DNA of 42,302 nucleotides, taken from IMG/VR virus record IMGVR_UViG_3300049203_000060, positions 1-42,302 of that record; one strand, written 5' to 3'. Position 1 is the stretch's first letter; each line of letters starts with the position of its first letter. The notes below the pieces were generated by a model. That model was given only the letters and a program-made list of their open reading frames with translations. It did no database searches and was not told the DNA's origin. Source of the stretch: a virus. A program made the position numbers and the translations under genes. This document shows positions 1 through 42,302 of this stretch, piece after piece.

Positions 1-8
1 AGGTCACT

Positions 9-2288
9 ATGCCTTTGCTTAATACTCAGAACGTAAACGTAACAGCTCCGGACATGCAGCAGGGCCCTTCGATTGCCAAGGCTGGACAGGCATGGGACGC
101 GGTAGCTAGTTTTGGAAACAAGATGAGTAACTTTGGTGCGGAGCTTGCACAGAAGCGGAAACAGGCAGAGACTTCAAGTTTCGTAAACACCAGTGCGAAC
201 GATCTCGAGAGACATATCTCAGAGAAAGAAACTGAACTCCAGCAGAAATATGCAGGAGATCCTACAGGGTATTCTGCGGCCATGGCGGATGCTATGGACG
301 AATTCCACGAGACAAGAAAAGAGTCTTCCCCGAATGACGATGCCAAGAACATCTGGGAACAAAAGTTCTCTGATTACTCCACGACTATCAGAAATCGTGC
401 AGACTCTTGGGAGAACGCTTCGAGGGCTAAATATCAGATCGGTCAGATCGACAACTCTGTTTATAAAGATCGTCAGCACCTCGCCCAGAAACCAGACCCA
501 ACAAAGGCAGCACAGTTTCTCACCAATGCTTCCCAGATGGTGAATGACGGGAGAGCTCTTTGGTTTGATGATGCTGAAGCTGACAAACGTCTTCGCGCAT
601 ATGGAGGCGACATTTCTAATTCCCTAATGGAAGGGATGGAAGCAAACAAACAATACGGGGCTGCTCTCAATGTACTGAGCGGGAAGCACCCAACATCTAA
701 GATTCTCCTTGCCAACATGGAACCGGACAAGATCGCTAACTATAAAGATCGTTTCAACCGTCTCATGAAAGCAGAGAACGAGTTCAATAAGACTGTATTC
801 CGTAAACAACTTGGCGATGTATCGTACGATCTTCAACAAGGAAACAAAGTCACTCCCGAGGCTATTCGCGGTATTCAATCAAACATCAGTCAGCTTGACC
901 CAGAGGAACGCGCCTACGCTATGGACGACCTCAATCATAATCTCAAATATAACGAACTCCTTCAGAACGTGAAGTCCATGGATATGAAGGACGCTACAGC
1001 CATTGCCAATTTCTCTATCCCGCGTAAAGAGGGAGACTCTTTTAACGTGAAAGGTAGAGTGGAGATGGCAGAGAACTTCAAGAAGAAAGCGCAGGAAATT
1101 CTCAAGATGAGAACTGAACAACCAGCAGCTTTCTACGCTCAATCCGACAAAACTCTCGAGATCAAGTCTCAGATGGCCCTCGATTTCCAGAATCCTCAAG
1201 CGATGAAATCTTGGGTGGATGACATTGTTTCTAAACAGGAAAATGATAAGAACGGAGCTGATATCAAAATCATGACTCCAGAGATGTCAAAAACTTTCGG
1301 AGCGCAGATCAAGGGCGGAAACCCAGAGCTCGCAGAGAACGTGATCATGAGTCTCAAGTCTTCTATGAAGTCAGGTGGAGCTGATTATTACGGCAACGCT
1401 GTTTCAGACATGATAAAGAACCAAGACATCACACCAGTACAAGGTCTCGCGATGTTCATGGAGAACCCTTCTCAAAGGGCCGATCTCATGAACGCTACGA
1501 AGAATGAAAAACAGATTGAAGAGAGCTTCAAGCGTTTCACGACTTCAGATAAGTCTGTTAAGTCAATGATGAACGAAATTCCTGCTGATAAAGAAATCCA
1601 GCAGATCGTTAAAGCGATCGCTTCAGGAGACCCTAAAGGCGAAAGACTCTGGGTTACATCCTCTCTCAACAATGCCATGGAACTTGCGTACAAAGACGCT
1701 ATCGTGAATAAAGGGCTTGACCCTGAACAGGCGAAAGAAAGAGCTCTTTCTGTTGTAAAGAACAACTTCTCAGTAGCATACTCTGGTCGTTCTTCTGTCC
1801 TCATTCCTAAACAGTACGAGAACAAGAGAACAGCTATCGAAGACTTCATGGATGAGTCCCTCAGCTCTGAAAAGCTGAAGGCGATGGATATTGTTCCAGA
1901 TGCTTCTTATGAAGGTACTCAGGACCTTATTGGCGTAGACCCGAAAGAAAAATATATCAGTGATCTCGCGATGAGCGGTAAGTGGGTATCAAATAATTCC
2001 GGAAATGGTGCCTTCCTTGCGAAGGAACAGAAAGACGGGACAATGGCAGCAGTTCGCGATTCGAAAGGAAACCTTGTTGAGGTTCACTTCGATAAGATGC
2101 GCGACAATGGCTACCTCCTCACAGATGAAATGAGAAAGCAACAACAGATCATCGATGATCTCCGCGACGAAGCGAAGACAAGCGGTGAAGCTGCTGTCCA
2201 GGTTAAATTCGCTCAGTCGCGAATTGCCAAGCTCAAGAGAGAGCAAGGCGCAGGAACAAAACGTAGCACAGCCGGGAGATCGTTCTAA
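9..2288 (+). CDS. internal virion protein (gp15-like, probably ejected)
   Basis: A 759-residue, highly charged, mostly helical protein with no cysteine-rich or membrane segment. The N-terminus (Pro-Leu-Leu-Asn, then a Gly/Ala-rich helix and a Lys/Gln/Glu-rich coiled coil at about 35-90) is the usual beginning of the internal core protein that follows the gp14-like protein in T7/BPP-1-type phages. An AGGT sequence 5 bases before the ATG is the only ribosome site visible in the window. The stop overlaps the next ATG by one base, as in a translationally coupled late operon. Its place after tail-tube B and the gp14-like gene (if the map is circular) and before two more large virion proteins supports a DNA-ejection role. 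Family assignment is by context and overall pattern, not by a diagnostic motif. Confidence 0.6.
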   Translation: MPLLNTQNVNVTAPDMQQGPSIAKAGQAWDAVASFGNKMSNFGAELAQKRKQAETSSFVNTSANDLERHISEKETELQQKYAGDPTGYSAAMADAMDEFHETRKESSPNDDAKNIWEQKFSDYSTTIRNRADSWENASRAKYQIGQIDNSVYKDRQHLAQKPDPTKAAQFLTNASQMVNDGRALWFDDAEADKRLRAYGGDISNSLMEGMEANKQYGAALNVLSGKHPTSKILLANMEPDKIANYKDRFNRLMKAENEFNKTVFRKQLGDVSYDLQQGNKVTPEAIRGIQSNISQLDPEERAYAMDDLNHNLKYNELLQNVKSMDMKDATAIANFSIPRKEGDSFNVKGRVEMAENFKKKAQEILKMRTEQPAAFYAQSDKTLEIKSQMALDFQNPQAMKSWVDDIVSKQENDKNGADIKIMTPEMSKTFGAQIKGGNPELAENVIMSLKSSMKSGGADYYGNAVSDMIKNQDITPVQGLAMFMENPSQRADLMNATKNEKQIEESFKRFTTSDKSVKSMMNEIPADKEIQQIVKAIASGDPKGERLWVTSSLNNAMELAYKDAIVNKGLDPEQAKERALSVVKNNFSVAYSGRSSVLIPKQYENKRTAIEDFMDESLSSEKLKAMDIVPDASYEGTQDLIGVDPKEKYISDLAMSGKWVSNNSGNGAFLAKEQKDGTMAAVRDSKGNLVEVHFDKMRDNGYLLTDEMRKQQQIIDDLRDEAKTSGEAAVQVKFAQSRIAKLKREQGAGTKRSTAGRSF

Positions 2289-2620
2289 TGCTACCAATGA
2301 ACCAGAAGTTCACACCTGATCAGGGCCCTAACATCGGAACCTTTGAGGCGGCTCTCGAGCTCGCCTCTATGGATACCTTCATGGGAGGTCTCGCTCGTGA
2401 TACGGCCATGGGCGATATGGGAGGAAAGAAACTCTCCCCAGAAGAACTCAATGATAAGTACCAAGATGTTGAAGTTCCGTTCAATAAGGAAATGCCAGAG
2501 GTCGCTGCCTTCCATCTGAACGAAGAAGGAAAGAAAAGAAGAAAGCTCAATGAGATTATCTCCTCCGGCCCAAAAGGCACGTTCTATAACCAAGTTGTAA
2601 ATCTTGGACAGACCCGGTAG
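2288..2620 (+). CDS. N-terminal part of a frameshifted virion protein
   Basis: This frame gives 110 residues (starts M-L-P-M-N-Q-K) and stops at TAG 2618-2620. A GGGAGA site precedes the ATG, which shares a base with the upstream stop. The frame then continues as clearly protein-like sequence one base back (-1), from about 2590 to 3810, without any ATG, GTG or TTG in that frame before 2788. The open overlap in which the shift must occur is 2590-2617. One extra C in the run at 2613-2615 would restore a single reading frame of about 508 codons. I therefore read this as the first fifth of one gene broken by a sequencing error, a mutation or a programmed shift. No enzymatic motif is visible in this part. 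Confidence 0.75.
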   Translation: MLPMNQKFTPDQGPNIGTFEAALELASMDTFMGGLARDTAMGDMGGKKLSPEELNDKYQDVEVPFNKEMPEVAAFHLNEEGKKRRKLNEIISSGPKGTFYNQVVNLGQTR

Positions 2621-3810
2621 AGTTTGGTGTTGGTGCCTTTACAGGCTGGGGCCTTCGTGGTCTTGGAGCTGTTGCGAAAGGTAGTCAGTTCACGGCCTTC
2701 AAGAAAGCAGGAGAGCTTCTCACAAACGGCGGATTCGCCGGGGAAGCTGCTGAAGGTATCATTGGTAACGCTCTCCTCGAGCCCATCATGTATGGCCAGT
2801 CCAAGAGAGCTCAAGCCGACTACACCCTGGAAGACGCGTTCATGTCGGTAGTGGGCGGCGGTCTTGCCGCACCTATGGTTAAAACAGGCCTCCAATTTGG
2901 CCTTGGTAAGTTCACACAGCTACCCGACTCAGTGACAGGTCTCGCTATCAAAAACACCGTAGGACAGGTCCTAGAGGGTTATAAACCAACTCCAGAGATC
3001 CACGCCAAAGCGTACCGGGACATTGCTCTTAAAAATCCGGTTGATACTTCTCAACTCGGGGAAGTACGCAATTCGTACAAGTTTTCTCCGGCAACGGTAG
3101 ATGAGGTTTCTGCTCGTCCGTTTTACATGGCAGGGGACTCTCTCGATCGTCCGAAGAGTATCGACGATATTTTCAACATTACGGATAATCCGAATTTTGC
3201 GAACAACATAGCGGCTCATCCGATGGATGATTCAATCAATGATGTTTTCGAAGTGAAGCTCAACGAAGCGAAGCTCGTGGATTACGATACGATCAAGGAC
3301 ACACTCAAGGCCGCTAACGGCGATGAAGTGAAGGTCAAAGCGATCATGGATGAGCTCAAGACTCAAGGCTACGATGGGATTATGAAGTCAGATGCGGAAG
3401 CTGGTCATAATGCTGTTCATATTTTTGATGAATCGAAAGCGAAGGTAACAGAATCTTCTCGCTTCAAGTCTGACCCTAAATCAGTTCCTTCTATAAGCCC
3501 AGAAGAAGTAGAGAAAATAAGAAACGCAGCTAGAGCTCGTGAGAACCAGATTGGATTCGATAGTCAAGTGGATAAAGAGTTTAACGACTTCATTCTCCCT
3601 GACGAACTTAAATCCGCTGACTCTTCTAAGATAGATGCTGAAATGGATGAAACTCTCAAGACATTTGATGGAATGGATAAGGAAGGGATGCTTTCTTCAG
3701 CTTCCAAAGAAGCACTCGAACAGGTTAAGATGAGTAAACAGAAAAGACAATCAATCCCAGAGATTGCATCTGACTTCTTCAACTGTCTCATAAACGGTGG
3801 TGCCGCATGA
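2590..3810 (+). CDS. C-terminal part of the frameshifted virion protein, probable ADP-ribosyltransferase-like domain
   Basis: The frame is open from 2590 and has no start codon before ATG 2788, yet the stretch 2611-2787 encodes convincing protein (D-P-V-E-F-G-V-G-A-F-T-G, then Gly/Ala-rich helices). So it is most likely the continuation of the gene starting at 2288. The middle of the protein (about 3100-3450) has the pattern of ART domains in phage polyvalent proteins: R-P-F-Y-M-A-G-D near its start, then N-P and a beta strand V-F-E-V-K-L, ending with G-Y-D-G-I and H-N-A-V-H-I-F-D. Such domains are known in virion proteins injected with the DNA. The C-terminus is acidic and helical. Its stop overlaps the next ATG (ATGA). 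The ART call is by pattern and moderate; the catalytic residues are not certain. Confidence 0.6.
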   Translation, partial: PSCKSWTDPVEFGVGAFTGWGLRGLGAVAKGSQFTAFKKAGELLTNGGFAGEAAEGIIGNALLEPIMYGQSKRAQADYTLEDAFMSVVGGGLAAPMVKTGLQFGLGKFTQLPDSVTGLAIKNTVGQVLEGYKPTPEIHAKAYRDIALKNPVDTSQLGEVRNSYKFSPATVDEVSARPFYMAGDSLDRPKSIDDIFNITDNPNFANNIAAHPMDDSINDVFEVKLNEAKLVDYDTIKDTLKAANGDEVKVKAIMDELKTQGYDGIMKSDAEAGHNAVHIFDESKAKVTESSRFKSDPKSVPSISPEEVEKIRNAARARENQIGFDSQVDKEFNDFILPDELKSADSSKIDAEMDETLKTFDGMDKEGMLSSASKEALEQVKMSKQKRQSIPEIASDFFNCLINGGAA

Positions 3811-6323
3811 CTTCTTGTTCGATATTCGTCAACAACAAATACCAGAAGCTCAAAGAATCTATGGGAGCTGAACTGGATGAGATGCTTGGGGATATTGAAG
3901 AACTAAGAGTTCGTTCTCGCACTCCGGAGAGCTTCAAGAAGAAAGTTACACAATACATCAAGGATGTATCTGAGGAGACGATGCTGAATGAACGTGAGCA
4001 GATCAGACAGATCGCGAAACGTGAGCACAACCTTAAGCGTATGGCAGATCCTGGTTACAGAGGGAATCATGCCGAAGCTCTGGCATCACTTCTCAGAACA
4101 ACGAACTATAACGTCAAACATGGTAGTATGTCGGTTGAGTCTGTTATGGGCTCATTCCAGAAGAAGTATAATACCATGCTTGAGCAGTCTCTCACAGAAG
4201 GAGAGATGAAGGCCCTTGCTTCGAAAGGTATGGACCGTGACATCATCAAGTATCTCGCATCAGGCGGGAAGGCTGATGTTCCGGATGCAGTTAAGAAAGT
4301 TGGTGATCTCTTCAGAAAGTTTCAGGACAAGATTTACGCTGACAAGAAGGCATCGGGTATCGAGGTTAATTACCGCGAGAACTACGCTGTCAACCAGAGA
4401 GATATCTATAACGTGAACAAGATGGAAACAGAGTTCACGAAGACTTCATGGGCAGAGCTTGTTCACTCCAGACTGGATGTGGAAAAGACTTTCCCTCTTA
4501 TGCCGGATAAGGCAGAGCAGATGAAATATCTGGAAGACGTTTATGATGGCTTTGTTCAAAGAGCGAAAGACGTGGAAGCTGTTGACTTCAACAACATTCC
4601 AAAGGACCTCATCAAGTCTTCCATCCAGAGAAAGAACCTTAAGCCACGTACGATGCATTTCACAGAGGACGGTCTCGCTTCAATGTGGGAAGAGTTCGCT
4701 GATAAATCAGTACTCGATGCGATGGTAGCAGACGGAGCCCGTGCGGCCCGTGATATTGGCGTGTATGAAGTTCTTGGTCCAAATGGGCAGAACGAGTTCA
4801 ATACACTCAAACAGAAAACAATCAGAAACATTCAACAAGAAATCAGAAGTACTACTGACGAGAAGCTGAAGACCAAACTACAGAAACAGATTGAAGATAT
4901 CAACTCTCGAAGCAAAGGCTCTCTGTATAATTTCGAAGGAGATTATGAATCACTGTGGGCGAATATCAATGGGACCACCGATCATGTTGGCGGCAAAACG
5001 CTGGCCAATGCAGCTCAAAACCTTCGGTCCCTCACCTCAATGCAAGTTCTCGGTGGTTCAATGTTCACCGCCCTTACGGATATTTTCAATGGTGTCACCG
5101 CCCTCAACATGGCAACTGGTCAAGGCTACTTCAAGTCCATGGGTGATGTGGGCATGGGTCTCCTCAAGACGTTTCCACCGGGAGAGCAGAAGCGTATCGC
5201 AGGGATGACGAACATCGCTCTCGAGACAGCTATGGGGAACATTCTCCGCGGTGCAAACTCAGAGGGTGTTACGAAAGCAATCAACAACATGAACTATTGG
5301 TATTCGAAAGTGAATCCAATTGCAGCTCAAGGTAGATTCCACCGTGTAGCAGCTACCATGATGTTCGGTATGCGTATGGCGGACAAGATTTCCGCTTCGT
5401 GGAAAGACATGGATGTTCACGTGAAGAAAACTCTTGAAAGAGCAGGAATCAACGAGGTTGATCTTGAAGCTCTAAGAGCTACGTCTGTCGAAGTGAAAGA
5501 CGGACATAATATCATCAGCCCTACAGCAATTTCGAATATCACTGACGACCAAGCGAAGGCAGCGATCGCGGCACGTAAAGCGATTGACCCTTCATTCTGG
5601 GCAACCAAGCCTGACGAGTACCGCGCTCACCTTGCACGTAGAATGGATGTGATGTTTGATGAATTTGGAAACTTTGCAGCTCCGAACCCCGGTCTTCGCG
5701 AGAGGGCCTTCCTGCATGGAGCGACCAATAAGGGCACGTACGGGGGAGAATTTCTCCGTACCATTGCCATGCTAAAAGCGTTCACGGTGAAACAGGCTTC
5801 TATCATGCAGAAGATTTACATGAACTCTGACACCAAAGCTGGCAAGGTCCAGCATCTTTCCGCTCAAACCCTTGGGCTGATGGGCATGGGGTATGTGGCC
5901 CTATCGCTTAAAGCGGTAGCTATGGGCGAGACACCTCCGGATCCTTCGAATCCTCAGACGATGAAGCGTATCGCTCTCCAGTCAGGGGCCTTTGGATATA
6001 TTGGCGACACTCTCCTCCACGAAGGCGGAAGAGGCGCAGGACCTACAGTGGCCTTTATTGGTGGTCCCGTGGCATCGAAGGTCGATCAGTTCACGGCAAC
6101 AGCTAAAAAGCTCATTACGGGCGAGGGAAGCCTCAAATCGCTGGGAGAACTGGCTGACTTCGTACCAGGGAATAACCTTCATGCTCTAAAAATGGGGATG
6201 GCTTATACCGTTCTCGACGACTTCAAGGAAGCGTCCTCTCCCGGTCATAAAGAGCGTATGCGCAAGAGAAGACGTGAGGCAGAGGGCCTGATGTGGCAGC
6301 CTAAAAAAATCTCTGATATTTAG
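3807..6323 (+). CDS. large internal virion protein (gp16-like, polyvalent type)
   Basis: An 838-residue protein starting in an ATGA overlap with the preceding gene. The first 200 residues are charged and helical, with coiled-coil character. The middle (about 330-420) holds a further coiled coil. The C-terminal half is enriched in Met, Ala and Gly with amphipathic stretches (for example around 680-720), which suits a protein that must cross or line a channel. I see no transglycosylase motif (no SLT-type E-S-G), unlike T7 gp16. It is the last of three large virion genes in a row before the tail-fibre region, the place of the biggest ejected protein in related phages. The function is inferred from size, composition and order. 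A GTAC-type element lies right at its stop codon and belongs to the next gene. Confidence 0.6.
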   Translation: MTSCSIFVNNKYQKLKESMGAELDEMLGDIEELRVRSRTPESFKKKVTQYIKDVSEETMLNEREQIRQIAKREHNLKRMADPGYRGNHAEALASLLRTTNYNVKHGSMSVESVMGSFQKKYNTMLEQSLTEGEMKALASKGMDRDIIKYLASGGKADVPDAVKKVGDLFRKFQDKIYADKKASGIEVNYRENYAVNQRDIYNVNKMETEFTKTSWAELVHSRLDVEKTFPLMPDKAEQMKYLEDVYDGFVQRAKDVEAVDFNNIPKDLIKSSIQRKNLKPRTMHFTEDGLASMWEEFADKSVLDAMVADGARAARDIGVYEVLGPNGQNEFNTLKQKTIRNIQQEIRSTTDEKLKTKLQKQIEDINSRSKGSLYNFEGDYESLWANINGTTDHVGGKTLANAAQNLRSLTSMQVLGGSMFTALTDIFNGVTALNMATGQGYFKSMGDVGMGLLKTFPPGEQKRIAGMTNIALETAMGNILRGANSEGVTKAINNMNYWYSKVNPIAAQGRFHRVAATMMFGMRMADKISASWKDMDVHVKKTLERAGINEVDLEALRATSVEVKDGHNIISPTAISNITDDQAKAAIAARKAIDPSFWATKPDEYRAHLARRMDVMFDEFGNFAAPNPGLRERAFLHGATNKGTYGGEFLRTIAMLKAFTVKQASIMQKIYMNSDTKAGKVQHLSAQTLGLMGMGYVALSLKAVAMGETPPDPSNPQTMKRIALQSGAFGYIGDTLLHEGGRGAGPTVAFIGGPVASKVDQFTATAKKLITGEGSLKSLGELADFVPGNNLHALKMGMAYTVLDDFKEASSPGHKERMRKRRREAEGLMWQPKKISDI

Positions 6324-6340
6324 TACCAATATCGTACCAA
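6321..6340 (+). promoter_or_regulatory. GTAC-N7-GTAC element, copy A
   Basis: GTAC at 6323-6326 and 6334-6337 are separated by CAATATC. The copy overlaps the stop of the large virion gene and lies 59 bases before the GTG of the next gene. It is nearly identical to copy B at 34196 (GTAC-GAATATC-GTAC). Copies recur at five other places. No -35 is obvious here, so it is either an operator or a phage-specific promoter. Confidence 0.6.
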
Positions 6341-6395
6341 GTATCACACAATAATCTAAACGAACCTAAGAAGCCCTTAAGGTGTGGAGGTTATT

Positions 6396-7838
6396 GTGTC
6401 AGGAATTGAAGCGCGTCCAACGTCAGGTAAACTAGAAAACACAGGCAAAGATCTCCGTGAAAGACACTTCCTTACAGGCCAGCCTGTCGGGTCAGGTCGT
6501 AGAGCTCTTGACACTGTTCATCTTGGTTACTACATCGTATCGGATTCTGTTTCGATTGAAGCCACTTCTGACGATAACCTCGTAAAAATTACCGCTCACG
6601 GTGCGAAGAAGGGAGACCTTTGTCGTATCATTTCCTCCACGAATAACATTCAGGAATTCGAAATCGCTATCGATGAGATCGTGGATGCTAATTCGTTCCG
6701 CCTTGGGGCTGTATTATCTGCTTCTCTTGAGGCCGGTGATACAGTCACCATCTTACGTGCTATCTCGCCTAAGTTCAGCGATACAGGGGCCCAGTATGTT
6801 CTTGGCGACCCAGCCCCCATAGCTTTCAGAAAAGATGGTGCTCTTCAGGAAGTAGTACTCGATACAGCAACCCCTTCGAACAATGAGCCACTCCCTGTTA
6901 AGCTCATGGGAATCAACGGGACCATTAACCTCACGGCGAATGATCTCGATATTTCTTCTGATCATGCGGAAGACTCTATCGCAATTGGTGACGGGACAAC
7001 GATTGCGGCCGTAAAACCAATCACGCAAGAACTCAAAGTCAACGATGCTGATACAAACGCGAAGCTCGTTGATACCAATGACTACCTCAATACGATCGCA
7101 GGGAACACAACTGACGCGTCCTCATTCCTGTCAGGAATCCAGAACATCGTCTCTCTGGAAGCTACACAGCTTCTCATTCACGATCTGATCAATGATCTGA
7201 AAACTCTTCAGACTACCCAGAACACTCATACTGATGGTATTGAAGGGAAACTTGATTCTCTGATAGCGAAAGATTATGCGACTCAGACGACTCTCGCTGC
7301 TCTCAAGACAGTTATTGATCTTCATGCGAAGCTCTCAGATACTCAGCCAGTCAGTGCTGCTTCTCTCCCGCTTCCTACTGGAGCTGCTACTTCCGCCAAA
7401 CAAGATACAGTCATCACCTCACTTGGAAATATCGACACTGATCTCGGGGCCCCTGCTGATACAGCAGTAACTTCTCCCGCAGCATCTGGCTCAGTGATTG
7501 CGCTCCTTAAGGGGCTTCTCACTCTCATTGCTTCAACGAATACGAAGCTCGACACGCTGGATACGAACTCGTCTCCAGACCTAAATTCTACTGCCAACAT
7601 GACCTCTACGGGGTCAACAACCGTAACACCCCCAGCTTCCGCTCGCGGGATGATTATTCAAAACTCAACTGAATCAGCGACAGCTATCCGTATAGCGGGT
7701 TCAGCACAGACACCATCGGCTTCCGTAGGATTTTTCCTCGGGCCAGGACAGTCAACGTCATACATGCCAGCGGGTCCGTTTAAGTATTTCGCGGTTGATG
7801 GTGTTGCCCCAGATGCGTGTGTTCTCTGGTTTGTATAA
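6396..7838 (+). CDS. tail-associated structural protein, coiled-coil
   Basis: The GTG at 6396 is preceded at 5 bases by a perfect GGAGG (6386-6390), so I prefer it to the GTG at 6384, which overlaps that site. The product is 480 residues. Its N-terminal third is beta-rich. Residues 230-400 contain repeated heptad-like segments rich in Leu, Thr and Asp (L-D-S-L-I-A-K, L-P-T-G-A-A-T-S-A-K-Q-D), a composition very common in phage tail-fibre or adaptor proteins. The C-terminal 80 residues look like a compact beta domain ending in C-V-L-W-F-V. It lies between the ejected proteins and a second adhesin-like protein and has its own regulatory element. A tail fibre, fibre adaptor or collar protein is likely. 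No enzymatic motif is seen. Confidence 0.55.
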   Translation: MSGIEARPTSGKLENTGKDLRERHFLTGQPVGSGRRALDTVHLGYYIVSDSVSIEATSDDNLVKITAHGAKKGDLCRIISSTNNIQEFEIAIDEIVDANSFRLGAVLSASLEAGDTVTILRAISPKFSDTGAQYVLGDPAPIAFRKDGALQEVVLDTATPSNNEPLPVKLMGINGTINLTANDLDISSDHAEDSIAIGDGTTIAAVKPITQELKVNDADTNAKLVDTNDYLNTIAGNTTDASSFLSGIQNIVSLEATQLLIHDLINDLKTLQTTQNTHTDGIEGKLDSLIAKDYATQTTLAALKTVIDLHAKLSDTQPVSAASLPLPTGAATSAKQDTVITSLGNIDTDLGAPADTAVTSPAASGSVIALLKGLLTLIASTNTKLDTLDTNSSPDLNSTANMTSTGSTTVTPPASARGMIIQNSTESATAIRIAGSAQTPSASVGFFLGPGQSTSYMPAGPFKYFAVDGVAPDACVLWFV

Positions 7839-7846
7839 GGAGCTTT

Positions 7847-9676
7847 ATGTTTAGGTTTGCAGTTCTTATTACGATTCTAACAGCAGCGGTCACGCTTTTT
7901 GTAGACTTCGCTTTCGCGCAAGGGGACGCTCCTCCATTTATTAAGGGCCAGCAAGCTACTGCGAAGTCAGTAGCATCTGTTATTCAAGTCCCGGCCAAAC
8001 AGGCCACTAAGATTTCAAGCTCTCAAACGCACCTTGATCTCAATAACACAAACCTTCTCGAGAACTCAGGGTTTGAGCATGTAACTGTCAATACTGGCTG
8101 GACAGGTGCCGTTACTGGTACAGCAGTCATCAGTTACACGCAAGACTCTTCCTGCATGCAAGGGTCTGGTAAATGTATCCGGATCACTTGTAACGGAGGA
8201 GCATCCGGCGGAACGTGCTCTTTCAAACAATCTCCCACGACGACAGCAGGGCTCAATACGCTCATTGGCGCTTACTACAAGTCAGAAGCTAAGGGCGTAT
8301 CATCTGGCCCTACTACAGTCCTTTATACGCTCGTAGGCGGCACTCGTACATCATCACTAGATGTCTCGAATAGTGGCACGACAGAAAACTGGGCACCTTG
8401 GTTCGTGAATGAAGTTTCTGGCACAAGTGCCGGGCTCGAAGCACTGATAACCGTAGGTGCATCTAACGAAATTGATTTATCACTGGATTGGGCGAAGGTG
8501 AGTCCGGGTGAAATTCCGAATGCTTCAATCATAACTCCGTGGACAGCGGGAGCTTGTACTAGTTCACACACGACAAACACAATTACAACTTGTAAGTATC
8601 GCCAGATCGGGGATTCAATTCAGATTGCTTTTAAGAATACTTATACAGGAGTCCCGAACGCTGCGAACTTAACTTTTACACTTCCAAATTCGTGGGTAAT
8701 GGATACGAGCAAAATGCTGTCTGCTACCACCCAGACCAAGCTTGGAGAGGCTTTCATTAGCGATACGGGAGTTAACACTTACCCACAAGTAGCTTACTAT
8801 AGCACATCATCCTCAATCCTAATTGTTCAGAGCACGACCGCATCTGGAACAAACCCCGTGAACCTTACCAATGGTAATGCTGTAACTGCTACCTCTCCCG
8901 TCAATCTAAACAGCACTGACTTTGTTGAAACAAATATTTTCGTCCCCATCGCCAACCTTGCTGGCTCAACTCAAGTCTTCGCGTCTCAGTGTGGGGCGGG
9001 GTGTGAGAATCACTTTACCGCGCTGATCACTGACGGAGCAGTCACCACGACTGTCTCGGGCGAAAACGTGGACTGGATTAATGGGAACTGTACTAATGCT
9101 TCCACAGGTAACTATGTTTGCACATTCAATTCTAATCTCTTTACAGTACCCCCTGTTTGCGTAGCAACCACAACAGCGACAGGAGCAATCATTGGAGGTT
9201 TAGCAACCTCGACTAACTACTCTCTCGGAAGTATCTCTAGGGCGGACACGTTAGGGTTGTTGGATACAAGCTTCTATCTGACTTGTGACAAGCAAGGCGC
9301 CGACTACATTTCATCTCGCACCATCGTGGGGTCGTTTAAAGACATGGTTACAACTCCAAACTCAGGCAAGCCCGTCATTTACTCGGGAGCCGTTGATGCC
9401 ACAGGTGTGGTTTCGGGAGAACTTGGAGATTTAATAAATGGAAACTGTTCAATCTCTGGGACATCAATTTATACCTGCACATTAAACGCGAACAAGGTTT
9501 CCGCTAAGCCTGTCTGTCAAATAGCCATAGACAATGCCGCCGTAAACAATCTTGTAGGTTTTTACGACTACACCAACGCAACGACATCATCAATTAAGTT
9601 CATAACCCAAAGTTCTGCAACCGGTTCGGCAGCGGCAAGGGCCTTTACCTTCCTCTGCCATGGAGTGCTCCCATGA
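7847..9676 (+). CDS. adhesin or tail-fibre-like protein with N-terminal signal peptide
   Basis: AAGGAG at 7837-7842 sits 4 bases before ATG 7847, so that start is preferred over the upstream in-frame codon at 7817. The 609-residue product begins with a hydrophobic segment (residues 5-23) ending in F-A-F-A followed by Q-G-D, a textbook signal-peptidase I site. After about 60 residues comes a probable carbohydrate-binding beta domain (N-L-L-E-N-S-G-F-E, later W-T-G). This is followed by a fibre-like domain (Y-R-Q-I-G-D-S-I-Q-I) and two Cys-containing repeats near the C-terminus, each with an I-N-G-N-C start and a Y-x-C-T-x-N pattern. Phage tail fibres normally lack export signals. Export to the periplasm or outer surface, or a membrane-anchored form, is therefore a real alternative. 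Its stop overlaps the next gene (ATGATG). Confidence 0.6.
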   Translation: MFRFAVLITILTAAVTLFVDFAFAQGDAPPFIKGQQATAKSVASVIQVPAKQATKISSSQTHLDLNNTNLLENSGFEHVTVNTGWTGAVTGTAVISYTQDSSCMQGSGKCIRITCNGGASGGTCSFKQSPTTTAGLNTLIGAYYKSEAKGVSSGPTTVLYTLVGGTRTSSLDVSNSGTTENWAPWFVNEVSGTSAGLEALITVGASNEIDLSLDWAKVSPGEIPNASIITPWTAGACTSSHTTNTITTCKYRQIGDSIQIAFKNTYTGVPNAANLTFTLPNSWVMDTSKMLSATTQTKLGEAFISDTGVNTYPQVAYYSTSSSILIVQSTTASGTNPVNLTNGNAVTATSPVNLNSTDFVETNIFVPIANLAGSTQVFASQCGAGCENHFTALITDGAVTTTVSGENVDWINGNCTNASTGNYVCTFNSNLFTVPPVCVATTTATGAIIGGLATSTNYSLGSISRADTLGLLDTSFYLTCDKQGADYISSRTIVGSFKDMVTTPNSGKPVIYSGAVDATGVVSGELGDLINGNCSISGTSIYTCTLNANKVSAKPVCQIAIDNAAVNNLVGFYDYTNATTSSIKFITQSSATGSAAARAFTFLCHGVLP

Positions 9677-9936
9677 TGACTAAAATCCTAACCTCGTTCA
9701 TCACTGTAACTTTCGCCATTATTGGTGGACTGTGGACCGCGTACACTATCCTCAACACAACCATGGATTCCAAGGTAGCGAACGCTAAGGTGGATATCCA
9801 GAAGGAAATGGACCTGAGAAAAGCCGCGCGCGATGCCGAGATTACCCTCATCGTAGGAGCGATCAACACTCGCTTCGACGATCACCGCACTCACTTCGAT
9901 AAACGCCTCGACACAATCGAAAAGCTGGTTAAATGA
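9673..9936 (+). CDS. small membrane protein with coiled coil, lysis candidate
   Basis: An 87-residue protein with one hydrophobic segment at residues 5-27, followed by a charged helix to the end. It overlaps the end of the adhesin gene (TGA within ATGATG) and in turn overlaps the endolysin-like gene (ATGA). Position and topology suit a holin of the one-span type or an inner-membrane spanin (i-spanin). The sequence does not decide between them. A lipoprotein at 12175 could be the outer-membrane partner if it is an i-spanin. Nothing in it suggests a virion role. Confidence 0.5.
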   Translation: MMTKILTSFITVTFAIIGGLWTAYTILNTTMDSKVANAKVDIQKEMDLRKAARDAEITLIVGAINTRFDDHRTHFDKRLDTIEKLVK

Positions 9937-10331
9937 GAATCCCGTCATACGTATGGTTCAAGGAAGGAAAAGAGAAAGAACTCCTGGAAGAATTCCAACA
10001 ATGCCTTCCTCGTACTCAGATGCTCATGGAAGACATGGGCCGCTACTTCGTCAATCACGGACACCAGATGATCGTCACCGATATCATGTCGGATGAGATG
10101 GAAGATGAAGCCCTTGGAAGAGTGTCAAAATCCCACCGCGAGGGCAGGGCCTTCGACTTTCGCACGAGAGGCCTCTCAAAGGATTTCCTTGACGGTGTTG
10201 AGAAAAGATTCGAGCATATTTATAAACATTGGGCAGCGATAAGTGCAAAGTCATTACAACCGGAACTGATCGTCTACCATAACAACGGAAACGGGCAACA
10301 CGGCCACGTCCAAATAAGGAGCTACAAGTGA
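9933..10331 (+). CDS. M15-type peptidase, candidate endolysin
   Basis: A 132-residue protein with the metal-site pattern of the VanY/M15 peptidase family: S-K-S-H-R-E-G-R-A-F-D (residues 66-76, His and Asp ligands) and G-H-V-Q near the C-terminus (H-G-H-V-Q-I, third His ligand). This family cleaves peptide cross-links or stem peptides of peptidoglycan using zinc. No signal peptide and no separate cell-wall-binding domain are seen, so release would depend on a holin such as the neighbour at 9673. It overlaps both neighbours (ATGA and GTGA), indicating a tightly coupled lysis operon. A role as a virion peptidase is less likely from its position after the fibre genes. Confidence 0.75.
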   Translation: MRIPSYVWFKEGKEKELLEEFQQCLPRTQMLMEDMGRYFVNHGHQMIVTDIMSDEMEDEALGRVSKSHREGRAFDFRTRGLSKDFLDGVEKRFEHIYKHWAAISAKSLQPELIVYHNNGNGQHGHVQIRSYK

Positions 10332-10618
10332 GCGAACAACCAGTAGAAAACAAAAGTATCAAAGAGTCCCTCGAGCTTCTGAAGTCTCTCGAGATTCTCG
10401 CGGTAGCGGGTGTCGGAATTGCTAAAGATGGCGTTGGTCCGGAGGATCTTGAAGAGGGCCTCAAGCTCCTTTCTCAGTCAGGTGAAATCGCTAAAGGTTT
10501 CGTTGGTCTCGGTGAGGTTGACGATGAACTTAAGGACCTTGACGATGCTGAACTGATTCAACTCGGGTCTGCTCTGTGGGGTTCTTACAAGAACATCCGC
10601 GCAGCCGCTAAAGCGTAA
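10328..10618 (+). CDS. hypothetical protein, small acidic helical
   Basis: GTG start in a GTGA overlap with the endolysin-like gene; AAGGAG at 10316-10321 supports it. The 96-residue product is acidic and helical. It has a hydrophobic Gly/Val/Ala stretch near residues 24-33 that is too short for a reliable membrane span. Unrecognised. Similar small acidic proteins are often found beside lysis genes, but no function can be read from the sequence. Confidence 0.6.
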   Translation: MSEQPVENKSIKESLELLKSLEILAVAGVGIAKDGVGPEDLEEGLKLLSQSGEIAKGFVGLGEVDDELKDLDDAELIQLGSALWGSYKNIRAAAKA

Positions 10619-10621
10619 TTT

Positions 10622-10855
10622 ATGGGTGAACTCCTCCTTGGTGTACTTAAGGAACTCCTGCACGCAGGAAACCTCACCTTGGAGGAGAAGCACCTATATG
10701 AAGACAACGTCCTCAAGCTCGAGAAGGAATGGTATGAAGAGTATGACAAACTGGAAACAGAACTTGGTTCTGATAATGCTCTTGATGATGTCGAACGTAA
10801 GTTGCGCCTCACAACCAAGGCCCTCGTGGAAACCCTTAGAAGTAAGCACTCTTAG
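10622..10855 (+). CDS. hypothetical protein, charged helical
   Basis: A 77-residue, Glu/Leu/Lys-rich protein predicted to form two or three helices. It starts 3 bases after the preceding stop; no strong Shine-Dalgarno is visible, so translation is probably coupled. Unrecognised. The opposite strand and the +1 frame are also open here, but this frame has the best composition. Confidence 0.5.
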   Translation: MGELLLGVLKELLHAGNLTLEEKHLYEDNVLKLEKEWYEEYDKLETELGSDNALDDVERKLRLTTKALVETLRSKHS

Positions 10856-10889
10856 AATCGATAAGGGATGCTACTGCCAGTTCAAAAGA

Positions 10890-11021
10890 TGTATGCGGTG
10901 GAGACCGAACATCTGGTCCAAATGGGAACAAATCTGCCAATATATTCCGTTCTCAGATAAGGTTCAAATCAAAGAGCTCGCTGATAAGGACATGATTCTA
11001 CGTGCGAGAGTGAAGCCTTGA
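10890..11021 (+). CDS. doubtful small ORF, start uncertain
   Basis: A frame open well upstream ends at TGA 11019-11021 in a TTGA overlap with the next tiny gene. From the ATG at 10890 it encodes 43 residues, and the codons just upstream add a C-x-C-x4-C pattern. No convincing start or ribosome site for the longer form was found. An alternative 30-codon ORF starts at ATG 10868 after AAGGG. Either one or neither may be real. Confidence 0.25.
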   Translation, partial: CMRWRPNIWSKWEQICQYIPFSDKVQIKELADKDMILRARVKP

Positions 11022-11125
11022 AGATCAAAACCAAGGCACAGCTTGAGTGGGAAAGAATCAAGAAGGAGCGAGGCCTCGATAAGATACCTCCCCCAAAGAA
11101 AAAGCCTTTACGTCCTAAGAAATAA
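11018..11125 (+). CDS. tiny basic protein, TTG start
   Basis: A 35-residue ORF (M-K-I-K-T-K-A-Q-L-E-W-E-R then Lys/Pro-rich) with a TTG start overlapping the preceding stop as TTGA. GAGAG at 11006-11010 could serve as the ribosome site. The C-terminal half is a Pro/Lys tail. Unrecognised. It is supported only by the coupled start and sensible composition. Confidence 0.35.
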   Translation: MKIKTKAQLEWERIKKERGLDKIPPPKKKPLRPKK

Positions 11126-11140
11126 GCCCGAAAATTTAAC

Positions 11141-11158
11141 GGTACGAACTTAATACCA
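11141..11158 (+). promoter_or_regulatory. GTAC-N7-ATAC element, copy E
   Basis: GTAC 11142-11145 and ATAC 11153-11156 separated by 7 bases, 15 bases before the GTG of the phosphoesterase gene. One arm is degenerate. The element has the same spacing and intergenic position as the other six copies. Confidence 0.45.
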
Positions 11159-11172
11159 GGGATGGTTTTAGA

Positions 11173-11877
11173 GTGTTGAAGATAGATGCCCGTGGCAAAC
11201 GGGTTCTCATTATCTCCGATCTCCATATCCCTTACTCAGTTCGGGGCTACCTCCGATTCCTAAAAAATCTCAAGCGCACATTCAAGCCAGACATCGTGAT
11301 CAACATTGGCGACGAGGTTGATTACCACGACATGTCCATGCACGATTCTGATAAAGATCTCGACTCCGCTGGGAAAGAGCTGGATAAGTCCGTCCTAGAG
11401 ATACAAAACGGCCTCCATAAGCTGTTTCCCAAGATGTACCTACTAGAGAGTAACCACGGGAGCATGACGCTCAGAAGGGCCAAAAAACATGGAATTCCAA
11501 TACGTGTACTCCGACCGCTGCCCGAATTGTACGGGACCCCTAAATGGACGTGGCATGATGAAATCCTCCTTCAAACGGAACAAGGGCCTGTGTATCTTTG
11601 TCACGGTAAATCTGGAACCTACGGAACACTTGTTAAAGAAATGGGAGTTTCGTGCGTTCAGGGACACTTTCATGGAAAGTTCGAGATTACCCATCATGCA
11701 AGCGTATTCGGTTCACGCTATAATATGTTCGTCGGGTGCCTCATAGATCAGAAGTCTCTCGCTATGGCGTATGGAAAGAACCATGTGAAGAAGCCCATCC
11801 TTGGATGCGGTGGGATTGAAGCTGGCGGAAATCCAGTACTATTTTCGTACCGGGATTTTAAAAGGACCAGAAGATGA
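11173..11877 (+). CDS. calcineurin-like metallophosphoesterase
   Basis: A 234-residue protein with the family's metal-binding motifs in order: S-D-L-H (about 14-17), G-D-E-V-D (about 45-49), S-N-H-G (about 91-94), L-C-H-G-K (about 140) and G-H-F-H-G near residue 160. These bind two metals and hydrolyse phosphoesters. Phage members act as DNA-end, nucleotide or protein phosphatases, and the substrate cannot be read here. The start is GTG with AGGGA about 10 bases upstream, just after a GTAC-type element. It overlaps the next gene (ATGA). Confidence 0.85.
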   Translation: MLKIDARGKRVLIISDLHIPYSVRGYLRFLKNLKRTFKPDIVINIGDEVDYHDMSMHDSDKDLDSAGKELDKSVLEIQNGLHKLFPKMYLLESNHGSMTLRRAKKHGIPIRVLRPLPELYGTPKWTWHDEILLQTEQGPVYLCHGKSGTYGTLVKEMGVSCVQGHFHGKFEITHHASVFGSRYNMFVGCLIDQKSLAMAYGKNHVKKPILGCGGIEAGGNPVLFSYRDFKRTRR

Positions 11878-12191
11878 AGCGAGTGAAGTCTTTCGAGTGT
11901 CTGAATCACACCGTAAATGTCGAATATCTTGAGGATGTTTGGTTCGATGGTGCCAAGGTCTTCGGGTCCTGTGACCCATACAGGGGCAAGATACAGGTAG
12001 CAACCAGGGAACCAGGATCCCAAGAAGAGCTCTCCGAAGAAGTAATCCAGCATAGCTATGAACATGAGAAGGCCCATTACCTCATGTTCTTCGTGGACGA
12101 TAATTTCTACAAGAATGAAAAGAAGATTGATCTTCTGGGTGCGCTCTCAGCTCAGTATGAGAAAACGAGAAAATATGAAGACGTACCGTGA
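11874..12191 (+). CDS. small HExxH metalloprotein, putative peptidase
   Basis: A 105-residue protein with H-S-Y-E-H-E-K-A-H-Y, containing an H-E-x-x-H zinc-site motif (about residues 63-67), followed by an acidic segment that could supply the third ligand. Small HExxH proteins (ImmA/IrrE-like and similar) are common in phages; the true family is not clear. It is coupled to the phosphoesterase by ATGA and overlaps the start of the lipoprotein gene. With only one motif seen, activity is a guess. Confidence 0.5.
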   Translation: MKRVKSFECLNHTVNVEYLEDVWFDGAKVFGSCDPYRGKIQVATREPGSQEELSEEVIQHSYEHEKAHYLMFFVDDNFYKNEKKIDLLGALSAQYEKTRKYEDVP

Positions 12192-12375
12192 GCTATTTTG
12201 GTGGATGATCTTGAGTCACCTTATTGTGATCTGCCTTGGGATTTTGCTCTCGTGTGCAACTCCTCCCAAACTTCCTCAAAATTCTCTGGGTAAACAAACG
12301 TACCGAATCCACCGGCCAGTTCGGCCTTCGCGAGATTATATTTCTGGAGCTCAACTCCATCACGCCAACGATTAG
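12175..12375 (+). CDS. small lipoprotein, candidate outer-membrane spanin (Rz1-like)
   Basis: A 66-residue ORF starting 17 bases before the previous stop. It has a hydrophobic segment (residues 11-25) ending in the lipobox L-L-S-C at Cys27, then A-T-P-P-K-L-P and a basic tail. Size, lipobox and prolines are those of Rz1-type o-spanins, which span the periplasm with an inner-membrane partner at lysis. It lies on the late strand downstream of the endolysin. Its last 155 bases are antisense to the nuclease gene at 12221, which is itself well supported. The ribosome site is weak (GAGAA). Confidence 0.5.
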   Translation: MKTYRELFWWMILSHLIVICLGILLSCATPPKLPQNSLGKQTYRIHRPVRPSRDYISGAQLHHAND

Positions 12376-12571
12376 CCTCGTACTCATCACGCTTCAGTTC
12401 CCAGAAGAAAGCGACACCTTTGTAGACTCCTACAATGTCCGCTATTCCTCTGAGAGCTAGAGCTTCTTTAACGAAGTAGTAACAGTCATCACCAAGACGG
12501 TCGAGCTTCGCTCTGACCTTAATCTTGAACTGCGCTTCCGTGGGTCTCGTTGAACTGTCTGACTGCTTCAT
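12221..12571 (-). CDS. PD-(D/E)xK nuclease (VRR-NUC-like)
   Basis: A 116-residue protein from ATG 12571 (a TTG five codons upstream is the alternative). It shows R-G-I-A-D-I-V-G-V then F-F-W-E-L-K, which gives the D...E-x-K catalytic core, followed by L-Q-K-Y-N and G-G-F-G-T-F-V, the usual end of the VRR-NUC fold. Members are small Mg-dependent nucleases that act on structured DNA such as junctions; in phages they accompany replication genes. It is the last gene of the long minus-strand replication operon and overlaps its upstream neighbour by 53 bases. Confidence 0.75.
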   Translation of the reverse strand: MKQSDSSTRPTEAQFKIKVRAKLDRLGDDCYYFVKEALALRGIADIVGVYKGVAFFWELKRDEYEANRWRDGVELQKYNLAKAELAGGFGTFVYPENFEEVWEELHTRAKSQGRSQ

Positions 12572-12887
12572 CCTGAATCGCCTCAAAGTTTGGCATATCG
12601 ATGTTATTGAGCTTCAGTGTCTCAATAAGAACTACGTTTGCTTTCAGTAGGACTGCGTTCTGTTCCGCTGTCCCTACGAGCTGATCATCCACCATCTTGA
12701 GGGTTTTAAGGGCCCTCATCATCATTGGCAGGATGACAGCTTTGAATGTCATCTTGGCCTGCATGGGGTTACGCTCAAGATCTTTCATGAAATCGATCGC
12801 GATGTTATTGAGAGCAATCGCTTCTTTCTCACTCGGGTCCTCGAGTCTTACCAGTCTTTTGTCAAATGCGAGTTTACTTGTGTCCAT
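12519..12887 (-). CDS. hypothetical helical protein in the replication operon
   Basis: A 122-residue protein, all-helical by composition, with Met/Leu-rich amphipathic stretches (I-L-P-M-M-M-R-A-L). It starts at ATG 12887, sharing a base with the upstream stop, and its end overlaps the nuclease gene. Unrecognised. The tight packing between the polymerase and nuclease suggests a role in replication, by context only. Confidence 0.65.
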   Translation of the reverse strand: MDTSKLAFDKRLVRLEDPSEKEAIALNNIAIDFMKDLERNPMQAKMTFKAVILPMMMRALKTLKMVDDQLVGTAEQNAVLLKANVVLIETLKLNNIDMPNFEAIQDEAVRQFNETHGSAVQD

Positions 12888-13090
12888 TACTTAATCCTTT
12901 TCTGTACTGTGAAGACACCATCAATAATGTCTGCTTTGACTGTTATCTTTTTAGCCCCTCCAAAAAGGAGCTTCATTGATTTGTTGGTGGAAGGTGAAGC
13001 AATCTTGGCGACCACTTTCCCAGCTCCGTTAAGGGCCTCTACTAAATCAGTGAGAGGGTTCCATACCATTGTGTAAGTTCTTTCGTTCAT
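12887..13090 (-). CDS. hypothetical small basic protein
   Basis: A 67-residue, beta-rich and basic protein (M-N-E-R-T-Y-T-M-V-W; ends V-Q-K-R-I-K). TAATG-type overlaps join it to both neighbours, so it is clearly part of the operon. Unrecognised. Basic charge and context would allow nucleic acid binding. Confidence 0.65.
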   Translation of the reverse strand: MNERTYTMVWNPLTDLVEALNGAGKVVAKIASPSTNKSMKLLFGGAKKITVKADIIDGVFTVQKRIK

Positions 13091-13380
13091 TAGTATGCTG
13101 TCCCGCCAATGTGTAGGGCTTCCCGAGAAGAGCCCTCACTGATAACCTCTTGGAGGATTTGCCAGATACTCTTTGAGGGGTGCTCTTCATCCTCCCCTTC
13201 GTACTCCAGATCGGTGAGTTCGATACCTTTCATCTCTTGTTCCGTGAGCTCTTTAATCTCACAAAGAGCTGGGTCTGTGACTTCGGACCCATGAAATCCT
13301 ATCATATATTTAACAGCTGCTTCTTTATCTGTGGCTGCCACCCAATCTGTTTCATCAGCCTCAAATGCAAAAACTTTCAT
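13090..13380 (-). CDS. hypothetical acidic protein
   Basis: AAGGAG lies 6 bases upstream of ATG 13380, so this start is chosen over one 19 codons earlier that would overlap the polymerase. The 96-residue product begins M-K-V-F-A-F-E-A-D and is acidic, with D-K-E-A-A-V-K-Y typical of small phage proteins that modify or bind other proteins. Unrecognised. It follows the polymerase stop by 10 bases. Confidence 0.65.
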   Translation of the reverse strand: MKVFAFEADETDWVAATDKEAAVKYMIGFHGSEVTDPALCEIKELTEQEMKGIELTDLEYEGEDEEHPSKSIWQILQEVISEGSSREALHIGGTAY

Positions 13381-13390
13381 ATAAAACTCC

Positions 13391-15118
13391 TTAATGGGTT
13401 TCCGCCCAATTTGCGCCGACTTTGTACTGACCATCAAGCCTTACTTTCAGGTTCAATTCTTCGCCAGCATCTATGATTGATTGTACTTTTATCTTGCCGT
13501 GTTCCTCGGCATCGCTCTCTTTGGTGATTGATTGAAACTCATCATGCACGTGAAGTGCTGGGTATGTCTCTATACCTTTTTCCATAGCTCTTTTATACGA
13601 GAGTACTGTTGCTCTTTTGACAACAATGCTTCCAGCAGACTGCAGGAGAGTATTGAGAGCTGAATATTTCTGTCTAACCAGAAGGCTTCCTCCATCAATT
13701 CCTGCGACTGTATCTGCGTTGACGAGATGTTCCCTGAGTTTATTTTGGAGCTGGCGATAAGCTGGGATACGTTCACCGAAAAGGTACCGAGCTTTCTTCC
13801 CAGCAGCCTTTTTCTCCTCAGAACTTCCTGAAGGGACGAAGATAGCTCCGAGAGTCTCGTCTCCAGCTCCATAGATAAATGCGTAGATGAACGTCTTTGC
13901 TTTATCACGAGTATCAAGTTCAACAACATACTGATGACGAGTATGGATATCACCATCTACAACCTCCCTTCCATAAGCTCCTCCATCAAACCTTGCGAGA
14001 TAATGCGAAAGCATACGGAGCTCGAGTCCTGAAGCGTCAGCACCAACCATTCTGTATCCTGTTGGCGCGTAAAAAAGAGATCGGACCTCTTTACCCATGA
14101 ACGCCCGGACGGAAGGTATGTTCGCGAGGTTAGGAGACGAATGGGTACACCTCCTCGTAACTGCGCCGACTGTGATGACTCTACCATGTAAGCGGCCATT
14201 TCTGACGTGATTGAACCAAGACTCTTTCCCGGTGGAAAGCATACTAAGAAGTTTTTGCACTTCGAAGAATCCAACAAAGAGTTCAGCTTCAGGGTAAGCC
14301 ATAGACCCCAGTACGTCTGCATCCAGTTTCGGATTTCCTTTGTCCGTGAAGACTGTGGGCTTCCAGTTATATCTCTCGCAAAAGAAACGTATGATTTGTT
14401 GCCGGGAGCCGGGGTTAAACTGCTCATATTTTACCTTGGTTTTCATCTCGACTTTCCATGGTGGAATGTCTTTCTGAATTTTATCTTTTACTCGTTTCAT
14501 TTCTAGCATCAGTGGGGTGTTGAGGCGATGTGCTGCCTCAACGTCGAAAGGTACACCAGTCATCTCTTGGATGTGGATGTACTCTTGGAAATCGTGTTCA
14601 ATTGAAAGGCACTTCTCAGCGATGGGTTTCTTCTGGAGGGACTTCCAGAGCTTCATAGTAACTTCTACGTCTTGTTCACAGTACGTTTGCATAGTCGGGG
14701 ACCATAAGTCCCAAGGCCCTTTGAAATCGTCCTTGCGCTCACCAAGACGATAACCGAAGGCCTCGAGACTGTAGTCTCCAACAAGGTTAGAGGGGATGAA
14801 GTACTTATCCGCTTTGTCGATCACAAAGATCTCTGGCCAGCGAATCCGCGCCATCAGAAGAGTATCTCTAGGAACTCCCTTACCACAGTAGTTGTAAAGT
14901 CTCTTCAGTACAGGCAGATCGTAGCAGAGAATATTGTGACCGATAACATAGTCAGCATCTTCAAGCATCCTCACGCCAAGCTCTATCGGAGAAAAACCTG
15001 GTTGATTCGCGAAAGAGAAAACCTTGCTTGTGTCAACGTCTTTGAGCACCAGAGAATGGACCTTCGTGACGGAATCAAGGAGGCCATCGGCCTCTAGGTC
15101 AAAGACGTATGATGACAT
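13391..15118 (-). CDS. T7-like family A DNA polymerase with 3'-5' exonuclease
   Basis: 575 residues. N-terminal DEDDy exonuclease: F-D-L-E-A-D-G-L-L (Exo I, about 5-13), V-I-G-H-N-I-L-C-Y-D (Exo II, about 57-66), Y-C-E-Q-D-V (Exo III, about 146-151). Polymerase: motif A V-G-A-D-A-S-G-L-E-L-R (about 348-358), motif B R-D-K-A-K-T-F-I-Y-A-F-I-Y-G (about 397-410) and motif C H-V-H-D-E-F. The Tyr in motif B matches the T7 residue that governs discrimination against dideoxynucleotides. It is about 130 residues shorter than T7 gp5, so the thioredoxin-binding insertion is probably missing and another processivity factor may be used. It starts at an overlap with the RHH-like gene, in the middle of the minus-strand replication operon. 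Confidence 0.95.
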   Translation of the reverse strand: MSSYVFDLEADGLLDSVTKVHSLVLKDVDTSKVFSFANQPGFSPIELGVRMLEDADYVIGHNILCYDLPVLKRLYNYCGKGVPRDTLLMARIRWPEIFVIDKADKYFIPSNLVGDYSLEAFGYRLGERKDDFKGPWDLWSPTMQTYCEQDVEVTMKLWKSLQKKPIAEKCLSIEHDFQEYIHIQEMTGVPFDVEAAHRLNTPLMLEMKRVKDKIQKDIPPWKVEMKTKVKYEQFNPGSRQQIIRFFCERYNWKPTVFTDKGNPKLDADVLGSMAYPEAELFVGFFEVQKLLSMLSTGKESWFNHVRNGRLHGRVITVGAVTRRCTHSSPNLANIPSVRAFMGKEVRSLFYAPTGYRMVGADASGLELRMLSHYLARFDGGAYGREVVDGDIHTRHQYVVELDTRDKAKTFIYAFIYGAGDETLGAIFVPSGSSEEKKAAGKKARYLFGERIPAYRQLQNKLREHLVNADTVAGIDGGSLLVRQKYSALNTLLQSAGSIVVKRATVLSYKRAMEKGIETYPALHVHDEFQSITKESDAEEHGKIKVQSIIDAGEELNLKVRLDGQYKVGANWAETH

Positions 15119-15285
15119 TAGAGTTTCCCTACCATCAGCTCAAAGAGTTCCCTCGGGAGATACCCGAGGGACTTAGCTTTGGCGTTGAATTTTCTTTTCG
15201 TTTCCGCTGATACGTTCCTGAGATAGACGATTACCAGTCTATCCTTGGGAGCGATCTTGGCGACTTTCTTCTTCACCGTCTTCAT
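15118..15285 (-). CDS. small basic ribbon-helix-helix-like protein
   Basis: AAGGA upstream of ATG 15285 decides this start. The 55-residue product has a Lys-rich N-terminus, a beta strand (R-L-V-I-V-Y-L-R-N-V) and two helices (S-A-E-T-K-R-K-F-N-A-K-A-K-S-L and P-R-E-L-F-E-L-M-V). This is the strand-helix-helix order of Arc/MetJ-type DNA-binding proteins. It sits between a ssDNA-binding candidate and the polymerase with base-level coupling. It could be the regulator that binds one of the dyad families described here, but this is a guess. Confidence 0.55.
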   Translation of the reverse strand: MKTVKKKVAKIAPKDRLVIVYLRNVSAETKRKFNAKAKSLGYLPRELFELMVGKL

Positions 15286-15286
15286 C

Positions 15287-16003
15287 TTAGAAATCCTTAT
15301 TGTCGTCAGCGACAACGACTGTACGCTTGTCATCACGGAGAGTTTTGAACCAGTTAAGAGCGTCCATGACTTTCTCGTAAGGTGTTCTTGGTCCTACCTT
15401 GGCCTTAACAACGAAGTATGAATCACCTTCGTCATTCTTCTCGAGCTCTGATGTGAGTTCAAACTGGAAAGCTGCTGGTGGGAGCTGCTTCATAGCGTTC
15501 TTCACATACATCTCCGTAGAGATGTTTCCGCCTGTCTTCTTAGAAGCTCCTTTGAGCTTGAGAGAGAAAGGAAGAACGTGACCATCAACGAGAACGTAGA
15601 AGCGGTATGTGTACTTGTTCCGGAACTTATCAGCCCCCACTTCAAACTCATACGGAGCGTTCTCATTCTCTGGGGTCATCTTCTCAGTGTGGTCCCATTC
15701 CCACTTCTTGCCGTTATACTTTTCAACGGTCCAGGTTTTTTCCATGTGGAAAGGTACTACTACCAGCTTGCTACCGAGAGACTCTTCCGATACTGAATCG
15801 AAGAACTCTCCTCCCTTACCCTTGTTCACCTTCACGAACTCAGAGTTCGACTGAAGAAGCAGGAGAGAAGGGATAACGATATCTTTAGAAGACAGTTCGT
15901 TTCCACCCCATGCTGCAAGGTCTTGGTCTGAGTACACAGCAAGCTCTGTACTCGTTTGTCCTGCGACTGTCATCGACAGTTCGGCTTCTGATTTCTTTGA
16001 CAT
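15287..16003 (-). CDS. putative ssDNA-binding protein
   Basis: A 238-residue protein with a strong AAAGGAG site. The N-terminal 40 residues are polar, then comes a beta-rich body with K-D-I-V-I-P-S-L-L-L-L-Q-S, V-V-V-P-F and F-Q-F-E-L-T-S-E, and an acidic tail ending D-D-N-K-D-F. A short acidic C-terminus ending in Phe is typical of phage ssDNA-binding proteins such as T7 gp2.5, and the neighbours are polymerase and helicase genes. No definitive OB-fold motif can be shown by eye, so the call rests on context, tail and beta content. Confidence 0.45.
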   Translation of the reverse strand: MSKKSEAELSMTVAGQTSTELAVYSDQDLAAWGGNELSSKDIVIPSLLLLQSNSEFVKVNKGKGGEFFDSVSEESLGSKLVVVPFHMEKTWTVEKYNGKKWEWDHTEKMTPENENAPYEFEVGADKFRNKYTYRFYVLVDGHVLPFSLKLKGASKKTGGNISTEMYVKNAMKQLPPAAFQFELTSELEKNDEGDSYFVVKAKVGPRTPYEKVMDALNWFKTLRDDKRTVVVADDNKDF

Positions 16004-16459
16004 TTACTTCTCCTTTCTGAAGCGAAGTTCCGGAGTTTCCTTCTTTTCGCCACAGCCAGGCAGGACGAATTCAGGATTTAGTTCCAGTTCTTGATTGACG
16101 TAACTATTAAGGGTCATATGGTTTACGGTTGCATAGTGATTAAAGAGCTCAGGCCCTAGAGACTGGAAGTACTCGAGCATCAGCTTCTTGTCTGCTGGGT
16201 TCTTCGGAACTCCCACCTGGGTCTTGATTGCCATAGATACTGTTCCAATACCGTCAACGTGATACTTCGTTTTCCCGGTGCTCTGGAGAAGAGAGAGAAC
16301 ATAACTTCTCTGAGTCTCGTAAGCGGCACTAGCATCATTGGAGATTTTCTTTTTTTCTTCATAATCCTTATCCAATGTGATGAGCTTTTCTACCGCCTCA
16401 TCAAGTTGTTCGGTTGTAACGGTTGTGGGTGTTTCCCATCCTGCGAGTTCGTTTTCCAT
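16004..16459 (-). CDS. phage protein of the replication operon, coiled-coil N-terminus
   Basis: ATG 16459 is preceded by AAGGA and is preferred; an upstream in-frame ATG at 16486 would add 9 residues. The 151-residue product has a coiled coil (about 20-70) and then a globular part with G-I-G-T-V-S-M and V-P-K-N-P-A-D-K-K-L-M-L-E-Y-F, a pattern I have seen in phage proteins near recombination or ssDNA-binding genes but cannot name. It is packed between the helicase and the ssDNA-binding candidate. Confidence 0.55.
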   Translation of the reverse strand: MENELAGWETPTTVTTEQLDEAVEKLITLDKDYEEKKKISNDASAAYETQRSYVLSLLQSTGKTKYHVDGIGTVSMAIKTQVGVPKNPADKKLMLEYFQSLGPELFNHYATVNHMTLNSYVNQELELNPEFVLPGCGEKKETPELRFRKEK

Positions 16460-16499
16460 GTTTGAATTTCCTTCTTGAGCTTTCATTATGGCAAGCTCT

Positions 16500-17942
16500 C
16501 TATCTGTAGGTCAATATCTTTTCAGCGATGTTTTCTTTGTTCTTTAGGGCCTCGATCGCTTGAACTTCAATAGTGTCATTCATTGTTAGATTTATCTTGG
16601 TGATGTTCTCGTGAACCTGACTTCCACCTCGATAGTTCCTTCCGTCAGACTGTATTTCTTCTTCAAGGCTGAAATTTCTGGAGAACACAACAGAGAGAGA
16701 AGAGGCTGTGAGATTAACGCCAATACCTCCGGCTTTCCTGTTAGCGATAATCGCTCGAACGTCTCCGTCATTTTGAAAATAATCAATGGACTCTTGCTTT
16801 TCTTTGGCATCTTGTTCTCCTGTGAGAAAGACATGTTTGATTTTCAGTTTATCCAGTCTGGCACCGATAGCACGATAATTTGCTTTGTACGAACACCAGA
16901 TAATGACCTTCTTGTCTTCGTTATCCTCAAGGATTTTCTCAAGGGCATCCAGTTTGGGATTGTCTTCGAAAATGTGTTCTTCTCCGACTTCCGGTGTTGC
17001 AAAGCCGCTCGCAATCTGCATAAGCCGTAGGGCCTTGGTGAGTGCAAGCTGGGCAACAACCGCAGCGGGTTTATCGCTCCCGGTGTCAACGAAGGCAATG
17101 AAATCCCTTCGCATTTGCTCGTAGGCTTTCTTTTGTTTTGGTCCCATCTCGAGAAGAATCGTCTTCTCGATGTAAGGAGGAAGGTCCATACATTCACTTT
17201 TCACCACCCTGATTGAGTTTCCTTTAATACCTGTAGTCAGTTCACCAAAGAGGTCTTCACGTGGCTCCCACTTAGGGAAGTAGTTGGGCTTACCCGCCCA
17301 TCGAGAGTTTGCATCAGCGAAGTACCGATTCCTGAAATTGAAAAAGTTGTTCCCAAAGGATTTTCCCTGGTCAATGAATCGCCATTGCATGAATAGGTCC
17401 ATGGGGGTGTTGAGAATAGCGGATCCCGTGAGACCCAGACGGTAGCGAGCCCCCTGACCAATATCCACGATGGCCTTCGCACGCTTGGATTTGTACGACT
17501 TAATCCTGTGTAGCTCGTCCGAGATAATAAGATCAGGTTTCCATTTTGTAACAGCTTTAACGAATTCGGGGTTATCGAATGACTCATAATTGGTGATAGC
17601 GACACCTTCGGCCGCCAGTCTTGCGAGTTCATTCATCACCTCTTTACGTTTCTTTGCTTCTGATAGTGGGTAGCAGATGATCTGCTCTTCTGCTGGCGAA
17701 TACTTCTTTATCTCGTTCTTCCAATTTGGGATGACTACAGAAGGGCCTATCACAAGAACGCGCTTTACGCCCTTGTAGTTGATCAGGTAACGCATGATCG
17801 TAATAGCCTCTGCTGTTTTACCCACTCCTACGTCAGCAAGGAGCGCATAACCAGTGAGGTCCTTATCTACGAACTCGCGGAACGCGTCTATCTGCCATTG
17901 GTAAGGAGTGAAATTTAGACTTACTTCTGTTATTTTCGTCAT
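16500..17942 (-). CDS. SNF2-like superfamily 2 DNA helicase
   Basis: 480 residues with SF2 motifs in order: Y-Q-W-Q-I-D-A-F (Q motif), A-D-V-G-V-G-K-T (Walker A, about 36-43), D-E-L-H (Walker B, about 140-143), L-T-G-S-A-I (motif III), and near the C-terminus a motif VI-like Q-S-D-G-R-N-Y-R (about 434-441). The length and the S-D-E-L-H-R-I-K-S type box match the SNF2-like helicases found in podo- and siphoviruses, thought to act in replication or recombination. It starts 15 bases after the stop of its neighbour, with AAGAGG enclosed in a GATA...TATC dyad. Confidence 0.9.
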   Translation of the reverse strand: MTKITEVSLNFTPYQWQIDAFREFVDKDLTGYALLADVGVGKTAEAITIMRYLINYKGVKRVLVIGPSVVIPNWKNEIKKYSPAEEQIICYPLSEAKKRKEVMNELARLAAEGVAITNYESFDNPEFVKAVTKWKPDLIISDELHRIKSYKSKRAKAIVDIGQGARYRLGLTGSAILNTPMDLFMQWRFIDQGKSFGNNFFNFRNRYFADANSRWAGKPNYFPKWEPREDLFGELTTGIKGNSIRVVKSECMDLPPYIEKTILLEMGPKQKKAYEQMRRDFIAFVDTGSDKPAAVVAQLALTKALRLMQIASGFATPEVGEEHIFEDNPKLDALEKILEDNEDKKVIIWCSYKANYRAIGARLDKLKIKHVFLTGEQDAKEKQESIDYFQNDGDVRAIIANRKAGGIGVNLTASSLSVVFSRNFSLEEEIQSDGRNYRGGSQVHENITKINLTMNDTIEVQAIEALKNKENIAEKILTYR

Positions 17943-17957
17943 GCTCGATAACCTCTT

Positions 17958-18275
17958 TTATCGTGCCCCGATCATTTTCAGGGCCGCTTTTGCCGTTAGT
18001 GACTCTTTGCTTTCCTTGATGCCTTTTTGCATCCTCATCTCAACCGGAAGATCAAAGTATCGGTCACAGATTGAGTCGAGTGCTTTAATTGCAACCTTCA
18101 GCTTCTCATCCATTTCCGGGATGGTCTGCTTCTCGTAGTCGTATACTTTATCCTTGGCCCACTCGATCTTTGATTCGAGGTCTTGAATGTAGTGATGGTC
18201 GCAGAATAGCTTGTGCTTTCTCGCCCCTTGGTCACACATTTCAACACAACATTTCGGTATCGCTTCTGTCATCAT
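17958..18275 (-). CDS. small zinc-binding-like protein
   Basis: The ATG at 18275 overlaps the upstream TGA, preceded by GGGGGAAG; this gives 105 residues. Near the N-terminus is C-C-V-E-M-C followed after 8 residues by F-C-D-H-H-Y, a compact Cys/His cluster likely to hold zinc. The rest is a charged helix. Unrecognised otherwise. It shares the GATA dyad at its 3' end with the helicase gene. Confidence 0.6.
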   Translation of the reverse strand: MMTEAIPKCCVEMCDQGARKHKLFCDHHYIQDLESKIEWAKDKVYDYEKQTIPEMDEKLKVAIKALDSICDRYFDLPVEMRMQKGIKESKESLTAKAALKMIGAR

Positions 18276-18805
18276 AATTCTTCCCCCGTTCCCGAGTTTG
18301 CGAGACAATCACAACTACCGGCCGGTCTGTCATCGTGCCATTTACAGTGATGGATATTTTCGTCATCCTCTTTCGTTAGAAGCAAAGCCTTTCCGGCAAC
18401 TTTATATGTGTCGCAATCGGTGTATTTAATGGTTTTGAGTGCATCACGGAGTATCTGATATTTCTCTTTTATCTGAGATAGTTCCTGATAGTATTCATCT
18501 CTGCGACTTTTCACGTTCTCTAGTGCTTCGTTGCAGGATTTTAATTCTCTTTGGGTCTCAACCTTTTCGTAGAATTCTGCCTGGCAATCGGCAACAGCCT
18601 CTTTGAGTTCAAGCTCAAGGTCGAATATCCTTGCATTGTGGTCGTAGCACATATCCATGTAGCCCTGAAGTTTCTCTCTGTGTTCCTGTGCTTGATCTCT
18701 GATGTGTTGGCAAGCTTCTTTAAATTTGTCGTGGTGATGCTTCACCAGTGCTTCAAGCTCCTCGCAATGCTTCTGAAGCTTCATGTGAACCTCGTAGTCA
18801 ATCAT
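18272..18805 (-). CDS. coiled-coil protein with C-terminal Cys/His cluster
   Basis: AGGCGGG before ATG 18805 favours this start (M-I-D-Y-E-V-H) over an ATG 14 codons upstream. The 177-residue product is a long coiled coil (about 5-130) with many Glu/Lys/Gln heptads, followed by C-K-W-H and C-D-C, a possible small metal site. Unrecognised. Similar coiled-coil proteins occur several times in this cluster. Confidence 0.6.
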   Translation of the reverse strand: MIDYEVHMKLQKHCEELEALVKHHHDKFKEACQHIRDQAQEHREKLQGYMDMCYDHNARIFDLELELKEAVADCQAEFYEKVETQRELKSCNEALENVKSRRDEYYQELSQIKEKYQILRDALKTIKYTDCDTYKVAGKALLLTKEDDENIHHCKWHDDRPAGSCDCLANSGTGEEL

Positions 18806-18931
18806 CTTAATCCCGCCTCTGGTATGTAGCCGTGTTGTTTCATTCATGCCTGATATTGGTGATTATCATTTAGATTTTCTTCGCCATCGCCTCTGGTTTT
18901 CCAGTAACCTTTCATGCTTCTCTGGGTCTGC

Positions 18932-19069
18932 TCAAAGTGCCGTTGCCGCCTCTCTGTTTCTAACTCGCTTACACTCTGCACACTCAGTCTCTCTTCCGTT
19001 CGGGTATCTCTTGTGCTTATAAAAATCATCGAGGGGCTTCACTTCTTCACACACTCTACACGTCTGCAC
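18932..19069 (-). CDS. 45-residue zinc-finger protein (Endo VII/HNH-type N-terminus)
   Basis: GTG start at 19069 with AAAGGGG 8 bases upstream, located inside a GATA-N8-TATC dyad. The product begins M-Q-T-C-R-V-C-E-E-V-K-P-L-D-D-F-Y and continues with G-R-E-T-E-C-A-E-C-K-R. The C-x2-C ... K-P-L-x-x-F-Y ... C-x2-C layout is the zinc finger that precedes HNH/recombination endonuclease VII domains and also occurs alone in phages. No nuclease domain follows, so it may be a stand-alone DNA-binding module or a remnant. Between it and 18805 I see only a weak 23-codon ORF (from about 18914). Confidence 0.65.
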   Translation of the reverse strand: MQTCRVCEEVKPLDDFYKHKRYPNGRETECAECKRVRNREAATAL

Positions 19070-19081
19070 TGATAGGCCCCT

Positions 19082-19456
19082 TTATCGTGCTTCCGTTAAA
19101 TCAATAATCGTAAGTTCTTTATTCTTGGCGTTCATCAAACAGTTTGCAGTTCCTTTTCCTCCGGGGAAAAATACCGCCACGACTTCCGCAACACCTTTGT
19201 CTTTATAGTTGGCAATCTTCGCGACCATTGATGCGTTTCTTCTTGGCCCTGCCGATCTGCCGTGAGCATCCCAGTCTGCATGGTGAGTTACATTTCTTGC
19301 CCCGACTTTTGCAGCATACTGTCTGGCAAACTTATCTGCACCTGTAGGGCATCCACCCTCATGAATCTCATCAATAGGCAGAAGTCCGTTCAACACTTTT
19401 TCTAATGAGGTAGAATCTTCAAAGTCTCTTCCGCCCGACACCATTACTATTTTCAT
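19082..19456 (-). CDS. SLOG-family protein (DUF2493-like)
   Basis: 124 residues with V-S-G-G-R-D-F near the N-terminus, E-G-G-C-P-T-G-A-D-K-F-A (about 33-44), R-N-A-S-M-V (about 73-78) and F-F-P-G-G-K-G-T-A-N-C (about 96-106). These are the Rossmann-like nucleotide-binding motifs of the SLOG superfamily. SLOG proteins bind or process nucleotide-derived ligands and appear in several defence and signalling systems. In phages they are often carried alone in early regions. The ligand is unknown. Confidence 0.8.
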   Translation of the reverse strand: MKIVMVSGGRDFEDSTSLEKVLNGLLPIDEIHEGGCPTGADKFARQYAAKVGARNVTHHADWDAHGRSAGPRRNASMVAKIANYKDKGVAEVVAVFFPGGKGTANCLMNAKNKELTIIDLTEAR

Positions 19457-19471
19457 GCTCTATAACCTCTT

Positions 19472-19876
19472 TTACCATCCCTTCTTGTTGCAGAAGGTAT
19501 CGATGGCGGTTTTAAGTTTGTTGTCTGGTTCTTTCAGTTTTGCTTCAAGCTTTACCCGCAAATCACGTTGATACCATTCATCTTTCTCTACTTCCGCAAG
19601 CCTTGCCTCAAGCTCTTTGATTCTGAATAGTCTTTCTTCACCGATTTTCTCGGCTTCAAGTTGAAGCTTGCGAAACGTGTCGCGGTTAACCTCAAGCTCT
19701 TTGATCTCTTCGGCATATTTCACACACAGAGCGCGTGATGCCGTAAGCTCCGTTTGTAGCTCTTTGATGCGCTCATCTTGTTTTGAAACTGTTTCCCATG
19801 GAGCATACAGTTTCCCGTCAATCGACCTTGCAAATTCTTTGTATTCACCAATTCCGACTGTAGCTATATCCTTCAT
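19472..19876 (-). CDS. coiled-coil protein
   Basis: A 134-residue protein starting M-K-D-I-A-T-V-G-I-G with GGGAGAGGG upstream. From about residue 30 to 120 it is a continuous Glu/Lys/Leu coiled coil, ending T-F-C-N-K-K-G-W. Unrecognised. It resembles the neighbour at 18272 in style but not in sequence. Confidence 0.6.
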   Translation of the reverse strand: MKDIATVGIGEYKEFARSIDGKLYAPWETVSKQDERIKELQTELTASRALCVKYAEEIKELEVNRDTFRKLQLEAEKIGEERLFRIKELEARLAEVEKDEWYQRDLRVKLEAKLKEPDNKLKTAIDTFCNKKGW

Positions 19877-19956
19877 ATTCCCTCTCCCTTAACCTTATTT
19901 TAAACAATCTCAAAGTAAGCTTTTCCGCCACATTCCCGCCGCACGGGAACACTTTT

Positions 19957-20073
19957 TTATCGTGAAGTTATTTTGCTCACTATATATCCGGCCCTGAACG
20001 CAACACCGAAAACAATTGTTGTCCACAGCATGAACTCCCAATATTTTATTAAAGCTCTGTCATTTAATTTCAT
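19957..20073 (-). CDS. 38-residue membrane protein
   Basis: ATG 20073 is preceded by GAGGAGAGG. The product starts M-K-L-N-D-R-A-L-I-K-Y-W and has one probable membrane span (about residues 12-34, with T-T-I-V-F-G-V-A-F), ending in T-S-R. Too short for standard gene calling, but start signal, position and hydrophobic pattern support it. Between it and the coiled-coil gene (19877-19956) I see only a small GC-rich hairpin (19933-19949). Confidence 0.55.
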   Translation of the reverse strand: MKLNDRALIKYWEFMLWTTIVFGVAFRAGYIVSKITSR

Positions 20074-20106
20074 ATCCTCTCCTCGCACCATATTGGTGAT
20101 TATCGT

Positions 20107-20280
20107 TTAGTCTCGCTTCTTTCTCTCTTCAATTTGCTTATACACTTCGTCGACTGCTTCCTTGTCCTCGTTTCGGGCAACATATTTTCGGAGCTTTTCA
20201 GTAAGCTCCCTCAATTCTCTTTCTTTAACCTCTTCGAGACACCAAGAGCATCGGTGTCCCCATCTACACATACATTGCAT
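20107..20280 (-). CDS. 57-residue zinc-ribbon-like protein
   Basis: ATG 20280 follows AAAAGGG enclosed in the GATA-N8-TATC dyad. The N-terminus M-Q-C-M-C-R-W-G-H-R-C-S-W-C holds four Cys and one His, followed by a charged helix rich in Glu, Lys and Arg. It ends at a TAA that lies next to another dyad. A small metal-binding protein is likely. Unrecognised. Confidence 0.6.
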   Translation of the reverse strand: MQCMCRWGHRCSWCLEEVKERELRELTEKLRKYVARNEDKEAVDEVYKQIEERKKRD

Positions 20281-20298
20281 GATAGGCCCTTTTATCGT

Positions 20299-20451
20299 TC
20301 AGTAGTTAGACTTGCGACACTTCATGCACTTCTTCCCGTACCTGTTAAACTCCCACAAGTGCTCACACCTGCTCTGATCCGGAAAGAGTGAAGGAATCAA
20401 ATAGAAAAGCGCCACGATACATACAATTAAAAGCCCGATCCCTATGTGCAC
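20299..20451 (-). CDS. 50-residue membrane protein with Cys pairs
   Basis: GTG 20451 is preceded by AAGAAGG. Residues 3-23 (G-I-G-L-L-I-V-C-I-V-A-L-F-Y-L-I) form one membrane span, then a short cytoplasmic or periplasmic part with R-C-E-H and K-C-M-K-C. A membrane-anchored metal-binding protein is plausible. Unrecognised. Spacing to both neighbours is only a few bases beyond the dyad elements. Confidence 0.6.
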   Translation of the reverse strand: MHIGIGLLIVCIVALFYLIPSLFPDQSRCEHLWEFNRYGKKCMKCRKSNY

Positions 20452-20462
20452 TATAAACCTTC

Positions 20463-20669
20463 TTATCGTGATTTCTGTTCTTTCACGTATTGTTCAAATT
20501 CTTTCCAAGACATTTTCCTTCTCTCTCCGTCTGAATCTCTGCGCGTTGGAGAATACTTATACCTTTCAGTAACTCCGTTTTCATCCATAAGCTTAAAGCT
20601 TAGAATGTAAGAGTCCCCGAATTCTTTAATCTCGTCCTGAAGCTGCTTTATTAAGTCTGAAGTTTTCAT
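20463..20669 (-). CDS. hypothetical small charged protein
   Basis: A 68-residue protein (M-K-T-S-D-L-I-K-Q-L-Q) with AAAGAGG in a GATA-type dyad upstream. It looks like an alpha/beta fold with S-W-K-E-F-E-Q-Y-V near the C-terminus. Unrecognised. Context is the small-gene cluster. Confidence 0.6.
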   Translation of the reverse strand: MKTSDLIKQLQDEIKEFGDSYILSFKLMDENGVTERYKYSPTRRDSDGERRKMSWKEFEQYVKEQKSR

Positions 20670-20695
20670 GCCTGATAATCCTCTTTATGTTGCTT

Positions 20696-21013
20696 TTACT
20701 TTCTTCCACGTTCTTCATTGCAGATTTCAACCGCGAAGCGCAGGGCCATTGCCGCAACCTGGATTGCTTCTTTCTTCATGGCCACAAGGTCGCGCCTCTT
20801 TTGATTCGTCCAGACGTGCGCCTTTAGCTCATCGAACTCCTCGTAAAGAACTCCGAAACCTTCATGTGCAGAATTGAAGCAAGGCCAGTTTTCCATGGCG
20901 TCACGGCACTCACGATCAATCTTAAAGAGGGTGTCCTGAATGTCCTCATGCCTCTTAACTGTCTTGTGGTTTTCTGATGCTAAAAAATTTCTATCTGCAA
21001 TTAACTCGTCCAT
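20696..21013 (-). CDS. MazG-like all-alpha NTP pyrophosphohydrolase
   Basis: A 105-residue helical protein with [15 protein letters not shown] (about 50-64), the E-E-x-x-E-L metal-binding helix of MazG-type enzymes. Further on is [15 protein letters not shown], the second signature helix. These enzymes hydrolyse NTPs or dNTPs to monophosphates with Mg. Phage versions can counter (p)ppGpp-type stress or shape the dNTP pool. The early-operon position fits. Confidence 0.75.
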
Positions 21014-21037
21014 ATTTCTCCTTCACGGTAAGTTTAT

Positions 21038-21316
21038 TTATGATGCCGAATCTATGGATTCAGACACTAGACGCGCTAGTGACAATCCACCGGGCAAATC
21101 ATCTTCATTGTGGGTGTAGCAAAGTAACTTTAGAAAATATTCTGCCCCTGCGTTTGCGATAAGGTGATCAGTCTCAAAGTCATTAACATTCCCAGTGCTC
21201 TTAGCACTTGCTACGTCTTTAAATGCCATGGCAATGTTCGCTTTCCATGACTCACGATAGCTGGGGTCATTGTTTAGCTCGTTGATTAATACCGCTACTG
21301 CTTCCTGAATTTCCAT
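21038..21316 (-). CDS. hypothetical protein
   Basis: A 92-residue protein starting M-E-I-Q-E-A-V-A-V-L with AGGAGAAA upstream. Helical, acidic, no motif recognised. Similar length to phage proteins often annotated as small early proteins. A GATA-N9-TATC variant of the dyad lies just upstream. Confidence 0.55.
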   Translation of the reverse strand: MEIQEAVAVLINELNNDPSYRESWKANIAMAFKDVASAKSTGNVNDFETDHLIANAGAEYFLKLLCYTHNEDDLPGGLSLARLVSESIDSAS

Positions 21317-21351
21317 CTTATTTCTCCTGCTTGATAATGTTCACTTATCGA

Positions 21352-21534
21352 TCACTGTAGATCGTTCCCTTCTTCAAGGTCGTTTATCTCTTTTAGTACG
21401 TGCATATAACCGTGGTGTGAAAGACACATCTCGTAGCTCCCATCAGTACATGTTTCATACGCTTTACAATCTTTTTTTATCTTCTCAAGTTCTTGCTTAA
21501 GAAGCAAAATTTTCTGTTCCGTTGACATACTCAT
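21352..21534 (-). CDS. hypothetical small coiled-coil protein
   Basis: 60 residues, starting M-S-M-S-T-E-Q-K, with a Lys/Leu/Glu coiled coil and then C-K-A-Y-E-T-C and S-H-H-G-Y. GAGGAGATGG precedes the start. It is the first gene after a 154-base gap that holds a TTGCT...AGCA dyad, so it begins a transcription unit running down to 12.2 kb. Confidence 0.55.
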   Translation of the reverse strand: MSMSTEQKILLLKQELEKIKKDCKAYETCTDGSYEMCLSHHGYMHVLKEINDLEEGNDLQ

Positions 21535-21563
21535 CGTCCATCTCCTCTATCTTTTTCATAAAT

Positions 21564-21583
21564 GACTGCTATTGAGCAAGCTC
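21564..21583 (-). promoter_or_regulatory. TTGCT-N4-AGCA dyad, site S1
   Basis: On the minus strand GAGCTTGCT-CAAT-AGCAGTC, about 30 bases before ATG 21534, in a 154-base gap (21535-21688) with no gene. The right flank GAGCTTGCT is identical to that of site S3 at 31204. The rest of the gap shows no clear promoter or terminator. Confidence 0.5.
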
Positions 21584-21688
21584 AGTCTACCTTAACGAAA
21601 GCTGGTTTTGCTAGAGAAAAGTTGTAAGTGTTTTGCGGGATTCCTCGCTGGTGAATTTGTCCACAAAAAATAAGGTAACATATTATTA

Positions 21689-22261
21689 CTATCCCCATTG
21701 TTCCGCCATTGCGTCCGCAATACCTTGGTAGGTAGTTGATCTTATTTTCCATCTATCTGCCGATGGTGGGAGTTTATGGATCCTAGCCACTCTACCATCC
21801 ACAATGTTCGTGGGCACCAGGGCGGGTAGATTTTTCAGCCATAGGCATGTCGCCTTGGTTTCTCCGTGCCCGTATTCCCAAGGTTGGATAACCTGAGTCT
21901 GTGGTCCTATAAACATCTTGGCGTGTTTATGCATGATAGGGTTTTCAATCGCAATCTTCGGTATGTTCGCCGTCTTGAGCTTCATGAAGAACTCAATGCC
22001 TTCTTCCATATCTTTCCAGCGAGGCTCGTATCTCTCTTGCCCTCTATAAAGCCATCTCACACCAGAATTACAGAGGAACGTACAGGGTGGGTGAGCGATC
22101 ATGAGGTCCCAGCCATCATTGATGATGTCGAAGACATTTCCCTGATAGTGAGGACCGGGTTTATCTGTAGGCAGGAGATCACAAGACATCGCCTCATGCC
22201 CACGTTTGATAAAAGCGTCACGTACAGTCCCGCTGTACTCACAGGCAATTAAGACTTTCAT
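21689..22261 (-). CDS. C5-cytosine methyltransferase-family protein
   Basis: 190 residues. The start M-K-V-L-I-A-C-E-Y-S-G-T-V-R-D-A-F is the cofactor-binding strand and loop (motif I). H-P-P-C-T-F-L (about 57-63) carries the catalytic P-P-C of motif IV, and I-A-I-E-N-P-I (about 98-104) is the E-N-P motif VI. It is much shorter than a typical C5 enzyme and lacks an obvious target-recognition domain, as in the compact phage family annotated as cytosine methyltransferase. It would act on host or phage DNA, probably against restriction. Overlaps the Dam gene by 4 bases. Confidence 0.8.
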   Translation of the reverse strand: MKVLIACEYSGTVRDAFIKRGHEAMSCDLLPTDKPGPHYQGNVFDIINDGWDLMIAHPPCTFLCNSGVRWLYRGQERYEPRWKDMEEGIEFFMKLKTANIPKIAIENPIMHKHAKMFIGPQTQVIQPWEYGHGETKATCLWLKNLPALVPTNIVDGRVARIHKLPPSADRWKIRSTTYQGIADAMAEQWG

Positions 22262-22728
22262 TTCATCCTCGCAAAGACACCGAGTTTAGAGTTCTCGAGA
22301 GCACTTACGCCCTTTTTACCAATGGCGAAGAGGACAATCCCGTTGAAGGGGCATCCTCCGCGCTTACCGTTCTCATCAATGAAACGTGTCTTTCCTTTGG
22401 GAAAGAGAATCGCATCCATCTGAGGCATGTACTTCTGAAAGCCCTCCGTGAGGGCCGTACAGAGCCCGATACCATTACCGTGAGCTATGAACTTCTCAAG
22501 CCACGGAAACTGCCCGTTACGCCCACCAAAAGGAGGGTTCATCCAGACGAATCCGAACCATTCGCGCTTTAGGCCATCGTCGCGTTTGGTGTATCCGTAA
22601 TGACAAGGAACATGAGTCTTTCCAGCTCCCGGTGTAGCTACATCAAGATCAAACTCTGTATTTAGAGCAGCGAAGATTTCCGGTGGTGTGTACCACTCAT
22701 CAGTTTTGCCTGGTCCCATGACTGTCAT
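22258..22728 (-). CDS. phage Dam-type N6-adenine methyltransferase
   Basis: 156 residues with D-E-W-Y-T-P-P-E-I-F (about 10-19) and F-D-L-D-V-A-T, the start of the phage Dam family (PF05869), and W-M-N-P-P-F-G (about 62-68), the catalytic N-P-P-F motif. It would transfer methyl groups from SAM to adenine in DNA. It is coupled by 4-base overlaps to both neighbours, next to the cytosine methyltransferase, so the two modifications are probably made together early. Confidence 0.85.
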   Translation of the reverse strand: MTVMGPGKTDEWYTPPEIFAALNTEFDLDVATPGAGKTHVPCHYGYTKRDDGLKREWFGFVWMNPPFGGRNGQFPWLEKFIAHGNGIGLCTALTEGFQKYMPQMDAILFPKGKTRFIDENGKRGGCPFNGIVLFAIGKKGVSALENSKLGVFARMK

Positions 22729-22943
22729 AGGAGCCTCATCTGTATTCCGAATGAGCAGTACTTGTGTATACGCTTAAATTCTTTGTTAACTACAGAGAGT
22801 GTTTTGAGTGCGACTTCAGTTCCCTGAGCAGCGACCAAACTCTTCTTCCCCTTACAGTACCAGCACTCGAAGTAGACGTGTTCCGGGCTGATATATTTAT
22901 GGACGTGTTGTACTTTCGCATCAATTACTCGTTGATAGATCAC
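22725..22943 (-). CDS. small Cys-pair protein
   Basis: AAAGGA lies 7 bases before GTG 22943, so the 72-residue form starting M-I-Y-Q-R-V is preferred over an ATG at 23000. It contains F-E-C-W-Y-C-K-G-K-K, a possible half zinc knuckle. Its start overlaps the end of the upstream gene. Unrecognised. Confidence 0.55.
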   Translation of the reverse strand: MIYQRVIDAKVQHVHKYISPEHVYFECWYCKGKKSLVAAQGTEVALKTLSVVNKEFKRIHKYCSFGIQMRLL

Positions 22944-23232
22944 GTTTCTTTCCTTTTGGTTTGAAGACGATTCTTCCACATACTTCTCTGATGAAGTCAT
23001 TGTTCACTCTCTTTCTTTCTAGTACTTCAGTCATGTAGCACTCTCGTATAACTCCCATGACATCTCTCTTCATGGCGATGTCAGTGACGACTTCACCTCT
23101 ATAGGAGAGTTCCCAGACTTTTCTCTGGAGATCGCCCTTGTTGGTCCGAGAGAGACCTGTCATATATTTTGGCTTCACCATAAATCTTCTGGTGAAATCC
23201 GCTGGGACCTTAATCGTTTGGATAGAGTTCAT
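22921..23232 (-). CDS. hypothetical basic protein
   Basis: GGAG 5-6 bases before ATG 23232 sets the start, inside the upstream gene's last codons. The 103-residue product (M-N-S-I-Q-T-I-K-V-P-A-D-F) is basic, with a strand near the N-terminus and K-P-K-G-K-K-R near the end. Unrecognised. Strong 4-gene coupling suggests joint expression with the methyltransferases. Confidence 0.6.
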   Translation of the reverse strand: MNSIQTIKVPADFTRRFMVKPKYMTGLSRTNKGDLQRKVWELSYRGEVVTDIAMKRDVMGVIRECYMTEVLERKRVNNDFIREVCGRIVFKPKGKKRDLSTSN

Positions 23233-23683
23233 TGAGTCTCCGTTTTGCGTATGAACCCATGACTTGTCCGAATACAACCGGGACTGATCGCGGGTCTCCT
23301 TGACCATCGTGATCGTATCCAAGGAGGTGAGTGCTCTCGTGGCCCAGATGTCCGACTCTTTGCCAGAGTGTGAGGGCATCGAGTTTTCTCACGTTCTCGT
23401 GAATCTTATTTCCTTCCGCGTGGCCGAGGACAGAGCTGGTGAAGAGTGTTGTCTTATAAGGAACGACTTCAATTACGATTGTAATTTGGGTGAACATGAA
23501 TTTCAGATGGGCGTAGATATCAGACTCATGAATCACGAGATCATCTACTACTGTGATCGTGTCACTCATGATGGCGCGACGAAATTCAAGCCAAAATGCT
23601 TCCTCGAGGAGGAATTTGTTTAGAAGATCAGCGGCCTGATGAACCTGTGTGTTGGCCAGGTCCTTGCGCACGATAAGAGGCAT
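23210..23683 (-). CDS. HExxH metalloprotein, putative peptidase
   Basis: 157 residues with H-L-G-H-E-S-T-H-L-L-G-Y-D-H-D (about 114-128): a zinc H-E-x-x-H plus a following His, an extended site like metallopeptidases and YbeY-type hydrolases. AAAGGA is 8 bases before the ATG. It is the first gene of the minus-strand early operon, downstream of a TTGCT...AGCAA dyad, so it is probably among the first proteins made. Cleavage of a host protein is a possible role, not shown. Confidence 0.6.
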   Translation of the reverse strand: MPLIVRKDLANTQVHQAADLLNKFLLEEAFWLEFRRAIMSDTITVVDDLVIHESDIYAHLKFMFTQITIVIEVVPYKTTLFTSSVLGHAEGNKIHENVRKLDALTLWQRVGHLGHESTHLLGYDHDGQGDPRSVPVVFGQVMGSYAKRRLNELYPND

Positions 23684-23704
23684 CGGAAAAGTCCTTTGTT
23701 AAAA

Positions 23705-23722
23705 GATTGCTAATGAGCAATC
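23705..23722 (-). promoter_or_regulatory. GATTGCT-N4-AGCAATC dyad, site S2
   Basis: A perfect 7-bp inverted repeat with a 4-base loop, 22 bases upstream of the ATG at 23683. It matches sites S1 (21564) and S3 (31204) in spacing and in the TTGCT...AGCAA core. The 274-base gap between the divergent operons (23684-23957) also holds two hairpins. Confidence 0.6.
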
Positions 23723-23794
23723 ATTAAACTCAGGTTAATTAAGGTTGGCTTGAGGATTTTTCTGACAATTACTGACTGGATTGAAAGGAAAATA

Positions 23795-23837
23795 AAAGGT
23801 CTCGGGAGAAAAGGACGAGTAAACCCCCGAGACCTTT
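23795..23837. terminator. strong 12-bp hairpin between divergent operons
   Basis: Arms AAAGGTCTCGGG (23795-23806) and CCCGAGACCTTT (23826-23837), loop of 19 bases. On both strands the stem ends with a short T run. In a divergent region it could block read-through from either side, or act in the leader of the primase gene. Confidence 0.5.
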
Positions 23838-23875
23838 GAGCTTTGATCATCCCTGCCGACGAAGAAAGCTCTTTA

Positions 23876-23898
23876 GTCAATCTTACGACATGATTGAC
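23876..23898. promoter_or_regulatory. GTCAATC...GATTGAC dyad upstream of the primase gene
   Basis: 7-bp arms separated by 9 bases, ending 59 bases before the GTG at 23958. Candidate operator or leader hairpin. No clear -35/-10 pair could be assigned around it. Confidence 0.4.
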
Positions 23899-23957
23899 GA
23901 ACCTTTCAAGAACTTCTTAACCTTAAAGCTCAACTTTCTGCAAAGGACCGAAACCCC

Positions 23958-26303
23958 GTGATTCAAATTCTTGGATATAGAGAATACTTTAACAAGACCA
24001 AACAAATTTGGGACGTGAAGCACCAGTTATTCCCTGTGACAGCGGAGAGTGTTGCTGATCTGTTTCAGAACCTCGAGAAATACGTCAATCAGATTCCAGA
24101 TGAGGAGCGTTTCAACGTCCACTACACGGTCGCTGATTGCTATGAAGCTGCGAGACTTTTCAAGGCACAGGATACAATTCCATTCGACTTAGATGACATC
24201 GACACTTCTCGCCTTGTTGACTACATAACAGTAGTTGAAGAGGTTACTGGTTGCTCGCATGAGAAAATGGGAATTACTTTTTCTGGGCATGGACTTCACT
24301 TCCTGATTAAGCAAGCTCACGTGATTTCTTCTGAGGAAGAACTTAAGTCCCTTCAACCCGCGTACAAAAATCTTTGCTCACGTCTTGATCTTCGTCTGAA
24401 GGATGCTGGTCTTCCGGGTAAAACAGATAAGGGTGTGTTCCGTCCTGCTGGTACTCTTCGTCTTCCGGGGACTCAGAATCGTCCCTTCTATAAGCGTGAC
24501 GAGAATCACCCACATAAACTTTTCACCCCTGTTCAAGCATACGCGATCAACAAGAACCTGGAGATCCAAGAGCTCAACCTGGATCTTGGCGGGGTTTCCG
24601 AGAGAGAAAACGTCACATCTCAGGAGCTTAGACAGTTTCCGAGACCTGATACGGAATTCGTACTAGAAAATTGTGAGTTCCTGAAATGGAACTTCAAGTC
24701 TCCAAATGAAGTCACCGAACCTGAATGGTATGCAGCTCTCTCGATCGTAGGACACCTCGAGAATGGTCGCGATCTCGCCCATCAGATGTCAAAAGGACAC
24801 AACTCATACGACTACACCACGACCGACAACAAGCTTACGCAAGCTATGGCGGCATCTGGTCCTCGTACATGTAGTAACGTCGATAATCTTTCTGATAAAT
24901 GCCGTACCTGTAAGTTCAACGGTATGGTCACTTCACCTATACTACTTCGCGGTCCTAATTATATTGGGACTATGGATACAGGCTTCTGGCATGTCGGAGT
25001 CGATGCCAAAGGAAAGCTCAAACCATCGAGACCCGCCTACGAAGACCTAAGACGCTTTTTCGAAAAGACTCACAAGTACATCTCTCTTCCATCCGGAAGC
25101 ATTTACATCTGGAAAGAAACTCATTGGTCTGAATTTGATACTCTCTTTATTCGTGCCTTCGCTCAGGATAACTTCAATCCGAAACCTACGACTGATCACG
25201 TGAATGAATTCGTGAATCTTGTTAAACGTACGAATGTGAGACCAGAAAATTTCTTCGATGATTCCACTATCGGACGTATCAATCTCGCCAATGGCGTACT
25301 GAAGCTCGACTCAATGGAGCTTGAACCTCACGACCCCAAGTATGGTTTCCGTTACAAACTCGATCACGGTTACGACCCGAAGGCGACTTGTCCTCGCTTT
25401 GATCTCTTCATGAATGAAATCACTCTCGGAAGAACCGCCCTTGTTGACGTTCTCATGGAATACGCAGCGTACTCCTTCTCGGGTATGCCTTACATATATC
25501 AAAAAGCACTTATGATGAGTGGAGAAGGAGCAAATGGAAAATCTACGTTTATTGCCGTCCTCAAGAAACTTGCTGGTACCGATTCGTATTCAAGTCTCAT
25601 GCTCAATGAACTCGACCAAGAGTACAAGCGAGCTTATATGGTCGGGAAACTATTCAACGTGGCGGAAGAAACTCCAGTCAAGTCCTTGGGCGATAGTTCA
25701 TGGTTTAAGGTATTGTCGGCGGGAGGCTCGTATATGGCGCGTGAGATTTACAAAAAGCCTGTAAATGTTGTGTCCAATAGAACGAAACTCATCATGGCAT
25801 GTAACGAACTGCCCGACATGACAGACTTCAGTGAAGGTTTCATTCGTCGTCTTCTTATCGTCCCTTTCGATGCTAAATTCTCAGCCGATAAAGGCAATGT
25901 TGACCCTTACATCGAAGAGAAACTTATGGCAGAACTGCCTGGGATTTTCAATCGCGTAGTCGAAGCCTATCACAGACTTATCGCCCAAAAAGGTTTCACG
26001 AAATCAGCAATCGTTGATGCCACTATCACCGAGTACAAGGACGCTCAGAACACAGTCTTCAACTGGTTCAATGAAGCCGTGGAAAAGTACACCGGAGGAC
26101 TTGTCCCCGCTGGCAATCTCTACAAGAGTTATGTCGAATGGTGCAAACCTATGGCCCTTAGACCCGTTACCACCACCAAATTTGGATACGAGATGGCAAG
26201 ACTTACCGGCAAAAAGAGTTATGCCAAAAAAGTAGATGGGAAATCCCTTCGCGTCTACGATGACATACGCATGATTCTGAATGTGGGTGATTTCACCGCC
26301 TAA
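23958..26303 (+). CDS. primase-SF3 helicase fusion (D5/P4-like)
   Basis: 781 residues from GTG 23958, AAAGGA 10 bases upstream. The N-terminal 200 residues look like an archaeo-eukaryotic primase: I-P-F-D-L-D-D-I-D (about 74-82) as the metal-binding acidic motif, F-S-G-H-G-L-H-F (about 108-115) and L-R-L-P-G-T-Q-N (about 168-175). A Cys cluster follows (C-S-N-V-D-N-L-S-D-K-C-R-T-C, about 310-323). The C-terminal half is an SF3 helicase: G-E-G-A-N-G-K-S-T (Walker A, about 520), L-F-N-V-A-E-E (Walker B) and K-L-I-M-A-C-N-E-L-P (sensor). It would prime and unwind DNA for the family A polymerase. It stands alone on the plus strand with a terminator directly behind it. Confidence 0.9.
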   Translation: MIQILGYREYFNKTKQIWDVKHQLFPVTAESVADLFQNLEKYVNQIPDEERFNVHYTVADCYEAARLFKAQDTIPFDLDDIDTSRLVDYITVVEEVTGCSHEKMGITFSGHGLHFLIKQAHVISSEEELKSLQPAYKNLCSRLDLRLKDAGLPGKTDKGVFRPAGTLRLPGTQNRPFYKRDENHPHKLFTPVQAYAINKNLEIQELNLDLGGVSERENVTSQELRQFPRPDTEFVLENCEFLKWNFKSPNEVTEPEWYAALSIVGHLENGRDLAHQMSKGHNSYDYTTTDNKLTQAMAASGPRTCSNVDNLSDKCRTCKFNGMVTSPILLRGPNYIGTMDTGFWHVGVDAKGKLKPSRPAYEDLRRFFEKTHKYISLPSGSIYIWKETHWSEFDTLFIRAFAQDNFNPKPTTDHVNEFVNLVKRTNVRPENFFDDSTIGRINLANGVLKLDSMELEPHDPKYGFRYKLDHGYDPKATCPRFDLFMNEITLGRTALVDVLMEYAAYSFSGMPYIYQKALMMSGEGANGKSTFIAVLKKLAGTDSYSSLMLNELDQEYKRAYMVGKLFNVAEETPVKSLGDSSWFKVLSAGGSYMAREIYKKPVNVVSNRTKLIMACNELPDMTDFSEGFIRRLLIVPFDAKFSADKGNVDPYIEEKLMAELPGIFNRVVEAYHRLIAQKGFTKSAIVDATITEYKDAQNTVFNWFNEAVEKYTGGLVPAGNLYKSYVEWCKPMALRPVTTTKFGYEMARLTGKKSYAKKVDGKSLRVYDDIRMILNVGDFTA

Positions 26304-26322
26304 TTTTGACTTATAAGCATTT

Positions 26323-26350
26323 TCCGGGGGAATACGATAAATCCCCCGGA
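26323..26350 (+). terminator. terminator after the primase-helicase gene
   Basis: TCCGGGGGA and TCCCCCGGA form a perfect 9-bp stem around a 10-base loop, 20 bases after the stop, followed by TTCCTTTC. A weak T run; could also stop leftward transcription from the island. Confidence 0.7.
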
Positions 26351-26424
26351 TTCCTTTCAAAACCGTTTTAAAACGAAATTTCGAATTTTTAACAGCTCGA
26401 GAAATTTATAAACCCCGCGCACCC

Positions 26425-26437
26425 TGTTGACCCATCG
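26425..26437. repeat. 13-base direct repeat, left copy
   Basis: TGTTGACCCATCG, repeated exactly at 30890-30902 in the same orientation. The two copies bracket the accessory island of about 4.5 kb. Confidence 0.55.
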
Positions 26438-26580
26438 ACCGCTCCCGGCACTTTTTACACGGTAAAAAATACCCAGGCTGTAAGTTCTACATGGTCGATC
26501 GTCCTAAACAGGGACTATATTTTTTGTGGAAAAGTGATGATACGAAATTGTTACCATGTTTTAATGTCCCATAAGTGCCA

Positions 26581-26595
26581 GTACTGATATCGTAC
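26581..26595. promoter_or_regulatory. GTAC-N7-GTAC element, copy D
   Basis: GTAC-TGATATC-GTAC; shares the ATATC centre with copies A and B. It lies downstream of both converging operons, so it may be an operator or serve an unseen transcript. Confidence 0.5.
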
Positions 26596-26641
26596 AATCA
26601 TTTTTATCCCTATAATATCATGCATTTACGCTCTATAGGCT

Positions 26642-26679
26642 CCGGCCAGGAGTCCCAGGTCCCCAGGCTCCAGGCCCGG
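26642..26679. other. GC-rich imperfect hairpin
   Basis: Arms CCGGCCAGGAG (26642-26652) and CTCCAGGCCCGG (26668-26679) pair with one bulged C and one A-A mismatch around a CCAGG-rich loop. It stands out in an AT-rich stretch. A structured RNA, a terminator without T run, or a processing site. Confidence 0.45.
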
Positions 26680-26724
26680 GGATCCTATCTGAATTTCATT
26701 TTTTGGGATTTAAAAAGGCGGGAA

Positions 26725-26958
26725 TCAAGAAAGACGGCGTTTCAGTTCTCTAATTTGGTCACGGATGTCTTTAAGAATGGGTTTCAATGTCCGTTTACTC
26801 ACCCGATCATGCGCTGGTGACAATAAATCGGACATTCGGTCAATGTTCTCGGTTACCTCATCCAATAACCATGGAATCGAACCAGTATTGAGTCGGTTCC
26901 CCTCATCTGAGACAACCGCATGAAAGGTTGCCAGCTCTTTTTTCTGGTCTTCATTCAT
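26725..26958 (-). CDS. small helical protein, partner of the recombinase
   Basis: 77 residues, helical, with a basic C-terminus (R-E-L-K-R-R-L-S). It overlaps the recombinase stop by 4 bases, so the two are made together. Unrecognised; last gene of the island. It could be an accessory factor of the recombinase, by context only. Confidence 0.6.
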   Translation of the reverse strand: MNEDQKKELATFHAVVSDEGNRLNTGSIPWLLDEVTENIDRMSDLLSPAHDRVSKRTLKPILKDIRDQIRELKRRLS

Positions 26959-27545
26959 ACAGTTTCCTTTTTCACGATACGTCCAATGGTAGCGCGGGAA
27001 ACCTGAGGGTGAACCGAATGGATTTCATCAATGGTCATTTTCTGGTCCCTTAAATAGATAATGTCCTTAACCGTTTCAATGGATATCTCAGAAGGTCGAC
27101 CACAATGGATACCCTTACTTTGTGCCAGCTCAATACCCGCCTTCGTTCTCATCCGGATTGTCTCACGTTCAAATTCAGCCAATGCGGCAAATATCGTAAA
27201 AATCATTTTACCCATTGGAGTAGTCGTGTCGATCGCTTCTTTAATGCTGATAAAGTCCACGTTCAATACTTTCAATTCATCTAGGATGGAAATCAAGTGA
27301 AGAGAAGAGCGTCCAATGCGATCAAATTTCCACGCGACAATCGCCTGAAACTCACCAGCGCGAACCAATTTCATCATTTCGTTAAATTCAGGACGCGAGA
27401 CTTTCGCTCCACTCTCACCATGATCAACGAAAAAAACCGGGGCAGTGCCCGGCCATCGAAAATCACAGAATTTTTTGATGTCTTCTATTTGCATGTCAGT
27501 CTTTTGATCTCGAGTACTGACCCTAACATATGCCGCGATCTTCAT
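26955..27545 (-). CDS. serine recombinase (resolvase/invertase family)
   Basis: 196 residues, the usual size of small resolvases. A-Y-V-R-V-S-T-R-D-Q (residues 5-14) holds the catalytic Ser10, with Arg8 beside it. W-K-F-D-R-I-G-R-S (about 72-80) carries the second Arg pair. The long E helix follows (E-F-E-R-E-T-I-R-M-R-T), then G-R-P-S and a C-terminal helix-turn-helix (S-R-A-T-I-G-R-I-V). Such enzymes cut and rejoin DNA at short dyad sites, to resolve, invert or (rarely in this size class) insert. It overlaps the amidotransferase gene and may have moved the island. Confidence 0.9.
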   Translation of the reverse strand: MKIAAYVRVSTRDQKTDMQIEDIKKFCDFRWPGTAPVFFVDHGESGAKVSRPEFNEMMKLVRAGEFQAIVAWKFDRIGRSSLHLISILDELKVLNVDFISIKEAIDTTTPMGKMIFTIFAALAEFERETIRMRTKAGIELAQSKGIHCGRPSEISIETVKDIIYLRDQKMTIDEIHSVHPQVSRATIGRIVKKETV

Positions 27546-28387
27546 ACTTTCTCCTCATCCTCATCATAGAGTTTGCTGGTAAACGAGTCCAAACAGTCGT
27601 ACTGGTTATAAACTGCGCAGCAATCGAGACATTCAAAAGTTATTGTATTGTAGCCAATTTGTTCTGTGCGATCGCTACCACATGAAGGACAAAAATCCAT
27701 TTCCATTAATGCATCAACGTCAAACTCCTCGTCCTTATATTCATAATCGTCAAAAACTTCTTTCATGCTTTTTCCTGATTTCGGGTCCCATGTTAGTACT
27801 TTTCCTTTTCGTGGTTCTGACCATAGCGATGAAGAACGATAAGTGTTAATTGAATATGTCTGAGAATAGAAGCATCCTGCAATCTCGGTCCAATTACCCA
27901 TAAGAGATACTTTCTCACCGGTAACGATCGCCAGGCGATCACCGCCTAACACTTTCTTCATTTCCTTTTCATCTGGATTTTTCAATGCCAGCCACTTAGA
28001 GAAAATAGCGGTGTCACTGTAACCGTGTGACGGTGACATAGGATTGAACATCACCCCATTATGGATGATCGCCTTATCGGTCACATGATAAAGAGCTTTC
28101 AATTCGTTATTCTTTTTAGAGACAGGAAAAGGATGAGTCATACCGGGCACAGTGTTCCCACTAGTCGTGTACCGTAGATGAAAGACCACATCTAAATAGC
28201 GTAACTCTTCACTAAATTTTCCGATAAAGTCAGTGTACTCTGAAAGGGACATGAAACCCTTATGAATTTCAACCGAACCATTCATCCTGACGGCCAGGCC
28301 CGCACCGTCCTTATTTCCCGTCCACGCTTGTTTGATTTCAGTAAACGGAATTTTCTCACCAGCGGGTTTATAAATAGCTAGACACAT
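27542..28387 (-). CDS. class II glutamine amidotransferase-like protein with C-terminal zinc ribbon
   Basis: 281 residues starting M-C-L-A-I-Y, with Cys2 as the N-terminal nucleophile after Met removal. Y-T-T-S-G (about 73-77), I-H-N-G-V (about 108-112) and the S-D-T-A-I-F segment are typical of the Ntn-hydrolase fold of class II amidotransferases, which release ammonia from glutamine. The last 60 residues carry C-P-S-C-G and C-L-D-C-C, a zinc ribbon, then an acidic tail. It follows the amidoligase by 2 bases with GAGGAG before the ATG and overlaps the recombinase, forming one operon. It probably supplies or removes an amide group in the reaction catalysed by the amidoligase. Confidence 0.75.
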   Translation of the reverse strand: MCLAIYKPAGEKIPFTEIKQAWTGNKDGAGLAVRMNGSVEIHKGFMSLSEYTDFIGKFSEELRYLDVVFHLRYTTSGNTVPGMTHPFPVSKKNNELKALYHVTDKAIIHNGVMFNPMSPSHGYSDTAIFSKWLALKNPDEKEMKKVLGGDRLAIVTGEKVSLMGNWTEIAGCFYSQTYSINTYRSSSLWSEPRKGKVLTWDPKSGKSMKEVFDDYEYKDEEFDVDALMEMDFCPSCGSDRTEQIGYNTITFECLDCCAVYNQYDCLDSFTSKLYDEDEEKV

Positions 28388-28389
28388 AA

Positions 28390-29730
28390 TTAAATCTCCT
28401 CATTGTTATCGTCAGGGGTTAAATTTTTCGTTCTTATGAATGTTACCAAATTGTCGTAATGATCTTGATTCTTATAGACGAAACGTGAAAATTTTCGCCA
28501 GATTTTCTTAGAGAATGTTTCCTGTGCATGTATCAGTCTGATCGTTTCAGCCTCATTCTCCGGTACATTGAAACAGTCTTTTTCATATGTGAACACATAC
28601 GCAGCATGCACCAGCTCCATTGATGCCATGAAAGTTTCATACTTTAATGTCCCCTTAAACATACGAAATTCAACCGTGTGATCATTCTGCCAATTTAAAG
28701 CGGAATACCGATCATATGAATGATATTTGAGAATATCACGGTCCACTTTCTTGAATTTCGCGTAATTATTTTCTGATCTTCGTGCTAGTTTCTCAAACTC
28801 TGGTTTACAAAAAGCGATCAACATACCTAACCGGACTTTATGTCCCTCACTCATGTTGTCACGGCAAACATGAAAGTGAAGACCACACGTTTTTGTGTCG
28901 TGGGAACGACAACCGGCATTGGATAAAGCTTTAAATAGCTCCTTGTATGTCTCTTTCTTATGTACCCCTAGTGTAGCGGGATGAGAGACAATCTCGAAAC
29001 CATTCGTCAATGAGGCATCTGATTTACAGTATAACCATTCTTCATGAGGGGCAGTTAATTCAGCTATTTCGCCAGGTTTTTTGCCGGGACATTCTACTTC
29101 CAGCTCAAAACCAATATAAGGGTTTTTCATCAACTGTTTCCCACGAAACTTAGGCGCGGGCTTGAAACTATAAGATTTAATTCTTGAAGATGAGGAGCTG
29201 AAAGGAGATGGATAATCGTCATCCTCACCGCTATTACATGCATAACAGTAACCGTCTTCACTGTAGTGATCAGTGGACATGGTTTCTGAGCAACCCTCAC
29301 AATGAAAGTAATCACCGTTATCGTAACATTCCGGGCAAATTGTCTTAACATGGTAGCCACGTTGATTATGGATTGATGTGCCCTCATCATTTTCGTAATA
29401 CTCGCTACAATCTTCACAGCAAAAGCAGTTATCATCCGACCATCGCTGACTCACGGTAATATAGGCGAAATTGTTACGACGATTATTTACCCGTACCATA
29501 ACAGTATTAGTCTCATCTTCGTGATAATATCCAGTCATTTTTTCGCACCAATAGTAATGATCGGACTGGCACTCATCACAGACATGTAGTGTGTTACCAC
29601 GTTTCATCACCACGTTTTGTTCCGTTACCGCAAATTTTTCACCGCATTCTTCACATTCGAAAGTACCGTGATCAGTGTCGTCACTTGATTCCGTTTCAAT
29701 TTCAATTTCTGTCTCTGTTTCGGTAGGCAT
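28390..29730 (-). CDS. amidoligase with Cys-rich N-terminal region
   Basis: 446 residues. Residues 24-170 contain about seven C-x2-C pairs (C-E-E-C-G, C-D-E-C, C-E-D-C, C-P-E-C, C-E-G-C, C-Y-A-C), so several zinc ribbons. A Ser-rich linker follows. The rest matches the Amidoligase_2 (COOH-NH2 ligase) pattern: N-P-Y-I-G-F-E-L-E-V-E (about 203), D-A-S-L-T-N-G-F-E-I-V-S-H-P, C-G-L-H-F-H-V and V-E-F-R-M-F-K-G-T-L. This family joins carboxyl and amine groups with ATP and often pairs with amidotransferases, as described for predicted phage peptide- or wall-modifying systems. GGAGAT precedes the ATG. A strong terminator lies just upstream. Confidence 0.8.
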   Translation of the reverse strand: MPTETETEIEIETESSDDTDHGTFECEECGEKFAVTEQNVVMKRGNTLHVCDECQSDHYYWCEKMTGYYHEDETNTVMVRVNNRRNNFAYITVSQRWSDDNCFCCEDCSEYYENDEGTSIHNQRGYHVKTICPECYDNGDYFHCEGCSETMSTDHYSEDGYCYACNSGEDDDYPSPFSSSSSRIKSYSFKPAPKFRGKQLMKNPYIGFELEVECPGKKPGEIAELTAPHEEWLYCKSDASLTNGFEIVSHPATLGVHKKETYKELFKALSNAGCRSHDTKTCGLHFHVCRDNMSEGHKVRLGMLIAFCKPEFEKLARRSENNYAKFKKVDRDILKYHSYDRYSALNWQNDHTVEFRMFKGTLKYETFMASMELVHAAYVFTYEKDCFNVPENEAETIRLIHAQETFSKKIWRKFSRFVYKNQDHYDNLVTFIRTKNLTPDDNNEEI

Positions 29731-29751
29731 TGGATGATCTCCAAATAAAAA

Positions 29752-29771
29752 GGGGACCGAGCGTGGTCCCC
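29752..29771 (-). terminator. terminator between secreted-protein and amidoligase genes
   Basis: On the minus strand GGGGACC-ACGCTC-GGTCCCC followed by TTTTTATTT. It ends the transcript of the secreted-protein gene, so the amidoligase operon needs read-through or its own promoter, which I cannot place. Confidence 0.8.
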
Positions 29772-29790
29772 ATGAGTTAGTGATTCTGAT

Positions 29791-30045
29791 TTACTTTTTT
29801 AATTTCGCTATTCTCTTATTGTATGCCAGTGTTTCAAGCTGAATTAATTCATCCGTTGAGAATGATGATCTCTTCACCGTGCATACGCTCGCCAATGCCG
29901 CTAACTGCTTCTTAGAGAAAGTGACATCGCCTATTTTAGCTGATGATGAATCACTCTTTTTTGATTTCAATGTGATCTCACATGTTGAACCAAAAGAGTT
30001 AGATGCCAGGCCAATAAGAACGAGAACCAGAGTTAAATTTTTCAT
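29791..30045 (-). CDS. small secreted (periplasmic) protein
   Basis: 84 residues with AAAGGA 7 bases before the ATG. Signal peptide M-K-N-L-T-L-V-L-V-L-I-G-L-A-S-N-S-F-G, probably cut after S-F-G. The mature part of about 65 residues has two Cys (S-T-C-E, V-C-T-V), probably a disulphide, and is Ser/Lys-rich. Unrecognised. Superinfection exclusion or host-envelope modification is a guess. It lies between the second secreted gene and a terminator. Confidence 0.65.
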   Translation of the reverse strand: MKNLTLVLVLIGLASNSFGSTCEITLKSKKSDSSSAKIGDVTFSKKQLAALASVCTVKRSSFSTDELIQLETLAYNKRIAKLKK

Positions 30046-30102
30046 GAGACAGTCCTTTTAATTGGTCACGAAATTGTGAGCCAAATTGATGATAGTTATT
30101 GG

Positions 30103-30450
30103 TTAAAGTTTTTCGTTTGATGATGAGTCAAAACAATGATCAGTGGTGAAGTCTTCTGATTTAGGGAAATCACATCTCATCAATCCTTTCTTACCATTCA
30201 GTTTTGTATAGTTGATGTAGAAAGTGATCTCAACCACATTGTCTTTATTGTCAGTTTCAATTCCCCACGACTGAGTTTCACCGAGAGAATCAATCATTGA
30301 TGATTCACCAATTGTATCGGAGAGGGTTGATTCAATATCATTCACCATTGATTTAATTTTCGCCTCATCGTAGCGAGTGAAATCATTTGGTGATTTTGCC
30401 AGTGTGGTGAATGAGAAAGAGGCGAGAATTAAAAGAGTGATAAGTTTCAT
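30103..30450 (-). CDS. small secreted (periplasmic) protein
   Basis: AAAGGA 8 bases before ATG 30450 fixes this start; an upstream in-frame ATG at 30552 would hide the signal peptide. The 115 residues begin M-K-L-I-T-L-L-I-L-A-S-F-S-F-T-T-L-A-K, cut probably after L-A. The mature part is acidic and Ser-rich with two Cys near the C-terminus (R-C-D-F, D-H-C-F). Unrecognised. First gene of the island operon, next to the iteron cluster. Confidence 0.65.
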   Translation of the reverse strand: MKLITLLILASFSFTTLAKSPNDFTRYDEAKIKSMVNDIESTLSDTIGESSMIDSLGETQSWGIETDNKDNVVEITFYINYTKLNGKKGLMRCDFPKSEDFTTDHCFDSSSNEKL

Positions 30451-30560
30451 AATGTCTAGTCCTTTATAACCGACGAAATTGTACGGTTGAGTCAATTTAA
30501 GACAAAAACGTCGAAAAAGCGACGGAAAAGGTGCAGCATGTAAGGTTTTCATAGAAAAGT

Positions 30561-30880
30561 GGTAACAGGCTCTGTAACCTAAAATAGATGAATGATTTCA
30601 AGCTGTTAGGTTAAAAAGGTAACAGGTTACAGGTTTTTCTTACATAAGAAGGGGACTATTTATAGTAAATCGACGTTTTCGGTGCATCAATTGGTAAAAT
30701 CGGGCAAAAAAAGCACGAAAAAAAGGTCACCTCAATATACGCTTTCTTGTAACCTGTTACCAAATGATATCAACAGGTTAAGACTCATCAACCCGAAACC
30801 GTCTCAAAAACAACCTGTACCTGTTACCATGAGGTGCATTAGACTCATCACGCAAGGTAACAGGTTAGAGGTAACAGGTT
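30561..30880. repeat. iteron-like cluster of GGTAACAGG repeats
   Basis: Core GGTAACAGG (or CCTGTTACC) at 30561, 30618, 30753, 30820, 30856 and 30870; GGTAACAGGTTAC at 30618 and GTAACCTGTTACC at 30749 make near-palindromes GTAAC-NN-GTTAC. The last two copies are 14 bases apart in direct order. Partial copies at 30573, 30771 and 26548. AGACTCATCA is also repeated (30781, 30841). Confidence 0.75.
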
Positions 30881-30889
30881 GGCTACCAT

Positions 30890-30902
30890 TGTTGACCCAT
30901 CG
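30890..30902. repeat. 13-base direct repeat, right copy
   Basis: Exact copy of TGTTGACCCATCG at 26425-26437, same strand, at the right edge of the iteron cluster. Confidence 0.55.
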
Positions 30903-31038
30903 CACACCCCACAGCGTTATACCCTATATTATGATTACATGTATAAGTATGTGATATGTTATGTCTCATATGTTTTAACTTATGAGATTACACCAGTCGA
31001 CCAGGCTAAGTGCCCGGATCTTCATAATAATATGCGTA

Positions 31039-31053
31039 GTACGAGACCAGGAC
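31039..31053 (+). promoter_or_regulatory. GTAC-N7-GGAC element, copy G
   Basis: GTAC-GAGACCA-GGAC; the context GCGTAGTACGA...CCAT matches copy C before the capsid gene. About 200 bases upstream of the gene at 31257. Confidence 0.4.
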
Positions 31054-31203
31054 CATCATTTTCGACCCCCCACCCCCCAAAGTCTTGTCCTATGTCTTGA
31101 GTTTACCCTGCCCTATGGTACCGAGCTAAAAATCCCCTTAAGCGCGGTGCATTATAATATATACTCTATTATTCCCACCATATTTTATAACCTATTCTCT
31201 ATA

Positions 31204-31223
31204 GAGCTTGCTATTCAGCAATC
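31204..31223 (+). promoter_or_regulatory. GAGCTTGCT-N4-AGCAATC dyad, site S3
   Basis: TTGCT-ATTC-AGCAA, 34 bases before ATG 31257. Left flank GAGC as in S1, right flank ATC as in S2. Confidence 0.55.
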
Positions 31224-31256
31224 ACTGAATTACCCTCACCGCGAAAAGGACAACCT

Positions 31257-31487
31257 ATGGAAGAACAGATTGATAGAGTAGAAGAGCTTCTGAAAGACCT
31301 GGAGTACGAGATAAAACTTTTAAAAGGCAAGATCTTTCTTTTGAAAAACGGTCTTAACTACTACGCCACTGAGAAAAACTGGTTAAACGAGATAGATGGG
31401 CGTGAGCACGGTAAATTCGCAAGGGCAGTACAGGCAGAAGTTGAGAGCTTGACTCGTATTGGACTACGTACTAACATTCCAACATGA
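31257..31487 (+). CDS. small coiled-coil protein
   Basis: 76 residues, AAAGGA upstream. Residues 1-35 form a Glu/Leu/Lys coiled coil (E-E-L-L-K-D-L-E-Y-E-I-K-L-L-K). Overlaps the GroES-like gene by 4 bases. Unrecognised; a partner of the co-chaperonin or an early protein. Confidence 0.6.
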   Translation: MEEQIDRVEELLKDLEYEIKLLKGKIFLLKNGLNYYATEKNWLNEIDGREHGKFARAVQAEVESLTRIGLRTNIPT

Positions 31488-31741
31488 TCACAATTCTTAA
31501 AGACAGGGTACTCATCGCGAGGCTTGAACCTACGAACACCACCCCAACTGGTATCATCCTGCCTGACAGTCAGAAGAAGATTCCAGATCGTGGGACTGTT
31601 ATAACTACTGGTCCACAATGCCATCCAATGCTCCAAGCTGATTCAACAGTTATCTTTCAAAAATTCGCAGGAACAGAAATCGAACATGAAGGGAAGAAAT
31701 ATCTCATCATGCGCGAAGACGAGATTCTCGCGATTCTATAA
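31484..31741 (+). CDS. GroES-like co-chaperonin
   Basis: 85 residues with the Cpn10 pattern: L-K-D-R-V-L-I-A-R (about 5-13), a short mobile-loop equivalent T-T-P-T-G-I-I-L-P-D-S (about 19-29), R-G-T-V-I-T-T-G, V-I-F-Q-K-F-A-G-T-E-I (about 56-66) and Y-L-I-M-R-E-D-E-I-L-A-I-L at the end. It is about 10 residues shorter than bacterial GroES. Phage versions (for example T4 gp31) redirect host GroEL to fold the capsid protein. The gene stands directly before the terminase and head genes. It would cap the host GroEL; no phage GroEL is seen. Confidence 0.85.
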   Translation: MITILKDRVLIARLEPTNTTPTGIILPDSQKKIPDRGTVITTGPQCHPMLQADSTVIFQKFAGTEIEHEGKKYLIMREDEILAIL

Positions 31742-31802
31742 ATGAGGGTTCCTACAAAAGGTAGGTAAACTGATGCTTGCGTTCAGGCCCTCACCATTTC
31801 TT

Positions 31803-31837
31803 TTGACAGCAATCAGGTATTAGTCCTAACATTGTAC
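31803..31837 (+). promoter_or_regulatory. sigma70-like promoter with GTAC-type element, copy F
   Basis: TTGACA (31803-31808), 18 bases, TAACAT (31827-31832). The -10 lies inside GTCC-TAACATT-GTAC (31823-31837). The geometry is identical to the promoter before the capsid gene. The TerS ATG begins only 2 bases later, so the transcript start would fall at or after the ATG. Upstream, 31742-31802 holds an inverted TGAGGG/CCCTCA repeat. Confidence 0.6.
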
Positions 31838-31839
31838 TA

Positions 31840-32490
31840 ATGCATGAATTGACTGTGGACCCCAAGAATATCTTTTATAGAAGAAACAAAGTCCATGGTT
31901 ACATGGAAGTGGTTGACGCTGTATCAGGCGAGGTTCTGGTCGTCCAATCTTCTTATAATGAGAATTTCATCCTTGGTAAGATGGATGATCTCCTGAAGGT
32001 AGAGGTCGACGGTAAAACGATTCTAATGGAGCGTGGGATATCAATTCCCGAGTACCGCCCAATCAACAGCAAATATTCGAAGCCACTTGCAGATCTCATT
32101 ACCCAAGCGGTGATTGAGGGTATGGGTATTACAAAGGCGTGTAAGGAATTCGGGGTTCCATATTCAACGGTCATGGCTTGGGCCGAATTGAATCCGGAAT
32201 TTGGGAAAGCTCTTGACACTGCCAGGAACTACCGGGCGGACAAGACTCACGACGACATAATCGAACTGGCGCAGAAGCTTACTGAGGGCGGGAAGACACT
32301 CAACAAGACTGAGGTTGAGGCCATTGGTAAAGCTGCGGACATTCTGAAGTGGTCGGCGGAGAAGTCGTCACCTCAGAGGTTCGGTAACAAGACAGAGAAA
32401 GGCACCAACGGTGCGGTCAATATTATCATTCAGACTGGTATCGACAGAGAGCCGGTCCCTACAACTATCGAGGTAAAAGATGAGCCCTAG
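31840..32490 (+). CDS. terS: terminase small subunit
   Basis: 216 residues. The C-terminal half has a helix-turn-helix-like segment (A-C-K-E-F-G-V-P-Y-S-T-V-M-A-W, about 107-121) followed by helices with K-A-A-D-I-L-K-W-S-A-E and a polar tail, typical of small terminase subunits that bind the packaging site. The N-terminal 80 residues are beta-rich and unusual. There is no ribosome site before ATG 31840 and the promoter sits on it, so either the mRNA is leaderless or translation starts at a later ATG. It overlaps the next gene and precedes the large subunit by one gene. Confidence 0.65.
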   Translation: MHELTVDPKNIFYRRNKVHGYMEVVDAVSGEVLVVQSSYNENFILGKMDDLLKVEVDGKTILMERGISIPEYRPINSKYSKPLADLITQAVIEGMGITKACKEFGVPYSTVMAWAELNPEFGKALDTARNYRADKTHDDIIELAQKLTEGGKTLNKTEVEAIGKAADILKWSAEKSSPQRFGNKTEKGTNGAVNIIIQTGIDREPVPTTIEVKDEP

Positions 32491-32899
32491 AAACAGAGTG
32501 CTTGGCCCTAACGGATTCGAACCATTTCCAGAACGTCATATCGAGAAAGCTGTAGAGCAAGGGACTATCCCGGCACCACAAGACGAGGGGGATCCTAACG
32601 CCAGCAATATTGGTGATCATGGAGTTCAAGGAAAGAAAGAACTCTCACGTGAGGCGGCTCTTAAGGCAGCAGCTCAGAAGTATCATGAGAAACTTCCGAA
32701 GCGTAACCTTTCACTTGAGCTTAAAGACTCTCAGGAGAAAGGCTCTGAACCGGTAGACCCGACTGCTCACAATCTTCCGGACCACGGAGTAAACGGAAAG
32801 AAAGAGATTGCTAAGAAGCAAGCCAAAGATAGACTTGCTCAGGAAGCACTCGAGAAGAAGATCGAGGAAGCGAAACTGCAAGCATCTAAGAACAAATAA
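32480..32899 (+). CDS. charged protein with internal duplication
   Basis: 139 residues, rich in Lys, Glu, Ala. Two copies of N-(I/L)-x-D-H-G-V-(Q/N)-G-K-K-E-(L/I), about residues 42-54 and 94-106, each followed by a charged helix, so it arose by duplication. It sits between TerS and TerL and overlaps TerS by 11 bases. Unrecognised; perhaps a packaging accessory. Confidence 0.6.
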   Translation: MSPRNRVLGPNGFEPFPERHIEKAVEQGTIPAPQDEGDPNASNIGDHGVQGKKELSREAALKAAAQKYHEKLPKRNLSLELKDSQEKGSEPVDPTAHNLPDHGVNGKKEIAKKQAKDRLAQEALEKKIEEAKLQASKNK

Positions 32900-34198
32900 G
32901 TGCAACAGGTAATCTCGACGGGCTACATCCCGCGACCGCTACAGAAGAAACTGCACCGTGAAATCTTTCAGAAGAGATTCGCGGTTCTGGTCATGCACAG
33001 ACGATTCGGGAAGACTGTCTTCACGATCAACGAACTACTGGACAGAGCTCTTCACTGTAAGCTGAAGAACCCACAGTTTGCATATATCTGTCCGACCTAT
33101 TCTCAGGCGAAGCGTGTAGCGTGGGCGTACCTAAAAGATTACTGCCAATTTCTCCCGGGATATACTGCCAATGAAGCCGAACTTAAAGTCACGCTCACAG
33201 CTCCTCATGGAAATGGAAAGATTACTATTCATCTCCTTGGTTCTGAAAATGCAGATGCTCTACGGGGTATGTATTTCGATGGTTGTATTCTGGATGAGTA
33301 CGGTGACTTTCATCCCGATGTATGGTCACTGGTCCTTCGTCCTGCTCTTTCAGATCGTCTTGGATGGGCGATCTTCATTGGGACTCCTAAGGGCCATAAC
33401 GATTTCAAGGTAAAATATGACCAAGCTAAGAAGAACCCCCTTTGGTATGCCGCTCTCTTCAAGGCTTCGGAGACAGGAATTCTTCCGGAATCAGAGCTCG
33501 AGGCAGCTCAGGAAGAGATGGGTCCGGAGGCTTATGAGCAAGAGTATGAGTGTTCCTGGTCAGCTACGAACACTGGTGCCTACTACGCGAAGTACATTAA
33601 CGACCTTCGCAATCGCGGTAATATTCGCGATCTACCCTACGACCCAGCTCTACTCGTTGACACTTTTTGGGACTTGGGAATTGGAGACACGACTGCGATC
33701 TGGTTCAGGCAGCAGACGCGGACGGAGTTCAGGTATATCGATCATTATGAAATTAACGGGGCTGATCTCGCGCATTTCGCGAAACTCATCAAGAGTAAGC
33801 CCTACGTCTATGGCCGCCACATCCTCCCCCATGACGGAGCGGCTAGAGATCTCTCCACGGGTATCTCGAGACAGGAGACCCTCCGAAACCTTGGCATCAG
33901 GTGTGAAATCCAGAAGAGGCACCGGACAGAAGATCAGATTCAAGCGGCGAGGCTCATCCTCCCGAAGAGTTACTTCGATGTGGTCAAATGTGAAAGGGGC
34001 CTGAACGCGCTTGAGAACTATACTCAGAAATGGGACGCTAAGAACAAGGTCTATTCGAACAACCCTCTTCATAATTGGGCTTCTCACTCGTCTTCGGCTT
34101 TCCAGGTCTCAGCGATGGACGGAAGGGACTCAAATCAAATCCGAGATAGAAAGTTGCCATCTCACGCGGAAGGGTCCTACAATGAAATGGACTATTAG
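32900..34198 (+). CDS. terL: terminase large subunit
   Basis: 432 residues from GTG 32900. ATPase: H-R-R-F-G-K-T (Walker A, about 33-39), D-G-C-I-L-D-E-Y (Walker B with catalytic Glu, about 128-135), G-T-P-K-G (coupling motif, about 157-161). Nuclease: F-W-D-L-G-I-G-D-T-T-A-I (first Asp, about 255) and H-D-G-A-A-R-D near residue 311. It pumps DNA into proheads and cuts it. Its stop codon lies inside GTAC element B. Confidence 0.95.
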   Translation: MQQVISTGYIPRPLQKKLHREIFQKRFAVLVMHRRFGKTVFTINELLDRALHCKLKNPQFAYICPTYSQAKRVAWAYLKDYCQFLPGYTANEAELKVTLTAPHGNGKITIHLLGSENADALRGMYFDGCILDEYGDFHPDVWSLVLRPALSDRLGWAIFIGTPKGHNDFKVKYDQAKKNPLWYAALFKASETGILPESELEAAQEEMGPEAYEQEYECSWSATNTGAYYAKYINDLRNRGNIRDLPYDPALLVDTFWDLGIGDTTAIWFRQQTRTEFRYIDHYEINGADLAHFAKLIKSKPYVYGRHILPHDGAARDLSTGISRQETLRNLGIRCEIQKRHRTEDQIQAARLILPKSYFDVVKCERGLNALENYTQKWDAKNKVYSNNPLHNWASHSSSAFQVSAMDGRDSNQIRDRKLPSHAEGSYNEMDY

Positions 34199-34215
34199 TA
34201 CGAATATCGTACGGG
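34196..34215 (+). promoter_or_regulatory. GTAC-N7-GTAC element, copy B
   Basis: GTAC (34198-34201)-GAATATC-GTAC (34209-34212), overlapping the terL stop, 8 bases before the GGGG that serves the next gene. Nearly identical to copy A. Confidence 0.6.
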
Positions 34216-34222
34216 GGTTCTT

Positions 34223-34510
34223 ATGTTCGATGGTGGCAGCAGTCTAGGACTTCAGAGCGCATTTGGCGTAATCGATAAGAAGAAGAAAGCGGATGATGCC
34301 GCTTTCGGGTCGTTCATGGATAACAAGTCTCTCATCGACAACCCTGACCAAGCCCTTCTTGCTCCAAAGTTCCAGCTCCCAGGTCTCAAAGACAACAAGA
34401 AAAGAACGAAGGAAATCGAGGGAATGATGGCCCTCTTCAATAACAGAAAAAAAGAAATCCTCGACAGAAAGATTCAGCCGGGTATTTCACAAATAAGGCT
34501 TGACCTCTAA
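34223..34510 (+). CDS. hypothetical head-region protein
   Basis: 95 residues, Gly/Ser start then Lys/Asp-rich helices (M-M-A-L-F-N-N-R-K-K-E-I-L-D-R). GGGG is 6 bases before the ATG. Its stop shares a base with the portal ATG. Unrecognised; in similar phages a short protein often lies between terminase and portal. Confidence 0.6.
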   Translation: MFDGGSSLGLQSAFGVIDKKKKADDAAFGSFMDNKSLIDNPDQALLAPKFQLPGLKDNKKRTKEIEGMMALFNNRKKEILDRKIQPGISQIRLDL

Positions 34511-36132
34511 TGAGTAAACTCATCTCGGAAAAGGCCCAGAAGCTGATCAAATATTATGAGAAGCTGAAGGCCGATCGGACTACGTGGGACTCTCATTGGC
34601 GTGAGATTGCCGAATACATTCTCCCGAACAAGGATGCGATCAATGGTCTTGTCTCTTCTGGGGAAAAGAAGTTCAACGATCTCTATGATGCTACTGCTGT
34701 TCATAGTAATGAGCTTCTTGCAAGTGCCCTACATGGTATGCTCACAAATCCTACGACACCTTGGTTCGGACTCACAACAGGTGATCAAGAACTGGACCGG
34801 GATGACGAAGTAAGGAAGTGGCTTCAGACGTGTACTCGTACGATGCTGAATGTGATGAACAATTCGAATTTCCAGACGGAGATTCACGAGTCGTATCTTG
34901 ATCTCGGTTCACTTGGGACATGTGCTCTTCTCATTGAAGAAGATGATACAGACTTTGTTCGCTTTCTTTCTATTCCTATTTATCAGGGATACATTGACGA
35001 AAATTATAAGGGCCAGGTATCTACGTTCGCTCGCTGTTTTAACAAGCCAGCGAAGGATATCGTGGAAGAGTTCGCGGGAGAGCTTCTCACACCAGAGATG
35101 CAAGCCGAACTCCTCAAGCAGCCACATAAAGAGCATGAAATTCTTCACGTGGTTGGAGAGAATCATAAGTACAATCCTCACTTCAAGGAAGCGGGGAACT
35201 GGAAGTACTACTCAGAATACATTCTGAAAGATAAGAAGATTGAGCTCTCGAGTGAGGGTTTCAATACATTCCCAATGGCCGTAGCTCGCTGGACGAAAAT
35301 TTCCGGTGAGAAGTATGGTCGTTCTCCGGGGATGAAGTGTCTTCCTGATATCAAGATGCTTCAGTCGATGATGAAGGTCACGATCAGAGCTTCTCAGAAA
35401 GTGGTAGACCCACCTCTACAAGTTCCGGATGACGGAGTGATGTCAGTTAAGACTACCCCGGGCGGAATCAGCTATTACAGAGCTGGTACACAAGATCGCA
35501 TTGAGCCTCTCATTACTGGTGCAAACCTTAGTGTGAGCTTTGATATCATGGAGGACGTGAGAACACGGATTCGTTCAGCGTTCTTCATTGATCAGCTTCA
35601 GCTTCGTGAAGGTCCGCAGATGACTGCGACTGAAGTAATGCAGAGAACGGAAGAGCAGCTTCGTCTCCTTGGGCCTATCCTTGGTAGACAACATCACGAA
35701 CTTCTTAAGCCACTCGTGGACAGAGTATTTGAGATTTGCGATAAGCGCGAACTCTTCCCACCAATTCCAGCTAAACTTCAGAAGCTCAAGAAGATTGATG
35801 TTCAGTATTCTTCAATGATCGCGAGAGCGCAGAAGACAGCGGAGCTTGAAAGTTTCAACCGTATGCTGGGTCTGTGTATGCCTCTCTTCCAGATGGATCC
35901 TACTACCCAGGATAATCTCGATACCGATAAAGCGTTTGACTATATTTCTTCAACTCTCGGCTTGCCGTACGAACTGGTCCGCACTAAGCTAAATGTAAAG
36001 AAACTTAGAGAAGGCAGAGCGGAAGCCGCGAACAAACAGCAACAGCAGATGGATGAAGCCCATGATGCTGACGTAGCCGCTCATAGCGGGAGTGAATGGA
36101 CAAGGCAAAACAGCTTAGAAGAAAGCCGGTAA
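34510..36132 (+). CDS. portal (head-tail connector) protein
   Basis: 540 residues, the size of T7 gp8-type connectors. The start K-L-I-S-E-K-A-Q-K-L-I-K-Y-Y-E-K-L-K-A-D-R followed by W-R-E-I-A-E-Y-I-L-P, then L-H-G-M-L-T-N-P and L-G-S-L-G-T-C-A-L matches the Head-tail_con family (PF12236). The C-terminus is Gln/Ala-rich, as in the crown. It forms the dodecameric ring through which DNA enters and leaves. Start couples to the preceding gene. Confidence 0.9.
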   Translation: MSKLISEKAQKLIKYYEKLKADRTTWDSHWREIAEYILPNKDAINGLVSSGEKKFNDLYDATAVHSNELLASALHGMLTNPTTPWFGLTTGDQELDRDDEVRKWLQTCTRTMLNVMNNSNFQTEIHESYLDLGSLGTCALLIEEDDTDFVRFLSIPIYQGYIDENYKGQVSTFARCFNKPAKDIVEEFAGELLTPEMQAELLKQPHKEHEILHVVGENHKYNPHFKEAGNWKYYSEYILKDKKIELSSEGFNTFPMAVARWTKISGEKYGRSPGMKCLPDIKMLQSMMKVTIRASQKVVDPPLQVPDDGVMSVKTTPGGISYYRAGTQDRIEPLITGANLSVSFDIMEDVRTRIRSAFFIDQLQLREGPQMTATEVMQRTEEQLRLLGPILGRQHHELLKPLVDRVFEICDKRELFPPIPAKLQKLKKIDVQYSSMIARAQKTAELESFNRMLGLCMPLFQMDPTTQDNLDTDKAFDYISSTLGLPYELVRTKLNVKKLREGRAEAANKQQQQMDEAHDADVAAHSGSEWTRQNSLEESR

Positions 36133-36368
36133 ATCGGGCAGTCTCTTATCAAGCAACTTTCACCTCGGTAGAGGGAGAGAAGGTTCTTCTTGATCTTATG
36201 AAAAACCATCACATGATGGGGTCTACGTTTTGTAAGGACCCATATGATTCCGCGTTTCGCGAAGGTGAGAGAGCGGTGGTACTCCGTATTCTGTCAATCC
36301 TTAAAATCAACGTCGAAGAGCTTGCTAAAAAAATAGATACTGCCCTCAAAGATGAAGGCGATTTTTAA
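36096..36368 (+). CDS. Bbp19-like small head protein
   Basis: 90 residues starting inside the last 37 bases of the portal gene. F-T-S-V-E-G-E-K-V-L-L-D-L-M and a D-P-Y-D-S-A-F-R-E-G-E-R segment fit the Bbp19-type proteins found after the portal gene in BPP-1-like phages. Function unknown there too. Assignment by pattern and order. Confidence 0.55.
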   Translation: MDKAKQLRRKPVNRAVSYQATFTSVEGEKVLLDLMKNHHMMGSTFCKDPYDSAFREGERAVVLRILSILKINVEELAKKIDTALKDEGDF

Positions 36369-36380
36369 AACGGAGTACAA

Positions 36381-37283
36381 ATGAAATTCCCGAAATTTAT
36401 GATTATGAACGCGACTGACGATCTCCTTGGTGGAGGCGGTGGAGCTCCTCCGGCAGCACCAGCGAACCCTGCTACACCTCCAGCGGCCCCTGCTGCTCCG
36501 GCAGCAAAACCGACAGACCCGAATGATACAACTTGGAAGGACGGACTTCCGGATGATCTGAAGAACGACCCAACGATCAAGAACCTGAAGGACGTACCCG
36601 CGGCCCTTCGCATGCTCCTCAACGCCCAGAAACTTATTGGGAAAGACAAGCTCGTAATTCCTGAGCCATCTGCTACAGATGAACAGTGGGGCGAGGTTAT
36701 GAAGAAGCTCGGTCTCCCTGAGACTGTAGATAAGTATGACTTCAAAGCTCCTGAAGGAGCGACTCCTGAGTTCCTGAAAGAGTTCAAAGAGTTCGCACAC
36801 AAAAACGCAATTCTCCCAAGACAGGCTGAAAAGTTCATGGGCTGGTTTAAAGAGCGTACTGAAAAGGCCCTACAAGAAGCCGAGACTCAGGACCAGCACG
36901 CGTTTAACAGCGCGGTAGATGGTCTGAAGCGCGAATGGGGAACAGCCTACGACCGCAAGATCGCGGAAGCCTCCGGCATGTTCAAGACGTTCACCACAGA
37001 GGAAGAGAGAAAAGAACTCCGTGAGCTTGGCTTCTCTAACCACCCGACCGTGATCAAACTCATGGCGAAGACCGCGGAAGCCTTTGGTCCAGGCAAGTTC
37101 ATCCAGCCAGGCGGAAACGGTCAGATGGGTATTACCCCAGAGGAAGCTGACAAGAAGATCACAGAAGTCTACTCGAAGTACCCGAACCACCCTTACTTCG
37201 ATAAGAACAATGCTGGTCACGCGGCTGCGAGAGCGGATATGGCTCAGTGGAACCAGGCAAAGCTGGCAGGAAAGAAAAGATAA
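36381..37283 (+). CDS. scaffolding protein
   Basis: 300 residues, GGAG before the ATG. The N-terminus has a Gly run and then a Pro/Ala-rich disordered segment (about 17-48), followed by acidic and basic helices. The position directly before the capsid gene, the disorder and the charged helical body are those of phage scaffolds that shape the prohead and leave. I see no protease motif. Confidence 0.75.
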   Translation: MKFPKFMIMNATDDLLGGGGGAPPAAPANPATPPAAPAAPAAKPTDPNDTTWKDGLPDDLKNDPTIKNLKDVPAALRMLLNAQKLIGKDKLVIPEPSATDEQWGEVMKKLGLPETVDKYDFKAPEGATPEFLKEFKEFAHKNAILPRQAEKFMGWFKERTEKALQEAETQDQHAFNSAVDGLKREWGTAYDRKIAEASGMFKTFTTEEERKELRELGFSNHPTVIKLMAKTAEAFGPGKFIQPGGNGQMGITPEEADKKITEVYSKYPNHPYFDKNNAGHAAARADMAQWNQAKLAGKKR

Positions 37284-37292
37284 AATAATTTC

Positions 37293-37327
37293 TTGACGGG
37301 CCTTTTTGCGTAGTACGACAATAGTAC
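37293..37327 (+). promoter_or_regulatory. sigma70-like promoter with GTAC element, copy C
   Basis: TTGACG (37293-37298), 18 bases, GACAAT (37317-37322) within GTAC-GACAATA-GTAC (37313-37327). It lies in the 173-base gap before the capsid gene. No other gene in the gap. Confidence 0.65.
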
Positions 37328-37456
37328 CATACTGTTGTTCGGGTAGCTCGAGAGGGTCCGCTAAGAAAAAACATCAGTCCCCGTGATCTCTCTCTGAGAG
37401 GTAGTCACAAAGTAGAAGTAAGCATTACTAACTTTTTGACAACTCTAGGAGAGTAT

Positions 37457-38401
37457 ATGTCATTTGAAATTACCGAAGCATTTGTACAAGAGTTCCACTC
37501 AAACGTAGTTCACCTTTCTCAGCAGAAGGGTTCAAAGCTCCAAGGCAAGGTTCGTAAAGAATCTCAAGGTGGAGAATCTGACTTCTTCGACAGAATCGGA
37601 TCTGTGGATGCTCAGAAGAAAGTTGGCCGTCACTCTGACACAACTTATATGAACACTCCACACTCAAGACGTAAGGTGACAACTTCTCCTTACTTCTTCT
37701 CTGACCTCGTGGACAAAGAAGATAAAGTTCGCGTTCTCAACTCTCCGGAGTCTGAGTACCTCATCGCTGCTCTTAATGCTCTCGGACGTGGTAAGGATGA
37801 CGAAATCATCGCTGCTGCTCTCGGGTCTGCATGGGGTGGAGATAAGGGTCAAACTGAGGTTGTTCTTCCAGACTCTCAGAAGATTGTAGCCTTCGATGGC
37901 TCTACAACTACTGGTGTTGGTCTTAACGTGAAGACTCTTCGTCTTGCTCTCTTCAAGTTCGAAAACAACGAAGTTGATGAAGACATCAAGAAATACTTCG
38001 CGATCAACTCATACGCGAAGATGTCTCTCCTTGCTCAGACAGAGATCACTTCAGCAGACTTCAACTCTGTTAAAGCTCTCGTTCAGGGCCAGGTTAATGA
38101 GTTCATGGGCTTCGAATTCGTAAGCCTTGAGCGTCTTCCACGTTCTGCGACAAACATCGCGTACGGAGCTACTGACGGTGCATACGGAACAGCGGCTTCT
38201 GGAACTGTAACTGCTGCTAAGTCTCGTCGTGGATTCGCATGGGCAATGGACGGTCTCCTTATGTCAACGGCTGAAGAAGTTATGACTAAGATCGACGTTC
38301 TCCCTACGAAGCACTACTCTACACAGGTTTACGCTCGTATGAACATCGGCGCAACCCGTATGGAAGAAGTGAAAGTCCTCGAAGTTATCTGGTCTGAATA
38401 A
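37457..38401 (+). CDS. major capsid protein
   Basis: AGGAGA 5 bases before ATG 37457 sets this start (314 residues) rather than a TTG 7 codons upstream. M-S-F-E-I-T-E-A-F-V-Q-E-F, the Q-Q-K-G-S-K-L-Q and the D-F-F-D-R-I-G segments, and the C-terminal R-M-N-I-G-A-T-R-M-E-E match the Phage_capsid_2 (BPP-1 Bbp17) type, an HK97-fold capsid. Codon use is strikingly regular, as in a highly expressed gene. It has its own promoter and is followed by an attenuator-like hairpin. Confidence 0.85.
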   Translation: MSFEITEAFVQEFHSNVVHLSQQKGSKLQGKVRKESQGGESDFFDRIGSVDAQKKVGRHSDTTYMNTPHSRRKVTTSPYFFSDLVDKEDKVRVLNSPESEYLIAALNALGRGKDDEIIAAALGSAWGGDKGQTEVVLPDSQKIVAFDGSTTTGVGLNVKTLRLALFKFENNEVDEDIKKYFAINSYAKMSLLAQTEITSADFNSVKALVQGQVNEFMGFEFVSLERLPRSATNIAYGATDGAYGTAASGTVTAAKSRRGFAWAMDGLLMSTAEEVMTKIDVLPTKHYSTQVYARMNIGATRMEEVKVLEVIWSE

Positions 38402-38407
38402 TAAATC

Positions 38408-38427
38408 TGGGCTCCTTCGGGGGCCCA
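38408..38427 (+). terminator. UUCG hairpin after the capsid gene
   Basis: TGGGCTCC-TTCG-GGGGCCCA, one G-U pair, followed by AACTTTAAA, so no proper T run. More likely an mRNA 3'-end stabiliser or attenuator than a full terminator. Confidence 0.55.
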
Positions 38428-38453
38428 ACTTTAAACCCTAAGGAGGGTTTTAT

Positions 38454-38882
38454 ATGGCAACTCTGAACGCTGACAACTACGCAAAATCGATTGCTGTTCC
38501 ACAAGAGCAGCTTCCTATTGGCGACTACTCTGGAAAAGTTCGTGTTCTCCGCGAGGAAATCACTCTCGAAGCTGAACTCGCAGCTAACGACCTCATCCTC
38601 TGCTCGAAGCTCCCTCAGGGTGCTCGTATCGTAGACGCACTCATGAAGTCACCATCTCTCGGTACTACTGGTATCATCCAGCTCGGTATTTCTGGAGACG
38701 TTGATTACTTCATCGCTTCTCACGATGCTGGTGGTGCTGCTGCTGCTTCAAGAATGGCGAACGAAGCTGGTCTTCTCGAGAAGAGCGAAGATGAAGTTCA
38801 GCCGATCATCAAGTGTACAGAAGCATCTGACGCTGGTACTGGCAAAAAGATTCAGGTTCTTATTTCTTACGTACTCGAATAA
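38454..38882 (+). CDS. capsid cement/decoration protein (Bbp16-like)
   Basis: 142 residues with AAGGAGGG upstream. Beta-rich, with A-A-N-D-L-I-L-C-S-K-L-P-Q-G-A-R-I-V-D-A near residue 50, the pattern of Bbp16-type cement proteins that follow the capsid gene in BPP-1-like phages and bind the shell. Regular, highly-expressed codon use like the capsid. Flanked on both sides by UUCG hairpins. Confidence 0.7.
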   Translation: MATLNADNYAKSIAVPQEQLPIGDYSGKVRVLREEITLEAELAANDLILCSKLPQGARIVDALMKSPSLGTTGIIQLGISGDVDYFIASHDAGGAAAASRMANEAGLLEKSEDEVQPIIKCTEASDAGTGKKIQVLISYVLE

Positions 38883-38888
38883 ATCAGA

Positions 38889-38910
38889 AAGGCCCCTTCG
38901 GGGGCCTTTC
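38889..38910 (+). terminator. strong UUCG terminator after the cement gene
   Basis: AAAGGCCCC-TTCG-GGGGCCTTT followed by CTTTCT: 9-bp perfect stem. It separates capsid and cement from the tail genes, allowing higher expression of the former. Confidence 0.8.
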
Positions 38911-38927
38911 TTTCTGTGAGGTAGAAC

Positions 38928-39497
38928 ATGGCAATTTCCAACCTGGGAATATGTAATTCTGCCCTCATCAAGTTGGGGGTCGAAAAGATCTCCGTTCTCG
39001 ACAGCACTACCAGACAGGGCGCGATCATGAACGAGCAGTTCGATAAACTGCGTGATGCCCTTCTGTACGACCATCCTTGGAATTTCGCCATGAGATGGTG
39101 TGAGCTTGCTTCTGCTGACGCAGACGACACTCACGACAACCCTGAATACACATACCGCCATCCCATGCCTACCGGAGCTCTCCGCGTTTGGTCGACAGAG
39201 TATGATGATGAAGATTATGAGGTCCTCGAAGGGTACGTTTACAGCGACTCTGAGACACTGAAGATCAAGTGTATCATGCAGATCACGGACCCTACCAAGT
39301 TCACACCCGCCTTCGCAGAAGCACTGGCCTGTAAACTTGCTCACGATAACTGCTACGCCCTTGTTCAATCCAACTCGCTCAAAGGAACTCTTTGGGGGGA
39401 GATGGAGGCATACATTCCTCGCGTGAAGAGCGGCGATGCTCAGGAGAACAGAGCGAAGAGTCTGACAGATGATATCTTCCTCAATGCGAGATACTAA
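38928..39497 (+). CDS. tail-tube protein A (gp11-like adaptor)
   Basis: 189 residues with GAGGT upstream. I-C-N-S-A-L-I-K-L-G and L-R-D-A-L-L-Y-D-H-P-W-N-F-A (about 41-54) are the hallmark start of the T7 gp11/P22 gp4-type adaptors that bind below the portal. Ends directly on the next ATG. Confidence 0.85.
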   Translation: MAISNLGICNSALIKLGVEKISVLDSTTRQGAIMNEQFDKLRDALLYDHPWNFAMRWCELASADADDTHDNPEYTYRHPMPTGALRVWSTEYDDEDYEVLEGYVYSDSETLKIKCIMQITDPTKFTPAFAEALACKLAHDNCYALVQSNSLKGTLWGEMEAYIPRVKSGDAQENRAKSLTDDIFLNARY

Positions 39498-41858
39498 ATG
39501 AAGTTTAACTCCATACAGAACTCGTTCAGCTCCGGAGAGCTTTCTCGAAAGCTCAATGGAAGAACGAATATCGATGAATATTTTCAGGGCCTCGCGACCA
39601 TGAATAACTTCCTACCTGAAAGGGTAGGAGGAGCAAACTTCCGACCAGGCACATGCTTTGCACCAGCAGAGCACGTGGCGAACCTCCCGGGGGCACTCAT
39701 TCCATTCTCTCCTCGAGACGGTGAGAACTATGTTCTCATTGTTCAACCAGGAGAAGAGCTCATTTTTGTAGGGCAAACAACGACCCTCACACAACCCTCC
39801 TACCTTTGGAATACTCGTCCGGACTTTACCAACTCCTCGACTGAATGGAGTGGAAACACGACAGCAACAAGAAAGAAGCTCGACAATCTTCAATACGCTC
39901 AAGCAGGAGATGTGCTTGTCATCGTAGACGGCGAAGGAGAGTGTGCTCCCATTGTTGTGTATCGTACGAGTGCGAATAACCTCGCTGCTGATTCTCTCAT
40001 CAGACCACAGAACACAAACGCAGCCACAGGCCTTCCTTGGCTGTACCCACCATCTGAAGGTGTTCGGGTCCCATATAAAGATACGAACGTAAATACGAAC
40101 ATTCGAATGAAGCCTTCTGCAACGACAGCAGCAGGGACTACAATCAACATCACATGCGAGAACGCATCAGCAGTAGCGGTTCCGTACTTCACCGGGGATC
40201 CGGTGGGTATGTATATCAAGATCACTCATGGTGGAACCATCACAGGACTCGCTCGTGTAGCAAGTAAGACATCTACCTCTGTTGTAACAGCGGTAGTAAT
40301 TATTGCCTTCAATGCGATCACAGCCTCATCATCTTTCGAAGTATCAGCGTGGAACCCAACAGACGGGTATCCGAGATCAGTGGCTTTTTATGATCAGAGA
40401 CTTGTCTTCGGCGGGAATAAAACTCTTCAAGATATGATCTGGCTCTCCATGACAGGTAACATTTACTTCTTCATGCAGAAAAGATTTGTTCAAGATGCGT
40501 CCTCCGATGTAACCCTATTTGGGTACTTTGGGTCTACGAAAACAGGAGACCCATTCAATTTCGTACCAGCAGCGGTTGGTGCGAACGCGATTCAATGGCT
40601 GTATCCGGCTGACTCTCTTCTCTGTGGGACGACAAACAACGAGTTCGCCATCTCTGGCGGACAGGATAACCTCTTCTCTGTTTCATCTATCTTCATCAAA
40701 ACAATTTCATCTCATGGAAGTGCCAAGATTCAACCAGTGAAAGCTGGCGCTTCTATTCTCTTTGTATCTGCAGACGGGAAGAGAGTTCTCGAGATTCCAA
40801 AGAGACTCTCAGAATACACCTCTGCAACTGATCTCATGGCCCAAGCATCAGGCATCATCGATAATGCCATTGAAGCTACAGTTACGACTCCATCAGGAAT
40901 TGTGAAATCACAGAACAAGATCACTCGTCTCGCGTGGAATGAGTACGATGGCGTTCTCTGGGTAGCTTGTAGAAATTCAAGTGTGGGTACTTCTGGATAT
41001 TCTTCATCAGCACTTCTTTCTCTCACCATGGACAAGACTTCCAAAGTCCTCGGATGGGCGAGACACAGCCTTGCCGGGAATCCGTCAGTATCTTCAATAT
41101 GTGTCTCTCCCGATTCGAACAACCCAGGAGCAGCGAGACTTTACCTCTTTCTCCTGAGAGACCCATCAGGGACAACGATCTCAGGGCTTGGATATAAGTC
41201 GTACACTCTCGAGTATATGTCGTATCACAACCAGTACAACGCTTACTACACGGGAGACCCAGCGGACGCTACGAACAGCGGGAGAAATGCTATCTATATG
41301 GACGCTGCCTCCTACGGAACATCCGTAATAGGGTCAAGTGGTATTCTGGCAGAAGTAGCAAATGGCTCCATCACACTCTCAGGCGCTCAACAAGATGCGT
41401 TTAACACAGGAACAGAGTTCGGAGTTATCGAGATCAATGACGATGTTGGAACATACCTCGGAAAGTTCACTCCGAACGGTTTTGGAGTTCTCACTGTCCC
41501 AACGGCCGTTACAACCAAGAAGTATATCGTGGGTGTTGTCTACGAAGGCGAGATAAAGACTCTCGCCATTGAAGCAGGAGCTCAGTTTGGAGTCGCGCAA
41601 GGGTCCAAGAGAAGATCACACGATATCGTCGTAGGGCTAGACAGAGCTATTGATGGTGTTTACAAATCATCCCTTGCCGAAAGCACGTATAGCCTTCTCA
41701 CATCCACAGACGCTACTCCAGCCGCTCTCTTCACGGGAGAGAAACAGCTTTCCCTGAACGCTTCCCCTCACGATAACCAGACAGTGATTAAGCAAACAAA
41801 ACCTTACCCTATGTCCATTCTGTGGATTCTTCATAAGGGGTACACTTATGACGTTTAA
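39498..41858 (+). CDS. tail-tube protein B (nozzle, gp12-like)
   Basis: 786 residues. F-N-S-I-Q-N-S-F-S-S-G-E-L-S and N-F-L-P-E-R-V-G-G-A-N-F-R-P-G-T, then P-F-S-P-R-D-G-E-N-Y-V-L-I, are the N-terminal signature of podoviral tail nozzles, which form a hexameric tube. Mostly beta. It begins one base after the adaptor gene's stop. No cleavable or enzymatic motif seen. Confidence 0.9.
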   Translation: MKFNSIQNSFSSGELSRKLNGRTNIDEYFQGLATMNNFLPERVGGANFRPGTCFAPAEHVANLPGALIPFSPRDGENYVLIVQPGEELIFVGQTTTLTQPSYLWNTRPDFTNSSTEWSGNTTATRKKLDNLQYAQAGDVLVIVDGEGECAPIVVYRTSANNLAADSLIRPQNTNAATGLPWLYPPSEGVRVPYKDTNVNTNIRMKPSATTAAGTTINITCENASAVAVPYFTGDPVGMYIKITHGGTITGLARVASKTSTSVVTAVVIIAFNAITASSSFEVSAWNPTDGYPRSVAFYDQRLVFGGNKTLQDMIWLSMTGNIYFFMQKRFVQDASSDVTLFGYFGSTKTGDPFNFVPAAVGANAIQWLYPADSLLCGTTNNEFAISGGQDNLFSVSSIFIKTISSHGSAKIQPVKAGASILFVSADGKRVLEIPKRLSEYTSATDLMAQASGIIDNAIEATVTTPSGIVKSQNKITRLAWNEYDGVLWVACRNSSVGTSGYSSSALLSLTMDKTSKVLGWARHSLAGNPSVSSICVSPDSNNPGAARLYLFLLRDPSGTTISGLGYKSYTLEYMSYHNQYNAYYTGDPADATNSGRNAIYMDAASYGTSVIGSSGILAEVANGSITLSGAQQDAFNTGTEFGVIEINDDVGTYLGKFTPNGFGVLTVPTAVTTKKYIVGVVYEGEIKTLAIEAGAQFGVAQGSKRRSHDIVVGLDRAIDGVYKSSLAESTYSLLTSTDATPAALFTGEKQLSLNASPHDNQTVIKQTKPYPMSILWILHKGYTYDV

Positions 41859-41875
41859 TATGGGAGACTTTTAGC

Positions 41876-42302
41876 ATGGACCCATTTACAGCAGCGATGG
41901 TAGTTGGCGCAGGAGTGCAAGCCTTTGGGCAATGGCAATCCGGCAAGGCAGCAGCTCGAGCAGCAAGAAAGCAAGCGCAGATCAAGAGAGCGATGGCAGA
42001 CCAGATGCTTCAGCAGATGAAGATTCAGGAAGGCCGTCTGAGATCTCAGGGTGACGAGTTCAAGTCAAAACAGAATGTAGAGTACGCTGCTGGCGGTGTC
42101 CAACTTGGTACAGGAGCAACCCTCATTGCCATGGAAGATACGAACCAGAAGATTAATATGTCGGTCGAAGACCTGAAGCGCGAAACCATGTTCAAGATCA
42201 ACCAACTCAAGGCCGGAGCATCAGTGGATATGCAGCAAGGAAGAGACGCTCAAACAGCAGGCTCAATTATGGCAGCAGGCTCAATTCTCGAAGGCGCGGC
42301 TG
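41876..42302 (+). CDS. gp14-like internal virion protein, cut by the window end
   Basis: 142 codons from ATG 41876 (GGGAGA 8 bases upstream) run to the last base without a stop. G-A-G-V-Q-A-F-G-Q-W-Q-S-G-K-A-A-A-R-A-A then Q/K-rich helices, and G-G-V-Q-L-G-T-G-A with M-E-D-T-N, are typical of the small gp14-type core proteins that form part of the ejection channel. Such proteins usually end soon after the Gly/Ala stretch seen here, so only a few residues are missing. Confidence 0.75.
   Translation, partial: MDPFTAAMVVGAGVQAFGQWQSGKAAARAARKQAQIKRAMADQMLQQMKIQEGRLRSQGDEFKSKQNVEYAAGGVQLGTGATLIAMEDTNQKINMSVEDLKRETMFKINQLKAGASVDMQQGRDAQTAGSIMAAGSILEGAA

Follow-up and report, generated by a model that had tools for sequence, protein, structure and literature searches.

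The locus studied here raises the question of what an amidoligase, a glutamine amidotransferase and a serine recombinase encoded together in a phage genome would do, and whether their assembly is as unusual as a preliminary description of this DNA had suggested. The window analyzed, a complete 42,302-bp virus record, carries another representative of an already known and very common phage cassette made up of the amidoligase and the amidotransferase; the attachment of a recombinase to this cassette is recurrent but uncommon. The explanation we prefer, and consider fairly probable, is that the two genes form an ammonia-fed, amide-forming cassette that modifies a cytosolic host substrate (a wall precursor or a protein) and is carried by mobile elements next to a recombinase.

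The island and its phage backbone

The window has a podovirus backbone of the T7 type, with the portal, tail tubes, internal virion protein and T7-like DNA polymerase all found; the portal and tail tubes bear out the earlier podovirus assignment. Six open reading frames lie on the minus strand between positions 26,725 and 30,450, each where the preliminary description had placed it. In order of transcription, they encode two signal-peptide proteins of 115 aa (30103–30450) and 84 aa (29791–30045), an amidoligase of 446 aa (28390–29730), an amidotransferase of 281 aa (27542–28387), a serine recombinase of 196 aa (26955–27545), and a protein of 77 aa (26725–26958). The tight coupling described for the last four genes is evident in their junctions: 2 nt separate the ligase from the amidotransferase gene, and 4-nt ATGA overlaps join the amidotransferase to the recombinase and the recombinase to the 77-aa gene, the last overlap pointing to translational coupling. 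No library searched yielded a significant family match to the 77-aa protein, and no homologue of it was present in the fetched loci. No relative of the window at the DNA level was present in the phage collection searched, and single-protein scans of IMG/VR with the ligase, the amidotransferase or the recombinase returned no close relative.

The two secreted proteins had been proposed to belong to the same assembly, a proposal that we reject. A strong intrinsic terminator on the minus strand (29771–29752; GGGGACC-ACGCTC-GGTCCCC followed by five T) parts them from the last four genes, and no homologue of either was found in the loci searched; they are therefore judged to lie outside the cassette, as a separate transcription unit, and the ligase gene has its own ribosome site. 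To judge from the sequence, the 115-aa protein most likely starts at 30450, as had been implied, where an AAGGA-type ribosome site serves the start codon; the longest possible start, at 30552, is disfavored on the same grounds. This protein had no convincing family match in the libraries searched, and the one match of the 84-aa protein, to BhsA over its signal-peptide end, was weak and below threshold. A reading of the island as a defense system was also discarded, as a PADLOC search gave no meaningful match and a weak match of the 115-aa protein to Cas12a is not credible.

The island is AT-rich (GC content 0.408; whole window, 0.461), and among the genes measured GC3 is lowest in the ligase gene (0.383). 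In none of four relatives that share the backbone order and have a portal identity of ∼51% (L256, L257, and L262, which include the helicase and primase, and L272, which includes a portion of the primase) could a ligase, amidotransferase or recombinase be detected in the interval from primase to terminase. Given this composition and the backbone relatives that are without it, the island is accessory, and it was probably acquired, as the preliminary description had surmised. The same description had the island flanked by noncoding DNA; such DNA is indeed present on the right, but it belongs to the backbone. GGTAACAGG is repeated there six times (30,561–30,878), with copies in either orientation, arranged around an AT-rich gap and absent from the rest of the window; a four-copy cluster was seen in 0 of 30 random windows. 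Two of the relatives without the island (L272:5295-5553 and L256:6322-6694) have other short repeats (five copies of GTGTGAACA and four of TGGACAGG) in the same relative place, upstream of the terminase. The cluster lies 3 kb from the recombinase gene and its motif forms a dyad (GTAAC-AG-GTTAC), but an origin is likelier than recombinase crossover sites, since relatives that have no recombinase carry comparable clusters of other motifs there. It is probably an iteron origin of replication that serves the D5-type primase-helicase of this T7-like podovirus (23958–26303; D5/DUF5906 with a C-terminal winged helix of the RFX/Pox_D5 type), comparable to the origins of P4 (PMC4234260) and of Gram-negative PICIs (PMC6092414).

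Some further features of the backbone were recorded. In the relatives the primase-helicase gene adjoins the helicase gene; in the window the two are far apart and on opposite strands. A GroES-type co-chaperonin (Cpn10, 5.8e-22) is encoded at 31484–31741, just before the terminase genes, and the window also carries genes for a metallophosphoesterase (11173–11877) and an SNF2-type helicase (16500–17942); members of the metallophosphoesterase family are also found repeatedly close to amidoligase pairs on IMG/VR contigs.

The amidoligase–amidotransferase pair

Profile and structure comparisons both upheld the identification of the 446-aa protein as an amidoligase. The Pfam model Amidoligase_2 (PF12224) matches it at 2.7e-8 (34.4 bits, with a cut-off of 22), and an AlphaFold model based on an alignment of 38 sequences (mean pLDDT 80.8) has as its best solved Foldseek match YbdK (1r8g; E 1.7e-5, probability 1.0), with gamma-glutamylmethylamide synthetase and type III glutamine synthetase next. 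Among viral models the best match, aligned over nearly the full length, is a phage protein named amidoligase, and another match is named a LIM-domain protein. In the predicted model the core (residues ∼205–435) has a glutamine-synthetase (GS)/YbdK fold with conserved active-site residues, G207, E209, E211, D238, S240, E246, H285, H287, N346, E354, and R356 being invariant in the 38 ligase sequences. ATP-dependent formation of an amide bond is its predicted activity.

The amidotransferase begins with Met-Cys, and C2, R72, H109-N110-G111, and D125 are invariant in six relatives. Although its single sequence had no Pfam amidotransferase match at an E value of 0.1, the profile of its family finds PurF and GlmS chains (best 5e-9). 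We thus take it to be a glutamine amidotransferase of class II (Ntn) whose N-terminal Cys is intact. The zinc ribbon ascribed to it earlier is also borne out: two CxxC pairs (CPSC and CLDC, at 233 and 253) are found in its C-terminus, and at least two such pairs are present in about half of its relatives (114 of 231 among the matches listed).

The count of about seven C-x2-C pairs given for the amidoligase is likewise accurate. Seven CxxC motifs, one of them in an overlapping CFCC, fall within residues 1–165, compared with a mean of 1.04 and a maximum of 5 in 1000 shuffles. The region (∼24–166) resembles LIM domains or zinc ribbons: the Pfam LIM model matches three of five relatives (best 1.1e-5) while leaving the window ligase itself unmatched, and the zinc part of the relatives' ligases is matched by LIM or double-zinc-ribbon (DZR) models. 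One zinc site is altered in the window, where M65, S94, and W97 stand at positions that are Cys in 37 of the 38 sequences, in a stretch where the alignment is uncertain; the absence of these three cysteines counts against our preferred explanation.

To determine how widely this arrangement occurs, we turned to IMG/VR, where one query alone gave at least 565 confirmed ligase relatives. A ligase alignment of eight rows proved too diverse as a search query; the ligase alignments used for seeding yielded, among the matches listed, 69 distinct loci, 67 with a complete ligase start and 64 with room downstream. At least four CxxC pairs precede the ligase core, in LIM-like fashion, in 61 of the 67 distinct complete relatives, and an amidotransferase follows directly on the same strand in 60 of the 64 distinct loci with room, both counts among the matches listed. 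Of 23 loci obtained by seeding in reverse with the amidotransferase, 21 contained a ligase, and no other neighbor of the pair recurs comparably (69 of 75, versus 28 of 75 for the next). The window has the same arrangement, a ligase with a CxxC-rich N-terminus and an amidotransferase directly after it. With such proportions of zinc-rich ligases and adjoining amidotransferases, the zinc-rich pair is the norm of its family and a very common phage gene pair, and the survey removes the zinc-rich N-terminus as a novelty, although it had been singled out as unusual. The linkage of the two genes, in turn, holds in both search directions, which supports the proposal that they act as a modification pair. 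The pair has already been published in several phages, namely Marvin, LUZ24-like phages (PMC3890496), PSA-HP1 (PMC5498523), and MEP401 (PMC10580990).

The serine recombinase and the Clostridial elements

The identification of a serine recombinase with a small coupled gene is well founded, with matches to Pfam Resolvase (8e-43) and the PHROG DNA invertase family (2.5e-56). It is a small enzyme of the resolvase/invertase type with Ser10 and a DRxxRS motif; S10 is invariant, R8, R76, and R79 are conserved, and there is a weak C-terminal match to HTH_7 (0.012). Its presence in the operon had been considered unusual, and it is indeed rarer than the pair, but it is not unique: the linkage is seen again, chiefly in mobile elements from bacteria of the gut. 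Among the IMG/VR matches listed, a small serine recombinase follows the pair in only three distinct loci, all on contigs of Clostridial element type. When 84,980 species genomes were scanned with a ligase alignment headed by the window protein, 80 loci came up, nearly all from Clostridia and mostly from Ruminococcus, and the order ligase, amidotransferase, small serine recombinase on one strand was found in 26 of the 66 loci with room, or 8 of 26 once near-copies were set aside. The usual Clostridial layout starts with a gene that we take to be DUF960-like, after the Pfam family name, followed by the ligase, the amidotransferase, and finally a recombination gene, for either a small serine recombinase or a tyrosine integrase; in an alternative layout a large serine recombinase lies farther down. 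In one Clostridial locus, four copies of GTCCCAAAA lie within ∼100 bp just upstream of the triad serine recombinase (L182:7284-7380), possibly as recombinase sites or as a terminator pair. We found no report of a linkage between recombinase and pair in the literature searched, a search that left Iyer et al. 2009 outside.

The recombinases of these triads fall into at least two clades, and that of the window is in neither. The window ligase has a long branch and is placed with phage sequences, a placement that lacks firm support, and an AU test did not reject a grouping with the Clostridial ligases (P = 0.224), so descent of the window triad from a Clostridial triad is neither backed nor rejected by the trees and this test. 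We read the cassette as repeatedly located at the recombination end of mobile elements. The recombinase itself stands outside the chemistry, as a mobile-element recombinase that has the cassette as a recurrent neighbor, and its presence is probably a trace of the way in which the cassette was mobilized or is resolved.

Proposed function and comparison with known systems

Under the preferred explanation, the class II amidotransferase would hydrolyze glutamine with its N-terminal Cys and pass the released ammonia to the amidoligase, which would then amidate a carboxylate group on a host substrate in the cytosol by ATP-driven chemistry of the GS type. Docking of the partner or the substrate may fall to the zinc-bearing parts, LIM-like in the ligase and a zinc ribbon in the amidotransferase. 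As the donated group, ammonia is the first candidate in view of the class II amidotransferase, with another amine as an alternative; ammonia-fed amidation is the most economical reading because a glutaminase-type partner is strictly tied to a GS-fold ligase. The likeliest substrates would be a peptidoglycan precursor, with a wall change acting against competing phages or on lysis timing, or a protein. The wall has been proposed as the target, for superinfection exclusion (PMC10580990, PMC5498523), and in the literature found this hypothesis comes with no biochemistry or experiment and no identified substrate. The carriers include integrative elements as well as phages, and a role in the wall or in superinfection fits them no better than a protein target does. 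This is a very common phage cassette with candidate substrates only, and its broad range of carriers, with the pair beside recombination genes of Clostridial elements too, constrains what it may do; the window adds one compact, well-defined podovirus example.

A different use of the same enzymes would be protein tagging, in which the ligase adds an amino acid or peptide to a host or phage protein chosen by the LIM-like region and the amidotransferase trims or recycles the donor. LIM-type domains usually bind proteins, the zinc part is kept in nearly all phage relatives, and the ligase core is nearest to carboxylate-amine ligases of the YbdK type, which use amino acids. We nevertheless regard tagging as rather unlikely, given that the constant partner is a glutamine-hydrolyzing Ntn enzyme, normally one that releases ammonia, and that no small tag protein recurs beside the pair. 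The zinc region could also bind DNA or RNA, with the pair amidating a modified base; zinc ribbons often bind nucleic acid and phages hypermodify their DNA, yet genes for base-modification partners do not recur beside the pair and the best Pfam match of the relatives is LIM, which makes such a role very improbable.

The recombinase allows two further readings, of which one makes it a neighbor by chance, picked up independently and landed behind a common cassette. Its position outside the Clostridial triad clades and the long branch of the window ligase agree with this, and small serine recombinases occur fairly commonly in phages, with matches in 788 of 50,697 records; the two overlapping ATGA junctions, the same gene order in distant elements and the outcome of the AU test speak against it, and we consider it possible but somewhat unlikely. 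The other would have the recombinase control the cassette, for example by promoter inversion, so that the three genes form a phase-variable system. Their shared order in distinct Clostridial loci and the window, with recombinases of at least two clades, and the overlap with the amidotransferase gene are in its favor, but in other Clostridial loci tyrosine or large serine integrases occupy the slot instead, an indication of mobility, no long inverted repeat pair was found around the window operon, and only the window has this order among the distinct phage-type loci surveyed (among the matches listed). Such control is decidedly improbable. A broader version, in which a functional or co-mobile triad was assembled several times independently in phages and Clostridial integrative elements, the recombinase either transferring the cassette from one element type to another or acting as its on-off switch, seems quite unlikely to us.

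Among known systems, gp105–gp106 of the mycobacteriophage Marvin and their relatives, annotated as glutamine amidotransferase domain proteins, are likewise an adjacent pair in the same order and strand, with an N-terminal CxxC ligase and a C-terminal zinc-ribbon amidotransferase; they differ in a ligase identity of only ∼29% and in having no recombinase behind the pair. The modules of Ruminococcus and other Clostridia elements (L060, L100, L127, L187, and others) share a ligase with six to seven CxxC, the amidotransferase and a small serine recombinase on the same strand, whereas no DUF960-like gene was recognized in the window, and their recombinases are of other clades and often replaced by a tyrosine integrase. 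A peptidoglycan modification cassette was reportedly described by Iyer et al. 2009, as cited by others. The cassettes of this kind in LUZ24-, phiEco32-, and PSA-HP1-like podoviruses (PMC3890496, PMC5498523) also combine Amidoligase_2 with a class II amidotransferase, but have in addition an ATP-grasp enzyme, a PF14395 ligase and a gamma-glutamyl cyclotransferase; since no ATP-grasp, PF14395 ligase or AIG2/cyclotransferase gene was recognized by Pfam among the window proteins scanned, the window represents the minimal pair. The lack of these genes counts to some degree against our preferred explanation. The Methylophilales phage MEP401 (PMC10580990) also has a zinc-containing ligase, whose gene overlaps that of the amidotransferase, with a longer N-terminal region and no recombinase directly behind the pair. 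By analogy of action, the pair resembles MurT–GatD of Staphylococcus aureus (PMC3267633), a ligase and a glutamine amidotransferase that amidate a carboxylate from a small operon, although these belong to another family with unrelated folds, a Mur ligase and a CobB/CobQ-like amidotransferase.
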